A DNA stretch of 64,000 nt from Bathymodiolus brooksi (taxonomy: Eukaryota > Mollusca > Bivalvia > Mytilida > Modiolidae), in assembly GCA_963680875.1 (NCBI GenBank), contig OY804579.1, forward strand, positions 81,085,095-81,149,094. Direction: 5' to 3'. Position 1 is the stretch's first letter, and each line of letters starts with the position of its first letter. Position numbers and translations under genes: made by a program. Positions 1 through 64,000 of the stretch are shown here, one piece after another. Under the pieces are notes generated by a model. That model was not told the origin of the DNA. It saw only the letters and a list, made by a program, of their open reading frames with translations, and did no database searches.

Positions 1-339
1 TATTCTACAGTAGATTGGTCTGGCATAAACTCAGTTCTGTTATCAGCATTTATACCTCTTTTTTTAACGTATTCCGTAAAATTCAACTTTGTTGCAATAA
101 CTATTTATCACATGGTTGTGCTTATGCAAAGTTAGTAAATGTTATATATTCTGTTTGACTTCAATAAATCTTCAGCAGAAAATTCTTAAAAATCCAGTTT
201 TCAAATCAACAATTTTTTTGTCTAGATGTTTGCTAATATATGATATATACGAACTCTGACAATTAATTTCAAAATTCTTGGTCCATTATTAAACAAGATG
301 AACTGTGAGCTAATGCTCACTTATGATACCTTGCATATA

Positions 340-606
340 TGTTCAATGTGCATAAAAACCAACTAAGTCGGCAAGCAGGAAGTAGGAATCTGACGGGTCC
401 AATAACGCTTCCTACAATATGGCATACTTATATGAAGCTTGAGACCAAATATCAGATTTCTGCCATCAATAGTTGCTGAGAAAAATGCGACGAAATATAA
501 CTTGGGACGGACGGAAGGACAGACAGACATACAGACAGACAGACGAGAAGGACGGAGAGAGCTAAAACAGTATACCACCCTCCGGTGGAGCGGGGGTATC
601 AAAAGT
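340..606 (+). repeat. Interspersed repeat with GACGGACAGACA-type tract
   Basis: A short, unusually G-rich block in an AT-rich setting: a run of GACGGACGGAAGGACAGACA-like tetranucleotides (about 508-545) followed by a stretch ending in a small GC-rich hairpin-like segment near 575-600 (CCCTCCGGTGGAGCGGGGG). I recall this arrangement as a common mollusc interspersed repeat, but I cannot name its family. The open frames across it on both strands are repeat shadows, not genes. Confidence 0.5.
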
Positions 607-801
607 TACCCATTAGGTCTCTATGTTAATTATATTTACTAAAGTGTAAATATTTGGTCATAGTTCGTGGTAATAGTGATATTATCAAGAGGGGTCCACA
701 ATAAGCAATCGATCTAATGAGACCAGCCAATCTAAATATGTACTTTTCTTTTAAAAAACAAATATGATAACCGTGTCAACAATTGCCAAGGAGATGGTTT
801 G

Positions 802-1067
802 TTAGTTGCGTGGTAAAATATCCAGTAATATGATAAATAATATAACAGACACAAGAAGGATAACTCCAGTTATACCGATAGATACAGAAGACGGTCGATT
901 GTCAATCGCACTAGATTTAGTTCGCAAGAATGACGATGTATTTCGATGATCTATACTAAAAATAGAATGAAGGTCGTTTAATCTGTCTTTGAGTTCTTGT
1001 TGGCTCATAACAGTTGATGAATTGGTACAGATACATTTGGAACACTCTATAGGTTGTACACTAACAC
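802..1067 (-). CDS. Gene A, last exon: transmembrane segment and short tail
   Basis: Terminal exon of 266 bp. It begins after a good acceptor (TTTCTTTCAG at about 1068-1077) in phase 1 and ends at TAA. It encodes about 87 residues: a CxxCxC cluster (CSKCIC), a polar helical stretch with two NxS/T sequons (NSS, NTS), a 20-residue hydrophobic segment (ITGVILLVSVILFIILLDIL) and the end PRN. This is the C-terminus of a type I membrane protein with almost no cytoplasmic tail. The exon at 47267-47556 has the same plan: CxxCxC, a helical QELKDRL/QELQKRI stretch, an RxKSSA motif, then SITG/SFTG and the membrane helix. The two are therefore paralogues. The assignment to one gene with the upstream phase-1 exons is inferred from phase, order and strand. 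Confidence 0.7.
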
Positions 1068-1129
1068 CTGAAAGAAACAAGGTAAATATAGTTCATTAAG
1101 ATAATTGTAAGACAGGTTTGAAGATATCA

Positions 1130-1510
1130 AAGGGGGTAGTTAAAGCCGTAAATCGAAGGACAGACAATACAATGTCCGTATTATCCATAAAACAAATAGA
1201 AAACTAAAGATTGAGGAACAGGAACCCAACTGTAAACCGGGCATATCCCTTGGAAGAGTAAGCAGTTCATGTTCCACTAGTGGTACCAGTCGTATTTGTC
1301 TTGTTACAAACCCAGCGATAAGTCACGAATAAGAAAAGGACCAGATTATGATTTCGACAAAGGGAACACCCGTGGTCATTTTAAAAGAGACACAGATATT
1401 CCGTGGCGGCTAACGTCACGGTGGCGGTCATGAAACGTTGGAAGTGACGACTTCAATTTAACCACTAGGAACCCGTGGTTAAGTAACTTCTGTGTTAACA
1501 GCAGTTCTCT
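1130..1510 (-). mobile_element. 5'-truncated reverse-transcriptase element (family R1)
   Basis: Minus-strand fragment of the R1 retroelement. The end of its reverse transcriptase is readable (LLLTQKLLNHGFLVVKLKSS, then a RHRDVSRHGISVS-like stretch), followed by the R1 3' tail: the stop, a segment matching 'gagcaggaactgcttaccc', and the terminal 'gattacccctttggtatct' in degenerate form near 1130. The same order is seen at 8480-8900 on the plus strand. Everything upstream of the C-terminus is missing, as expected for target-primed insertion of an incomplete copy. Confidence 0.65.
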
Positions 1511-3435
1511 ATGAAGCAAATTACACTTGAAAAATAGCTTAAGAATAAAAACGTAGAAGGTTGAATCAGTGTACACGACGCGTTTCTGTAATAGACATAA
1601 TTATGTACATTCATAGTCAACTAATGAATGAGTTTTAAATAGACAGGCAAATACTGTGAACTTGAGCAAAATAATAAACAGAAAAATAAGCAAAATAAGC
1701 AAATTGTAATTTCTGCCATCCATCATTTGCATATACAACTGCTAAAACAGAGAATAATTGTATATTTCAGCTTTTTGTTACCATGAGACACGAAAAAAAA
1801 GTTTTTGTTTTCAGTGAATATGCTAGCATTATTTTCATACAAAAATGTATGCTGGTTCGAACGCACATTATGTACTGCGAACTATGAAGTTGTTTAAGCA
1901 CTCATAAAATGGTACTTGTTTACGGTTGTCTAATTCTGCCACATCAGTCGTATACGGATGGATGACTTCCTCCATATTTCGAACACATCGTTTAATACAT
2001 TCACAAATATTCAAAATAAAAGAGAAGATGTTCTAAGTTGTAAAACTTGTAGCTGATCCTATTGTGATGTTTTGGACAATAAAACATGCTTAGACTACAA
2101 ATATTAAATTCTTTGTGCAGTAATATCTGAGGACATAATTATCATATTCAATAGCACCCGCTTTCTTATAGAATTATGAATGGTGTGTTTATGACGGACG
2201 TTTGTTGTGCACAAGATATTTTGATTCAGTGATAATAAAGAGTATACCAACATATCTCGTCTTAAAGGCATACACGCTGTCAGAATTGATTTTTTTTGTT
2301 TATATTACAAGGCACCGAGTAGATCAAAGGATATTTTGACAATTGCATTTATTTTTGTAAAACAAAATGTGTGTTAGAGGAACTAAATATTGTCTAGAAC
2401 TGTAATAAACCCTTATTTCTTTTATTCATTTCTGTATTTCGAGTTCTTTTCCGTCATTTTCTGATTATAAAGGATGTCCAGATCAACAAATACTGGTTTT
2501 TATCTAACATTTTGTACGTTTTCCTTTGAATTTATAGAAATTAGCTTGTCTGATACAAGATGTTGTATCACCACAATGTGGTGATAAAAGAATGGAGCGA
2601 CGTTGTACGAGATCTTCTCTGCCGAACTATTTTGTCATGACTAATCACCGGTGAATAGTCCATTATACAATTTACCAGTACATAGAATATTTCTGAAAAT
2701 GTCTTTTTAATATGAATACCTGTACTGAGTGAGGTATAATAAATTATTATAGTATACCTCAATATATATTTTCTATATAGAACAAGTGTGGACACAGAAT
2801 TGTATTGTCCTAAAGGCAAGTGTGGATGTCAATACTTCATATTATTAACTTTAAAAAAAAAATTCATGGAAACAGGGGTCCTGGATTTTTTTTAATGAAA
2901 AACTAATCCTGGATTATTATTTTTGCTTAAAGTCCGGTCCTGTGTTTTTATTTCAAATTTTCAGCATAGCCCCCCTCCCCCTCCCGCTCCCAAGGGATAT
3001 AAAATTGTATCATTAATAATAAATTAATAAATAATAAATTCAGATTTTCTATTTAAAATAAATCTCATTTACAAAACCACTGATATTTGTTCAATTTTTA
3101 ACGCTGATTTAAGCTTTAGTCGCAACAATTTTTTCTTTAAACTGTCGAAACATAACATTTATTTAACTGTAAAATTCACTAATAAAATTCACCCCTCCCC
3201 CCTTTTTTTCTTGTTTAAATCAATGATCAACAATATTCCAGAATCAAACAAATGAATAAATATAACATAGATTTCTTTTACATGCATCTTTTTACCATGC
3301 GGTGTCAGTGTGTTTTAAATTGGTCATCCAATCAGGACGCTCATTATTCTTGTCCAAGATAAAAATACATCGCTAAAATTACCTGTGAGAAAGTCGCCGT
3401 CCAAACTCAAATTAATACCTGTGGGTGTTTCCCCA
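1511..3435. other. Non-coding, no gene recognised
   Basis: AT-rich sequence without splice-bounded coding exons that I can support. Open frames here are short and compositionally random. The C/T-rich piece near 2970-2990 (CCCCCCTCCCCCTCCC) is the only compositional outlier. This would be the intron between the Ser/Thr and transmembrane exons of gene A. Confidence 0.5.
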
Positions 3436-3779
3436 CTTCAACTCGTAAATTTACATAGAAATCGGAGATATTTCGTCATAAACTTCACACATGGTTTTGT
3501 CTATCATATTTCTTGAAGACAAACATAAAATTGTATTGCATTTATCAATATGGTATGAGTATCAACAGTTTTTTCAACACCGTATCTGTTTCTCGATACA
3601 GCCGCAACTTCAACTCGTAAATTTACATAGAAATCGGAGATATTTCGTCATGAAACTTCACACATGGTTTTGTCTATCATATTTCTTGAAGACAAACATA
3701 ATATTTTATAGCATTTATCAATATTGTATGAGTATCAACAGTTTTTTCAACACCGCATCTGTTTCTCGATACAGCTGCC
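3436..3779. repeat. Two-copy tandem repeat, 172-bp unit
   Basis: The segment starting CTTCAACTCGTAAATTTACA at 3436 recurs at 3608 with a constant 172-bp offset, ending after 'gtttctcgatacagc' in both copies. Only a few substitutions and one indel separate them. The open frame across both copies follows from the repeat and has no recognisable protein. Confidence 0.85.
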
Positions 3780-4847
3780 CGATTACAGTGACTCGTGACC
3801 CAGATTAGCACATCTCAGCAGATTTTTATTAATAAGGTTGTTTAAAAAGTTGACAATATTCGATGTTTTATACTAATAAAATGTTCTGAACAAGAAGCCA
3901 GGTTTAAAAAATATGCTATTATGTCGTAATTAGTGAAAAGAATTCGAATATCTGTTGGTGAAATCGCCATTAACACACCTAATTATAAGTCGGCTTCTTA
4001 TTTCCGAAGTTTGCCGAATACTGATAAGTGCTATAAATAATCAGGTAGCATTTTGCATGTAAATTCGTTAGAATTATATAATTTAAGAAATATATCTATG
4101 AAATTGGACCCCGGGGTAATCAGTTAATATTATATAATGGTATTTAGTAAGAATGACACTTAAATTCGGAAATACGTGATGAAATCAATAAAAACAAACC
4201 CAATCTCTGCAAAGGGGCCCGATCAGGGGAATATTGTAAACAAATTGTGTTGCATATTATTGACAACACTTGAGTTGACTTGATTTTATTTGTTTCGAAA
4301 ATAACACACATGAAGTTCATTATTTAAAAGAGATATCACTTAGCGTTTTCTCCTGAAAAAAAGAATATATAAAAAACTACGATGCAATTCTACTGTCAAA
4401 ATACAATTCGGGCGAAAAAAATATACTAAATTATGCTTACGTGTTGATAAATGGAGTAAGTCGGTATAATATCTTTCTTAGTTTTTACTCAAAGCTTGCT
4501 GAATCCTCCTTTTTGTGTCGTTTTCGTGTAGAAACCGCCAATGTTTTGGTTTGTTCCATGTGTTTTTTTTCAACAAACAATTTCGTACATGCGCAAACGC
4601 TTTACCGAATGAGGTCACTATGTAGGTCGTATGAATGTATGAATATTGTGCGGGTAAACATTGGATTCTTTACTGGATTCAAGAAAATCAAACAGTGACG
4701 TATTTTCTTCGTTCTAGGCTATTTACGTATGATATTATGAAAAATTTCAACTGCAATTAGTATGAAACATCGAATATTGGTAACGTTTAATATTAAAAAA
4801 AATTAAATTCAGACAGCCTGTATGCCTTTAAGCGTGCATAGACATAC
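3780..4847. other. Non-coding, no gene recognised
   Basis: AT-rich intergenic or intronic sequence. No domain, splice-bounded exon or repeat unit stands out. Confidence 0.45.
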
Positions 4848-5042
4848 CAATAGTTGTAGTTTCCTTTGTACTTGTCAAATGCCAAGTTGATGTTCCTTGT
4901 TCTGTTGTTGTTGTTGATACTGAATCAGTAGGTATAACACGTGTATTGGTTGCTTCAGTTGTCGATTTGTCGTCTTGTTTTCCATTAAAGATGGCGGAAG
5001 AAACGCCAACTGTCATGGTGGTTGCTTTGGTACTCAATTCAT
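4848..5042 (-). CDS. Gene A, Ser/Thr-rich stalk exon
   Basis: Internal exon of 195 bp between an AG acceptor (ACACAACAG, upstream of 5042) and a GT donor (ATTG|GTATGT at 4847-4848), phase 1 at both ends, so it keeps the frame if skipped. It encodes about 65 residues rich in Ser and Thr (DSVSTTTTEQGTSTW, TSTKETTT), the composition of an O-glycosylated, mucin-like stalk. It lies between the kringle exon at 9.2 kb and the transmembrane exon at 0.8-1.07 kb, where a juxtamembrane stalk would be expected. Gene B has a Ser/Thr exon in the equivalent place (50860-51412). No catalytic or binding motif is visible. Confidence 0.65.
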
Positions 5043-6285
5043 CTGTTGTGTTTTAAAAATAATGAAAAACAAATAAATATCACATTGTTGGAACAATTAA
5101 AAAAATCAATATAATAGTAAAATCATAGAAAGAGGAACAAATTGAAACTCTTTAACACACAAATACATGACAGCTCATTTTGCTGGAGTGGAACAGACAC
5201 TTCTTAAAGTTATCAACTTCAAAGGATTAACAATATAAATTGACATGTACATCATGATCATGCGTAGTGATTGAATATTGATTATTTTTTATCTTGCATG
5301 ATTAAGTAAGTAAGTAAGTAATCTTTATTTAAAGTCGGGTTTATATACATTAACAAATAACATAAGCATAAAAGTAAATGATAATTATTTACAGCCCCAG
5401 TTCAAAGGAATTCTTCTGTCTAAATAGGGCATAATTTAATTAATTTTTGCTATATGTGATGGATTTTTTATTTTTTTTATTGTGATTTTGTGTTTGTTAC
5501 TTTTGTTCTTTTCAGACAGAATGAGAATTATATTTCAAACGAGGAGATTCGTACACAACTTGGAAAACGCTAGTAAAATTCTGAAATCGCGTGTGCACAG
5601 AATTGTATATCACTCAGTTCAACATACTTTATGATCTGCCATATCTATATATTACCGTCAATTAATTATTTCCGATCAGGTTGTTTTATTCGATTGTATC
5701 AATACACCGTTCAGGCTTCAATATATCCAAAATGGTTGCTAGCTTTTACCCAAATACGGCAATGTGAGGAGTTTTCTGTATTCGTTTCAATGTTAACTCC
5801 ACATACAAGACAAATCCGGAATATCATAATTATATGCCTGTGTTTTGACAAAATATAGTTTAACACCCTCAATAGCATCCACTTAGAAAATGATATTAAC
5901 GCATCGAAACCTGTAGATTAGTTGTATATGCCCAAACTTCCCCTCTCAGTGCTAACAACTTCAAAGGATTGAAAATATAAACTGACACCAACATCATGAT
6001 CAAATATAGTAATGTAATTGCATAATTACCCCCTGTATTGTGATCATATTATTTAATATTAAAGGTTACCAATTACACATGTTTTATCGAAGTTTAAAAA
6101 ACAAAGCTTAATTCTAACATTTTACTAATATTATATATTAAACGTAAGTACAAAAACAATAGCAAAAAAAAAATGCACTAACTCAGTATTTGTGTTTCTA
6201 ATTATTCACATATTAAAAGGAATTAAAAGAAACATGTCTGAATATCCCATTTTTATATACACTAAAATATAGGAAATCTACTTGT
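5043..6285. other. Non-coding with a TAAG microsatellite
   Basis: Mostly AT-rich filler. A (TAAG)n tract near 5303-5325 precedes 'taatctttatttaaagtc', which looks like the simple-repeat tail of a reversed LINE or SINE. A ~50-bp stretch at 5212-5262 (CTTCAAAGGATT, then AATATAAA, then ACATCATGATCA) recurs diverged at 5950-6003. Confidence 0.45.
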
Positions 6286-6288
6286 GTA

Positions 6289-6555
6289 GGGGCCGTTGTG
6301 GTTGCGATTGTATGGTAGCTGGGTTTACAACTACCTATCCAATCAGTGCCTATCACCACTAAAGTTGTGAGTTTGAATCCTACTCCTGGCAAGTTATTCT
6401 CGATGCAACTTTAAGTGATATAGTTTGTCAGTGACTTGTGGCAGGTTGGTGCTTTTCTCCGGGTATTCCGGTTTCCTCCAACAATAAAACTGACCGTCAC
6501 GATATAACTAAAATATTGTTGAAAGTGGCGTTAATCACCATAACTTTCATCCCTT
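6289..6555 (+). repeat. SINE family A, full-length copy
   Basis: It begins GGGGCCGTTGTGG and has a pol III B-box-like GTGAGTTTGAATCC near 6366-6380, so the head looks tRNA-derived though the A box is decayed. A conserved body follows: 'gtttgtcagtgacttg', 'tccggtttcctcc', 'aataaaactgaccg', 'cacgatataact' and 'aatattgttgaaagtggcgtt'. The same body occurs at least eight more times in the window on both strands, which establishes it as a dispersed family. The superfamily (V-, Meta- or other SINE) was not determined. Confidence 0.75.
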
Positions 6556-7029
6556 ACCCTACTTGTGTAAGTGGATGGATGCCATTTGGGTCATATGCAA
6601 TGTTATACTAAGAGTGATCTTGATTGAAAACACATCTGGCCAAACTAATACTAAATGCTTAAATATACACTTCCACAAAAGTTAAGAGCCACCAGTATTT
6701 TTTTTCACTTTTTTTTCTTCCCTTCTTTAAGGACGAAAGAAGTTGAACCCGAAATGTTTTTTTGGTAATAATTCATTATGGATTCGATCACAGGCTATAA
6801 CTTACGTTGTATTTGAAGCTGATTATGAGATCAAATTGCTGGTTATTACAAGTGGAAAAATAGAGATAGCATGGACATTTTAAAACTTCAAAAAAGGTTT
6901 TATTTGTTTATTTTTTTTTTCAATTTAAGAAAACCGACGAGTCATAATGTCTTCAGAACTTTTGAATGAATGCATGGAGAATAGTAGCGAGAGTAACCAC
7001 TACGCTTACGTCACAGTCCATTCCATGAG

Positions 7030-7905
7030 ATAAGCGGCGAAGCCTTCCATGTAGTATTCACTGCCGTTCTTTCAGAATAGCGTTTATTAATTCAGCAATA
7101 TTTTGACATTGTGGATTACGTTGGTTCACTTTAGGGCCAAACACGTCCAATACGTGCTCTGTTGTGTTCATATCAGGGGACTTGGCAGGCCAAGTATCAA
7201 TCGCCTCTTGCTGCCCGAATTTTATTACAATGCGAACTCTGTGCGGTCTAGCGTTATCACCCATAAATATCGGCCTGTCAGTCAATGGATGATTATCAAA
7301 TTGGGTGCAACGTGTGCGCTACGAATAGTTGGAAGATACCAAAGCGATAATCAGAATCTGTAAATCGAAGAAGAAGAACGTTGTCGCGGTAAGCAACGCC
7401 ATTGAGGTTACCTTGTTAAACATGTTAGTGTAGCATACAATTAAAAGAAAAGCACACCAGACAGTTACACCGCCGCCACCGAACGCTGTTGCACCCATCA
7501 CGTTCCCATAATACAATCAGTGTTTATATGCCACCGGACTCAAACGCGGCCATCCACGGGGCGCAAAATAAAAATCGACATTTGTTTGACCAATGGACTC
7601 GTTTCCAATTTCGAATATTCCAACGGAGATGGTCATGTGACCAATTTTATCGAGCCCGCCGATGACGTAATGACAATGACAGTTGCGGCCGTTTCATGTG
7701 TTACTTTTCGCACGGGCGCTGCTGATTGAGTTGTGTGTTGACAGTCCTTACATGACCCCCAAAATTAAATTCATCATCTCGAATACGAACTCATGTAGCA
7801 AAACGATTTCTCCGGCACACCGGGATATTAGCATATCCTCCTGTCAGACCTCGGACGTTCATCAACTATTCCAGTCACTTGCAAACGCTGCATAAGACGA
7901 TCAAT
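7030..7905 (-). pseudogene. Tc1-family transposase pseudogene
   Basis: A Tc1 DDE transposase would catalyse excision and reinsertion of the element. Here only broken pieces are readable. Between about 7890 and 7560 on the minus strand I see fragments matching RPQL(S/T)LRHR(R/H)AR and SHDHL.W.IR.W.RVHWS from the intact-like copy at 32.5-33.3 kb. Near 7480 comes GATAFGGGGVTVW, and near 7280-7060 comes DRPIFMGDNARPHR (second catalytic Asp) followed by WPAKSPDMN and EHVLD. The third acidic residue therefore survives, but the usual PIEH Pro-Ile is replaced by TTEH. The first catalytic site reads HWSNKCRF in place of HWSDESRF, so the Asp is lost. Several frameshifts and stops separate the pieces. 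The N-terminus is interrupted at about 7905 by the R1 retroelement. Confidence 0.75.
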
Positions 7906-7914
7906 TACATAATG

Positions 7915-8590
7915 GTATACCCCTATTTGTCATGTCACCTGTCTATTGCTAAAACCTGCATATATTATGCCAACATGCTCGAGTTTTTGATTGACAACAT
8001 ATTTGTTATCTTTGGTGGACGTGTTTTTCAACACACAGTCGGCATACCTATGGGTACAACCTGTGCTCCTCTTCGCGCCCACTTGTTCCTTTATTCGCAG
8101 AGGTAGACTTCATACACGGGCTTCTCAAGAAAAACAAAAAGAGATTAGCCCGATCCTTTAATTTCACGTTCCGCTATATAGATGATGTCCTTTCACTAAA
8201 TAATTCTAGGTTTGGTCATTTCGTTGATCGCATCTATCCCATTGAGCTTGAAATAAAGGATACCACAGATACAGATAGGTCTGCTTCATACCTTGACCTA
8301 CACCTCGAAATTTTACGACAAAAGAGATGTTTTTCAATTTTCCCATTGTGAACTTTCCATTCATATGTAGCAACATCCCAGCAGCACCTGCATATGGAGT
8401 ATATATCTCTCAGTCGATACGATATTCCAGAGCTGGTAGCTCCTATCAGGATTTCCTTGATAGATAGTTGCCGCTAACAAGGAAGCTACTGAACCAAGGG
8501 TTCCTCTTAGTTAAGTTGAAGTCATCACTTCGAAAGTTTTATGGTCGCCACCACGACTTGGTTGACCGTTATGGAATATCTGTGTGACAA
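7915..8590 (+). pseudogene. Reverse transcriptase pseudogene (R1, possibly Penelope-like)
   Basis: This polymerase would copy the element RNA. Readable pieces in order, in shifting frames: LEFLIDNIFVIFGG; FQHTVGIPMGTTCAPL (RT motif before the catalytic loop); FLYS; a basic KKNKKRLARS; FTFRYIDDVLSLNN (YIDD catalytic pair); SASYLDLHLEI; NFPFICSNIPAAPAYGVYIS-like text; RKLLNQGFLLVKLKSSLRKF; then YGISV and a stop near 8588. A frameshift at about 8100 and others near 8310-8350 and 8460 break the frame, and the fingers domain and everything upstream are missing. The catalytic YIDD is intact but the protein cannot be made from this copy. Confidence 0.75.
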
Positions 8591-8900
8591 ATGACCACGG
8601 ATATGTTCCACTTCTCGTAAGCACTTCGTGGTCCTTTCCTCGTTCATGACTTTTCATCGAGTTTGTAACTAGATTACCACGACGTGTGCTACTAGTGGAG
8701 CAGGAACTGCTTACCCTTCCGGAGCACCTGAGTTCACACCGGGTTTTAGTGGGGTTCGTGTTACTCGATCTTGAGTTTTATATGTATGTTTTGTTGATCG
8801 TTGATTGTCCTTTTGCACTTTTTCTTTTGGCCATCGTGTTGTCTGTTCTTTTTCTATATACGGATTCTGATTGCCCCTTTGGTATCTTCAAACTATTCTT
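7915..8900 (+). mobile_element. R1 retroelement, longest copy (reverse-transcriptase part and 3' tail)
   Basis: The most complete copy of the R1 family, inserted inside the Tc1 element. It holds the reverse-transcriptase palm and C-terminus (see the pseudogene entry), then a non-coding 3' tail with 'gtaactagattaccacgacg', 'gagcaggaactgctta', 'gttcgtgttactcgatctt', a T-rich stretch and the end 'tgccccttt ggtatcttca aac'. That tail recurs at many sites in the window and defines the family. I provisionally place it with Penelope-like elements; the call rests on memory of similar mollusc and cnidarian proteins, and no GIY-YIG endonuclease was seen. Confidence 0.65.
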
Positions 8901-9226
8901 TGCCATCTCTCTGCTAAGCTCAAATTTCACCTAACCATAACTTGATGAAAACACTCCATACGAAAATTTCTACAACATCAACTGACAAATACATTTTGTA
9001 ATTAGGTGTGACACCAACTGTGCTCCAGTGTTAAACGAACACGACTTTATCGATCGATGTCTTGTTACACATTTAATTAATGCTTATGTGTACAGATATT
9101 CTTTACAGTAGTCGCAAATGAAAAAAGTTAATTTTCAAAAAAAAGATATTTATGAAATAAATCAAGTGGAGCTTAGCTTTTGTCGAAGTGTATACAAGTG
9201 ACATTTGCCTTTTATTTTGTACCTAC

Positions 9227-9460
9227 CACATAATGGTATATCACAATAGTCCCATTTAACAGATGTGTCAAGTGTGTAACACCATGGATGTGATGCATTC
9301 AGGTCTTAATTACGACAATAATTTTTAGAATTGAAGATAACGTCATATGAATGGTCATGAGGAGTCTTAGATGACCAATCTTGGCATGTAATCCCAGATT
9401 TTGTTTTATTTACCATTCCTCTATATGTAAATCCTTGATCGTCTTCTAAGCATTCACGAA
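9227..9460 (-). pseudogene. Gene A, kringle exon 1 (in-frame stop)
   Basis: Exon of 234 bp (78 codons), phase 1 at both ends, between an acceptor ending CAAG and a donor G|GTAGGT. It reads as a kringle, a triple-disulfide binding fold used in extracellular and surface proteins: ECLEDDQGFTYRGMVNKT, SGITCQDWSSKTPHDHSYD, NYCRN, then [20 protein letters not shown]. All six kringle cysteines and the PWCYT and W-x-YC motifs are present. The codon after NYCRN is TAA where kringles usually have Pro, giving a premature stop (about 9304-9306). The break needs more than one base change from a Pro codon, so a simple read error is a weaker explanation. Either set A is a decaying gene or this exon is skipped; skipping would keep frame. 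Confidence 0.75.
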
Positions 9461-9604
9461 CTTGATAAAAAAAAAGATAAACATATTATGACTCATTTAT
9501 AAAAACCATAGAAACCGCTTCCTTCATTGTAATGAATAGTTAGATACAACACTATATCAGGTAAAGGATTGTGATTCTTGTTTAAAATAACATGAGCAAG
9601 GTTG

Positions 9605-9895
9605 TATGTAAGCACAATCCTGTCCTTTTCTGATTCATGACTAATCAACGGGTTTGTTACAAGAGTAGCACTACAGCTGCCACATATTGAGTAGGAACTG
9701 CTTACCTACCCTTCCGAAACACCCGATTTCATCCCCAGTTTTTAGTGGGGTTCGTATCACTCAATCTTTAGTTTTATGGGGTGTTTTTTGTACATCATTG
9801 TTCTGTTGTCCTGTTTGCTTTGGTTATTTCATTGTCTGTCCTTCTTCGATTTACGGGATTCTGATTACCCCTTTGGTATCTCCAGTTCAAACCTT
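9605..9895 (+). mobile_element. R1 3' tail, truncated copy
   Basis: Tail only: 'gggtttgttacaagagtagc', 'gtaggaactgcttacc', 'tttttagtggggttcgtat', then a T-rich stretch and 'gattacccctttggtatctc'. No coding part precedes it. Confidence 0.7.
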
Positions 9896-10149
9896 TCTTT
9901 TATTTATTTTCATGACGAGAGCCCCTATTTTTGTAAATAGTTGCTGGTGATCCTTGCTTTATACTAGCATAATAGCGATCAGAGTGATCGAGTGGTTACT
10001 GTCTTTGACTGCTAAAGTGTAGCATCAAATCGCAAGTTCACGTCTAATACGAACCTCAAATGTTCAGATTCCTGATTCAATGTCCAGGTTCCTGATTCAT
10101 CCCCCAATAAGTCTGGTAGTCACAATATAGGTGAACTATTGCTTAAAAT

Positions 10150-10555
10150 AACAAGGAAGCTACTGAACCAAGGGTTCCTCTTAGTCAAGTTGAAGTCATC
10201 ACTTCGAAGGTTTTACGGTCGTCACTATGACTTGGTTGACTGTTGCGGAATATCTGTGTCACAAATGACCACGGATATGTTCCACTTGTCGTAAACACTT
10301 CCCGGTCCTTTCCTCATTAATGATATATCACCGGGTTTGTAACTAGATTAATACGATGGGTGCCACTAGTGGAGCAGGAAATGCCTACCCTTCCGGAGCA
10401 CCTAAGTTCACCCCCGGTTTTTAGTGGGGTTCGTGTTACTCGATCTTTTGTTTTATATGTATGTTTTGTAGATCGTTGTTTGTCTTTTTGTACTTTTTCT
10501 TTTGGCCATTGTGTTGTCTGTTCTTCTTCGATATACAGATTCTGATTACCCCTTT
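10150..10555 (+). mobile_element. R1 fragment: RT C-terminus plus tail
   Basis: Starts in the coding end (equivalent to RKLLNQGFLLVKLKSSLRRF and the RHYDLVD stretch) at about 10152-10240, runs through the stop and carries a near-complete tail ending at 'gattacccctttcttta', where the usual 'ggtatct' end is altered. Confidence 0.7.
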
Positions 10556-10562
10556 CTTTAAA

Positions 10563-10735
10563 TTCTTCCTAGAGAAATCGAAGGGCCAATCAAAAAAGGA
10601 TAACAGTAGATACACAAGACACAAGACGAATACAAAAAAAACCCAAAGCAAAACACAACTCAATATGCGTTGGATACCACTATAGGCAAAGCCACACAAA
10701 TAATGCTTATAAGACATGAGCCATCCTACATAAAA
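10563..10735 (-). repeat. Second 3'-tail family (R2), reversed
   Basis: Read on the minus strand: 'gctcatgt', then 'tagtggtatccaac', a T/G-rich 'gttttgctttgggtttt', 'cgtcttgtgtcttgtgtat' and 'tttttgattggcccttcg'. The same order occurs forward near 26575-26690, 36975-37130, 43510-43665 and 55110-55290, so this is a repeat family distinct from, but similar in style to, the R1 tail. Confidence 0.5.
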
Positions 10736-11167
10736 CTGGAGGTAAATACGAATCGAACATCGTTTTTATCCGGAAATCGTAACGGACATCACAGACGGAA
10801 CTAAGTGATAATAAACACAAATTTCTGGCATAGACTAAATACACTAACCTGGATTTTTAAAGAGGTAGTGCACGGAAAATAATAGTCCTCTGCTCCACTA
10901 CACACACAACATTATTGAGTAAGAGAAGAGTATGTGGATGGTTCTGAATCAGGTTAGTGTGTTCGATTGGAACGACATTTTATTTTTTTCCAATGTGTTA
11001 TCACAATAGCTACCCAGCCCTACGTGTTGTTCTAGTACACACAGACATTACTATTACCTCATCAAGAAGTAACGTTATCATCGCGAAATAACTGACAAAC
11101 TGCTCACATGGAGTTAAACAGCAATAACTGTTTTTTTAATGTTGCTTAATCGTTAGTTTTTCAAGTG

Positions 11168-11280
11168 GTGTTTTGTAGATCGTTGTTTGTCCTTTAGTCC
11201 TTTTTCTTTTGGTCATTGTGTTGTCTGTCCTTATTCTACCGATATTGATTACCCCTTTGGTTCTTCAAACTCTTCGTACG
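11168..11280 (+). mobile_element. R1 3' tail, short copy
   Basis: Contains 'ttttgtagatcgttgtttgtc', 'cttttggtcattgtgttgtc' and the end 'gattacccctttggttctt'. Only the last ~110 bp of the family is present. Confidence 0.65.
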
Positions 11281-11689
11281 ACAAATAGGAGATACGTATT
11301 GGAAATAATGGTAAAACTCGCTTAGAAAGTGAACTCTGCAAACAATCACAACGGATTCTTGGAATAACTACAGCAGTGATCATAACAAAAGATCTGACAA
11401 AACTGAGAAGGTAGTAAGATTGTGTACCCCGGAAGGACTTAGTATCTCATGCTCCTTGCATGGGATCTATTGTTAGTACTGACAACACGTGCAATATGTT
11501 ATGCGAAAATCGTGAAGTGTATATCAATTTGTAATTAAAGGCATGAAATATAAAGAATGCTTGACTGATTGACTGGTGCTTCACGCCAACTTTAGAAGTA
11601 ATTTAGCTATATCATAGCGTAAGCAAATTGCATAAATTAAAATCTTAAAAAATGACATTGTGCCATAATATAGATCAGGTCGGTATTAA

Positions 11690-12105
11690 GCCTTTTCATA
11701 TCATAATAGTCTTGAAGTTGTCACGCTGGGTACTGATGAAGGATCTCAAGGCTCAAACTCACACAGCTTCCCAGCGCGTCTCAAGATAATGTATCAGTAT
11801 GTCTTCTCAATAGGGGATGTTCGTTTATAATACGGACCATAGTGGGTTGCGTGATTGAGAATGCCAGCTCCTTGCACGTTAGAGACCACTTTTGTAGATT
11901 TCGAAAAAGAGCAGGCGCATTATAGCCGCTACAAAATACTAAATTTGTCGTCTCTATCGAAATCATGATATTTTTTCAGTGGCAGTCAAACGTCGTGACC
12001 CGGTGTCTTCTCTCTATTATTATTGTATATAGCAAAACTTGAATATGCATGAAATATTTGTCCCTGGATGTTAAGCAACCACAATCAATCAACCATTCAC
12101 GGAGT
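11690..12105 (+). repeat. Interspersed repeat family C
   Basis: The stretch 'tgaatatgcatgaaatattt', 'ggatgttaagcaacc', 'caatcaatcaacca' near 12040-12100, preceded by 'tttcgaaaaagag' and 'tggcagtcaaa', recurs diverged at 49815-50030. I recall this ending as a dispersed mollusc repeat of SINE type. A SINE-B-like fragment (GCTATATCATAGCG) sits just upstream near 11585-11625. Confidence 0.5.
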
Positions 12106-12243
12106 TGTTAAGTGCTCAACTTAAGATAAATGTAAAGGAAATTGACTGCGTGTGTCCATTTAGTAATTGTAGTTGAAATCGAATCCCCTGTGCATGATGC
12201 ACAGATATTTCCCTAAGCTAATAATATTTATCTCAATTCATAC

Positions 12244-12357
12244 CAGTGTCGCAATTCTCTTCATCTTCACCATTTGAACAGTCTGCAACCCCGTTGCAAC
12301 GCCAATAATCAAGAATACACTGTCCATCCTTGCAAAGAAAAAATCCTGCACTGCAAT
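12244..12357 (-). CDS. Gene A, LDL-receptor class A exon
   Basis: Internal exon of 114 bp (38 codons), phase 1 at both ends: acceptor ATATCAG before 12357, donor CACTG|GTATGA at 12243-12244. The translation is one complete LDLa module: CSAGFFLCKDGQCI, then WRCNGVADCSNGEDEENC. It has the six cysteines in the right spacing and the calcium cage D-C-S-N-G-E-D-E-E. LDLa modules fold around calcium and bind ligands outside the cell. The module sits between two kringle exons on the same strand and in the same phase, which supports a modular membrane protein. No break is seen in this exon. Confidence 0.8.
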
Positions 12358-12501
12358 CTGATATAAGAACATAAAAAAACATTATATCACTTTACAAACG
12401 TAGATATCTAAGTTTGTGAGCGTGACGTGTTTCTGGAATAACCTCCATAATGTACGCCCAAAGTCAAAAGATAGTTCCTAAATAATATAATTTATTAAAA
12501 T

Positions 12502-13083
12502 AAGGTATCGTGGTGTTATCAGTTCTCGATAGTAATCTATTCTCGATAGTTTCGCGCGTGTGCAATTTGACAGATTTGACAGCACATGTCTTCTGTTCGC
12601 TCGGATTTTACCTACAGAACACCACCTTGCTTGATCAAAGCAAAAATAAAAATCACCATGTTACGTATTAAGGTATGTAAATAAACATAGTTTCCTTCTA
12701 CCCCAAGTTTACAACCTTTTTCTTATTCCCAAAACTAGACCAACTTACCCATTTACCCTCAGAAAATTCCGGTTATCAATGTAAGCAAAGGGTGAACTGA
12801 AATGAAGGTCAAGTACACGCAAGTCATGTATAACCGGAAATAATGTAAACAAAATGCCCACCGTACATACAAATGCACACTTATCGAGAACAGATGACGT
12901 AGTAAACAAAATGTCAGAAATTAGCACACATGAAAATCATCGATCTGAAGGGAAAGATTATTGAGGCATACATAGAGATAGTATGTAAATGAAGAAACAA
13001 TTATAGGTTTGTATTGTGTATACGGGAAAATGGACAAACAAGTTTGCTATGTTATCGAGAACCGATAACACCAGGATATCCTT
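12502..13083. mobile_element. MITE-like element with ~33-bp terminal inverted repeats
   Basis: Left end AAGGTATCGTGGTGTTATCA, continuing GTTCTCGATAG. Right end, read inverted, AAGGATATCCTGGTGTTATC, continuing GGTTCTCGATAA. Apart from a small indel the arms match over about 33 bases. The interior (~515 bp) has no gene and contains further TTATCGAGAAC/TCTCGATAG motifs near 12537-12550 and 12880-12892, like subterminal repeats. Target duplication is not evident. Confidence 0.6.
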
Positions 13084-13119
13084 AGCCAATTTTGTCTCTT
13101 TGGTTTTGTTGGCTTAGCT

Positions 13120-13250
13120 GACTCCAAAGACTTTTAAATTATTTGTCTTTCGAACCTTTTGACTATGACCGTACCTGATGAAGATAATTCCAGAAACGCG
13201 CCGTGCGGATTAAATCAGATATCTATGTTTTTAAATTATTTAATTCAATT
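13120..13250 (+). repeat. Dispersed 'CCTGATGAAG...AATTCCAGAAACGCG' repeat
   Basis: The block 'cttttgactatgaccgtacc', 'gatgaagataattccagaaa', 'cgcgccgtgcg', 'atatctatg' recurs as 'attttgactacgaacat...cctggggaaagttatttcag' at 33745-33835 and 40620-40710 and as a tandem form at 57145-57430. It is a dispersed repeat of unknown type. Confidence 0.5.
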
Positions 13251-13479
13251 ACGTTGTTATTGTTTACTTTGCTATCTTTGATCATCACAATTAATCGATT
13301 CGACAGACTCATCTGTGTTTGACTATATGTGTGATATACGCTCTAATATTTGGTACTTATTATTATATATTTCCGATTGATATTGTTCGAGCACACCTAA
13401 ATAAGGTACATTGGGGAATGAGAATCTGTTACATTCGATCTACAATGTTGATTAATTATTGCAGAAAGGGAGTGATATA

Positions 13480-13601
13480 TTGATTGTTGTTTAACACCAA
13501 ATGAGCAATGCTCCAGCTATATCATGCCGAGACAAAATACATTTAATTAAGATGATGATGATGATGTCCGCTTTGTACGAGACCAACACACTTTGTTGGT
13601 T
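13480..13601 (+). repeat. SINE family B, left part (split by insertion)
   Basis: Reads 'attgttgtttaacaccaaat', 'gctccagctatatcatgcc', a GATGATGATG run and 'gtccgctttgtacgagacca', 'acacactttgttgg'. The unsplit copy at 48330-48600 continues directly into the segment that here resumes at about 16340. The two halves therefore bracket a later insertion. Confidence 0.65.
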
Positions 13602-13690
13602 TATAGACGGTTCTTAATAAGATGCTCATAAATATTCATATATCTCGATAGCGAGGTTAAGCTAGGCAAAATTTGTAAACAACATGGCAG
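13602..13690 (+). repeat. Left terminal inverted repeat with leader and start codon
   Basis: The outer 13 bases match the right end perfectly. Inner matches are GCGAGGTTAAGCTAGG and CAACATGGCAGC. The AACATGGC context around the ATG resembles an initiator-type core promoter motif, so the repeat may act as promoter as well as transposase-binding end (inference). Confidence 0.6.
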
Positions 13691-15245
13691 CCTCCAGTGG
13701 AGAGAATATTTCAACAAGAGATTTGTCGAAACTACCAGATATTTCTTTCACCTTTGTGGATGATTTCATCAAAGGACATGGTACCAGCTCTGGTAAAGAA
13801 CAAATGGCTGAAGGGTTTAACTACTACAGCGAGGATTACGTGCATTCTATATCAGGTAAGTTCTATATATTTATTTGTCGATGTCTCCATCTACGTTTCT
13901 AATGAAAAGGGCGTCTATGTATCTTTTTATTTGCATTTTTTTGTCTACAAATAGGAATTTATCTCAAAATTCTACATATTTTTGTTGTTTGAAAAAATTT
14001 AATTGTAATGTCGTGTTGCTTCGTAATTAATAAAAGCTGATTTAATGTAAACAAAGTAATGATTGGGCGATCATGCATTGTCAGATTTTTTTTATGCGTG
14101 ACTTGCAGCTTTGTAGCTAGAGTATCTATTACGAACATTGAAATAATAAATACTGATGTCGGTAAATTATACTGTATGGTAATTTTCATGAATGACAGAG
14201 AAGTAATGTGGGTGCATTTGATTCTTTTGCAGTGTATTCAGATGAGGGTGGGTGCTTGGTTAAAGGCAAATGTTTCAGGTCTCAAAGAAAACATGAGTCC
14301 CCGCATGAAATGAAGGTAAGCATACGACAAGCGATTCAAATGATATACATTGTTACAGTTATATTTGTACACATATGCAAAGGATATTCCTGTCATAAAC
14401 AGGCTCATTGACACCAAAAAGGGGGTCAGTGCAGAACTTGTGTAGATGTGTTGAATCTATGCACTGACTTATAAGCTTATTTTATTAACGAAGCAAACTT
14501 TAACGTATATTTATGATGAAAAAAATGTAGAACAGGTGTTATGATTATTTTATAATTCGTAAGTTCAGGTAAAATGAAGTTCCAATTTCCAGTTAAATGT
14601 TTTTATGCTGATAAATATATAAGCTCTTTAATGTAACAATAAATCTTTATGCACAAAACAAAACGCAAGTTCCTAAGTATAAACTTTACAACAACAACAA
14701 ACAAAAAACAACATTCTTTATGAACACTATCATGACTATTTTTGAAACTAAGTTATTATAAATTTTGCATTTTCAGATTTTCATCAACAAGGAAAAAGAT
14801 GAGCATGCGTTTTGTACGTGTACAATTGGACAGAGTGGTTATTGTGGGCATATTACTGCCCCTTTGTACCAACTTGCTCATAAAAAAATGACATTGGAAA
14901 TTATTCCAATAGATGTCGCTAAAACATCTTTACCACAAACTTGGCATATACCAAGGGGGCCAAAATTACATGGAGACAAGACGGACAACATTGTAGTACA
15001 AGGTTACGACAGAGAAAAATCCGCAGTGAGCCACACAAGGGATCAAATCCACATTATACAACCCTATTTCTGGAGAGGAATCTTTAAACATTTGCAGTTT
15101 AGTTGATCAGATGAAAAATATGGATATTTTGTTCAGCACTGTTGCAATGGAGAATGATACCGACTTGGTGCAAGCACAGTTTGGAAAGTTTCAAAAAGGA
15201 TGTGTGTTGAGCTACCAAAACAAACAAGGTCTAGTGACTATATTT
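13684..15245 (+). pseudogene. SWIM zinc-finger protein gene of the transposon, 3'-truncated
   Basis: Three exons with clean splice sites: 13684-13855 (ATCAG|GTAAGT), 14233-14315 (TTTTGCAG and GAAG|GTAAGC) and 14777 onward (CATTTTCAG). The frames join exactly (phase 1, then 0). Start: MAASSGENISTRDLSKLPDI. Exon 2 gives EGGCLVKGKCFRSQRKHESP. Exon 3 gives FCTCTIGQSGYCGH, a SWIM finger of form CxCx6-7CxH that would bind DNA or protein, then LPQTWHIPRG. Near 15045 the frame shifts; the next frame continues as GIKSTLYNPISGEESLN and FGKFQKGCVLSYQ, then another shift leads to LSEKQMQQLISLKVT at about 15325-15360. In relatives I remember from mollusc and cnidarian genomes, this order is followed by a YqaJ-type nuclease; here the sequence runs into the THAP gene instead. 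The likely role is in transposition, as inference. Confidence 0.7.
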
Positions 15246-15430
15246 TGAATTTAATGGAAAATAACGCTTTTCCAGATTTGCCATAAAAAAATGCTATGGT
15301 TTGCAATGTGAATACAGTTCTCAGTGAAAAACAGATGCAGCAATTGATTTCACTGAAAGTAACACAGTTTTCAGCTCCTTGTGAAATGTGGATTCCATCA
15401 TTCATCATCTGTTCATCCTCAGGCATGTTC

Positions 15431-16229
15431 TCATTTCGTACTAGTGTGTAATAGTTGTCTAGCTGTAGGTAATATTCTCCCCAATGAGTTTGTTTTCCAT
15501 TCAAAAATTGATGGGAAAACATCAGCTTTCAAAGGTTTCCTGTCAAGTGTCAAACAGAAATCCTCCTTGAAATGCCTTGAACATACTACAGTATTTCCAC
15601 CAATCTGTTAAAAAAGAATTCTTAAATTATTTATGAACTAAGGTGAAATAAGTCAGTTTTTTGTTAGTACACTGAGTGATTGTTGTTTAATGCCTATTCA
15701 TTAATTTTTCAGCAGATACCCGACTGGAGATCAAACCCAATATCTACCACACTCGGGGCGCAGCATGCGGTTTTTTGTTTGTACAATCATAACCACAGGG
15801 TGCTGTCCATGCAGCTAGCTGCACGTTGTGAAATTCATCAACGATAATTCCCAGATGTTTATTATAATTATAAACATATGATACTTTCTTTGAAGTGCAT
15901 CTTACGAAAACCCTTATTTTACTTTTGTGCTGAATTAAATTGAAAAACAAAATGTAAATAATCATGAAAATATGAATTTGGCACTTATTCTGTCGAGATT
16001 TTGTAACTTGACATAAACACGTGTTTCTTAAAATCAATTTGTTTACCTTGAAAAACGGTCCCTCATCCCGTCTAATTGCAATTATCCATTGTTTTCTTAA
16101 CGCAGATGTCTTCTCTGATGGTATATGATGGAAGCTTAATTCTTTATGGATTCTGGCATTTCCATTACACTGTGGAACACAACAATATTCATCTCGAGAT
16201 TTTACGTTAGTTGCAGCTTCAGCAGCCAT
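15431..16229 (-). CDS. THAP-domain protein gene of the transposon
   Basis: Two exons on the minus strand: 16229-16047 (61 codons, donor CAAG|GTAAAC) and 15604-15431 (acceptor TTTTTTAACAG, ending TGA), both phase 0, giving 118 residues. The product is one THAP finger, a sequence-specific DNA-binding C2CH module: CCVPQC near residue 16-21, FHHIP at 33-37, KQWI at 46-49, then VVCSRHF (the C-x2-H pair) from exon 2 and ADVFPSIF, the family's AVP-like closing motif. Little follows the domain, and out-of-frame sequence continues beyond the stop, so the original protein may have been longer. THAP fingers occur in transposases such as P elements, where they bind the transposon ends; binding of the element's own repeats is a reasonable inference here. 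Confidence 0.75.
15690..15768 (-). repeat. SINE-B fragment inside the THAP gene intron
   Basis: 'cccgactggagatcaaaccc', 'atctaccacactcggg' matches the end of the SINE-B at 16475-16510 and reads on the minus strand as a pol III B-box (GGGTTTGATCTCC). It lies between the two THAP exons, so the intron carries a SINE remnant. Confidence 0.5.
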
Positions 16230-16318
16230 GTTGATGATACATTACCTAGCTTAGCCTCGTTTTCGAGGCAATGACCCCAGGTCAATGAATACATGAATAA
16301 CTTTTAGAACCGTCTATA
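16228..16318 (-). repeat. Right terminal inverted repeat with leader and start codon
   Basis: The counterpart of 13602-13690: CTATAGACGGTTCTAAAAG at the edge, then ACGAGGCTAAGCTAGG and CAACATGGCTGC at the THAP start codon. It is slightly longer than the left copy because of an inserted GACCTGGGGTCATTG segment, itself a palindrome-like tract. Confidence 0.6.
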
Positions 16319-16535
16319 GCGCTAGCTCAATGAAACAGCAGTCAGCGGGTAGACATGTCGCTCCACTCGGTTGTATTATCCTGAATCCAACCAGTCTCTG
16401 CTCTTACTCGTCAATGCTGAACGCTTAGCGGAGAATCAGTAGATGCCAATTGCATAAGTCGTCCCCGACTGGGATTGAAACCCACGATCTACCACACACG
16501 AGACGAGCACGCTAACGATAACATTACCAATATGG
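16319..16535 (+). repeat. SINE family B, right part
   Basis: 'gtcagcgggtagacatgtcg', 'ctccactcgg', 'ccaaccagtctctgctctt', 'aatgctgaacgcttagcgg', then 'gggattgaaacccacgatct'. The last segment reads on the minus strand like a tRNA-type B box (GATCGTGGGTTTCAATCCC). Matches 48460-48600. Confidence 0.65.
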
Positions 16536-16730
16536 TTATATTACAAGAACCAACATTTTATGGAAATAGAATTTCAACAGTCATAATCAACAATTGCAGC
16601 ACCAAGGCCACAACATTACTTTTTTTTATTGCATAACAGTAATTTTATATCTACAAGATATACCTGGTACTTTTTTACTATGTCTTTCCTTCTTGTGGAT
16701 CTAGCCTAAAGTACAAGAAATTAAAATAAA

Positions 16731-16982
16731 GGGGCCGTCGTAGACGTGATCGTATTGTAGTTGGATTTACAACTACCTATGCAAACAGTGCCTGTCATCG
16801 ATAACGTTGCGAATTCGAATCCCGATCAGACGAGGTGTACTATATACAACATTATGTTATAAAGTTTGTCAGTGACTTGCAGCAGGTCGATGGTTTTCGC
16901 CGGATACTTCGGTTTCCTCCACCAATAAAACTGATCGCAACGATATAACTGAAATATTGTTGAAAGTACCATAACACCATAG
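16731..16982 (+). repeat. SINE family A copy
   Basis: Begins GGGGCCGTCGTAGACGTGAT and has B-box-like GCGAATTCGAATCCC, then 'gtttgtcagtgacttgcagc', 'ggtttcctccaccaataaaa', 'cgatataactgaaatattg'. Same organisation as 6289-6555. Confidence 0.75.
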
Positions 16983-17210
16983 ACAATTAATAAAAAATTT
17001 CGGTTTTGATGATTTGATTCATTAAAGGTTTTCGTTGCACCATTGTCAGGAAGTGTTCAGATATTCCATAGCTCATGCATGATAAACATGCTCAAGTGTA
17101 TGGTGAACGAAAAATGCAGACTTCATGGAGAAGCAAACACACAACGAATGTCAGTATTTGAAAACTTTCTCACTTATGGTGTACAAGTCTTGGATGCATA
17201 TTATACTTAC

Positions 17211-17443
17211 TGGCCCCACATGTATAAACTGGACAAAAGAACCACCTATGATTAGGATCAGTTGTGTAGCACCATGGTCCTGGAACTTCCCAATCAGGAT
17301 TCCGCAATAATTCACAGACCTTTCCAAATGGTTGAAACCGTGTTCATGAGGGACATCTGAACCCCAGGCCTGCCAGGACTTTCCAGTAACTGTTTTGTTT
17401 ATTGTACCATTATAATGTAGCCCATAATCGTCAGTCTTGCAGT
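17211..17443 (-). pseudogene. Gene A, kringle exon 2 (one base short)
   Basis: Between an acceptor ending CTTAAG and a donor A|GTAAGT, phase 1 at both ends, but 233 bp long where the sister kringle exon is 234. The first part reads DCKTDDYGLHYNGTINKT, TGKSWQAWGSDVPHEHGF. The frame is then lost near 17320-17330 and continues one base off as KVCELLRNPDWEVPGPWCYT and HRWFFCPVYTC. The order of kringle motifs is kept (GLHYNG, W-x-x-W, RNPD, PWCYT, final C). The second expected Cys (SGxxCQxW) reads SW here, so a conserved disulfide partner is also lost. The one-base loss could be a real mutation or an assembly indel; together with the stop in kringle 1 it suggests a decaying gene. Confidence 0.7.
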
Positions 17444-18094
17444 CTTAAGAAAAAAGATGTACATGTATATTATTTTTTTGCACTTACAAACTACGAAGTG
17501 AACTTTGAGAAACGTCCATATTTCTTGAGATTTGAAAATCAAAACAACTTAGTTTCTATGCTTAATACATGTAAAAGCAGTTGATCTCTAGCTTACATAT
17601 ACATGTACTTCATAATTATGAAAGGAACATGGTTGTCAACATTTCCACGAACAAAATGAGCAATCACTTTTCAACTCAAACAAAAACATGCAAAATAAAT
17701 TTACGTAGACCATACGTTTGTGTTATGCTGCCTACATGTACCTACAGCTTCCCTTACAGTATATATTAGGTCAGAATCCTGTTTTCCTGTTCACTTTGCA
17801 GATGCAGGTCGGTACCCGGAAACTGGAAATGAAAAAAAAAACGACCGACCAACCACAGTCGTCATCCACACCCCTGGTCATTTCAATAGCATTTCGGGGA
17901 ATATTTGATATTTTTCAAAAATATTTTCGTAGGAATGGACACACCCGGAATAGTGCTTTTCAAATTTGATATACATTCACATGCATTTAAAGGGTCAATT
18001 ACAACAGTAAACAATATAAAAACGATTTAATCCCTTGTTTCATCTACGTTTGTATCAAAATACGTATGTAAGGAAAGCAACCTTTATTAAGAAA

Positions 18095-18300
18095 TTTCCA
18101 ATGGGTTAATCGGAAGTGGTAAATCGAAGGACATATAATATAATAGTCAAATGAAAAAGAAAAGCACAATGATCTACAAAACAATACACAGAAAATTAAA
18201 GACTGAACAACACAACTCCTTAAAAATTGGGGTGAAATCAGCTGCTCCGGAAGAGTAGGAAGTTCATGCTCTATTAGTGATACCCGTCGTGTTATTAAAT
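18095..18300 (-). mobile_element. R1 3' tail, reversed
   Basis: 'aatcggaagtggtaaatcga', 'cacaatgatctacaaaacaa', 'aaattaaagactgaacaaca', 'gctccggaagagtaggaagt', 'gatacccgtcgtgttat': the R1 tail read from the other strand. Confidence 0.65.
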
Positions 18301-20101
18301 TAAAGACAATGGTAAATTAATGATGAAACGTAATATTTGTATAACCGTTATTATGAAATGGTTATTTCATGCAGATTCACAGTTTCACAACTGGATGTAG
18401 ATATCTTTCCAATTTTGGAATCTCTAATTTACTAATCGGCTTGGAATTACGACTTCATAAGAGGCGCAAATATTGCTGAAGAAGATACCAATTCCTCTAG
18501 AATACCCTTGGTACCCCTATTCTATTTTCGCGGGGGTTAATCTACATAATATATATGCTTTGCTAGTAATTGCAATACAAGTGTCGAAAATGGTGTTAGG
18601 TTCGATACTCCCTTACGATAAACGCATTGTCAACCAAGGAAAAATTGAAATAATATGTAAATTATAGATTATAATTAGCGTCACTCAGAAATTGGGCGAA
18701 GCGCAATACCACCACAAACGTGTGTCCTTATTCTTTGCATGGTTCATACCTATAACCAATTTTCATTTATATACTTTAATTTTCGTTAATAAAATGTGTT
18801 TACACCATCAAACGATTCATGTCAAAAGGTAAAAATAGAAATTCAAAATTGCAAATGACAGTAACAGTTTTTTTTCCCGTACATCATCAAAACAAGGCGG
18901 ACAAGATCTTTTCACGCTGATGACGAAACAGGCGTTGACGTTCTGTCTATTTTACCTGAAGTGACATGGTAAGCATTAATAGTGCCAATTACTCCGTCAA
19001 CACCCCACTAAACAGTATTGACGGGTATTTCTATAGTATCCATTCTTAATTGAAGCATGAAAATCGCTTCCATCCACATCATTTGCTTCTCGAAATATAA
19101 ACAGCTTAATAAGCAAGCTGTTATAATTTTTGACGTCTATCTAGCTTATATTGGTTTATTAATCGACGATTTTCTTAGAGAGTTGGTAAGATAGCGTAGT
19201 CACTGGGCGATTATTCCTAAAGATCAGATGCCAACCACTCAGCAGCACACTTGATGCTGTAAACCCGTGTTACCTTAATCGATAAATATAGTCCTGTCTA
19301 TTCTATTAACCATAACGATTAATAGCGCCTTCACTGAAACATCGCTTATCGTCATGAGATGTTTAAAACGTGTGCACGATCAACGATGAGCAATGACAGG
19401 CTTTCATCCCTTGGTATAGTGCACATGTTAAAGGTGATTCTATGCAATGGAGAAATTTTTAGCTGCAAAGACTAAATACAGATTTTATGCTAATTAAAAT
19501 GTAAGATGCCGAAAAAAAATAAATAAAACTGTAGATGAGAAGTTCTTGATTTTTTTTTACTTCAAAATGCCTACCAGAATGCAGGATGTTGAGTCTATTG
19601 TTCAAATCTCCTTAACAGGTGTATATGTATTTGTGTGTGTGAGGGAGGGGCGGTTGTATGTGAATCTTGCACGCTGGCGCTCACATTATTTAGCGTATCT
19701 ATGTTTCTGCAAATTGTGCAACTTTATTAAGACACGTTTCTTTGTATTTGGATAAACTCGTTTCTACTGTATACATTTAGGGTGTATGATACCCAACACA
19801 ATTTCCGTGTAAAACGATGTTCGTGCCTTTCAGAGAAGCCTACCTTTCTATTGCGTCCATTCTTACAGCAATGTTCTTTCTTGATTACAAAGAACAAGTG
19901 ATCAAATGTTATCTTTCCCATCGACCTCTATTGGCAATTTTCTGTTCTAGTATGAAAACCATACACGTAATAAAATAATTGTTTTCCGGAATTAGAGAAG
20001 TGTGAATTGGTCTATTTAATAGAATGGTATTATCAGATTAAATGGTCAGTCCGTACATATTAACTGCAATTGCAGAGATAAATAAAAAAGACTACTTATT
20101 C
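18301..20101. other. Non-coding, no gene recognised
   Basis: No splice-bounded exon or domain can be supported. Open frames up to about 69 codons are compositionally random. Confidence 0.45.
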
Positions 20102-21448
20102 GTACGAAAGCCCAGAAGGATCATTCGAGATTCAAGATTCGAAATTCGAGATTCAATATCTGAAATTCAAATTCGAGATTCGAAAATAAATATCTAAAGC
20201 AACCAATCAAGAGAAAACTTTTAAATTAATAATTTGTTATGGTGAATGGAATGTCTTTTAACATAATTTCATGCAGAACAAACTAAAAAACCAAACAAAA
20301 CCTTTTTCATTATATGAAATAAGTTCATTCATAAACTGAAATAAAAGAACAAACAAACTAAAATTAATAATAAATAATTGAAAACAACAGGTAGGCTTGT
20401 TTATTTATAACTGCACTAGTTCATTGCAGTTGAGAACGTTTGAATGCATGTATGGGAACATCTATGACATTAATTAGAATAGGTTTATTATACCCATCAA
20501 TTCACAACTCATTTATAACCAATAAACGGATTGAAGTGAAACTCGTACAACATATGGTGTATGCAATGTAGTTGTCCATTATGCCTTTTCAAATGGTTAT
20601 TTATATTGGGGGTCCAAAGGAGTGATAGGAGAAATTAACAACCTGAAATCCGCATCTACTAGTGCATTTAAGCCAAACGTGTACCATGTCCACTATGTGT
20701 AAGTTAGTTTTCTTTCTATCAAATATTATTTACCAGTACTACTGGGGCGCCCTAGTTATCCAAATAACATTATTAAAGGGCTATGTGCTGCAATCCACAT
20801 CTCCTCTACAAGTTGTTGTCAATTCCATCATTTCATATGGAGATATCTTATTATACTCGAAGATATTATTATGCACTTCTAACAAGTTTATTGGAATGTT
20901 AAGGTATTTACAAAGAGGAAGGATAGAGAGGTGACATGGGTGTACTCAAAAGTGTGAAAGGGGGTGGGTGGCAAAACTATGTTTGCCACCACGTTTTTGG
21001 CCACTATTAAGAAAAACTGAATTGTTACCATGAAAGCAAAACTTTTCAGGGTATGCTTCGAAGACAGGAATGACAGGAATGACTTTTTTCTTACTTGTTA
21101 GTTTTGAAAAGAACATGAATTTATAATGCATTGAAGTAAGACGAATGTCGTAGCTATGCAAATAAATATATAATCTATTGCAGATAAACGTGACTGATGT
21201 TCGATTTATCATACGGTAGTTCTGTATCCGGATTTTATATACTAGTTACCTAGTCCGCGTAGCGATCTTGATTTTATTAATGATCTATAATGCCAGTTTT
21301 ATTCACATTCAATTTTATCAATTGTGTAATCGAGTATCTCTGATTGCGTCCATTATTGCAGAAAATTTCCTCCTCTAAAATCCTTGCATTAATTTAATCC
21401 AATTTGTTTTTATTTATATATATATATATCAAGGTAGCACATGCAGGA

Positions 21449-21487
<39 letters not shown>

Positions 21488-22781
21488 AAACATGCAGAGA
21501 GCTTTCTTCTAAGAAAATTATATTACTTACATTAATATATATTTTATATATAAAATATATAATAAACATTTTATCTCTGTATGAAAATGATTTTTTTTAG
21601 ACATTGTCTTAGATAAGAGCATGCCATTATTTCAAAAGCGTTTCATCTGTTTAAATTAATTTTTAGGATAACAATATTTTCCAAATCTTAATGAAATTCT
21701 GCACTAGTCTTGTCCAGCCAATAGTCACGGTAATAAATGTCAAAATATGTTGATGAAACAGACACATAAAATGATTAAACCAGACAGGTTAAGCAAAAGT
21801 AAAAAGTGAAAACATTAAAACATTCTATGATATATAGTGCATATGTTGGAATAATATATTGTCATCAAAGTGCGTTGTTGATCAAATTAGCTTTAGTTTT
21901 ATAGTATGATGATAACAATTAACATTTTGAGACCAATGTTCCAATAATGGGAATGTCTATTGACGTTTTCCATTTTATCGGGGAAAACAAATCTGGGTTT
22001 GTGGGAAATCGGCATCCATATTTCCCCCAAACCCTCTCTGATTATACCACGTTTACTTGTATAAATAAGTCATTGAGTCTCAGTAGCTTGATCAGTCAGG
22101 CAGTAGGAGCACATTTTATTTGAGAAGAGGCGGAAATAGTTTTTTTAATGCTGAAAAATGTGAGAGCTGCGTAGCAAGGCGAGCATGCTAATAAGGGAGT
22201 TTAAAGACATCCATCCTCAAGAAAATTCAGAAAAAAGGTGAAAAACCCAGCACAGTAATTTAGGCATTCCAAATGTTCACACAAATATGTACAAAATTAC
22301 AGTTTGATATTTTCAGCAAGATTGTAACATATGTGAAGTTTATTGATAACTGACACATAATTTGTGAAGTAAAAATTATAAATTTCATTTTGACCCGCCT
22401 TCTACTTCGGAGTTGTCAGCGTGTGATGAGAGTTTTATATATATAACCATCAATTTGGAGAGATGAAATTTTGGCTACAGCTTAGACGGAATGCATAATT
22501 ATATAACAATATCGGTCCTAATTCACAGAGTGCAATAATTTTCAATTATGAAAGAATATTCTTCGTTACTGTGAACTGTTATATTGACGAAATTGTCATT
22601 TTCATTGATTTGTAATTAACCCGTGCAGTAATTTGTTAAACGGCATTTAATTGCTTAGAAAGAACATTCGTTTGTTATCTTTACACCCATTGGTTAATCA
22701 GGATATTGAATTTCGAATCTCGAATTTCAGATATTGAATCTCGAATTTTGAATTTCGAATGATCCTTCTGGGCTTTCGTAC
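20102..22781. mobile_element. 2.7-kb non-autonomous element with GTACGAAAGCCC inverted ends
   Basis: Left end GTACGAAAGCCCAGAAGGAT, right end its exact inverse (ATCCTTCTGGGCTTTCGTAC). The repeats continue for about 75-90 bp and are themselves built from short tandem ATTCGAGATTC/ATTCGAAATTC words, with an ATTCAATATCTGAAATTC core in both arms. Flanks read TTATTC before and ATTCGA after, consistent with an ATTC target duplication. The interior holds a TA microsatellite and no open frame over about 90 codons, so it cannot encode its own transposase. Confidence 0.7.
21412..21485. repeat. (TA)n microsatellite, interrupted
   Basis: Two TA runs separated by 'caaggtagcacatgcaggac'. It lies inside the 20.1-22.8 kb element. 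Confidence 0.9.
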
Positions 22782-22789
22782 ATTCGACA

Positions 22790-23508
22790 TAATAGCACAC
22801 AGTACCAACATAACTTGTGATACAATTGGACGTTTCAGTTCCACAATAGGCAATACACAATAGACAAAAAGATAACGTAACATGAACTAATACAATTAAT
22901 GTAAAAATTAACACTGCAAGTAAAAATGTTGTAATAGTTTACGTAGTTCAAAGGACAATACCCAAGGTCATTAACAGACATCACGTAATAATCTTTAAAC
23001 ATGTTAATCTTAAAGCAATTACTTACATGATAATTCATCGATTTTTTAAATAATCATATTACACAGATTATTTATCCTGTTTATTACATGCAAAAATGTA
23101 ATCGTATATTCTGTCTTAAACGAGTCTAAGGGAAAAACCCACATTGAATCGAATGTTTGTGGGTATATGTCGAGCAAAGATATTACTTGGCAACAAAGAT
23201 ATTACATAGCAACAACGTTGAAAAGACTATGATGTAACTACAGGGAGTGAAATTATACATTTAAATGCAAATGTTAAGTTGACATGTCGTAAAGGTCTAC
23301 AGTCAGAAGAATCGATTTTCCATTCAATTTTTACTTTTCGACACGCTTTCGACAAAAATGTATCGCAAAAATCGAAAGTTGAATAAAAAAAGTCACTTCA
23401 AACTCAGTTGTTGTGCTATCATCAACGTCAGAATTGCATCGTGAAAACGGTAGACACAAATCGACACGATTCAACAGTACATAGAGCTCTAAATATTTTA
23501 ATGCGAGT
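22790..23508. other. Non-coding, no gene recognised
   Basis: AT-rich. The pair 'acaaagatattacttggcaa' and 'acaaagatattacatagcaa' near 23175-23215 is a small local duplication. Confidence 0.4.
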
Positions 23509-23509
23509 T

Positions 23510-23912
23510 CAGTTGATTCCTATGTGGATCAGGAACTGCTTTTCATTCCGAAGCACCTGAGTTCAACCCCGTTTTTAACTTGTCTTAGTGAGGTTCGTGG
23601 TTATCATGTTGTCAAATTACATGTTTTTACGTGTTTGGTCCCATATTGTGATGTCCACTACGATTTACGTGTAAAAACGATGTTCGATTCGTCTTGATTC
23701 CCATTTGTTTTGTAAGAGGTTCATGTTTTATTTATGTTATTTGTATTTATTTACGCATACTGGTGTCCAACACGATTTCCATATCAAATGGTGTTCGTAG
23801 GAGGGCTCAAGTTTTGATTGGGTACAGTAGTTTCCAACACATATTGTGTTTTTGCTTTGTAGTCCATCAGCCAAGTCTGAAAAAGCCTCTAATAACAAAG
23901 TTTGTGTGATAC
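23510..23912 (+). repeat. Composite of R1 and R2 tail pieces
   Basis: Begins with R1 tail words ('gatcaggaactgctttt', 'gcacctgagttcaaccc'), then carries R2-like words ('gtccaacacgatttcc', 'gagggctcaagttttgat', 'cagtagtttccaacac'). The related block 'gatgtccactacgatttacg' appears twice (23650 and 23763). No gene. Confidence 0.45.
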
Positions 23913-24639
23913 CGCTGTAGACCGCATTTTTATTGCTTGAAATTAAAGTTTGATATTTAAATTGTCGATTTTCATGTGTTGTACTAAAATTAAAAACGTG
24001 GAAAAAAGCATAAATTCAGCTTTTTTCTACCCACCCATGTGCTTACGTAGTTTGGTTCATTAGTTTGTATAACATTTCATACATATTGCCGCTTTGATGT
24101 TCAAAATTGGATTATATGTATTTGGTACAAGTATTAAAATAGCAAAATTCGCCATATACTATGAAAATAACGCATTTTCATAAGAGATATACGTTCTGGG
24201 AAATGTAGTATGTTTGTGCTAAAAAATAGCATGTTTTAACTATTACACACATGACTGCACGGGATTAATCGTAAAGCATGCCAAGTCATCACGAAAACAT
24301 CATGTTCGATTTAATCATTACATTTAAATATTTTTACAACTACCTTGTATTAATTATTCCAAAACGCGCATTTTACAGAATTTAACCATTTAGCTAAATA
24401 ATTCCGAATTTTCGAGTTATAACCAATACGATTTCATATTATAAATTGAATGTGATTTTTTTTCGTTTTCTAGGCTTTTTGAGTAAATTTGTAGGTTTTG
24501 TACTACAAATATTTTTCAATTTGACAATCTAGATAACATTTTAGATCATTATCGACAGAATGTAATCAATTAGTGGATTAATTGTTTTGGGTCTGTTTGA
24601 CTTTGCTGGCGATCTATCAAATTGTTAGGAGTAGACTTG

Positions 24640-26000
24640 GAAGATGTTTAGAAAAGCAGCCGAAATAAGAAATGACCTTGTTCACAATCTTCTAAATCAC
24701 TACTGGAGTGCCGGACCAAGGGGTGGATACCACAGGCGATGTTATCAAACTTGTATCAGCAAACGTAATCTGATGTATCCACTGAAGCGCAAAATGGACG
24801 ACAATGTCAAAGTACCAATGCCAAGTAAACCAGACACACAACCTAGAACATATGTTTAAAATGTGTTATTTGCTTAGAAGGCAAGTAACTTGCAGATAGA
24901 AAACCCCGGGAACAGTTACGTCAATGTTTGACCGAAGACGGTGTTTCCTCGTTGAAGATGACTGTGAAAAATGACTGTTGGGTTATGTATTTCATATCAT
25001 AAAACATGCTACAAAAACTGACAAAGACGTCTTTACAACGTTACTGAGAACTGAAAAAATATATCAGGCAATGAGGAATCAACAATATTTGACAGATCTT
25101 TTGATATTTTGGCTTCGAAATTGAAGTCCTTGTATATGCAAAAAAAAGTTAAAAAAACGTTTGGGAAACAAATTTTCATTTTGGCGGTCAAATGATAACA
25201 GTTCACATATATACAAATGTATATTTGTTGTGATGACGTTCCTAAGGGCAGACCATTGAAACAGCTTTAAAATCCATGAAGCTAAAAAATCTAATGATTT
25301 GGAAGTGTCAGCTCTCCCAACAGAAGACGTAAAAGTTGATGAGCTAGCCCGACATGTGTATTATACAGCAAAATCTATCCGGTGATTGACTTTGTTAAAA
25401 GTCAAGTCGCCAGTTTCATGGCCCCCGACTGGTAGCTTTATAAATGAGCAATCTGTGACCATTCCGAATTTCGTTGTATAACTTGATTACCTAGGTTCTG
25501 ACTGAGGACCAATCAGATCGACCCATTTCAAACTTATCGGTTGAAATGTCAGAGGCAACCGATATACGTGTTGTATCATTTACACAGGGATGTCACTCGT
25601 TGTAATGTGGAAACCCCGAAACGTGTATGTCTGGCTGTGCTGATATAAAACCGTACTGGTAAAGTCGAACTAGTAAAGGTTCGCCAAACACTCTCTATAG
25701 TAGGTGATAGTTTAGACATTCCAAACGGCATCCTCCTTGTTGTGGACAAGTTCCTATGTGCTGTCTACGCTTTTCCGTCAATTGGTGATATCAATGAAGG
25801 ACCATTTCCTTAGTTTTGTGAATAAAAAAACATCCAGTGTCATCAGCTACCACCTACAAAATACGCTTTGCAGAAGCACTTCCAAAAAGTCAATTTCCAG
25901 GCAGTAGTTTGGAAACACACCTGCCAGTGGATATTCGGTCTACCATGAGCAGAAAAACACGGAAGGGTGATAGAGAAACATGTTGTAAGATTGAAACGTG
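24640..26000 (+). pseudogene. Degenerate copy of an unnamed invertebrate multigene (possibly transposon-borne) protein
   Basis: Starts MFRKAAEIRNDLVHNLLNHY, then GPRGGYHRRCYQT, a Cys/His segment, in a 71-codon frame to 24859. After that only broken pieces follow: REQLRQCLTEDGVSSLK at about 24910-24955; KLTKTSLQR and KIYQAMRNQQYLTDLL near 25015-25105; LEVSALPTEDVKVDELARH at 25300-25355; IPNGILLVVDKFLCAVYAFP at about 25720-25780; and LPPTKYALQKHFQKVNFQAV near 25845-25905. The order matches a family I remember from mollusc, cnidarian and arthropod genomes, with YHRxCYQ/YxxCYK segments at the front and a (L/K)LPPTxxAxxxH segment near the end, but I do not know its function. At least ten stops or shifts make it a clear pseudogene. 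Confidence 0.6.
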
Positions 26001-26559
26001 AAATCATAGTTTGAGGAAAAACGTACTGATTATTGGATTCCAGGTTCTTGAACACAAACTTAGTTTAAAGGACCCCCCTTTTTGTCAAATATGTAGATTT
26101 ACTTACTCCCATTAAATTAATCTTAGAGAGACTGGAACTACAGTAATAACTGCAAATATGAAGAATCGAGCAATAAAAAGAGAAGAAAATAACTTGTAGA
26201 CACCAAATTATTTCAACATGTGAAAAGTTTGAAATAATATAGTAAAATTACCCCCCTTTTTCTGAATTCACAACAACAAGTGGTCTTTACATGTATAATT
26301 ATCATATTTCTATCAATAAGGACATAAAATAAACATATATAATAAATTCCTGAAGAAAAATAACCGAATTGATATAACCTAACTGATCGGAATGCTTGAC
26401 TTTGCTTTTTGTCTACTATTTTGCGGTACCCTTAAAGGGGCACATGTTGTACTATTTTACGCATATTTTTAGCTGAGTACAACACTTTAATACATAATCT
26501 ACATATATATATCCTTCGATTTGTCCGAACAAAATGCGGTTTACAGGGGTATCCAGCAC

Positions 26560-26890
26560 CAAATTGTTTGTCCGGTTCTAGCTGATCGACTATTGTTTTC
26601 CTTCGTCTTGTATGCCCTGTGTTCTCGGTTTCTCTGTATTGTCCTTTTTTGGTTGCCGCTTCGATATTCTCTAACGTTTATTTAAGAGCAACACGACGGG
26701 TGACACCTGCAGAGCAGTAATTGCTAACCCTTTCGGAGCATCTGGGTCACCCCTGTTTACAGTGGGGATCATGTTGTGCAATCTTAAGGAGTGTTTTGTA
26801 GATCAATGTGTCCCTTTTCTCTTTGTCATTGTATTGTTTGTTCTTCTTAGAGTTACGAACTCTGATAACCCCGTTTGCATCTTCAAATAT
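26560..26890 (+). repeat. R2 tail followed by R1 tail
   Basis: R2 words ('ccttcgtcttgtatgccctg', 'gtttctctgtattgtccttt', 'cgatattctctaacgtttat') run directly into R1 words ('agcaacacgacgggtgacac', 'gctaaccctttcggagcat', 'ttttgtagatcaatgtgt', 'gataaccccgtttgcatctt'). Confidence 0.6.
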
Positions 26891-27400
26891 TCTTAGATGG
26901 AGCAACGGAATTGGCCAAGTTGTGATGGGCTTTATTTGTATATTAAATGAATAAAGCAAAAACGCATTCGCTTAACATTTTCGTACAGTAAATATAATAG
27001 TTGCAGGATAAAATTTGATTGCAAATGTGTAGTATTATTTGTTGTTGCATATTCTTTGATTCCATTAGAGATATGCATTATTATCCAACTCAATAATATG
27101 TAATTTTTGAGAAATAAAACTAATTTCAACAATGAAAAGAAAGCATAGACAGTGATGGTTAGCAATTCTACCAATATCAACAAAACGAACAATCACCTCT
27201 CACATTCACACACTGAACAACAAATGAAAAGATCATGACACATTTACATTAGCGATCCAAATCCTTATTTGGCACAGACACAGCAATATGGCAGGGTTAA
27301 GTTGGTCAATGGCATCCCAATCCTCCCCTCTTAATAACTCTCCAACGTTAATATATCAACAAAAAGACCACATACTGTTAAAAATGAATGACAACAAAAA

Positions 27401-27802
27401 CATGGACAGTACAATACCAGGTCAATGAATGCTCATAGTTAGCTAACTACTAGATAGGAAGATAAAACACATGGACAGTACAATACCAGGTCAATGAATG
27501 CTCATAGTTAGCTAACTACTAGATAGGAAGATAAAACACATGGACAGTGCAATATCAGGTCAATGAATTCTCATAGTTAGCTAACTACTAGATAGGAAGA
27601 TAAAACACATGGACAGTACAATATCAGGTCAATGAATGCTCATAGTTAGCTAACTACTAGATAGGAAGATAAAACACATGGACAGTGCAATACCAGGTCA
27701 ATGAATTCTCATAGTTAGCTAACTACTAGATAGGAAGATAAAACACATGAACAGTACAATACCAGGTCAATGAATACTCATAGTTAGCTAACTACTAGAT
27801 AC
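27401..27802. repeat. Tandem array, six 69-bp units
   Basis: CATGGACAGTACAATACC starts at 27401, 27470, 27539, 27608, 27677 and 27746 (constant 69 bp), each with GGTCAATGAAT, TCATAGTTAGCTAACTACTA and AGGAAGATAAAAC. Units differ at a few sites (TACC/TATC, GTAC/GTGC). The last unit breaks off at CTAGATA and passes directly into the 86-bp array. Confidence 0.95.
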
Positions 27803-30800
27803 AAGTTGTTCCTTTACTTAAAGTCTTTAATGTGTGTCTAAGAGTAATTTTTGATAGTCTTTTATGTTTATTTACATCCCTAACCTTTCTTACTACAAGT
27901 TGTTCCTTTACTTTAATGTGTGTCTAAGAGTAATGTTGGATAGTCTTTTATGTTTATTTACATCCCTATCCTTTCTTACTACAAGTTGTTCCTTTACTTT
28001 AATGTGTGTCTAAGAGTAATGTTGGATAGTCTTTTATGTTTATTTACATCCCTATCCTTTCTTACTACAAGTTGTTCCTTTACTTTAATGTGTGTCGAAG
28101 AGTAATGTTGGATAGTCTTTTATGTTTATTTACATCCCTATCCTTTCTTACTACAAGTTGTTCCTTTACTTTAATGTGTGTCTAAGAGTAATGTTGGATA
28201 GTCTTTTATGTTTATTTACATCCCTATCCTTTCTTACTACAAGTTGTTCCTTTACTTTAATGTGTGTCTAAGAGTAATGTTGGATAGTCTTTTATGTTTA
28301 TTTACATCCCTATCCTTTCTTACTACAAGTTGTTCCTTTACTTTAATGTGTGTCTAAGAGTAATGTTGGATAGTCTTTTATGTTTATTTACATCCCTATC
28401 CTTTCTTACTACAAGTTGTTCCTTTACTTTAATGTGTGTCGAAGAGTAATGTTGGATAGTCTTTTATGTTTATTTACATCCCTATCCTTTCTTACTACAA
28501 GTTGTTCCTTTACTTTAATGTGTGTCTAAGAGTAATGTTGGATAGTCTTTTATGTTTATTTACATCCCTATCCTTTCTTACTACAAGTTGTTCCTTTACT
28601 TTAATGTGTGTCGAAGAGTAATGTTGGATAGTCTTTTATGTTTATTTACATCCCTATCCTTTCTTACTACAAGTTGTTCCTTTACTTTAATGTGTGTCTA
28701 AGAGTAATGTTGGATAGTCTTTTATGTTTATTTACATCCCTATCCTTTCTTACTACAAGTTGTTCCTTTACTTTAATGTGTGTCGAAGAGTAATGTTGGA
28801 TAGTCTTTTATGTTTATTTACATCCCTATCCTTTCTTACTACAAGTTGTTCCTTTACTTTAATGTGTGTCTAAGAGTAATGTTGGATAGTCTTTTATGTT
28901 TATTTACATCCCTATCCTTTCTTACTACAAGTTGTTCCTTTACTTTAATGTGTGTCTAAGAGTAATGTTGGATAGTCTTTTATGTTTATTTACATCCCTA
29001 TCCTTTCTTACTACAAGTTGTTCCTTTACTTTAATGTGTGTCTAAGAGTAATGTTGGATAGTCTTTTATGTTTATTTACATCCCTATCCTTTCTTACTAC
29101 AAGTTGTTCCTTTACTTTAATGTGTGTCGAAGAGTAATGTTGGATAGTCTTTTATGTTTATTTACATCCCTATCCTTTCTTACTACAAGTTGTTCCTTTA
29201 CTTTAATGTGTGTCTAAGAGTAATGTTGGATAGTCTTTTATGTTTATTTACATCCCTATCCTTTCTTACTACAAGTTGTTCCTTTACTTTAATGTGTGTC
29301 TAAGAGTAATGTTGGATAGTCTTTTATGTTTATTTACATCCCTATCCTTTCTTACTACAAGTTGTTCCTTTACTTTAATGTGTGTCTAAGAGTAATGTTG
29401 GATAGTCTTTTATGTTTATTTACATCCCTATCCTTTCTTACTACAAGTTGTTCCTTTACTTTAATGTGTGTCTAAGAGTAATGTTGGATAGTCTTTTATG
29501 TTTATTTACATCCCTATCCTTTCTTACTACAAGTTGTTCCTTTACTTTAATGTGTGTCTAAGAGTAATGTTGGATAGTCTTTTATGTTTATTTACATCCC
29601 TGTCCTTTCTTACTACAAGTTGTTCCTTTACTTTAATGTGTGTCTAAGAGTAATGTTGGATAGTCTTTTATGTTTATTTACATCCCTATCCTTTCTTACT
29701 ACAAGTTGTTCCTTTACTTTAATGTGTGTCTAAGAGTAATGTTGGATAGTCTTTTATGTTTATTTACATCCCTATCCTTTCTTACTACAAGTTGTTCCTT
29801 TACTTTAATGTGTGTCGAAGAGTAATGTTGGATCGTCTTTTATGTTTATTTACATCCCTATCCTTTCTTACTACAAGTTGTTCCTTTACTTTAATGTGTG
29901 TCTAAGAGTAATGTTGGATAGTCTTTTATGTTTATTTACACCCCTATCCTTTCTTACTACAAGTTGTTCCTTTACTTTAATGTGTGTCTAAGAGTAATGT
30001 TGGATAGTCTTTTATGTTTATTTACATCCCTATCCTTTCTTACTACAAGTTGTTCCTTTACTTTAATGTGTGTCTAAGAGTAATGTTGGATAGTCTTTTA
30101 TGTTTATTTACATCCCTGTCCTTTCTTACTACAAGTTGTTCCTTTACTTTAATGTGTGTCGAAGAGTAATGTTGGATAGTCTTTTATGTTTATTTACATC
30201 CCTATCCTTTCTTACTACAAGATGTTCCTTTACTTTAATGTGTGTCGAAGAGTAATGTTGGATAGTCTTTTATGTTTATTTACATCCCTATCCTTTCTTA
30301 CTACAAGTTGTTCCTTTACTTTAATGTGTGTCGAAGAGTAATGTTGGATAGTCTTGTATGTTTATTTACATCCCTATCCTTTCTTACTACAAGTTGTTCC
30401 GTTACTTTAATGTGTGTCGAAGAGTAATGTTGGATAGTCTTTTATGTTTATTTACATCCCTATCCTTTCTTTCTACAAGTTGTTCCTTTACTTTAATGTG
30501 TGTCGAAGAGTAATGTTGGATAGTCTTTTATGTTTATTTACATCCCTATCCTTTCTTACTACAAGTTGTTCCTTTACTTTAATGTGTGTCGAAGAGTAAT
30601 GTTGGATAGTCTTTTATGTTTATTTACATCCCTATCCTTTCTTACTACAAGTTGTTCCGTTACTTTAATGTGTGTCGAAGAGTAATGTTGGATAGTCTTT
30701 TATGTTTATTTACATCCCTATCCTTTCTTACTACAAGTTGTTCCTTTACTTTAATGTGTGTCGAAGAGTAATGTTGGATAGTCTTTTATGTTTATTTACA

Positions 30801-31490
30801 TCCCTATCCTTTCTTACTACAAGTTGTTCCTTTACTTTAATGTGTGTCGAAGAGTAATGTTGGATAGTCTTTTATGTTTATTTACATCCCTATCCTTTCT
30901 TACTACAAGTTGTTCCTTTACTTTAATGTGTGTCGAAGAGTAATGTTGGATAGTCTTTTATGTTTATTTACATCCCTATCCTTTCTTACTACAAGTTGTT
31001 CCTTTACTTTAATGTGTGTCGAAGAGTAATGTTGGATAGTCTTTTATGTTTATTTACATCCCTATCCTTTCTTACCACAAGTTGTTCTTTTACTTTAATG
31101 TGTGTCGAAGAGTAATGTTGGATAGTCTTATATGTTTATTTACATCCCTATCCTTTCTTACTACAAGTTGTTCCTTTACTTTAATGTGTGTCGAAGAGTA
31201 ATGTTGGATAGTCTTTTATGTTTATTTACATCCCTATCCTTTCTTACTACAAGTTGTTCCTTTACTTTAATGTGTGTCTAAGAGTAATGTTAGATAGTCT
31301 TTTATGTTTATTTACATCCCTATCCTTTCTTACTACAAGTTGTTCCTTTACTTTAATGTGTGTCGAAGAGTAATGTTGGATAGTCTTTTATGTTTATTTA
31401 CATCCCTATCCTTTCTTACTACAAGTTGTTCCTTTACTTTACTGTGTGTTTAAGAGTAATGTTGGATAGTCTTTTATGTCCGTTCTTACT
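27801..31490. repeat. 86-bp satellite array, about 43 units
   Basis: ACAAGTTGTTCCTTTACTTT recurs every 86 bp (27895, 27981, 28067 and so on). The first unit has an 8-bp insertion and the last is diverged ('actgtgtgtttaagag') and truncated at 'tatgtccgttcttact'. Units are nearly identical. A diagnostic site is GTCTAAGAG or GTCGAAGAG; the TA form dominates the left part and the GA form is nearly fixed from about 30150 rightward. No open reading frame or transcription signal stands out. Confidence 0.95.
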
Positions 31491-31992
31491 ATTAAAATGT
31501 TGTGTGGGTTTTCAACAATTCATAAAAGCAATATCCTTGGCTTAAAGCTTGTAATATGTCTTATCTTCAGCGTGGACTAAGAAAAACAATACATTCGCAA
31601 AACTTGTAAGAAGAAAACACAAATTTGATGCATTTATATCCATCCTGAAAAACTGTTATATTTGATTTTACTGCTTAAAATCATGAATCACCTGTGTCAT
31701 AGCTAAATTATAGAGCAATGCATCGTTCCAGCAATATCAAATATATGACGAAACAGGTATGAGATTTCAAACGTAATACTACTATTCTAATTCGATAGGT
31801 AAATATAAAAGACATCACTCCTCATTAAGAGAATTTGTTTTTATCAATATAAGATGTCCTTCTAGATAAATGATAAATCTCAAGAATCAAAGATCACCGA
31901 CCAATTAGAAGAATCATTAGAAACTAATGAAAGCATTTCCATCCGAATATGATTATACAAAACCATAAAAGCGAAAACTATAATCACAAAAA
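31491..31992. other. Non-coding, no gene recognised
   Basis: AT-rich spacer between the satellite and the Tc1 element. Confidence 0.45.
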
Positions 31993-33594
31993 TATACACT
32001 CCGACCAAAGTTGAGCACCACCCTATATTTTTATCGATATATTTTGTTACATCAATACTGTTAAAACAATAAAATAGATATCACCATTGTTCTTACACTT
32101 CTTCAAAGACTACACCAAGGGCTCTAAAATTACCAATATACGAAGTATTTATCATTCTGAAAGACGTGACTATGACGTGGCAAAAATGGGGTTCAAAACA
32201 GGCGCTGGAAAAACGTAAAACCAGTTTGTCTTTGATGGAAGTTTTTAACATTGCATTAAAATGCAGAGTCTTCAGATTTTAAGAACTTTTAAATGCATCT
32301 ATTGTGTGTATGTGTAAGGCATAAAAATCAAAAACGAGTATATCCACCGCGTTTATTGTGAAGTTATGTAACACACCTCGTCATGCTTCGCACAGGACGC
32401 CTAAGCCGTTCTTGGGGGAACTGTTGCCACTCCTGTAAGATAGCAGTTCTTCATTCGTCAATATTTTGACATTTTGGATTGCGTTGGTTAATTTTTCGGC
32501 CAATAATGTCCCATACATGCTCTATAATGGAATGTCTGAACAGCCTCTTGCTGTAAAACATGTTGTACAATTTGGGCTCTATGTGACCTAGCGTTGTCGT
32601 CCATGAACATTGGCCTGTCAGCCAACGCATGATTGTCGAAATGAGGGACTACGCGTGGAGCGAGCACATTGTCACGGTATTTTTGGCCTGTCAGATTACC
32701 ATCAAGAACGTACAAGTCCAACTTACAGTCAAATGAAAAACAACCCCAGACAGTTACACCCCCACCCCCAAAAGCAGTTGTGCCCAAAATGTGGTTGTCC
32801 TGAAATGAAGTGTTTCGTTGGCGCCAAACCCTTGCACGGCCGTCGGTAGGGCGTAGCAAAAAACGACTTTCATCAGACCAGTGGACCCGTCTCCATGTGC
32901 GAATAGTCCACCCCAAATGATCATGTGACAAGTCAAATCGAGCATGGCGATGACGTAATGTCAACTGTGGACGTTTTATGGGTCGTCGCGCTCGCATTCC
33001 CTGATGGTGGAGGCGTCTGATTACAGTGCGTGTGCTAATGTGGCCTCCAAACGCTAAATTACCACGAAGTACACCAGTTGTACTGGACGGCCGTTGCCGC
33101 TCCCGTCTGGATATGAGCCGGTCCTCTCTCGGCGTCGTTTTGCGAGGTATACCTGCACGTGGACGGTCAGTAACATTCCTTGTTTGACGAAAACGCTGCA
33201 TCAGTCGTACAATGATGGAATGGTTAACCCTGAAGTGGTCTGCCACCCTTCTATGGCTAAGACCACCGTTGTGCATGCCAACAGCTTGCCACCTTTCTGG
33301 TATGGTTAATTTTCGCCGCACCATACCAAACCAATAGTAAATGAAACTTAAAACTCTACACAAAAAAAATCAGCTTTCGTTCGCAAGCACAAATGTTGAA
33401 AAGTACACGTGGCACTTTACACACCCTGTCATATACATATAAATAAAAATCGATCAATAACCTGTTTCACAGGTAAGTAAGTATGTGTGTACAGGTAACG
33501 AAAACAGCAAACTGAATTGAAATATGTTCATTATTAGAAAAGATATTATTGAAACAAGTCAAGTGGTGCTTAACTTTTGTCGTCGGACTGAATA
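31993..33594 (-). mobile_element. Tc1 element, near full length (~1.6 kb)
   Basis: Left end TATACACTCCGACCAAAGTT and right end (inverted) TTCAGTCCGACGACAAAAGT, continuing TAAGCACCACTTGAC, next to TA-rich target sequence. The length fits an autonomous Tc1. It carries the transposase reading described separately. Its right portion (from 33188) is repeated at 40067-40470 because the segmental duplication begins inside it. Confidence 0.85.
32356..33324 (-). pseudogene. Tc1-family DDE transposase with internal deletion
   Basis: Would cut and paste the element. Translation from the ATG at 33324: MVRRKLTIPERWQAVGMHNG, a first helix-turn-helix, then RPRAGIPRKTTPREDRLI, the linker and second helix-turn-helix, HWSDESRF (first catalytic Asp), GGGGVTVWGCF and FMDDNARSHRA (second Asp). 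After QQEAVQT about 25 bases (the usual WPARSPDLNP coding stretch) are missing at about 32532-32538, so the frame shifts and ends at 32488. The lost frame resumes as IEHVWDIIGRKINQRNP with the catalytic Glu, then a stop in NIDE*RTAI and a normal-looking end (EWQQFPQERLRRPV). The longest open frame starts upstream at 33363, but MVRRKL is the family start. Inactive as it stands. Confidence 0.9.
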
Positions 33595-33659
33595 TAATAC
33601 TGAAGGAGACAAGCTACATAGAAAACTGCTGGTGCTATCAAAGCATACATTAAGTACTA

Positions 33660-34110
33660 CAGTATACCTTTAAACTGTTTATGACCTTTGTTGTTTTTGT
33701 ATTGTTTTTGTTATTTTTCCTCTCAAGGACTTTTAAATTATGTGATTTTCCAATATTTTGACTACGAACATAAATGTACCTGGGGAAAGTTATTTCAGAA
33801 ACGCGTTGTGAGCACTGAATTATATATCTACGTTTGTATTTACCACTGCGCCGCTTGTTTGTAGGAGGGCTCATATCTTATGTATGTTGCTTGTGCTTAT
33901 GCGCATAAAAACTACATACAATTGGAGAGCTCCTGGGGTCACTCCCGTCTTTGGTGGGGTCCGTGTTGCTCAACATTTTAGCTTTCTTTGCTGTGTTTTA
34001 CTGTTTTGTTTGTCTTCGTCCTGTGTCCTGTGCCAAATGGTGCTAGTGTCTCTGGATTGTTCATTCTCGATTGCTACTTCTGCTTTCCGTAGCATATATA
34101 TTTATAATTC
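33660..34110 (+). repeat. Dispersed repeat plus R2/R1-type tail
   Basis: 'attttgactacgaacataaa', 'cctggggaaagttatttcag', 'aaacgcgttgtgagcac' (see 13120), then 'gtaggagggctcatatct', 'gagctcctggggtcactccc', 'gtttgtcttcgtcctgtgtc' and 'gattgctacttctgctttcc'. The counterpart in copy 2 (40545-40960) lacks about 35 bp at 'ccgtctttggtggggtccgt'. Confidence 0.55.
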
Positions 34111-34624
34111 AAATGACAAATAAATGTAGTTTAATGCTACGTTAAATTTATACAGAAATAAAATGTTGGGTGATAAATCAGTGCAGAAATTTGGAAAGGG
34201 ATTGGCTATGGACGTTGAACACCTCTTACAGCAATATTTTAGTTATAGGGCTCCATAAATGAGTGCCTCATATATTTTAGAATGTCCCCTCGAATAGAAT
34301 GAACAAATACTTAGAAGTTCTCGATGGTGACCCACTCTGTCCATTATTTTTTCGTTTTCCCGTGGCAATATCTTCTTACAGCCATAGCCTTACCCTACCG
34401 CCATCTTTTTATCTATATAATTCATTAGTAGTAAGTATATTCTCGTCATGAATTTAGCTAACATACTGCTCACTTAATATCCAGTACAGAGGGCGAGTTG
34501 TATCCCAGTATTTGCATTTGTCCCGCGTACCTTGCAAATACTCCGTTTGAAGGAGTTTTGCCTCCTATTCTATTTAAGAGTAACGACAAGAGTCATCCAT
34601 ATTGATTTAGGTGCTATTTTCACA

Positions 34625-34942
34625 AGCATTCACTTCAGATGAAATTGCTATGTGTCTAATTGAACTAAAAAATGTCAACATTTTACAATTTGAGCGGTGT
34701 AATCCTATTTTGAAGCGCAAAGCATGTTTAAAAACACAGGATGCCTATATACTTTGTCGACTTTGTGGGTTGTGAAATTTCCATTTATATGTAGCAACAT
34801 TCCAGCAGCAATTGATGGAGGATTTCTGCTCACATGGAAGATACTGAGCCATTGGTTCGTTGTTCTTATCTTGAAGTCATCATTTAGAAAGTTTTGCGGT
34901 CGCCACTATGACTTAATAAGGCTTTTGTTTTGCATTCTTTAA
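34625..34942 (+). pseudogene. R1 reverse-transcriptase C-terminal fragment
   Basis: FPFICSNIPAA, then GGFLLTWKILSHWFVVLILK and SSFRKFCGRHYDL: the end of the R1 reverse transcriptase. Broken after the RHYDL stretch. Repeated with few changes at 41570-41770. Confidence 0.65.
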
Positions 34943-35560
34943 AACATAGAATTGACTGGTAACTTTTTTTATTGATATTGTTTGTCATAGTTCGTATATA
35001 TCATATATAAACATATGTTTTGAAGAAATTGATTTCTGAAGATTTATAAAAGTCAAACAGATTTACCTACATCTTTGTTATAGTTTGAAATGTCACTGAC
35101 ATTAATATTGTTATACGTACTAAACAATTGATATTTATAACAATTGTAACGAAAACAGTCATTAAAATATACAAGTTACAATCTAGCTATTGTTATATGT
35201 GGTATCGATTTTGAATGTCTTATACAATATCGTATTATACCTTGTAGCTTAGAACATTTCATTTAAAACATATTTTATTCATAAATAAATGAAATGGATT
35301 GGATAGCTTAGAACATAGTAAAGTACTCTCGACAATATAAATTTGCCTTACTTAATCATTAAGACCATGGATTTTCTCCATTGTTCTGACTGTCTACAGA
35401 TGGACAATATTGCTATGGGCCATCTGACAACAATATACAGTAGATTAAATGGTGTTAACGATTGTTGTGAAATGTCCCAAAGCATTATCAGCTGAATAAA
35501 AGATTAAATGTTTTATTAAATTTAATACTGTCAAGAAATAATAACTTTTATTAATAACAT
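34943..35560. other. Non-coding; mostly absent from copy 2
   Basis: About 480 bp of this stretch (from about 34933 to 35415) has no counterpart in copy 2, which joins 'gcttttgttttg' directly to 'gtggccatctgacaacaata'. Confidence 0.75.
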
Positions 35561-35856
35561 CTATATTTCCAAGCAGTATCTCTTTCCATTCTTGAAAATC
35601 ACCGCTTTTTTAATTGCATTAGGCACTGTTAGTGTCATGGTACATGCACTATCTTCATCAGTTGCACAATTTTCCTTGTTATCATTGTCATTCTTTTTCA
35701 CTGAGGTTGCTGTATTATCAGTATCACATGCTGTGATAGTCGGTTTTGGAGGCTGTAGTTCGTGACGACTGACACTATCATGTAACGCTTCAAATGGTCG
35801 TTTATACGTTTCCACTGGACCAGACTTGTGCCCGCTCCTGGACTTCACACTTGAAT
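35561..35856 (-). CDS. Unrecognised terminal exon (copy 1)
   Basis: A 296-bp minus-strand exon after an acceptor (GCAGTTTCAG, upstream of 35856), phase 1, ending in TAG. It encodes about 97 residues of hydrophilic, low-complexity protein: SSVKSRSGHKSGPVETYKRP, an Asp/Asn-rich TDNTATSVKKNDNDNKE, then TMTLTVPNAIKKAVIFKNGK and RYCLEI. The copy at 41942-42216 keeps the same acceptor, phase and frame for most of its length despite several amino-acid changes and an in-frame deletion, which suggests it is or was translated. No domain is recognised. The phase matches the exons of genes A and B, but no link is shown. No earlier exon was found. Confidence 0.5.
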
Positions 35857-36239
35857 CTGAAACTGCTTATGCATGACCCATGAACATTTCATGTATTAGT
35901 TTATAATGGTTCACTTGTACATTTTTAATTTACAAATAGTATTCACTAAATGAATAGAAATAGTTTGACAGATAACTGTGTTTATAAAGTATATTTAACA
36001 ATCAATGATGACATTTTATTGTCTTAATTACTTTACAATGTTCTAAGTTTGTAAGAACAGGGATTATCATGTTCTTACATATACATAAATGCATTATTTT
36101 CCTTTGTTCTTTTCTTGGTCTATATACCAGAATGTAAACAGCCGCTAAGAACTATGAATTAATAAATTCATATACTCTGAATATGGGCTGCATTTTTATT
36201 ACTCTCAGAGAGTCTTGTAATAATCAACGACTTATATCT

Positions 36240-36475
36240 ATGTGATATTGCATGGCTTCATGCTACAAATGTGATATTGCATGGCTTCATGCTACAAATG
36301 TGATATTGCATGGCTTCATGCTACAAATGTGATATTGCATGGCTTCATGCTACAAATGTGATATTGCATGGCTTCATGCTACAAATGTGATATTGCATGG
36401 CTTCATGCTACAAATGTGATATTGCATGGCTTCATGCTACAAATGTGATATTGCATGGCTTCATGCTACAAATCA
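36240..36475. repeat. 29-bp minisatellite, 8 units
   Basis: TGTGATATTGCATGGCTTCA + TGCTACAAA repeated eight times with no visible variation, ending at 'caaatcatttatacc'. Copy 2 has twelve. Confidence 0.95.
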
Positions 36476-36654
36476 TTTATACCACTGGTTTCCGAGTTAA
36501 ACGATTAACACGGAACACCGTGGTATAAATATTACCTGTGCCTTTGTCTACAGAAATAATAATAATAATATAATGTATCTATATACTATATTTTTTCATC
36601 AAGCAGCAATAATTATTAGAAATTGGTGTACTGGATACAAAATAATGGTATACA

Positions 36655-36770
36655 GTTTGTTAGTGACTTACGGCAGGTCGATTGTTTTTACCGGATACTC
36701 CGGTTTTCACCACCAATAAAACTTACCACCACGATATAGCTGAAATATTGTTGAACACCACAAACTAGAG
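36655..36770 (+). repeat. SINE family A, 5'-truncated copy
   Basis: 'gtttgttagtgacttacggc', 'accggatactccggttttca', 'cgatatagctgaaatattg'. The tRNA-like head is missing. Duplicated at 43193-43308. Confidence 0.65.
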
Positions 36771-36974
36771 TACAACATTTAGCATGAAAAAATAAGATGA
36801 AACGATTCTTTAGAAATCAATAACTTAATAGTACACAGAAAAAAATGGCGTTGTAAAAATCTTTTAATGCAAACTGCAAGCTCGCGCATAACGTATGGTT
36901 TGAAGCATATAGACCTGATACACTTGAGCGGCTGGTATATTACTATCAACGTATGGATTGTTTGAACAGTTGTT

Positions 36975-37135
36975 TCTAGAAGGGCTCATGTTTTCTGTAT
37001 AGTGGTGTCCAACACATTTTGTGTTTTGTTTTTGTTTTGTTTTTCTTCGTCTTGTCTACTCTATGCTGCCAGTTTCTCTGGATAGTCCATTTTTGATTGC
37101 CCTTTCGGTATTCTCTAAAGTTCATTGATATAGAG
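36975..37135 (+). repeat. R2 3' tail copy
   Basis: 'agaagggctcatgttttctg', 'tagtggtgtccaacacattt', 'cttcgtcttgtctactctat', 'agtttctctggatagtccat', 'gattgccctttcggtattct'. Repeated at 43510-43670. The open frames here are shadows. Confidence 0.6.
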
Positions 37136-37484
37136 TATGGTAGAAGGGTAACCGTTGCTGTCAATTTCGATAGAAATGTCAGAAAATGAGGCAGATAAAG
37201 CTGTTTCTGTTGTTTCTTTTATCGTATGTTCTTTGAGAAATATTACTGGAAACTTTTAGTAATAAATTGACAGAATATACATGAATGTGAGATTAAAGGC
37301 TTTAGAATCTGTCATTTTTTGTCATTGATGAGGGTGTTTATTAACTCTGTCGTATGAGTAGGAATAGAGGAACACATCATCAAGGAGAAGGGCACAGCTT
37401 GTTCCATGGAGATGCCGGTGAGTTGGTGAAAAATGTTGAAGCAGATATATGATTAATTATAAGTTATTTTGGTATTGCAAGCTC

Positions 37485-37715
37485 ATTGAGTGAGTCAGCG
37501 ATTGTTGTATAACGTCAAATGGGCAATGTTTCAGCTATTACATAGCGAGAACAAGTTAAATTCGATGATATGATATTGATGTCCTCTTTGTACTAGACCA
37601 ATGGACTTAGTTGGGGGATATGATGTTTTCAACAATAGTTCAGTTTTATCGTGACGGTCAGTGTTATTGGTGGAGGAAACCGGAGTACCCGGAGGAAACC
37701 ACTCCATCCAGATTT
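37485..37715 (+). repeat. SINE-B fragment joined to reversed SINE-A fragment
   Basis: SINE-B words ('gcgattgttgtataacgtc', 'atgtcctctttgtactagac') run to about 37615, then reversed SINE-A words ('tcaacaatagttcagtttta', 'gacggtcagtgttattggtg', 'gtacccggaggaaaccac') to 37708. Repeated at 44025-44250. Confidence 0.6.
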
Positions 37716-37719
37716 TTAC

Positions 37720-38850
37720 ACTTCAGAAAATATAATTAACATAGAGATCTAATGGATAGCTTTTTTTCCTTTATAATGGACAAACAATTTTGAAATTAAT
37801 TGTCAGAATTCGTATATATATGTAATTTCAATCGTTTGAAGGAACTGAGTTAGATTGAAATTAATTTCTTCTAGTTATCTGCCCATAGACCGTTACGTAT
37901 TTTACCGCCGTTCGTTAAAATACCATTCAGCACAACAGTGCCGACTCGATTGGACGTGTTTTACTTCGTTAGTTAAATTTTATCTTGTTTCAGGAAAACT
38001 TTTCTTCTTTATTCCATATTAACATTTCATAAAGTTTTTTTGTTTTTTGCACTACAGATAGTGCATACATATCTTTAGAAATGCCTGTACCAAGTCAGGA
38101 TCATTACGGTTTTCACAGTTTTCCGGTTGTTGACTGATTTTGTATGTCTATTTACTTATGAGTTTTGACTTTCCCTTTGTAAGATTGTTCGGAGTTCGGT
38201 AATTTTGTTATTACCCTTATTTAATACAGATTTTTTCAAGATAAATTTTAAAGAAGGTTTTGACCTTAAGATGATGACAACTAACATGCTTCAAATGGAT
38301 ATTACTATCAAATATTGTACTTTTTAACAGGTGTTATTTAAAAGGATTTTTTTTTAAAAGTTGAATGATTAATTGACAATGATTAGATTTTCATACGTGT
38401 TACAAAATATGAAACAGAGATACAAATTAGTATTATTGGATATGTAGGAAAAACTATGAAATGAATTAAATATTTATATGATTTGTTAGCTGCCTCTATC
38501 TTTGATTAATCGGTAATATTTGTTAATAGGAATAAGAAGATAAGATTTAAAATTATTTAAGAAAAAAGATTATTAAGTCATTAAATAAACTCTTTAGTTA
38601 ATAAAAATGCCTATAAAAATTTATTAGTGTCGAAGATTTACCCTAATACCATTAATTGTCTTAGAAAAAAATCAGTTCTTAGGCTAATCTAATCTAAATT
38701 GAATATTATTATTCTATGTTCCATTTCACACGTCAACGAACTCTATCATTTGTTATGCACATTAAAAAACATGAATCGTTGTGAGAGTTCAGGATAAATA
38801 GGTAACAAATGTTTTTTTCCAACCACAGTTTTAAGCGATGACAAGAGGAA
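37720..38850. other. Non-coding, no gene recognised
   Basis: AT-rich and part of the duplicated segment. It is conserved between the copies only to the same degree as its surroundings, so there is no sign of selection. Confidence 0.45.
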
Positions 38851-38854
38851 GAAG

Positions 38855-39165
38855 AGTTTTAAGATACCAAAGGGGTAATCAGATTCCGTAAAACGATGAA
38901 CGACAGGCAACACAATGATCAAAAGAAAAATGACAAACGTGAAAGCAACGATCTACAAACCACTACACAGAAAACTAAAGATCGAGCAACACGAGCTCAG
39001 GTGCACCGGAAATGTAAGCAGCTACTGCTCCACTATTGGCGCCCATCGTGTTACTCTAGTTACAACCCCGATGATGAGTCATGAACGGTTAGTGCTTACG
39101 ATAAGTGGAACATGTTCGTGGTCATGTTTGACACATATATTCCGTAACGGATTAAACCAGTTTTA
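38855..39165 (-). mobile_element. R1 3' tail, reversed (copy 1)
   Basis: 'gataccaaaggggtaatcag' at 38869 begins the inverse of the R1 terminal words, followed by 'gatctacaaaccactacaca', 'gatcgagcaacacgagctca' and 'gtgttactctagttacaacc'. Ends in coding-side words near 39160. A C-run follows at about 39176-39190. Confidence 0.7.
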
Positions 39166-39999
39166 AGCGGCCGAAGCCCCCCCCCCCCCCTCTTCATATT
39201 AAAATGCTGTCGTCATGCAAAAATTTTCCAGATGTGATAATACTAATAAATATATAGAAATATGTTTTCTGTCCTTCCGTATAGTGTATGACCATTCATT
39301 GTATCACTGTACACTAGCGTATGAATGCAGTTTTTGGAGAAGTGCATAGACCATATCACTACAATGTATCTTTCTGGAGAAAACTAGAGAGGAGAGTAAT
39401 ATTCAGTCCTTCCTTTTGATTTTGACTGCATACTTTTTTTTTGCTTTACCATTGGGAGATCAAGGAGAAGATGTATCTATGTGGTATCTATGTAAATAAC
39501 TGGAATACTATCCTCGTTTATGAAATGTAAAACTGGAAACCAATCTCGGATGATTTCCGGATTTTAATTATATTGGACCGGGCTCGGTCTAATATACCAT
39601 ACATTGGACCGACTTGCTTACAAAGAAAAATAGTGTAAATAAAAACGTAAAGTATAATATTATACAATGTTAAATATTCATGTTTTATTTCCAGCTTGAG
39701 TGATGCATGTGCAAACAGATTTCTACAAAATCTTTAACAATGATACCAAATATCAAATCCTTCATGGACAACTTCAACTGTATCTATATCATAAAAGGAA
39801 TCTTTGGGCTCAGTATAGATGACCGAGGGATACAATGATACGGTTAACAATCTCAGATATTTCTAAGTATAAAGATAATCTTACATCACGACTTCTTGAA
39901 TAAACAATACTCAGGTAAATGGTAGAATTGTATTGGTTCAGGAATCCTTAGTAACCAGAGAAAGCCATCTTGCTTAGACCCGGAATCGGACTGACAACT

Positions 40000-40203
40000 T
40001 CAGGTGATATCACAGGCAGATGTAAACCAAATTACCACACGATCGATGCCATGTTGACATCTTTCACGAAAACGCTGCATCAGTCGTACAATGATGGAAT
40101 GGTTAACCCTGAAGTGGTCTGCCACCCTTCTATGGCTAAGACCACCGTTATGCATGCCAAGAGCTTGCCACCTTTCTGGTATGGTTAATTTTCGCCGCAC
40201 CAT
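40000..40203 (-). pseudogene. Tc1 transposase N-terminal fragment created by the duplication
   Basis: Reads MVRRKLTIPERWQALGMHNG to IIVRLMQRFRE, the first helix-turn-helix of the Tc1 transposase, then at about 40066 runs into unrelated sequence (RCQHGIDRV...) that is the end of copy 1. This is a 5' fragment made by the duplication breakpoint. The only promoter-side features are the Tc1 right terminal repeat at about 40440-40470. Confidence 0.85.
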
Positions 40204-41569
40204 ACCAAACCAAAAGAAAATGAAACTTAAAACTCTACACAAAACAAATCAGCTTTCGTTCGCAAACACAAATGTTGAAAAGTACACGTGGCACTTTACA
40301 CACCCTGTCATATACATATAAATAAAAATCGATCAATAACCTGTTTCACAGGTAAGTAAGTATGTGTGTACAGGTAACGAAAACAGCAAACCGATTTGAA
40401 ATGAGTTCATTATTAGAAAAGATATGATTGAAACAAGTCAAGTGGTGCTTAACTTTTGTCGGACTGTATATAATACTGAAGGAGACAAGCTACATAGAAA
40501 ACTGCTGGTGTTAGCAAAGCATACATTAAGTACTACAGTATACCTTTAAACTGTTTATGACCTTTGTTGTTTTTGTATTGTTTTTGTTATTTTGTTCACA
40601 AGGACTTTTAAATTATGTGGTTTTCCAATATTTTGACTACGAACATACATGTACCTGGGGAAAGTTATTTCAGAAACGCGTCGTGAGCACTGAATTATAT
40701 ATCTACGTTTGTATTTACTACTGCGCCGGTTGTTTGTAGGAGGGCTCATATCTTATTTATGTTGCTTGTGCTTATGCGTATAAAAACTACATACAATTAG
40801 AGAGCTCCTGGGGTCATATTTTAGCTTTCTTTGCTGTGTTTTACTGTTTTGTTTGTCTTCGTCCTGTGTCCTGTGCCAAATGGTGCTAGTGTCTCTGGAT
40901 TATTCATTCTCGATTGCTACTTCTGCTTTCCTTAGCATATATATTTATAATACAAATGACAAATAAATGCATTTTAATGCTACGTTAAATCTATACAGAA
41001 AAAAAATGTTGGGTGATAAATCAGTGCAGAAATTTGGAAAGGGATTGGTTATGGACGTTGAACACCTCTTACAGCAATATTTTAGTTATATGGCTTCATA
41101 AATGAGTGCCTCATCATATATTTTAGAATATCCTCTCTACTAGAATGAACACATACTTAGAAGTTCTCGATGGTGACCCACTCTATCCATTATTTTCTCG
41201 TTTTCCCGTGACAATATCTTCTTACAGCCATAGCCTTACCCTCCCACCATCTTTTTATCTATATAATTTATTAGTAGTAAGTATATTCTCGTCATGAATT
41301 TAGCTAACATATTGCTCACGTAATATCCAGTACAGAGGACGAGTTGTATCCCAGTATTTGCATTTGTCCCGCGTACCTTGCAAACACTCCGTTTGATGGA
41401 GTGTTACCTCCTATTCTATTTAAGAGTAACGACAAGAGTCATCCATATTGATTTAGGTGCTATTTACACAAGCTTTCACTTCAGATGAAATTGCTATGTG
41501 TCTAATTTTACTAAAAAAGGTCAACATTTTACATTTTGAGCGGTGTAGTCCTGTTTTGAAGCGCAGAGC

Positions 41570-41770
41570 ATGTTTAAAAACGCAGGATGCCTATATACTT
41601 TGTCGACTTTGTGGGTTAAGAAATTTACATTTATGTGTAGCAACATTCCAGCAGCACTTGATGGAGGATTTCTGCTCACATGGAACATACTGAGCCAATG
41701 GTTCGTTGTTCTTATCTTGAAGTCATCATTTAGAAAGTGTTGCGGTCGCCACTATGACTTAATAAGGCTT
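41570..41770 (+). pseudogene. R1 reverse-transcriptase C-terminal fragment (copy 2)
   Basis: The counterpart of 34724-34942: FTFMCSNIPAA, GGFLLTWNILSQWFVVLILK, then SSFRKCCGRHYDL. It differs from copy 1 at several residues and continues into the deletion junction near 41778. Confidence 0.65.
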
Positions 41771-41941
41771 TTGTTTTGGTGGCCATCTGACAACAATATA
41801 CAGTAGATTAAATGGTGTTTACAATTGTAGTGAAATGCCCCAAAGCATTATCAGCTGAATAAAAGATTAAATGTTGAATTAAATTTAATACTGTCAAGAA
41901 ATAATAACTTTTATTAATAACATCTATATTTCCAAGCAATA

Positions 41942-42216
41942 TCACTTTCTATTCTTGAAAATCACCACTTTTTTAATTGCATTTAGCACGGTTAGAGTCA
42001 TGGTACATGCACTATCTTCATCAGTTGCACAATTTTCCTTGTTATCATTGCCATTCCTTTTCACTGAGGTTACTGTATTATCAGTATCACATGCTGTGAT
42101 AGTCGGTTTTGGAGGCTGTAGTGCGTGACTGACACTATCATGTAGCGTTTCAAGTGGTCGTGTATACGTTTCCACTGCATCAGACCTTTGCCCGCTCCTG
42201 GACTTCACACTTGAAT
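41942..42216 (-). CDS. Unrecognised terminal exon (copy 2, shortened)
   Basis: The counterpart of 35561-35856 with the same acceptor and phase. It encodes SSVKSRSGQRSDAVETYTRP and the same Asp/Asn-rich middle, but ends at KNRK with a TGA created where copy 1 reads AGA in KNGKRYCLEI, so the last six residues are lost. One or two codons near SHALQ are also deleted in frame relative to copy 1 (SRHELQ). Function unknown. Confidence 0.45.
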
Positions 42217-42411
42217 CTGAAACGGCTTATGCATGACCCAGGAACATTTCATGTACTAGTTTATAATGGTTCACTTGTACATTTTTAAATTACAAATAGT
42301 GTTCACTAAATGGATAGAAATAGTTTGACAGATAACTGTGTTTATAAAGTATATTTTACAATCAATGATGATATTATATTGTCTTAATTACTTTACAATG
42401 TTCTAAGTTTA

Positions 42412-42500
42412 TAAGAACAATGATGATCCCTGTCTTCATGATAAGTATTCACTTCGCTCGCACTTATTCATGAAGACAGGGATTATCATGTTCTTACATA
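42412..42500. repeat. Perfect-like hairpin present only in copy 2
   Basis: Arm AAGAACAATGATGATCCCTG continuing TCTTCATGATAAGT, loop ATTCACTTCGCTCGC, then the inverse arm ACTTATTCATGAAGACAGGG continuing ATTATCATGTTCTT. Arms are about 34 bp with two small bulges. Copy 1 at about 36055 has only the outer sequence. Confidence 0.9.
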
Positions 42501-42659
42501 TACATAGATGCATTCTTTTCCTTTGTTCTTTTCTTGGTCTATATACCAGAATGTAAACAGCCGCTAAGAACTATGAAATAATAAATTCATATACTCTGAA
42601 TATGGGCTGCATTGTTATTACTCTCAGAGAGTCTTGTAATAATCAACGACTTATATCTA

Positions 42660-43010
42660 TGTGATAGTGCATGGCTTCATGCTACAAATGTGATATTGCA
42701 TGGCTTCATGCTACAAATGTGATATTGCATGGCTTCATGCTACAAATGTGATATTGCATGGCTTCATGCTTCAAATGTGATATTGCATGGCTTCATGCTA
42801 CAAATGTGATATTGCATGGCTTCATGCTACAAATGTGATATTGCATGGCTTCATGCTACAAATGTGATATTGCATGGCTTCATGCTACAAATGTGATATT
42901 GCATGGCTTCATGCTACAAATGTGATATTGCATGGCTTCATGCTACAAATGTGATATTGCATGGCTTCATGCTACAAATGTGATATTGCATGGCTTCATG
43001 CTACAAATCA
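42660..43010. repeat. 29-bp minisatellite, 12 units
   Basis: The same unit as 36240-36475. One early unit reads GATAGTG and another GCTTCAAAT; the rest are uniform. Confidence 0.95.
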
Positions 43011-43187
43011 TTTATACCACTGGTTTCCGAGTTAAACGATTAACACGGAACACCGTGGTATAAATATTACCTGTGCCTTTGTCTACAGAAATAATAATAA
43101 TAATATAATGTATCTATATACTATATTTTTTCATCAAGCAGCAATAATTATTAGAAATTGGTGTACTGGATACAAAATAATGGTATA

Positions 43188-44250
43188 CAGTTTGTTAGTG
43201 ACTTACGGCAGGTCGATTGTTTTTACCAGATACTCCGGTTTTCACCACCAATAAAACTGACCACCACGATATAGCTGAAATATTGTTGAACACCACAAAC
43301 TAGAGTAAAACATTTAGCATGAACAAATAAGATGAAACGATTCTTTAGAAATCAATAACTTAATAGTACACAGAAGAAAATGGCGTTGTAAAAAATCTTT
43401 TAATGCAAACTGCAAGCTCGCGCATAACGTATGGTTTGAAGCATATAGACCTGATACACTTGAGCGGTTGGTATATTACTATCAACGTATGGATTGTTTG
43501 AACAGTTGTTTCTAGAAGGGCTCATGTTTTCTGTATAGTGGTGTCCAACACATTTTGTGTTTTGTTTTTGTTTTGGTTTTCTTCGTCTTGTCTACTCTAT
43601 GCTGCCAGTTTCTCTGGATAGTCCATTTTTGATTGCCCTTTCGGTATTCTCTAAAGTTCATTGATATAGAGTATGGTAGAAGGGTAACCGTTGCTGTCAA
43701 TTTCGATAGAAATGTCAGAAAATGAGGCAGATAAAGCTGTTTCTGTTGTTTCTTTTATCGTATGTTCTTTGAGAAATATTACTGGAAACTTTTAGTAATA
43801 AATTGACAGAATATACATAAATGTGAGATTAAAGGCTTTAGAATCTGTCATTTTTTGTCGTTGATGAGGGTGTTTATTAACTCTGTCGTATGAGTAGGAA
43901 TAGAGGAACACATCATCAAGGAGAAGGGCACAGCTTGTTCCATGGAGATGCCGGTGAGTTGGTGAAAAATGTTGAAGCAGATATATGATTAATTATAAGT
44001 TATTTTGGTATTGCAAGCTCATTGAGTGAGTCAGCGATTGTTGTATAACGTCAAATGGGGAATGTTTCAGCTATTACATAGCGAGAACAAGTTAAATTCG
44101 ATGATATGATAGTGATGTCCTCTTTGTACTAGACCAATGGACTTAGTTGGGGGTATGATGTTTTCAACAATAGTTCAGTTTTATCGTGACGGTCAGTTTT
44201 ATTGGTGGAGGAAACCGGAGTACCCGGAGGAAACCACTCCATCCAGATTT
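43188..44250 (+). repeat. Duplicated SINE and R2 pieces of copy 2
   Basis: Counterparts of 36655-37715: SINE-A fragment (43193-43308), R2 tail (43510-43670), SINE-B fragment (44025-44150) and reversed SINE-A fragment (44155-44250). Small differences include 'gtcagttttattggtgg' in place of 'gtcagtgttattggtgg'. Confidence 0.65.
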
Positions 44251-45394
44251 TTACACTTCAGAAAATATAATTAACATAGAGACCTAATGGATAGCTTTTT
44301 TTCCTTTATAATGGACAAACAATTTTGAAATTAATTGTCAGAGTTCGTATATATATGTAATTTCAATCGTTTGAAGGAACTGAATTAGATTGAAATTAAT
44401 TTCTTCTAGTTATCTGCCCATAGACCGTTACGTATTTTACCGCCGTTCGTTAAAATACCATTCAGCACAACAGTGCCGACTCGATTGGACGTGTTTTACT
44501 TCGTTAGTTAAATTTTATCTTGTTTCAGGAAAACTTTTCTTCTTTATTCCATATTAACATTTCATATAGTTTTTTTGTTTTTTGCACTACAGATAGTGCA
44601 TACATATCTTTAGAAATGCCTGTACCAAGTCAGGATCATTACGGTTTTCACAGTTTTCCGGTTGTTGACTGATTTTGTCTGTCTATTTACTTATGAGTTT
44701 TGACTTTCCCTTTGTAAGATTGTTCGGAGTTCGGTAATTTTGTTATTACCCTTATTTAATACAGATTTTTTCAAGATAAATTTTAAAGAAGGTTTTGACC
44801 TTAAGATGATGACAACTAACATGCTTCAAATGGATATTACTATCAAATATTGTACTTTTTAACAGGTGTTATATAAAAGGATTTTTTTTTAAAAGTTGAA
44901 TGATTAATTGACAATGATTAGATTTTCATACGTGTTACAAAATATGAAACAGAGATACAAATTAGTATTATTGGATATGTAGGAAAAACTATGAAATGAA
45001 TTAAATATTTATATGATTTGTAAGCTGCCTCTATCTTTGATTAATCGGTAATATTTGTTAATAGGAATAAGAAGATAAGATTTAAAATTATTTAAGAAAA
45101 AAGATTATTAAGTCATTAAAAAAACTCTTTAGTTAATAAAAATATCTATAAATATTTATTAGTGTCGAAGATTTACCCTAATACCATTAATTGTCTTAGA
45201 AAAAAATCAGTTCTTAGGCTAATCTAATCTAAATTGAATATTATTATTCTATGTTCCATTTCACACGTCAACGAACTCTATCATTTGTTATGCACATTAA
45301 AAAACATGAATCGTTGTGAGAGTTCAGGATAAATAGGCAACAAACGTTTTTTTCCAACCACAGTTTTAAGCGATGACAAGAGGAAGAAGAGTTT

Positions 45395-45725
45395 TAAGAT
45401 ACCAAAGGGGTAATCAGAATCCGTAAAACGATGAACGACAGGCAACACAATGATCAAAAGAAAAATGACAAACGTGAAAGCAACGATCTACAAACCACTA
45501 CACAGAAAACTAAAGATCGAGCAACACGAACTCAGGTGCACCGGAAATGTAAGCAGCTACTGCTCCACTATTGGCGCCCATCGTGTTACTCTAGTTACAA
45601 CCCCGATGATGAGTCATGAACGGTTAGTGCTTACGATAAGTGGAACATGTCCGTGGTCATGTTTGACACATATATTCCGTAACGGATTAAACCAGTTTTA
45701 AGCGGCCGAAGCCCCCCCCCCCCCC
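45395..45725 (-). mobile_element. R1 3' tail, reversed (copy 2) and C-run
   Basis: Counterpart of 38855-39190, with the same order of words and a C homopolymer at about 45712-45725. Confidence 0.7.
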
Positions 45726-46660
45726 TCTTCATAGTGAAATGCTGTCGTCATGCAAAAGTTTTCAGATGTGATAATACTAATAAATATATAGAAATATGTT
45801 TTCTGTCCTTCCGTATAGTGTATGACCATTCATTGTATCACTGTACACTAGTGTATGAATGCAGTTTTTGGAGAAGTGCATAGACCATATCACTACAATG
45901 TATCTTTCTGGAGAAAACTAGAGAGGAGAGTAATATTCAGTCCTTCCTTTTGATTTTGACTGCATACTTTATTTTTTGCTTTACCATTGGGAGATCAAGG
46001 GGAAGATGTATCTATGTGGTATCTATGTAAATAACTGGAATAATATCCCCGTTTATGAAATGTAAAACTGGAAACCAATCTCGGATGATTTCCGGATTTT
46101 AATTATATTGGACCGGGCCCGGTCTAATATACCATACATTGGACCGACTTGCTTACAAAGAAAAATAGTGTAAATAAAAACGTAAAGTATAATATTATAC
46201 AATGTTAAATATTCATGTTTTATTTCCAGCTTGAATGATGCATGTGCAAACAGATTTCTACAAAATCTTTAACAATGATACCAAATATCAAATCCTTCAT
46301 GGACAACTTCAACTGTATCTATATCATAAAGAGGAATCTTTGGGCTCAGTATAGATGACCGAGGGATACAATGATACGGTTAGCAATCTCAGATATTTCT
46401 AAGTATAAAGATAATCTTACATCACGACTTCTTGAATAAACAATACTCAGGTAAATGGTAGAATTGTATTGGTTCAGGAATCCTTAGTAACCAAAGAAAG
46501 CCATCTTGCTTAGACCCGGAATCGGACTGACAACTTCAGGTGATATCACAGGCAGATGTAAACCAAATTACCACACGACCGATGCCATGTTGACATCTTT
46601 CATGATTATCCGAATTATGGTTTTGTTGTAAATAAAATGCATGATAAACTATTTCTACTG

Positions 46661-46916
46661 CTATCAAATACTCTGATCCCCATCGCTATCAAATACTCTG
46701 ATCCCCATCGCTATCAAATACTCTGATCCCCATCGCTATCAAATACTCTGGTCCCCATCGCTATCAAATACTCTGATCCCCATCGCTATCAAATACTCTG
46801 ATCCCCATCGCTATCAAATACTCTGATCACCATCGCTATCAAATACTTTGATCACCATCGCTATCAAATACTCTGATCCCCATCGCTATCAAATACTCTG
46901 ATCCCCATCGCTATCA
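46661..46916. repeat. 25-bp tandem array, ten units
   Basis: CTATCAAATACTCTGATCCC + CATCG every 25 bp from 46661 to 46910, then a partial unit. Variants include GTCCCC, GATCAC and ACTTTG. It starts about 60 bp after the end of duplication copy 2. Confidence 0.95.
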
Positions 46917-47266
46917 TGAAGTTGAAGATTATGTCAGACGTTGCACATGACAATGGAAAAAGGTTAAAACTATTTACCAGTTCCATAAATAAGTATTTGA
47001 TATAGGAGACAGCAGCTTCAACCGAGCAACTCATAACTATTGGCTGTTACAGACGGTTCAGATATAGTAAGACGAAAAACGGGTTGTCTTTGTCGAGTCT
47101 TAGATGGGGGAATAATGCAAGACGAGGAATGCACTTTATTGCCTCAACAGTGGGATAAGACTGTATTTGATTTTATAAACATTTCTAAGAAATAAAACAA
47201 ATTCTACAATATAATCTTCAGGCATATCAAAATGATTATGCATATCAGCTAATCATAGATAATTAA

Positions 47267-47556
47267 TCACATGTCAGATTGATTCCTTTTCAGCCATTGA
47301 GTGTAACGTGAAACATCCAGACTACTAACCAGTAACACAACAGATATTAGAACAGCCACTCCAGTAAAACTAATTGATTTTGACGAAATACGATCATTGT
47401 ATGCACTTGACTTTGATCTCTGATATAGTGATGTAGCATTCTTATGGATGCGTAGTAAATTTGTAAGATCAAGTATTCTCTTTTGTAGTTCTTGTAGACT
47501 TATCTGAAAGGACTTGCTTTGACATTGGCACCGACGACAAGAATTAGTAGGCGGAT
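47267..47556 (-). CDS. Gene B, last exon: transmembrane segment and tail
   Basis: Terminal exon of 290 bp after a good acceptor (GTGTCATTTCAG), phase 1, ending TGA. About 95 residues: SCRRCQCQSKSFQ (Cys cluster), QELQKRILDLTNLLRIHKNA (helical, with an NAT sequon), RSKSSAYNDRISSKSISF, hydrophobic TGVAVLISVVLLVSSLDV and a short tail ending KRNQSDM. Same plan and several identical words as 802-1067 (Q-ELxxR, KSSA, S-ISxTGV), so the two exons are paralogous ends of type I membrane proteins. The reading frame is unbroken. Confidence 0.7.
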
Positions 47557-48329
47557 CTGAAATGACACAATGATATTAAGAGATATTATACTTTAAGTTA
47601 ATATATATGCTATTGATATCATTTCGTTGTACATAAAGGATTTTTTTTTAATTTGAATAACCTTTATAAGCTCCACCCACCTATTCATGACAACATAAGG
47701 CAAATGGTCTGTAAGTCAGGTCCATAGCTAGCAAGAGACGTCAATGCCTGAAACTGACTCCCGCTGAGACCGACCTTTGCCGATCCTGAAAAGATTAACA
47801 CCTGTTCCGGTCGAGGTTTTCTGATTCATATATCGATTAAAAGGACAACGGACTAAGCTATATCAAACTTACATAATTTGCTTCATTGTATATCTTGTAC
47901 CAAACGTTAGTATGTGGTCATAATAGCTTTTAGCACTTATTCTGGATAAGTCGAATTCTCGGCTATTTCGAAGTAAAACCATCATACCTTCGAAATCGAC
48001 TGAACGAGGTTCGGCCACGGTGGGTTCGGCTGTTTTATATTTTACGACGATTCGTTGTGATCGTGATAGGTTAGCAGCAACGATTTGGCTTGAGTTATTA
48101 ATATAGCGATGTTCCTGTGATACTTATATTGACATTTCGTAACAAAATTACATTATTATACGAATAGCAAATGTTAGATATTAAATTTTTGAATTTGATA
48201 AAAGACCTTATATCAGTTTCGTCTCTCGAATTTGTTAAAAGTCAATATATGATATCCGATTTTATAGATTATTTACCACATATCTACTATAATTTCTAAC
48301 ATTTCTTTAGTCAAATGCAATTCATCATT

Positions 48330-48600
48330 AACGCCAGTTCAGCAATATTTCAACTGCATGTATATCATGGCGAGAACAAGTTAATTATCATTGAGATGAT
48401 GATGAGGTCCGCTTTGTACTAGACCAACACGCTGAGTTGGATTTTCATAGTCCGCGGGTAAACACGTCGCTCCACTCGGACACATTATTCTGATTCTGAG
48501 CCAACCAGTCAGTGCTCTGTCTCCTTAATGCTGCGTGCTTAGCGGAGAAGAAACAAATACCAATTTATAGTATTTGGTTTGACCCGACCAGGACGTCATC
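48330..48600 (+). repeat. SINE family B, unsplit copy
   Basis: 'cagcaatatttcaactgcat', 'gatgatgatgaggtccgctt', 'tgtactagaccaacacgctg', 'gtccgcgggtaaacacgtcg', 'ctccactcggacacattat', 'aatgctgcgtgcttagcgga', then 'gacccgaccaggacgtcat'. It spans the point where the transposon at 13602-16318 interrupts its sister. An ACAA-rich tract follows at 48625-48660. Confidence 0.65.
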
Positions 48601-49139
48601 ATTTAGATAATAAGAGCAAAATACAAACAAACAAACAAACAAACAAACAAAAAAGAAGCAGTATCAAAACAAAATCAAAATAAAACAACACAACACATAG
48701 AACAAAACAAAACCAAGCAACCAACAAGCATGCATAACTATTATTAAGTTCCAGTGATCCTGGATCCGTTACCGGCCCATATACATATAAATAAGTATAT
48801 GCTGTCTCCTTGTCATATTTTTTTATTTATATACTACTGATTAAGGAAAAAAGATAATTCATCTAATTTAAATAATATTAGTACAATGCATGTATGTAAA
48901 TGTTATAATAAATTTGTTGAAGCTATCATAAAATGCCGATATAGATTGACTTACATGTTGATTTTATTATTGATAAATTTAGTTGTATTTTTGAAATGGG
49001 ATCATGTGGACTGTAATAAATCTCGTATTAACCCTGGATAAGAGATCTATTGTAAAACAGGGAACCTTAGATTATTTTTGCTTACCTGGGCATCTAAGGT
49101 GTTTTGTTAACAGGCGAGTCAAACAATAAAGTATTATGA

Positions 49140-49183
49140 AAAAAAAAAAAAAAAAAAAAACACTGACCGCCACGATATAACTG

Positions 49184-49217
<34 letters not shown>
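49140..49217. repeat. Two A-runs around a 28-bp SINE-A fragment
   Basis: About 21 A, then CACTGACCGCCACGATATAA + CTG, then more than 30 A. The middle piece is the conserved SINE-A body. Confidence 0.9.
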
Positions 49218-49220
<3 letters not shown>

Positions 49221-50859
49221 AAACCACAAGTAACAATATACATGTATTGCATTCAGGCAATCACTACTGAATTCTTGCAAGTTTACTCCGCCTTATTTCT
49301 GCTCATCTTTTTATGAATTTAATGTCAGCTCTATATCTTGCTCTCTCACAAAACAGACGATGTTTTTAATTTGATATCGCATGCAATGTATAAACCATAT
49401 AAATCATTTATTGACCTGTTATCTCATAGCCTCCAGCTCATATTTTTATTGTTATTTTTCTTGAAAAATCGTCGTTTCTCAAGTAAATCCCAAATTTGAG
49501 AGCTATGCCTCACATAGGTTTCACCAATGTTTCGTTCGGTGTTTTTATCTTTCACATCTATCAATAAACTGTATTAATATCTGTAGATTGTTGTCGTAAG
49601 ATAGTATTCAATGTGGCAACTGGTATATGAATAATGTTAGGATAATGTCTAACATTTCACATTGTGAAATCAACCGTTTGAGCGCTAGGGACCAAATCAG
49701 GGGTGGGATGTGTGATGTCGTGTAGTCAGATATAAATACAGAAAGCTTGATCCTGGACTGTAATATGTAACATGCTTGTGGAATACCACGTTATCATGTA
49801 CATTAAATACATTTGATATATTTCGAAAAAGAGTTGGCACCACAAAGGCTGTTTCCTTCCCCTCAACTCTCTATTCTTTTCATTGGCAGTCACAAGTCAT
49901 TGCCACGGTCTAATCTCCCACTTAACCCAATTCTGCGTATTTTGTATGTATTGCGGAACTTGTTCTCGTCCTGAATATTCATGATATATTTGCTTCTTGA
50001 TGTTACGCAACCGACAATCAATGAATTATGTTACCAGATTGTCTCTATAATCCTGTATAGTCAATAACTCTTTGCGTTGCATACGCAAAAAATCAGGAAA
50101 TGCCAACAATGATGTTAATCTTACGTTATGCTATTTTAAAATATTTGAGCTTTTTAATTCTCATTCTCAGTCAAGCAAAGGTATGCAAATAAAAGATGTT
50201 TGTTAGTTAAGTTCATCTGAAATATCAATAGTCATTTTACACCTCGCATTCGTGGGGTTTAATATACAGAAAATGTAATACAAAAATCGAATATTTTGAG
50301 TCAAATGAAATAAAAATATGATCAGCATGCTAACCATAACAGGACTGTTACCGTTATATTATAATGTTGAAATCATTAAATATTCAACATTAAACAACTT
50401 TTACTGTAAAACCGGTACTTTTCAAATAATATGATGTGTTCGTAATTTATTTCCATGTTTTGTATGTTTTCTTATAGCATTAAATAAAATTTCATTCCAT
50501 ATTTTATTATATTTGTAGCTCTTTTTTCTCCAGTGAAATCGGAAGTTTATCATTCATAAACAATTTGCACTGTAAATCGGAACCAATGAATTTAATATTA
50601 CCGTTTTCCATATATACAACACGTGTATCCTAATTTGTGTAATAAGGATTAATACTGGCTTCAACCTTATGGCTTCCGCTGTTCTCAGATAAAAATATTG
50701 ATTTGAATAATGAAAACATCTTCATTAAAAATCACAAAAGACCAAATACTCAAACACAAGGAACAAAATAAATTATAGAAAAGATCTATGAATCATCCAA
50801 GAATACAGATTTTGTCTTCAATTTCTTTTTTTTTAAATGTATTGCTCTCAACCACTTAC
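49218..50859. other. Non-coding with interspersed repeat family C
   Basis: No exon supported. A diverged family-C repeat is at about 49815-50030 ('atttcgaaaaagagttggca', 'cattggcagtcacaagtcat', 'cttgatgttacgcaaccgac'; compare 11890-12100). The rest is AT-rich. Confidence 0.5.
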
Positions 50860-51412
50860 CATCTAGATGTGTTGGCTGAACAGATGTTGCTTTCCACAAT
50901 GTGTCAAAGGGTTCAGCAAATCCCTTTGTATTTTCATCAATTGATGTTTGCTTTGGGATTAAGTTTGTTGTCTGACCAACTGTTGACTACTCTAACGTAT
51001 ATTTAGATATTTAGATATTGAAGCATTTGTTGTCATGTTAACTGTTGACGTTCCTAACGTAGATTTAGATGATGAAGCATTTATTGTTATGATAAATGTT
51101 GACGTTCCTAGCGTAGATTTAGATGGTGAAGCATTTGTTGGCATGCTAACTGTTGACGTTCCTAACGTAGATTTAGATGGTGAAGCATTTGTTGTCATGC
51201 TAACTGTTGACGCTCCTAATGAAGATTCAGATGTATCTGCTATCATACCGGTAGAGCCAAGTTCCGCCATTTCCATCATTTGTACTGGATGATATAGTTT
51301 CTATTGTTGTATCCAAAGTTGTCGCCACCCTCTGGGTACTTTGAGTGGTCAATACAAACACCCCGCGTTTTTCTTACTAAAGTAGTAGTACAAGATGTTG
51401 GTAATGTTGAAC
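50860..51412 (-). pseudogene. Gene B, Ser/Thr-rich stalk exon with 54-bp repeats, frame-broken
   Basis: Minus strand, ending at a strong donor (GATG|GTAAGTGG, phase 1). The core is four 18-residue units such as STLGTSTVSMTTNASPSK, each with an NAS glycosylation sequon, encoded by 54-bp repeats at about 50993-51262. Downstream the exon reads STVGQTTNLIPKQTSIDENT and FDTLWKATSVQPTHLDG. Frames do not join: an 8-bp duplication (AAATATCT) near 51007-51020 and a stop separate the repeats from the end, and upstream Ser/Thr text (VATTLDTTIETISSSTND, STLPTSCTTT) is in two further frames. The acceptor is not identified. It would be an O-/N-glycosylated stalk like 4848-5042. Either a pseudogene or a repeat exon disturbed by slippage. 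Confidence 0.55.
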
Positions 51413-51536
51413 CCTTAGGTGCGCGCATGCGCAACCGGGTTTCCCGCCTTTTTTTCGCATTTGGGTTTCCCGCCCTTTTTTCGGGTGTTTTTGGATATGA
51501 CGTTACCCGTAGGGCTAAAAAATAATAAAAACAAAT

Positions 51537-51690
51537 GGATGTGGTCGAGTGGTCTAGAGCGCTGGACTTAAGGCTTAAGCGATTGGTGCTGCAGTGTATC
51601 AATGGTGTGAGTTCAAATCACGGCGAGGGAAGAACACAAATCTGACAACTCATAAAATCTAATTCTAACACTGTTTGGTTTAATTTTTAT
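51537..51690 (+). repeat. tRNA-derived SINE (family D), A-rich tail
   Basis: GATGTGGTCGAGTGGTCTAG (A-box region of a Leu/Ser-type tRNA), GCGCTGGACTTAAGG, and GTGAGTTCAAATCACG (B box), then about 60 unrelated bases and an A-rich tail to about 51770. The anticodon stem does not pair, so this is not a functional tRNA gene. It sits next to the upstream edge of the gene B stalk exon. Confidence 0.7.
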
Positions 51691-51908
51691 AAAAAAAAGA
51701 AAAAATGAAGAAAAAAAATGAAATAAAAAGAAAAATGAAAAAAAAAAAAAAAATTGAAAAGGAAGGGAAAAAAGAACGGGAAAATGTTTTATTACGTCAT
51801 ATACTAGGATAATAAATCACTGATTTTTCAAACGTCGTTGTTTGATAAAATGAGGGAAAATGTATTGTTTTATAACGTCATATACTCGGAAAACAAGTAA
51901 CAATATTA

Positions 51909-52045
51909 GTTATATAGGCTTTAGACAGGTTATACGGGCTCATATCACCTGTCTGTGTTTTATATTTCCTGAACCGAAGGCGAGGGAAATATACAACACA
52001 GACAGGTTATATGAGCCCGTATTACATGTCTAAAGCCTATATAAC
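51909..52045. repeat. 137-bp palindrome
   Basis: GTTATATAGGCTTTAGACAG at the left, with arms continuing GTTATACGGGCTCATATCAC and CTGTCTGTGTTTTATATTTCC; the inverse sequence ends at 52045. About 60-bp arms with a few mismatches and a ~15-bp loop (GAACCGAAGGCGA). It would form a long hairpin in single-stranded DNA or RNA. Confidence 0.9.
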
Positions 52046-52048
52046 GAA

Positions 52049-52432
52049 TTTGTCATACTGCAATACCATGGGTCCATATTACCTGTGTAAAGCCTAAATA
52101 AAGAACATGACTACTATACATGTATTGTCCCATGAACATTTAACCCCAGATATGACTTTGCTTTAAAGAAGAAATTAATTCTTCAACATATTTAATAAAC
52201 AACTTAACAATTTTAACAGAAAAATAACAAATGATTTAGAATTGCCTCAATATCGGCGTCAGAGTGACAGGCGAATCTGGGGGTCGCCATCTTGATTACG
52301 TATGATTTCAAAATGAGTTATCTTTCTTGGCACGTGCTTTCATATTACCGGCTAGAGCCGTATAATATGGATTAGTAAAATCGAGCAAATAACCAATAGG
52401 ATCACTTAGATTTTCTATTGCAGTATGACAAA
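52049..52432. mobile_element. MITE-like element, 17-bp inverted ends
   Basis: Left TTTGTCATACTGCAATA, right TATTGCAGTATGACAAA, perfect over 17 bases. Length 384 bp, no gene. Its left subterminal part ('tattacctgtgtaaagccta') is a diverged copy of the right arm of the adjacent palindrome, so the palindrome probably arose from duplicated element ends. Confidence 0.7.
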
Positions 52433-52740
52433 AGTATTTGAACCGTTGTGGTTTGTGTAATTTTAAATATGATTTTTTCAATGTCGGATAATTATTTTAG
52501 AAAAATGATTAATAGCTATACACTGTTTTTAAAGCTCTTTTTTTAAAAAAAATATTTGTATGATCTTAAAAGGTCTTTAAAATGTTTATGTATTGACACT
52601 GCATTGAAAACTCCTGTTTTAAATATTTGTATGGCCCTTAAAAGGGCCGTTTTTAATATGCGGAATTTCATGAAGAATCCCACCCATCATCTTTTTCTGG
52701 TTGCAGAAATCTATGGGGTGTAATAGCACAGGGGCATGCT

Positions 52741-53067
52741 GTTGTATATCTACGTTTTAATTACCAAAACTAGAACAGTAACATACGATATATAAGAGAT
52801 ATTTATGTTTTCCATTGTATAATAACGATAATTTCTAGATACAATATTTCAAACATGGCTGCCCATTGTGATAATGTTACTGCTATTTGATTTATACATA
52901 TTACAAATGTTCATACCATTTAATAACTCTCTAACACTAAAATACCCCAACCACGAGACGATATTACTTGGCTTTGATGCTAAAGGTAGTATACTATTCC
53001 TGTTTATGCACGTATTCACAGCTTTCATCCAATTAGATACTGACCCTTTAAAATATATATCAAGTTA
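52741..53067 (+). repeat. Interspersed repeat E, copy 1
   Basis: About 325 bp from 'gttgtatatctacgttttaa' to the stop at about 53067, almost identical to 57433-57757 apart from a small indel ('aactagaacagtaac' against 'aaccagagtaac') and a few substitutions. Both contain the same 66-codon open frame (MIMLLLFDLYILQMF...), hydrophobic and without a recognised domain; its conservation follows from the repeat. A TG microsatellite follows at 53070-53090. Confidence 0.8.
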
Positions 53068-53214
53068 AATGTGTGTGTGTGTGTGTGTAAAAGATGGGAG
53101 GTTTTAGGAGTGGACTGCAAATTGAGGGGAGGAAGTTTTCGGTGTAGTTTGGAAGCGGGAGATGAGGAGGCAGTACTGGGTTGGGATGGTGGAACAAAAT
53201 TTTAATACTATCAA

Positions 53215-53530
53215 ACAAACAAAATAAAAATGAATAATACCCTTGTTATACCATTGTCTGATTGGACAATAATATATTGTGCTTCCATACTAGCAAATTC
53301 AGCTTTTTCTTTAATTTGTGCTCTAAAAAGCAGTTGCCCCCTTACCCCCGGCCCCATCACGCCTATTTGTGTGTCTGGTCCATGTACACTCGTTATTTCA
53401 TTAAGTTTATCTTTGATGTACCCCAATATACATGGCTTACTGCTTTTAACATTTGTGGTTGGTCGTATACCAGCATCGTTGTCAATAATAACTGGTGTCG
53501 CCGTATCTTTCAACGTAGTCAAACCTGATT
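53215..53530 (-). CDS. Unrecognised exon, minus strand (gene C, downstream)
   Basis: A long open stretch downstream of a plausible acceptor (GCCGAATCAG near 53521-53530) encodes LTTLKDTATPVIIDNDAGIR, SSKPCILGYIKDKLNEI, GPDTQIGVMGPGVRGQLLFR and AQIKEKAEFASMEAQYII. Composition is that of a soluble protein and differs from the random frames nearby. A donor-like AGG|GTATTA follows at about 53240, so the 3' limit is uncertain. I do not recognise a domain. It lies on the same strand as gene B, within what would be its intron, close to the exon at 53713-54096. Confidence 0.35.
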
Positions 53531-53712
53531 CGGCAATAGAATGAAAGCAAAAAATACTACACTTGCTGAACAGTTCCAAAATCTAATCTAAGAATTGTGG
53601 AGGATAAATCTATACCCCTAACACACATATACATGACCACTCGCCTTCCTTGCTTGGTATAAATACTTCAAATAAAATGGGCGGAGTTGGGCTAGTTTTA
53701 TGTGCCCAAACC

Positions 53713-54096
53713 TCCTAAAACCATGAGTGTATGGCCATATACTTTAGTTGATTTGTATTTGCATGGACAATAAACGTCTCATTATACAACTGAATATGAA
53801 TGTGTCCAAGAGGCATCCAACTTCCAACTGATTTTGCATAGACAAAAACACACGGCGGATACTTGGATATATTTTTACCTTTTCGAATAAACTGGTCTTG
53901 TATTCGTTGATCATTTTTGCTTAGACTGTTCTTTGGCTCTTTCTCTAATGACTTTAGGCATTTTACTTTAAGTTTGATAGTTCTACTGTATTTGTTTTGG
54001 CATTCCCCATTTGACCAATGTTTTGCTCTTTCTACTATAGCTATGACTTTTGTAATAGACCCAAGAAATCCACATTGAGCGATGCCGAATGTTCAC
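53713..54096 (-). CDS. Unrecognised exon, minus strand (gene C, upstream)
   Basis: One minus-strand frame stays open for about 125 codons to a TAG: TFGIAQCGFLGSITKVIAIV, ERAKHWSNGECQNKYSRTIK, LKVKCLKSLEKEPKNSLSKN, DQRIQDQFIRK, ISKYPPCVFVYAKSVGSWMP, LGHIHIQLYNETFIVHANTN. It has no ATG at its 5' edge; an acceptor ending ATGAG just upstream of the first codons is possible but weak. Composition (charged helices, a beta-like PPCVFVYAK...HIHIQLYNE stretch) looks like real protein. No family recognised. With 53215-53530 it may form a small gene or a retro-derived copy; that is inference. Confidence 0.4.
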
Positions 54097-54329
54097 TCAT
54101 GTTGGCCGATACAGTAAAGTAAAAAACAAAAATACCATACAGTCAGAACAGTTCCCAAATCTAATCGGAAAATCTTATAAACAGAGGCAAAGTCGATAGC
54201 ACTAGCACACACATATATATGACCGCTCAATAAGAGTGGCGTGATTAAATTGTGTTACACTTAATGGGTCAAAACTGTTAGAGGTATAGTGAAGGCAACA
54301 AGCTATATACATAAAATAAAGTTAGTTGT

Positions 54330-54660
54330 GAGCCTTCCATTTATATGTAGCAACATTCCAGCGGCACCTTCATATGGTGTATACATCTCTCAGTTGATAC
54401 GATATTACAGAGCTTGTGCTTCCTATCATGGTTTCCTTCATATTGGGTTGCAGCTAACACTGAAGCAAGGGTTCCCAGTGGTTAAGTTGAAAATTGTACG
54501 GGCGACACCATGACTTGGTTAACTGTTACGAAGTATCTATGTCACAAGTGACGAGAAATGTGTTCCATTTGTCATAATCACAATCTGGTCCTTTCCTCAT
54601 TCATGACTTGTCACCAGATTTATCATAAGAGTAACACGACAGGTACCACTTTCTAAGGAA
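54330..54660 (+). pseudogene. R1 fragment: RT C-terminus and start of tail
   Basis: LPFICSNIPAAPSYGVYISQ, LIRYYRACASYHGFL, then LTLKQGFPVVKLK and a break. The tail words 'gtcacaagtgacgagaaatg', 'gtcaccagatttatcataag' and 'gtaacacgacaggtaccact' follow and stop before the usual end. Confidence 0.7.
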
Positions 54661-55089
54661 GCAGTTTACAGTCAAATACTTCAATGGTAAAGAACACTTC
54701 ATACATTTTACTACATCAATAATATCATTACCTTCCGGTTTGTCTGTCTGTAATCGAAGTGATATTTCTTCAGTGATCAATATCTACATAGTAATGCTGT
54801 GTTTAGCATTTGCTATGTGGAAATAGTGCTCAGAGTCATGCACTTTGCCTGTCAATCAGGCCACTATTTTCACAATGAATGTTCAGTAATTGATATATTA
54901 TTTCGATAAGTGTCAATAATATACAGTGTTTAAGTACCTTTCTGTATATTTAGAAAACTTCATACAATAGATTCCATTTTTAGGAGATGGTGATAGAATT
55001 AAACGTTCAGATGATTCAAGCGTGTTGGGGATGATATAATATTGACAATAGTATATTCTCTTATTGTCATTATATGCTTCTGCTAAACA

Positions 55090-55295
55090 TTCAAATCATA
55101 CTGCTTACTCTTTGCGAGCACCTGGGTTCACCCCCTGTTTTTTGGTGCGGTCCGTATTGATCATCGTTTTTGTTTTCTGTCTTGTGTTTAAATTTCTTGT
55201 TTGTTTTAGTTCGGTGTCTTGTGCCCAATGTTGCGTGTGTCTCTAGATAGTCCATTATTGATATTGTCCCTTCGGTTTTCTCTAACGTTTATTCA
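55090..55295 (+). repeat. R2 3' tail copy
   Basis: 'gcgagcacctgggttcaccc', 'tttggtgcggtccgtattga', 'ttcggtgtcttgtgcccaat', 'gtctctagatagtccattat', 'gtcccttcggttttctctaa'. Same order as 33900-34085 and 36975-37135. Confidence 0.6.
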
Positions 55296-55637
55296 AGCGT
55301 GTTAGTGAAGATATACTATTGTCACAATAAGCAATTGCACAACTATTTTCTGTTGAAACTTGCAGGAAGTATAATATTTGTTTTCATGAACTTCACTTGG
55401 AAACGAAAGTAGAAACAAGGATCATGCACTTTATTCATACTGTTTATGTAGAAACATTGTCTTCAGTATGTTTGCTTAGACAATTGAATCAAAGTACTTC
55501 AGCTCCGACAGTATGTTTTGTTGTTCATTTTTATTAAAAAGTGAAGAAGATGAAAAGTTAAAAAAAACAACAACACTTTTTTAAGCAATGAAACATCAAT
55601 ACCACTGTGGTACCCATATTTTGAAATCAGTTATTAC

Positions 55638-55733
55638 CTGTTAACTGGCATAGAAAAGGTAATCGTTCTGAACAGTTTCTATTTTCATACTCATAAGAAC
55701 CACGTGACCATGAAACAACAGTACAGAGACTCG
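55638..55733 (-). CDS. Gene B, exon encoding the end of a C-type lectin domain
   Basis: A 96-bp exon, phase 1 at both ends, with good sites (CATTTTCAG and ACAG|GTAATA). The 32 residues read SLCTVVSWSRGSYEYENRNC, SERLPFLCQLT. This fits the last third of a C-type lectin-like domain: the C-x-V strand, the NC before the final loop, and the closing PFLC(Q/E). The rest of the domain should be in exons further upstream (higher coordinates), which I could not find between 55.8 and 59.9 kb, so the lectin call rests on this end alone. It lies between the Cys-rich exons at 59.9-61.8 kb and the Ser/Thr stalk. Confidence 0.6.
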
Positions 55734-55797
55734 CTGAAAATGAAATAGAATCAAAGCTATGGTATTAATTTATGCAACAACTACTGAAGGGTTAGCC

Positions 55798-55985
55798 CTA
55801 TGGTGTTTAACGCCACTTTCAAAAATATTTCAGCTCTATCGTGGCTCTAAGTTTTCTTGGTGGAAGAAACCAGAGTACCCGTAGAAATCCACTGACCTGC
55901 CGCAAGTAACTGACAAACTTTATCATATAATGTTATATCGAGTACACCTCGCCTGATTGGGATTCCAGCTCACACTACTGCAGGA
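55798..55985 (-). repeat. SINE family A copy, reversed
   Basis: 'tggtgtttaacgccactttc', 'gaaaccagagtacccgtaga', 'tgacctgccgcaagtaactg', 'gtacacctcgcctgattggg'. Head partly lost. Confidence 0.7.
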
Positions 55986-56571
55986 TATATTCTCGAATTA
56001 ACAGATCAATCTCAAGTTGATATTCAACCTGTGCAATTTATTTATCAATTCCACCTTATATCAGAATGCTGTCTTCTGATTGGTTGATGAAAGGGGTAAT
56101 TCTTTTAACCAATTCTTAGTTTTTCCAGCTTTTGCACAATTGCCGGGATATTTGCCTAAATATACCACGGTACTATAGGCAAAAACCCCGTTCGAAACGA
56201 AATTCCTTCTTTAAATAGTTTATGACGTCACGGATGTCATTCGAATTAATCGGGTTTCATCTTTCAACCAACGCAAAAGTAAAGAAAATGACGACAGTGT
56301 CAGCCGTTATGTTTGAAATCGTTGAAATGTATATATTTCAAATTCATTTTGCATTATTTTTTTTGCATGTTGTATGCTAAAGCAAAACCGTGATTTATTT
56401 TATTTTTGAGTTTATTCCAGAATTTATACACCTCTTTGACAAGATTTTTCCTGCTTTCGTAGATTGATTTTAAGTCTCAGTTGAAAATCAAATGATCGAG
56501 GTGGTCTGAAGTTCTGAACCTGCTTGAATGCCACTGTTTTACTTGCTGTTAAATTTTCGGCGGAATTAAAC

Positions 56572-56720
56572 AAATATATCCTGTTAGTGAGGATTATTTG
56601 CGGAAAATACCGGTTTCGAGGACAGTCAAATGTCCCTCACCACTAAAGCGGCTCGGGATATTTACCCCTCCTCTCAACCGATATTTTTCGCAAATAACCC
56701 TCACTAACAGGATATATTTA
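56572..56720. repeat. 149-bp foldback palindrome
   Basis: Left AAATATATCCTGTTAGTGAG, then GATTATTTGCGGAAAATACCGG. Right end (inverted) AAATATATCCTGTTAGTGAG, then GGTTATTTGCGAAAAATATCGG. Arms are about 45 bp around a ~58-bp spacer. Probably a small foldback transposon; no target duplication resolved. Confidence 0.85.
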
Positions 56721-57144
56721 TATACTGTAATAGTACATTGATAAATTGTGACTGACTTGTCTGTGAATTTGTGTATTATGATTATTATCGTTGGAAGCGT
56801 GTTGTATAATTAACTCAACCGTGCGACACAGAAATAAATATTGCCCGAGACCTCTCGCGATACGGTACACGATCTTTACACATGCATATCGGATATTATT
56901 ATTATTAAAAAGAAATAATACTTGCATAGACAATTTCATGGACATCTAGGCTTGCGTAATGGGATTTGTGAGGGGGCGTGCATACAAGCGAAATAAATGT
57001 CGCCACAAGAACAGTAAATAATGCAATTACTATCAAAACTAAAGTTCTCCTCACTCAGGCATATGTGATCTTAACTGATTTTGGCTATCCTGTTTATACC
57101 CTTTGGCATTGGTGCTCCCAAACACCCTGTTATTGCTTGGCTTT

Positions 57145-57430
57145 CCAATCTTTAGATATTGAGCGTACCTGATAAAGGTTATTCCAGAAACGTACCTGAT
57201 GAAGGTTATTCCAATCTTTAGATTCTGAGAGTACCTGATGAAGGTTATTCCAGAAACGTACCTGATGAAGGTTATTCCAATCTTTAGATTTTGAGCGTAC
57301 CTGATGAAGGTTATTCCAGAAACGTACCTGATGAAGGTTATTCCAATCTTTAGATTCTGAGCGTACCTCATGAAGGTTATTCCAGAAACGTACATGATGA
57401 AGGTTATTACAGAAACGTGTCGTGTGCACT
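57145..57430. repeat. 66-bp tandem array, four units plus remnants
   Basis: CCAATCTTTAGAT starts at 57145, 57211, 57277 and 57343. Each unit contains two copies of CGTACCTGATGAAGGTTATTCCA, an internal duplication. It is a local amplification of the dispersed repeat seen at 13120-13250. Both strands are open because of the period (66 is a multiple of 3), so the frames are not evidence of a gene. Confidence 0.9.
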
Positions 57431-57432
57431 AA

Positions 57433-57757
57433 GTTGTATATCTACGTTTTAATTACCAAAACCAGAGTAACATACGATATATAAGAGATATTTATGTTTT
57501 CCATTGTATAATAACGATAATTTCTAGATACAATATTTCAAACATGGCTGCCCATTGTGATAATGTTACTGCTATTTGATTTATACATATTACAAATGTT
57601 CATACCATTTAATAACTCTCTAACACTAAAATACCCCAACCACGAGTCGATATTACTTGGCTTTGATGCTAAAGGTAGTATACTTTTCTTGTTTATGCTC
57701 GTATTCACAGCTTTCGTCCAATTAGATACTGACCCTTTAAAATTTATATTAAGTTAA
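57433..57757 (+). repeat. Interspersed repeat E, copy 2
   Basis: Near-identical to 52741-53067. Here it follows the 66-bp array and shares 'ttgtatatctacgttttaat' at its start. Confidence 0.8.
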
Positions 57758-58112
57758 TGTATTAACATGTTAACACTACTGTAAAACAAAGTTTTAAGGG
57801 ACCAGCCATTTTCTTACAGGAAATTGAAAGGGGTACGAAATTCTTGTTCAGACAGAAATAAATTTTCGTCTCTGAGGCTAGGTGTGTAAATTTTCTTAAT
57901 TGAAAATTGACATAGGGCGATTTAGCTGCGGAACCGCAACCCTTATGGTCCTTGGCCAGTTTTGCTGTTAGAGTTATCTCTTAAATATCACTTGACCTCA
58001 AAGCGAGAATACCACAATGACAAGATGGCAGAACGAAGTAGGCGGGATCAGTTAATATCGAGACATTTGTTAACATAATGAGCTAGAAATGAATAATAAT
58101 TATTAAGTAAAT

Positions 58113-58355
58113 ATGAAAAGCGATAGAAAAATATGTAACGATACGAATTATCCTCATGACTCCGCTCTCACAAAGCGTTTTGTTGTGAAAAGTACTGTTG
58201 AAAGTTGCGACAAAATCAAGGTCGCAGTTTCGCAAATTTTTGATAGGGTGAAATCCGTAACCCTAAGGGCGATTAGGACACAACGAGGATATTGGTTACA
58301 GGTGAATGGCGGACAGGGCGGGAGCATTGTGAGCTCTAGAAAATTTGTAATTTAA
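58113..58355 (+). CDS. Hypothetical 80-codon open frame
   Basis: MKSDRKICNDTNYPHDSALT, then VVKSTVESCDKIKVAVSQIF, DRVKSVTLRAIRTQRGYWLQ and VNGGQGGSIVSSRKFVI. GC content is higher than the surroundings and composition is basic and plausible for protein. There is an upstream GACAAGATGGCAGAACG stretch with another ATG (58026) followed by a stop. No domain recognised and no splice partner found. It could be a small gene, a first exon or a remnant of a retrocopy. Confidence 0.25.
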   Translation: MKSDRKICNDTNYPHDSALTKRFVVKSTVESCDKIKVAVSQIFDRVKSVTLRAIRTQRGYWLQVNGGQGGSIVSSRKFVI

Positions 58356-58784
58356 GTTGTTGTAAGTTGACATTTTGTGACACTTTTGCTTTGAAAGCCC
58401 CTCCAGGTTTATATACTGTATGATTATGAACTGTACATTGTATTCTCTATGTTGCCAATAGATCGTTTGTATTCATGTTTAATTCAGCCGTCATATTAGT
58501 CATCAATCCCAGTTTGCAGGTGTTAACACACATCAACTAAAACCTTACTTTCATTTATTGTACACATTTTGATATTTTTGTATCGGCACTACGTTTTACT
58601 CGCATTTCATCAGAAGTGAGTAATACAACATGTGCGTGTGTGTGTTCATATAGTCTTGCTTGTGTTCTGTTTTGCGTTTCAAAGATGAATATGATGAATT
58701 TGTCAGAATTATAAATATTAACTGCAGAAATGTCCTGTAATTTCTTTGTGTTTGCAGTATGCACATTCAACGAACAGTGAACGT

Positions 58785-59005
58785 AATATATTCGGGTACC
58801 ACTGGTGGAGCAGGAAATGTTAGCCCTTCCGGAACACTTGAGTTCACCCATGGTTTTCAGTGAGGTTCGCGTTGCTCAATTTTCCGTGTTGTGTTTTGTC
58901 CGTTCTTTTTTCTCATCTTCGTTTGACCATTGTATTAACTATCGGTCCTTTTTCGAATTACGGCTTCTGATCTTGAAACTTTTCTTTGCTGTAAGACTAA
59001 GGTTT
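58785..59005 (+). mobile_element. R1 3' tail copy
   Basis: 'accactggtggagcaggaaa', 'agcccttccggaacacttga', 'tttcagtgaggttcgcgttg', 'tcgaattacggcttctgatc'. A very short reversed piece of the RT end (inverse of FHLYVATFQ) lies at about 59370-59405. Confidence 0.65.
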
Positions 59006-59689
59006 CCACTCACCTGATCCTTCACAATTAAAAATATACGTAGAATTACAATCCGTGTCAACCTTTGTGTTATTTTTCGAAGAAAGAAAACGGCGTGTAC
59101 TTGATATGTTTTCAAAGATTTCCATTTCAGTTTCGATATCTGGAAATGATAAACCAATGGTTAATATTTCTTCTATTTTATTCTGTTTTTAGACTTTTAT
59201 TCAATACAATATTTTGTTTTATATTGATGTTATATTTGCTTAAGCACACATTAAGGTCGAACAAATCTTATCTTATAATCTATGTAGCTTCTTTGTTAGC
59301 AGCATCCTCTTTCAAGGAAATCTAGATACGACACTCTGGAATATCCAATAAAAGAGAGATATATGTACGTGCTACTGGAATGTTGCTACATATAAATGGA
59401 AAATTGAACTCATCTCTCTCTTTTCATAAAAGCTTCGTATTTAACCGACTTGCACTTTAAATTTCTAGGTGTAGGTCTGGATATAAAGCATGCCTAACTA
59501 TATCTGTCATGTCTTTTGTTTCAAGTTCAATAAGATAGACCAATCAATATGGACGGGTACGAATTATTTATGCAAACTATACTGAACCACATTGTCTATG
59601 TGAGATATGATATTCTATTGTGTTTGGTTGTATGATATAATATTGCACCAGGTGTTTAAGAAATGCTTTGCAATCAAGGAAACCTGAGT

Positions 59690-59860
59690 ACCAGGAGAAA
59701 ACCACCGATCTGTCGCAAGTTACTGACAAACTTTATCACATAATGTTGTGTCGAGCACACCTCGTCATGAACGGGATTCGAACTCACAACTGATAGGTAC
59801 TGATTACACAGGTTGTTAGTGTCTATCAGCACTAAAGTTGTGAGTTGTAAAGTTTGGTCA
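59690..59860 (-). repeat. SINE family A fragment with inverted end
   Basis: Reversed SINE-A words ('gaaaccaccgatctgtcgca' in part, 'gacaaactttatcacataat', 'gggattcgaactcacaact'), then a short inverted copy of the B-box region ('tcagcactaaagttgtgagt') at 59826-59850, giving a small foldback. Confidence 0.6.
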
Positions 59861-59898
59861 TATTGTGGATGATATGTGATATGAATGCATAACACTAC

Positions 59899-60052
59899 AT
59901 GTTCTTGACAAATAATTACTTCGTTCAATCTTAAATAATGCCAATCCCTTCCCAGACGAACAGAACACATCATTGTAGAACTGGCAACTTTTAATGCAAG
60001 TTTCTTTCTTGTCAGTTTTAATAGGCGTGGTAACACATTGGCATATTTTCTT
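59899..60052 (-). CDS. Gene B, second exon of a WSC-like Cys-rich domain
   Basis: A 154-bp exon, phase 0 at its start (TATTCTAG acceptor) and phase 1 at its end (AACAT|GTAGTG). It encodes about 51 residues: KKICQCVTTPIKTDKKETCI, KSCQFYNDVFCSSGKGLALF, KIERSNYLSRT. It joins in frame to 61609-61760, which ends at phase 0. The combined cysteine order (GC-L, DC-x3-C, C-x-C, TC-x3-C, then an FC) is that of a WSC domain, a carbohydrate-binding extracellular module. The last CSSGKGLALFKI stretch would be the domain's closing CG-x-AL-x-V-Y strand. The alternative is an apple/PAN-type module. Confidence 0.6.
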
Positions 60053-60239
60053 CTAGAATAATAAACATGTACTTGATATTTCAAGATTAGAATGTACAAA
60101 TGATGAATATGAAATATTGTTATAAAACTAAGGTTTATCTCACTGCTCTTAGATATGTTTGCTTTTATAATGCAGGTACCAAGTACTCCTTAAAAAGGTA
60201 AACACACACACTCACAGATAAATGCGCCTGATGGACTAA

Positions 60240-60500
60240 CGAGGGGGCATGTTGTTTAGCGCCACTTTCAACAATATTTCAGTTATATCATGGCGGTCAG
60301 TTTTATTGTTGGAGGAAACCGAAGTGCTCAGAGAAAACCACTGACCTGTCGCAAGTCACTTACAAACGTTATAACATAATGTTGCATCGAGTACACCTCG
60401 TCTGAGCGGGATTCGAACACACGACTTCAGTAGTGATAGGCGCTGATTACATACGTAATTGTAGATCCAACTATCATACGACCACGACAGCTCCGATAGA
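60240..60500 (-). repeat. SINE family A, full-length copy, reversed
   Basis: 'tgttgtttagcgccactttc', 'ggcggtcagttttattgttg', 'gagtacacctcgtctgagcg', 'ggattcgaacacacgac' (B box on the minus strand) and 'accacgacagctcc' at the head end. Confidence 0.75.
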
Positions 60501-60539
60501 CTAACGAAGTATCAATATCACTGATGACTCATGATCTGT

Positions 60540-61168
60540 TTATTCTGTCGTAATCTCTTGCCGGACATTTTCTCTCTTTACCACATTTGTTGGATATTGA
60601 GTAGACGACGTGTGTTACACATTAAACAGGAACTGCACATTATTCCAGAGAACCTGAATTCACCTCCAATTTTGCAAACGGTTTATACAGAGGTTTTGTG
60701 GAACGGTGTCCCGATGACAATAATAGATATATAACAATTTCCACAGAGGATTTGTGGAACGGTGTCCAGATGACAATAATATATATAACAATTCTCACAG
60801 AGGATTTGTTGAACGGTATCTACTGGACAATAATATATATAACAATTCTCACAGAGGATTCGTGGAACGGTGTCCACAGGACAATAATATTCATAACAAT
60901 TTCCACAGAAGTTTTGTGGGACGGTGTCCAGATCACAATAATAGATATAACAATTCCCACAGACATTTTAGGAATGATGTCCAGGTGACCTGCGTTCACC
61001 CCCGATTTTTAGTGGGGTTCGTGTTACTCGACATTTAGTTTTATGTGTATGTTTTGTAGATCGTAGTTTATCTTTTGTACTTTTCCTTTTGGTCATTGTA
61101 TTGTCTGTTCTTCTTCGATGTACGGATTCTGATTACCCCTTTGGTATCTTCAAACTCTTCTAGACATA
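60540..61168 (+). mobile_element. R1 3' tail split by a tandem array
   Basis: Tail words 'gacgacgtgtgttacacatt', 'aacaggaactgcacattatt', 'cagagaacctgaattcacct' run to about 60665. The usual continuation ('gttcacccccgatttttagt', 'tactcgacatttagttttat', 'gattacccctttggtatctt') resumes at about 60993 after the six-unit array. Either two tails or one tail opened by the array. Confidence 0.6.
60691..60990. repeat. 54/56-bp tandem array, six units
   Basis: AGG(T/A)TTTGTGGAACGGTGTCC units at 60691, 60747, 60801, 60855, 60909 and about 60963, with GACAATAATATATATAACAA and TTCTCACAG between. Units are more diverged than in the right-hand array. Open frames on both strands result from the period. Confidence 0.9.
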
Positions 61169-61181
61169 ACCAATCCTACAG

Positions 61182-61600
61182 AGGTTTCGTGGAACAGTAT
61201 CCATAGGACAATGATAGATTTAACAATTCTCACAAAGGTTTTGTTGAACGGTGTCCACAGGACAATGATAGATTTAACAATTCTCACAGAGGTTTTGTTG
61301 AACGGTATCCACATGACAATAATATCTATAACAATTTTCCCAGAAGATTTGTTGAACGGTGTCCAAAGGATAATAATATATAAAACAATTCTCACAGAGG
61401 TTTTGTTGAACGGTGTCCACATGACAATAATATATATAACAATTCTCACAGAGGTTTTGTTGAACGGTGTCCACAGGACAATAATATATATAACAATTCT
61501 CAAAGAGGTTTTGTTGAACGGTGTTTACATAACAATAATATATATAACAATTCTCACAGAGGATTCGTGGAACGGTATCCAAATGACAACAATAATTATA
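61182..61600. repeat. 54-bp tandem array, eight units
   Basis: Same unit as 60691-60990, starting at 61182, 61236, 61290, 61344, 61398, 61452, 61506 and 61560. The end of the array abuts the donor of the exon at 61609-61760, so it lies in the intron just after that exon on the minus strand. Confidence 0.9.
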
Positions 61601-61608
61601 AGACTTAC

Positions 61609-61760
61609 GTAATAAATAAACTGATCCCTTTGTGTGAAGCATTCGGCCACACAGTCAAATATACTGGTTTTGTCGGTTGCGATCTTATCGTCTGGGATGT
61701 ACAGCCTTAGCCTTTGCTTAATAGCGGTTATAGATCCAGTAACATGCAAATCAAGACATC
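61609..61760 (-). CDS. Gene B, first exon of a WSC-like Cys-rich domain
   Basis: A 152-bp exon, phase 1 at its acceptor (TTTTCCCAAG) and phase 0 at its donor (TTATTAC|GTAAGT). It encodes GCLDLHVTGSITAIKQRLRL, YIPDDKIATDKTSIFDCVAE and CFTQRDQFIYY. The opening GC, the CxxxC pair (DCVAEC) and a following aromatic stretch fit the first half of a WSC domain, completed by 59899-60052. The open frame continues through the donor into the tandem array and ends there, so the true end is set by the splice site. It is the most upstream exon of gene B that I can see; the start of the gene, including any signal peptide, is not visible. Confidence 0.6.
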
Positions 61761-61789
61761 CTTGGGAAAATAATAACATAGATTTTATC

Positions 61790-63050
61790 AGTATGGCCTA
61801 GTTTCCGTTAAATCAATTAGAAAAAATAGGGTGGTGGTGTAGACAGTGTGTTAACAAGGGCAATATTTGATCTGACCAACAAGTGACGGAGACAAAATAA
61901 TCATTTATATAATCAAACAATAGCCGGCCTTGTTAAATATCTTAGCCATAAAGATGATACAAATAGTATAGACTAAAAATGCATTTTTAACTGTTATACA
62001 TACAGTATTGGTTTTTCACACAACACAACTATCTCTATGCAGGTGTATAATGACAGGGTTTTTTGAATCGGTATTCTTGATTGTCCCATCGATTTCTAAT
62101 CAATGAGGGTTTAATGTACCAAAAACTACATCAGTTGATTATTGCATTTTGATAATTAATACCTTAGTTCTAATAGAAAACCAAAAAGTTCAAAATATTC
62201 AAAAAATATTTCAACAATACATGTTTCCTGGTGTAAGCGTATAAGGTGTAGGTAAATACAATACCAACCTGTGGAAATTAATTGGCAGTCTTTATCAAGT
62301 ACACGTCGCCATAGTAACATACCTAAAACGTGGTCATAGACCATGATTGTATAGATAGATGTTGATATCCAACTACCGTACTATCGCTGATGTTGATAAC
62401 CAACTACCGCACTATCGCTGCTACATGTATTGTACCCAAACAACAAGTGCCGGATTTAGATCAAGAGAGGCTCTAGACATCTCCACTTGTGAGACACCTC
62501 TCAATCCCCCACTCTCACGACTGCAACGATTGTTTAGAGACTGCAGTGCATTATGGCATCATATGTAGGAAATGTCTATGACAGTATCAAGAATATTGTA
62601 CACTCTTACCAGAGGCTACCTAGATTTTAAGGTCCTTGACCTCAGTCTGCCAGGTATGTGTAAATCTGGCACTACAAACAACAATATATCTGAAAGGCTT
62701 AAACAATACATGATTCGCAAATTGTATATTAATATTTCATATTTCAATTATTTTTTTAAAGAAATATTTACATGCTTCTGTTTTTATTTGTCGTTTTGTT
62801 TTGTCTTATTTTATTGTTTGTATTTCTCATGTAGTATTTATCTTAATGTAAAAATAAATAATGACCATAAAAATGAGCCCAGTCGTTTACATTCACCCAA
62901 GAAGCAATCCATGCCGTACCATGTTGGTCTAGTTGTAGTTCTGGATTCTTATTCTGTTCTACTTCACTCTTGGTCGGGACGTCACAATGGTTTTTTATCT
63001 CGTTCCATGAAACTTAAATATATCAACATATATTATATATTAAATTAAAT
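61790..63050. other. Non-coding, no gene recognised
   Basis: A two-unit repeat ('atgttgata(t/a)ccaactacc', 'g(t/c)actatcgctg') lies at about 62358-62420. The 158-codon open frame at 62572-63048 has a Phe/Tyr/Ile-rich composition from AT-rich DNA and no domain, so it is not called as a gene. Confidence 0.45.
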
Positions 63051-63054
63051 AAGA

Positions 63055-63380
63055 AGAGTTTGACGATACCAAAGGGGTAATCAGAATCAGTAAATCGCAG
63101 AAGAACAGATAACACAATGCTCAAAAGAAAAAGGACAAAAGGGCAAACACCGATCTACAAGACACACACATAAAACTAAAGATCGAGTAACACAGACCCC
63201 ACTAAAAACCAGGGGTGAACTCAGGTGCTCCGGAAGGGTAAGTAATGGCACCCGTCGTGTTAATCTAGTTACAAATGCGGTGCTAAGTCATGAATAAGGA
63301 AGTGTTTACGGCAAGTGGAATATATCGGTGGTCATTTGTAAAAGATATTCCATAGCTGTCAACCAAGTCACTTTGATGAC
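63055..63380 (-). mobile_element. R1 3' tail, reversed
   Basis: 'gataccaaaggggtaatcag' at about 63065, then 'caccgatctacaagacacac', 'actaaaaaccaggggtgaac', 'gtgctccggaagggtaagta', 'gcacccgtcgtgttaatcta' and 'gtggtcatttgtaaaagata'. The clearest reversed copy. Confidence 0.75.
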
Positions 63381-64000
63381 ATTACTTAACCAAGAGGAAC
63401 GTTATTTAAAAGTATTTCTTTAATAATACATGTTATGTTTGTTCACTGAATTTGTCCTCAATGTTGTTTGTAGATTATATAATTGTACTTCTTTTTCTAT
63501 TTACAAATGATATTGAATGGTCTTTCATTGAAAGATCATGTGCATTAAATAAAACAAATGTGCTGATAATCTTGTCGTAGGGACTAAAAAGATTGGCACC
63601 CACGAACCCCACCATAACTAGGTGCTCGCTAAGAGTAGACAGTTCCAGTTCTTATAACACGGACAATGGCCATGCTACATATAGTCAAGTCCCCTAAAAA
63701 TATTGTCAGCGATAGATGAAAGAAAATATTTACGTAATAGGGAAACGATCCATTGCCATTTGAGAAATGGATATTTCGTAATATTCACCCAGCTTTTGAT
63801 GACTACCGTAGATTATTTATAGCGATGATATCAACATTAGAGCAAGGTATCCTTGTATGAGCAGCTTTTGCGTCAACAGCTGAGCTTTCTCAAGAAAATC
63901 AGTATATTGGGCACTTAGTGTACGAGTGGTGAAATCTTAACTCTGGCTGCGCTGATGCTGCTGGAATATTGATACTGGTGAAATGGGAAGTTGACTATTG
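63381..64000. other. Non-coding, no gene recognised
   Basis: Window edge; nothing supported. R1-like words ('ggtgctcgctaagagtaga') near 63620 suggest another degraded tail. Confidence 0.4.

Follow-up and report, generated by a model that had tools for sequence, protein, structure and literature searches.

Truncated THAP and SWIM-YqaJ genes in Bathymodiolus brooksi mark a probable non-autonomous ISL2EU transposon copy

Results

Inverted ends and insertion context

The element examined in the present study spans positions 13602 to 16318 (2,717 bp) of the window, the whole 64-kb stretch of Bathymodiolus brooksi DNA that was analysed, and holds the remains of two facing genes, a SWIM-YqaJ gene on the forward strand and a THAP gene on the reverse strand. 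It is bordered by a left terminal inverted repeat at 13602–13614 (forward strand) and a right one at 16306–16318 (reverse strand), each the exact inverse of the other over 13 bp, as stated in the original prediction; with adjoining bases added, the terminal arms comprise 16 nt at 94%. The exact 13-bp motif is present in the 64 kb only at the two element ends, and with two mismatches allowed it has four occurrences compared with a mean of 1.44 in shuffles. A weaker inverted similarity of ~90 bp, proposed to reach both start codons, is likewise borne out, as the first 119 bases of the two ends give a local alignment score of 65, whereas none of 500 single-base shuffles exceeded 34. The similarity includes a left subterminal inverted block at 13644–13691 (forward strand), containing the start codon of the SWIM gene at 13684, and a right block at 16222–16267 (reverse strand), containing that of the THAP gene at 16229; the two blocks are 77% identical (E 0.003). 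Directly to the left of the element lies a degenerate long inverted repeat (12363–13260, with arms at 12363–12556 and 13023–13260), the best ungapped pieces of which measure 80 nt (75%) and 26 nt (92%). This repeat is perhaps an old MITE-like element.

The flanks read TTTATA-GACGG on the left and CCGTC-TATAGC on the right, which fits a target duplication of TA, AT or TATA. Joined to each other, they align with an uninterrupted repeat at 48328–48565 of the same window (68% over 260 columns, E 3e-30), which partly supports the proposal that a SINE-B was split at the insertion point; that repeat, however, lacks ~20 bp adjoining the right end of the element, and the exact empty site is therefore not fixed. 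Judged from the sequence, the element was likely inserted into a SINE-like repeat. Copies of the left-flank repeat were found on the forward strand at 37488–37614, 44024–44150 and 48328–48565, and weakly at 11568–11643, as well as on the reverse strand at 10893–11125.

Two truncated facing genes

The SWIM-YqaJ gene comprises exon 1 (13684–13855), which is 65% identical to residues 1–57 of the Mytilus protein P0002, exon 2 (14233–14315), which agrees with animal relatives, and a third exon running from 14777 up to a deletion zone at ~15370, all on the forward strand. Exon 3 encodes a SWIM-like finger of the form CxCx7CxH, for which the Pfam SWIM model gives an E-value of 0.078 (under the cut-off), and a linker; the YqaJ core is missing. 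Compared with its relatives, the window gene shifts frame twice, near 15015 and near 15220, and is interrupted by two stops. Matches to P0002 and P0003 stop at 15364–15367, and those to P0007 and P0012 reach 15376. In P0002 the YqaJ domain begins at residue 300, and the window matches stop just upstream of it.

On the reverse strand, exon 1 of the THAP gene (16047–16229) is 67% identical to the Mytilus protein P0036 and matches the Pfam THAP model at an E-value of 3.3e-7, over the cut-off. It is followed by an intron (15605–16046) and by exon 2 (15434–15604), which encodes the end of the THAP domain and the start of a linker. The domain is accordingly divided between the exons at 16229–16047 and 15604–~15434, with exon 2 covering Pfam THAP positions 50–87 (E 1.5e-4) at 22.9 bits, just below the cut-off of 23.9. 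The predicted exon join, FFK-IGG, is the same in P0036, an unbroken relative, and the proposed splice sites of both genes match those of animal relatives, which upholds the earlier description of two spliced genes facing each other. A stop in the THAP frame lies directly after exon 2 (15431–15433). Matches to the transposase stop at 15434, corresponding to residue 119 of P0036, in which the HTH domain starts at residue 254 and the DDE domain at residue 334.

Beyond what had been claimed for the locus, both genes are truncated. The two stumps meet at 15370–15434, where the sequence coding for YqaJ and for HTH-DDE is absent, and the window has no counterpart for ~200 residues of the SWIM-YqaJ protein and 384 of the transposase. 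One relative of the THAP gene, P0043, represents a cluster of 26 members (86% identical in the search listing, from short contigs) and partly reads into the THAP intron and its SINE-like fragment (91% over 160 residues). The intron and the repeat are thus common to at least one other copy, which, from this resemblance, would belong to the source species or to one near it. The SINE-like fragment in the intron (near 15719–15768) and another in the right flank (16464–16512) are 78% alike.

SWIM-gene relatives

A search among 5.77 billion proteins gave 32 matches to the SWIM gene. YqaJ (PF09588) is listed in 19 of them, including all 19 of at least 370 aa, and is not listed in the remaining 13; the best YqaJ-bearing relative is P0002 from Mytilus (63% across the whole scored region). 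An organism is named for 18 matches, 15 of which are bivalve, representing the genera Mytilus, Saccostrea, Ostrea, Pinctada, Crassostrea, Magallana, Argopecten, Pecten and Tegillarca, and the remainder belong to Haliotis, Pomacea and Exaiptasia. A CxCx6-9CxH motif is present in 25 of the 32 matches; P0007, one of the seven without it, begins past that region and represents a cluster of 20 members (86% identical in the search listing) from short contigs. This cluster and that of P0043 attest further copies of the genes. Pfam SWIM is under the cut-off in P0002, P0003 and P0015 and unlisted for P0014 and P0022, which makes "SWIM-like" a fair term for the finger. For none of these five proteins did the Pfam scan list a Myb/SANT family. 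P0015, a SWIM-YqaJ relative from Pecten maximus, also has an N-terminal Tc5-type HTH domain (Pfam E 9.7e-5, just over the cut-off), perhaps due to a gene-model fusion. When viral contigs were compared with the YqaJ alignment A2, three loci matched in the YqaJ region, none of them matching any of the six THAP/transposase proteins compared, and these are probably ordinary viral YqaJ proteins.

THAP-gene relatives and linkage of the two families

DDE_Tnp_4 (PF13359) is listed in 12 of 17 matches to the THAP gene, including every match of at least 400 aa, with the Mytilus proteins P0035 and P0036 (56%) being the best relatives that bear it. The remaining five (P0034, P0043, P0044, P0045 and P0046) are at most 267 aa long and contain THAP only; among them is the top match by E-value, P0034 (218 aa). 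A Pfam rescan of P0036, P0042, P0039 and P0049 placed THAP, HTH_Tnp_4 and DDE_Tnp_4 over the cut-off in all four. The three DDE motifs are present in 11 of the 12 relatives with a listed DDE_4 domain, the exception being P0048, a 407-aa protein on a 1,511-bp contig, which lacks two of them. Residues D335, D410 and E457 of P0036 are presumed to be catalytic. Scans of viral contigs with P0036 and with the transposase alignment A1, and of genome contigs with A1, returned no relative of the transposase.

Members of the two families were also compared by contig. The Saccostrea proteins P0003 and P0042 are each on a contig of size 114,096, with LOC numbers (134239948 and 134239942) that are six apart, and the Haliotis rufescens proteins P0022 and P0045 are each on a contig of size 13,835,785. 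These equal sizes suggest that each pair shares one contig. The Pinctada proteins P0005 and P0040 have a common chromosome-sized contig, with gene numbers far apart, and so do not show pairing.

Discussion

Placement in ISL2EU

ISL2EU, a group of the PHIS/Harbinger-like superfamily, is described in the available part of PMC4482050 as combining a THAP-HTH-DDE transposase gene and a second, YqaJ-bearing gene with AT duplications within A-AT-T, ends of 6–259 bp that usually start with GG, a mean length of ~4,840 bp in autonomous elements, and a distribution restricted to animals. The portion of PMC9179366 available to us reports this pair of genes too and names HTH or THAP as the binding domains. 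Relatives of the THAP stump have the THAP-HTH-DDE transposase, of which the window copy keeps the THAP part only, and relatives of the SWIM stump have the YqaJ second gene, which in the window ends just before YqaJ. Since the gene set of the relatives is the published ISL2EU set, the element can be placed in a named group, and we consider it, with a probability of about nine in ten, a decayed, internally deleted, non-autonomous ISL2EU transposon copy; this placement rests on close relatives of the first ~120 residues, the copy itself being without a DDE core, and was made against the published description of the group. The original prediction was right to see here a DNA transposon encoding both a THAP and a SWIM-YqaJ protein, as the domains of the relatives bear out. 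The element class that it could not place in a named superfamily is, however, neither new nor unplaceable.

Besides the gene set of its relatives, the element resembles ISL2EU, as far as the group is characterised in those sections, in an end length within 6–259 bp, AT-rich target bases and an animal host. It differs in that the window copy is without both catalytic cores, in that its ends start with AG, TA or GA, according to the duplication chosen, rather than with the usual GG, and in that the context would be T-AT-A, if the duplication is AT, compared with the published A-AT-T. A further difference is the SWIM-like finger that the window family has ahead of YqaJ. The words SWIM, orientation, opposite, convergent and intron are absent from the main text of PMC4482050; the accessible sections of PMC7826175 do not link YqaJ and SWIM to each other, and in those of PMC12460157, an ISL2EU paper, "SWIM" occurs within "swimming". 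PIF/Harbinger elements also combine a related DDE transposase with a second gene, but according to the available part of PMC4482050 this gene codes for a Myb/SANT protein and the target duplicated is TWA, whereas the window element shows neither a Myb/SANT gene, the relatives of its second gene being YqaJ proteins, nor TWA.

Alternative readings

The locus could instead belong to a separate, unnamed class that dispenses with a DDE core and relies on the joint action of a THAP-only and a SWIM protein, with the window copy complete. Two facing genes within good inverted ends would suit such a class, as would the short THAP-only matches (P0034 and P0043–P0046) and the 13 SWIM-gene matches without YqaJ. 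However, all 19 SWIM-gene matches of at least 370 aa have YqaJ and all 12 THAP-gene matches of at least 400 aa have DDE_4, and the window itself contains a SWIM gene with frame changes and stops and two stumps that run together. We regard this reading as mostly refuted already and very unlikely. Host genes, or a host-domesticated pair, situated between chance inverted repeats would be consistent with the annotation of both families as uncharacterised genes in bivalve genomes, but terminal repeats that are exact over 13 bp and border the genes, an inverted similarity well over that of shuffles, the frame changes and stops, and a repeat apparently interrupted around the element make this exceedingly improbable.

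Among the superfamilies that bear THAP domains, P elements have the domain at the N-terminus, with a different transposase core and one gene, and generate duplications of 8 bp, while Kolobok elements duplicate TTAA. The N-terminal THAP domain of the window protein is a likeness to P elements and could point to a P-element-like or Kolobok-like transposon. A P-type core was not found after THAP, however, its place being taken by HTH_Tnp_4 and DDE_Tnp_4 in the four rescanned full-length relatives, and no P-element family was recorded in the Pfam scan of the relatives. Neither TTAA nor an 8-bp duplication is present beside the ends, and a YqaJ partner is found in the family of the window element and is not known from P elements. 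Such a partner is described for ISL2EU in the available text of PMC4482050, and we consider either affiliation extremely unlikely.

Proposed history and implications

Under the ISL2EU placement, the complete parent would have had two genes, presumably facing each other, one for a THAP-HTH-DDE_4 transposase and the other for an exonuclease-like protein of the SWIM-YqaJ type. The THAP and HTH domains of the transposase would likely bind the element ends, and the enzyme would likely cut and paste the element with duplication of a short AT-rich target, while the YqaJ protein may assist as a nuclease acting on DNA ends. Deletion, perhaps in a single event, accounts for the short length of the window copy. 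Both the DDE and the YqaJ core are missing, and because of this loss the element could move only with proteins supplied from elsewhere; it is a non-autonomous relic. Since both catalytic domains are absent, the window copy cannot show the cooperation of THAP and SWIM-YqaJ proteins in transposition that had been envisaged for it.

What the additional genes do is, according to the sections of PMC4482050 available to us, not yet known. We tentatively suggest, as a possibility that we consider rather doubtful, that the ISL2EU helper is a zinc-finger nuclease, given the conserved CxCx7CxH before YqaJ, and that one end-binding protein could both set the expression of the two genes, each of which starts in the common inverted subterminal block, and mark the ends for cutting. 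The role of two-way promoter that the original prediction gave to the repeat is likewise hypothetical.

The find is an ordinary, deleted member of a named superfamily. It makes a small addition to what is known of ISL2EU, namely the CxCx7CxH finger preceding the YqaJ domain, and its remaining interest lies also in the block shared by the start regions of the two genes. An element that had seemed unclassifiable now has its place in a named superfamily, SWIM and THAP gene fragments of such type in animals can be the remains of transposons, and the SWIM-like finger provides a small lead on the role of the ISL2EU YqaJ protein.
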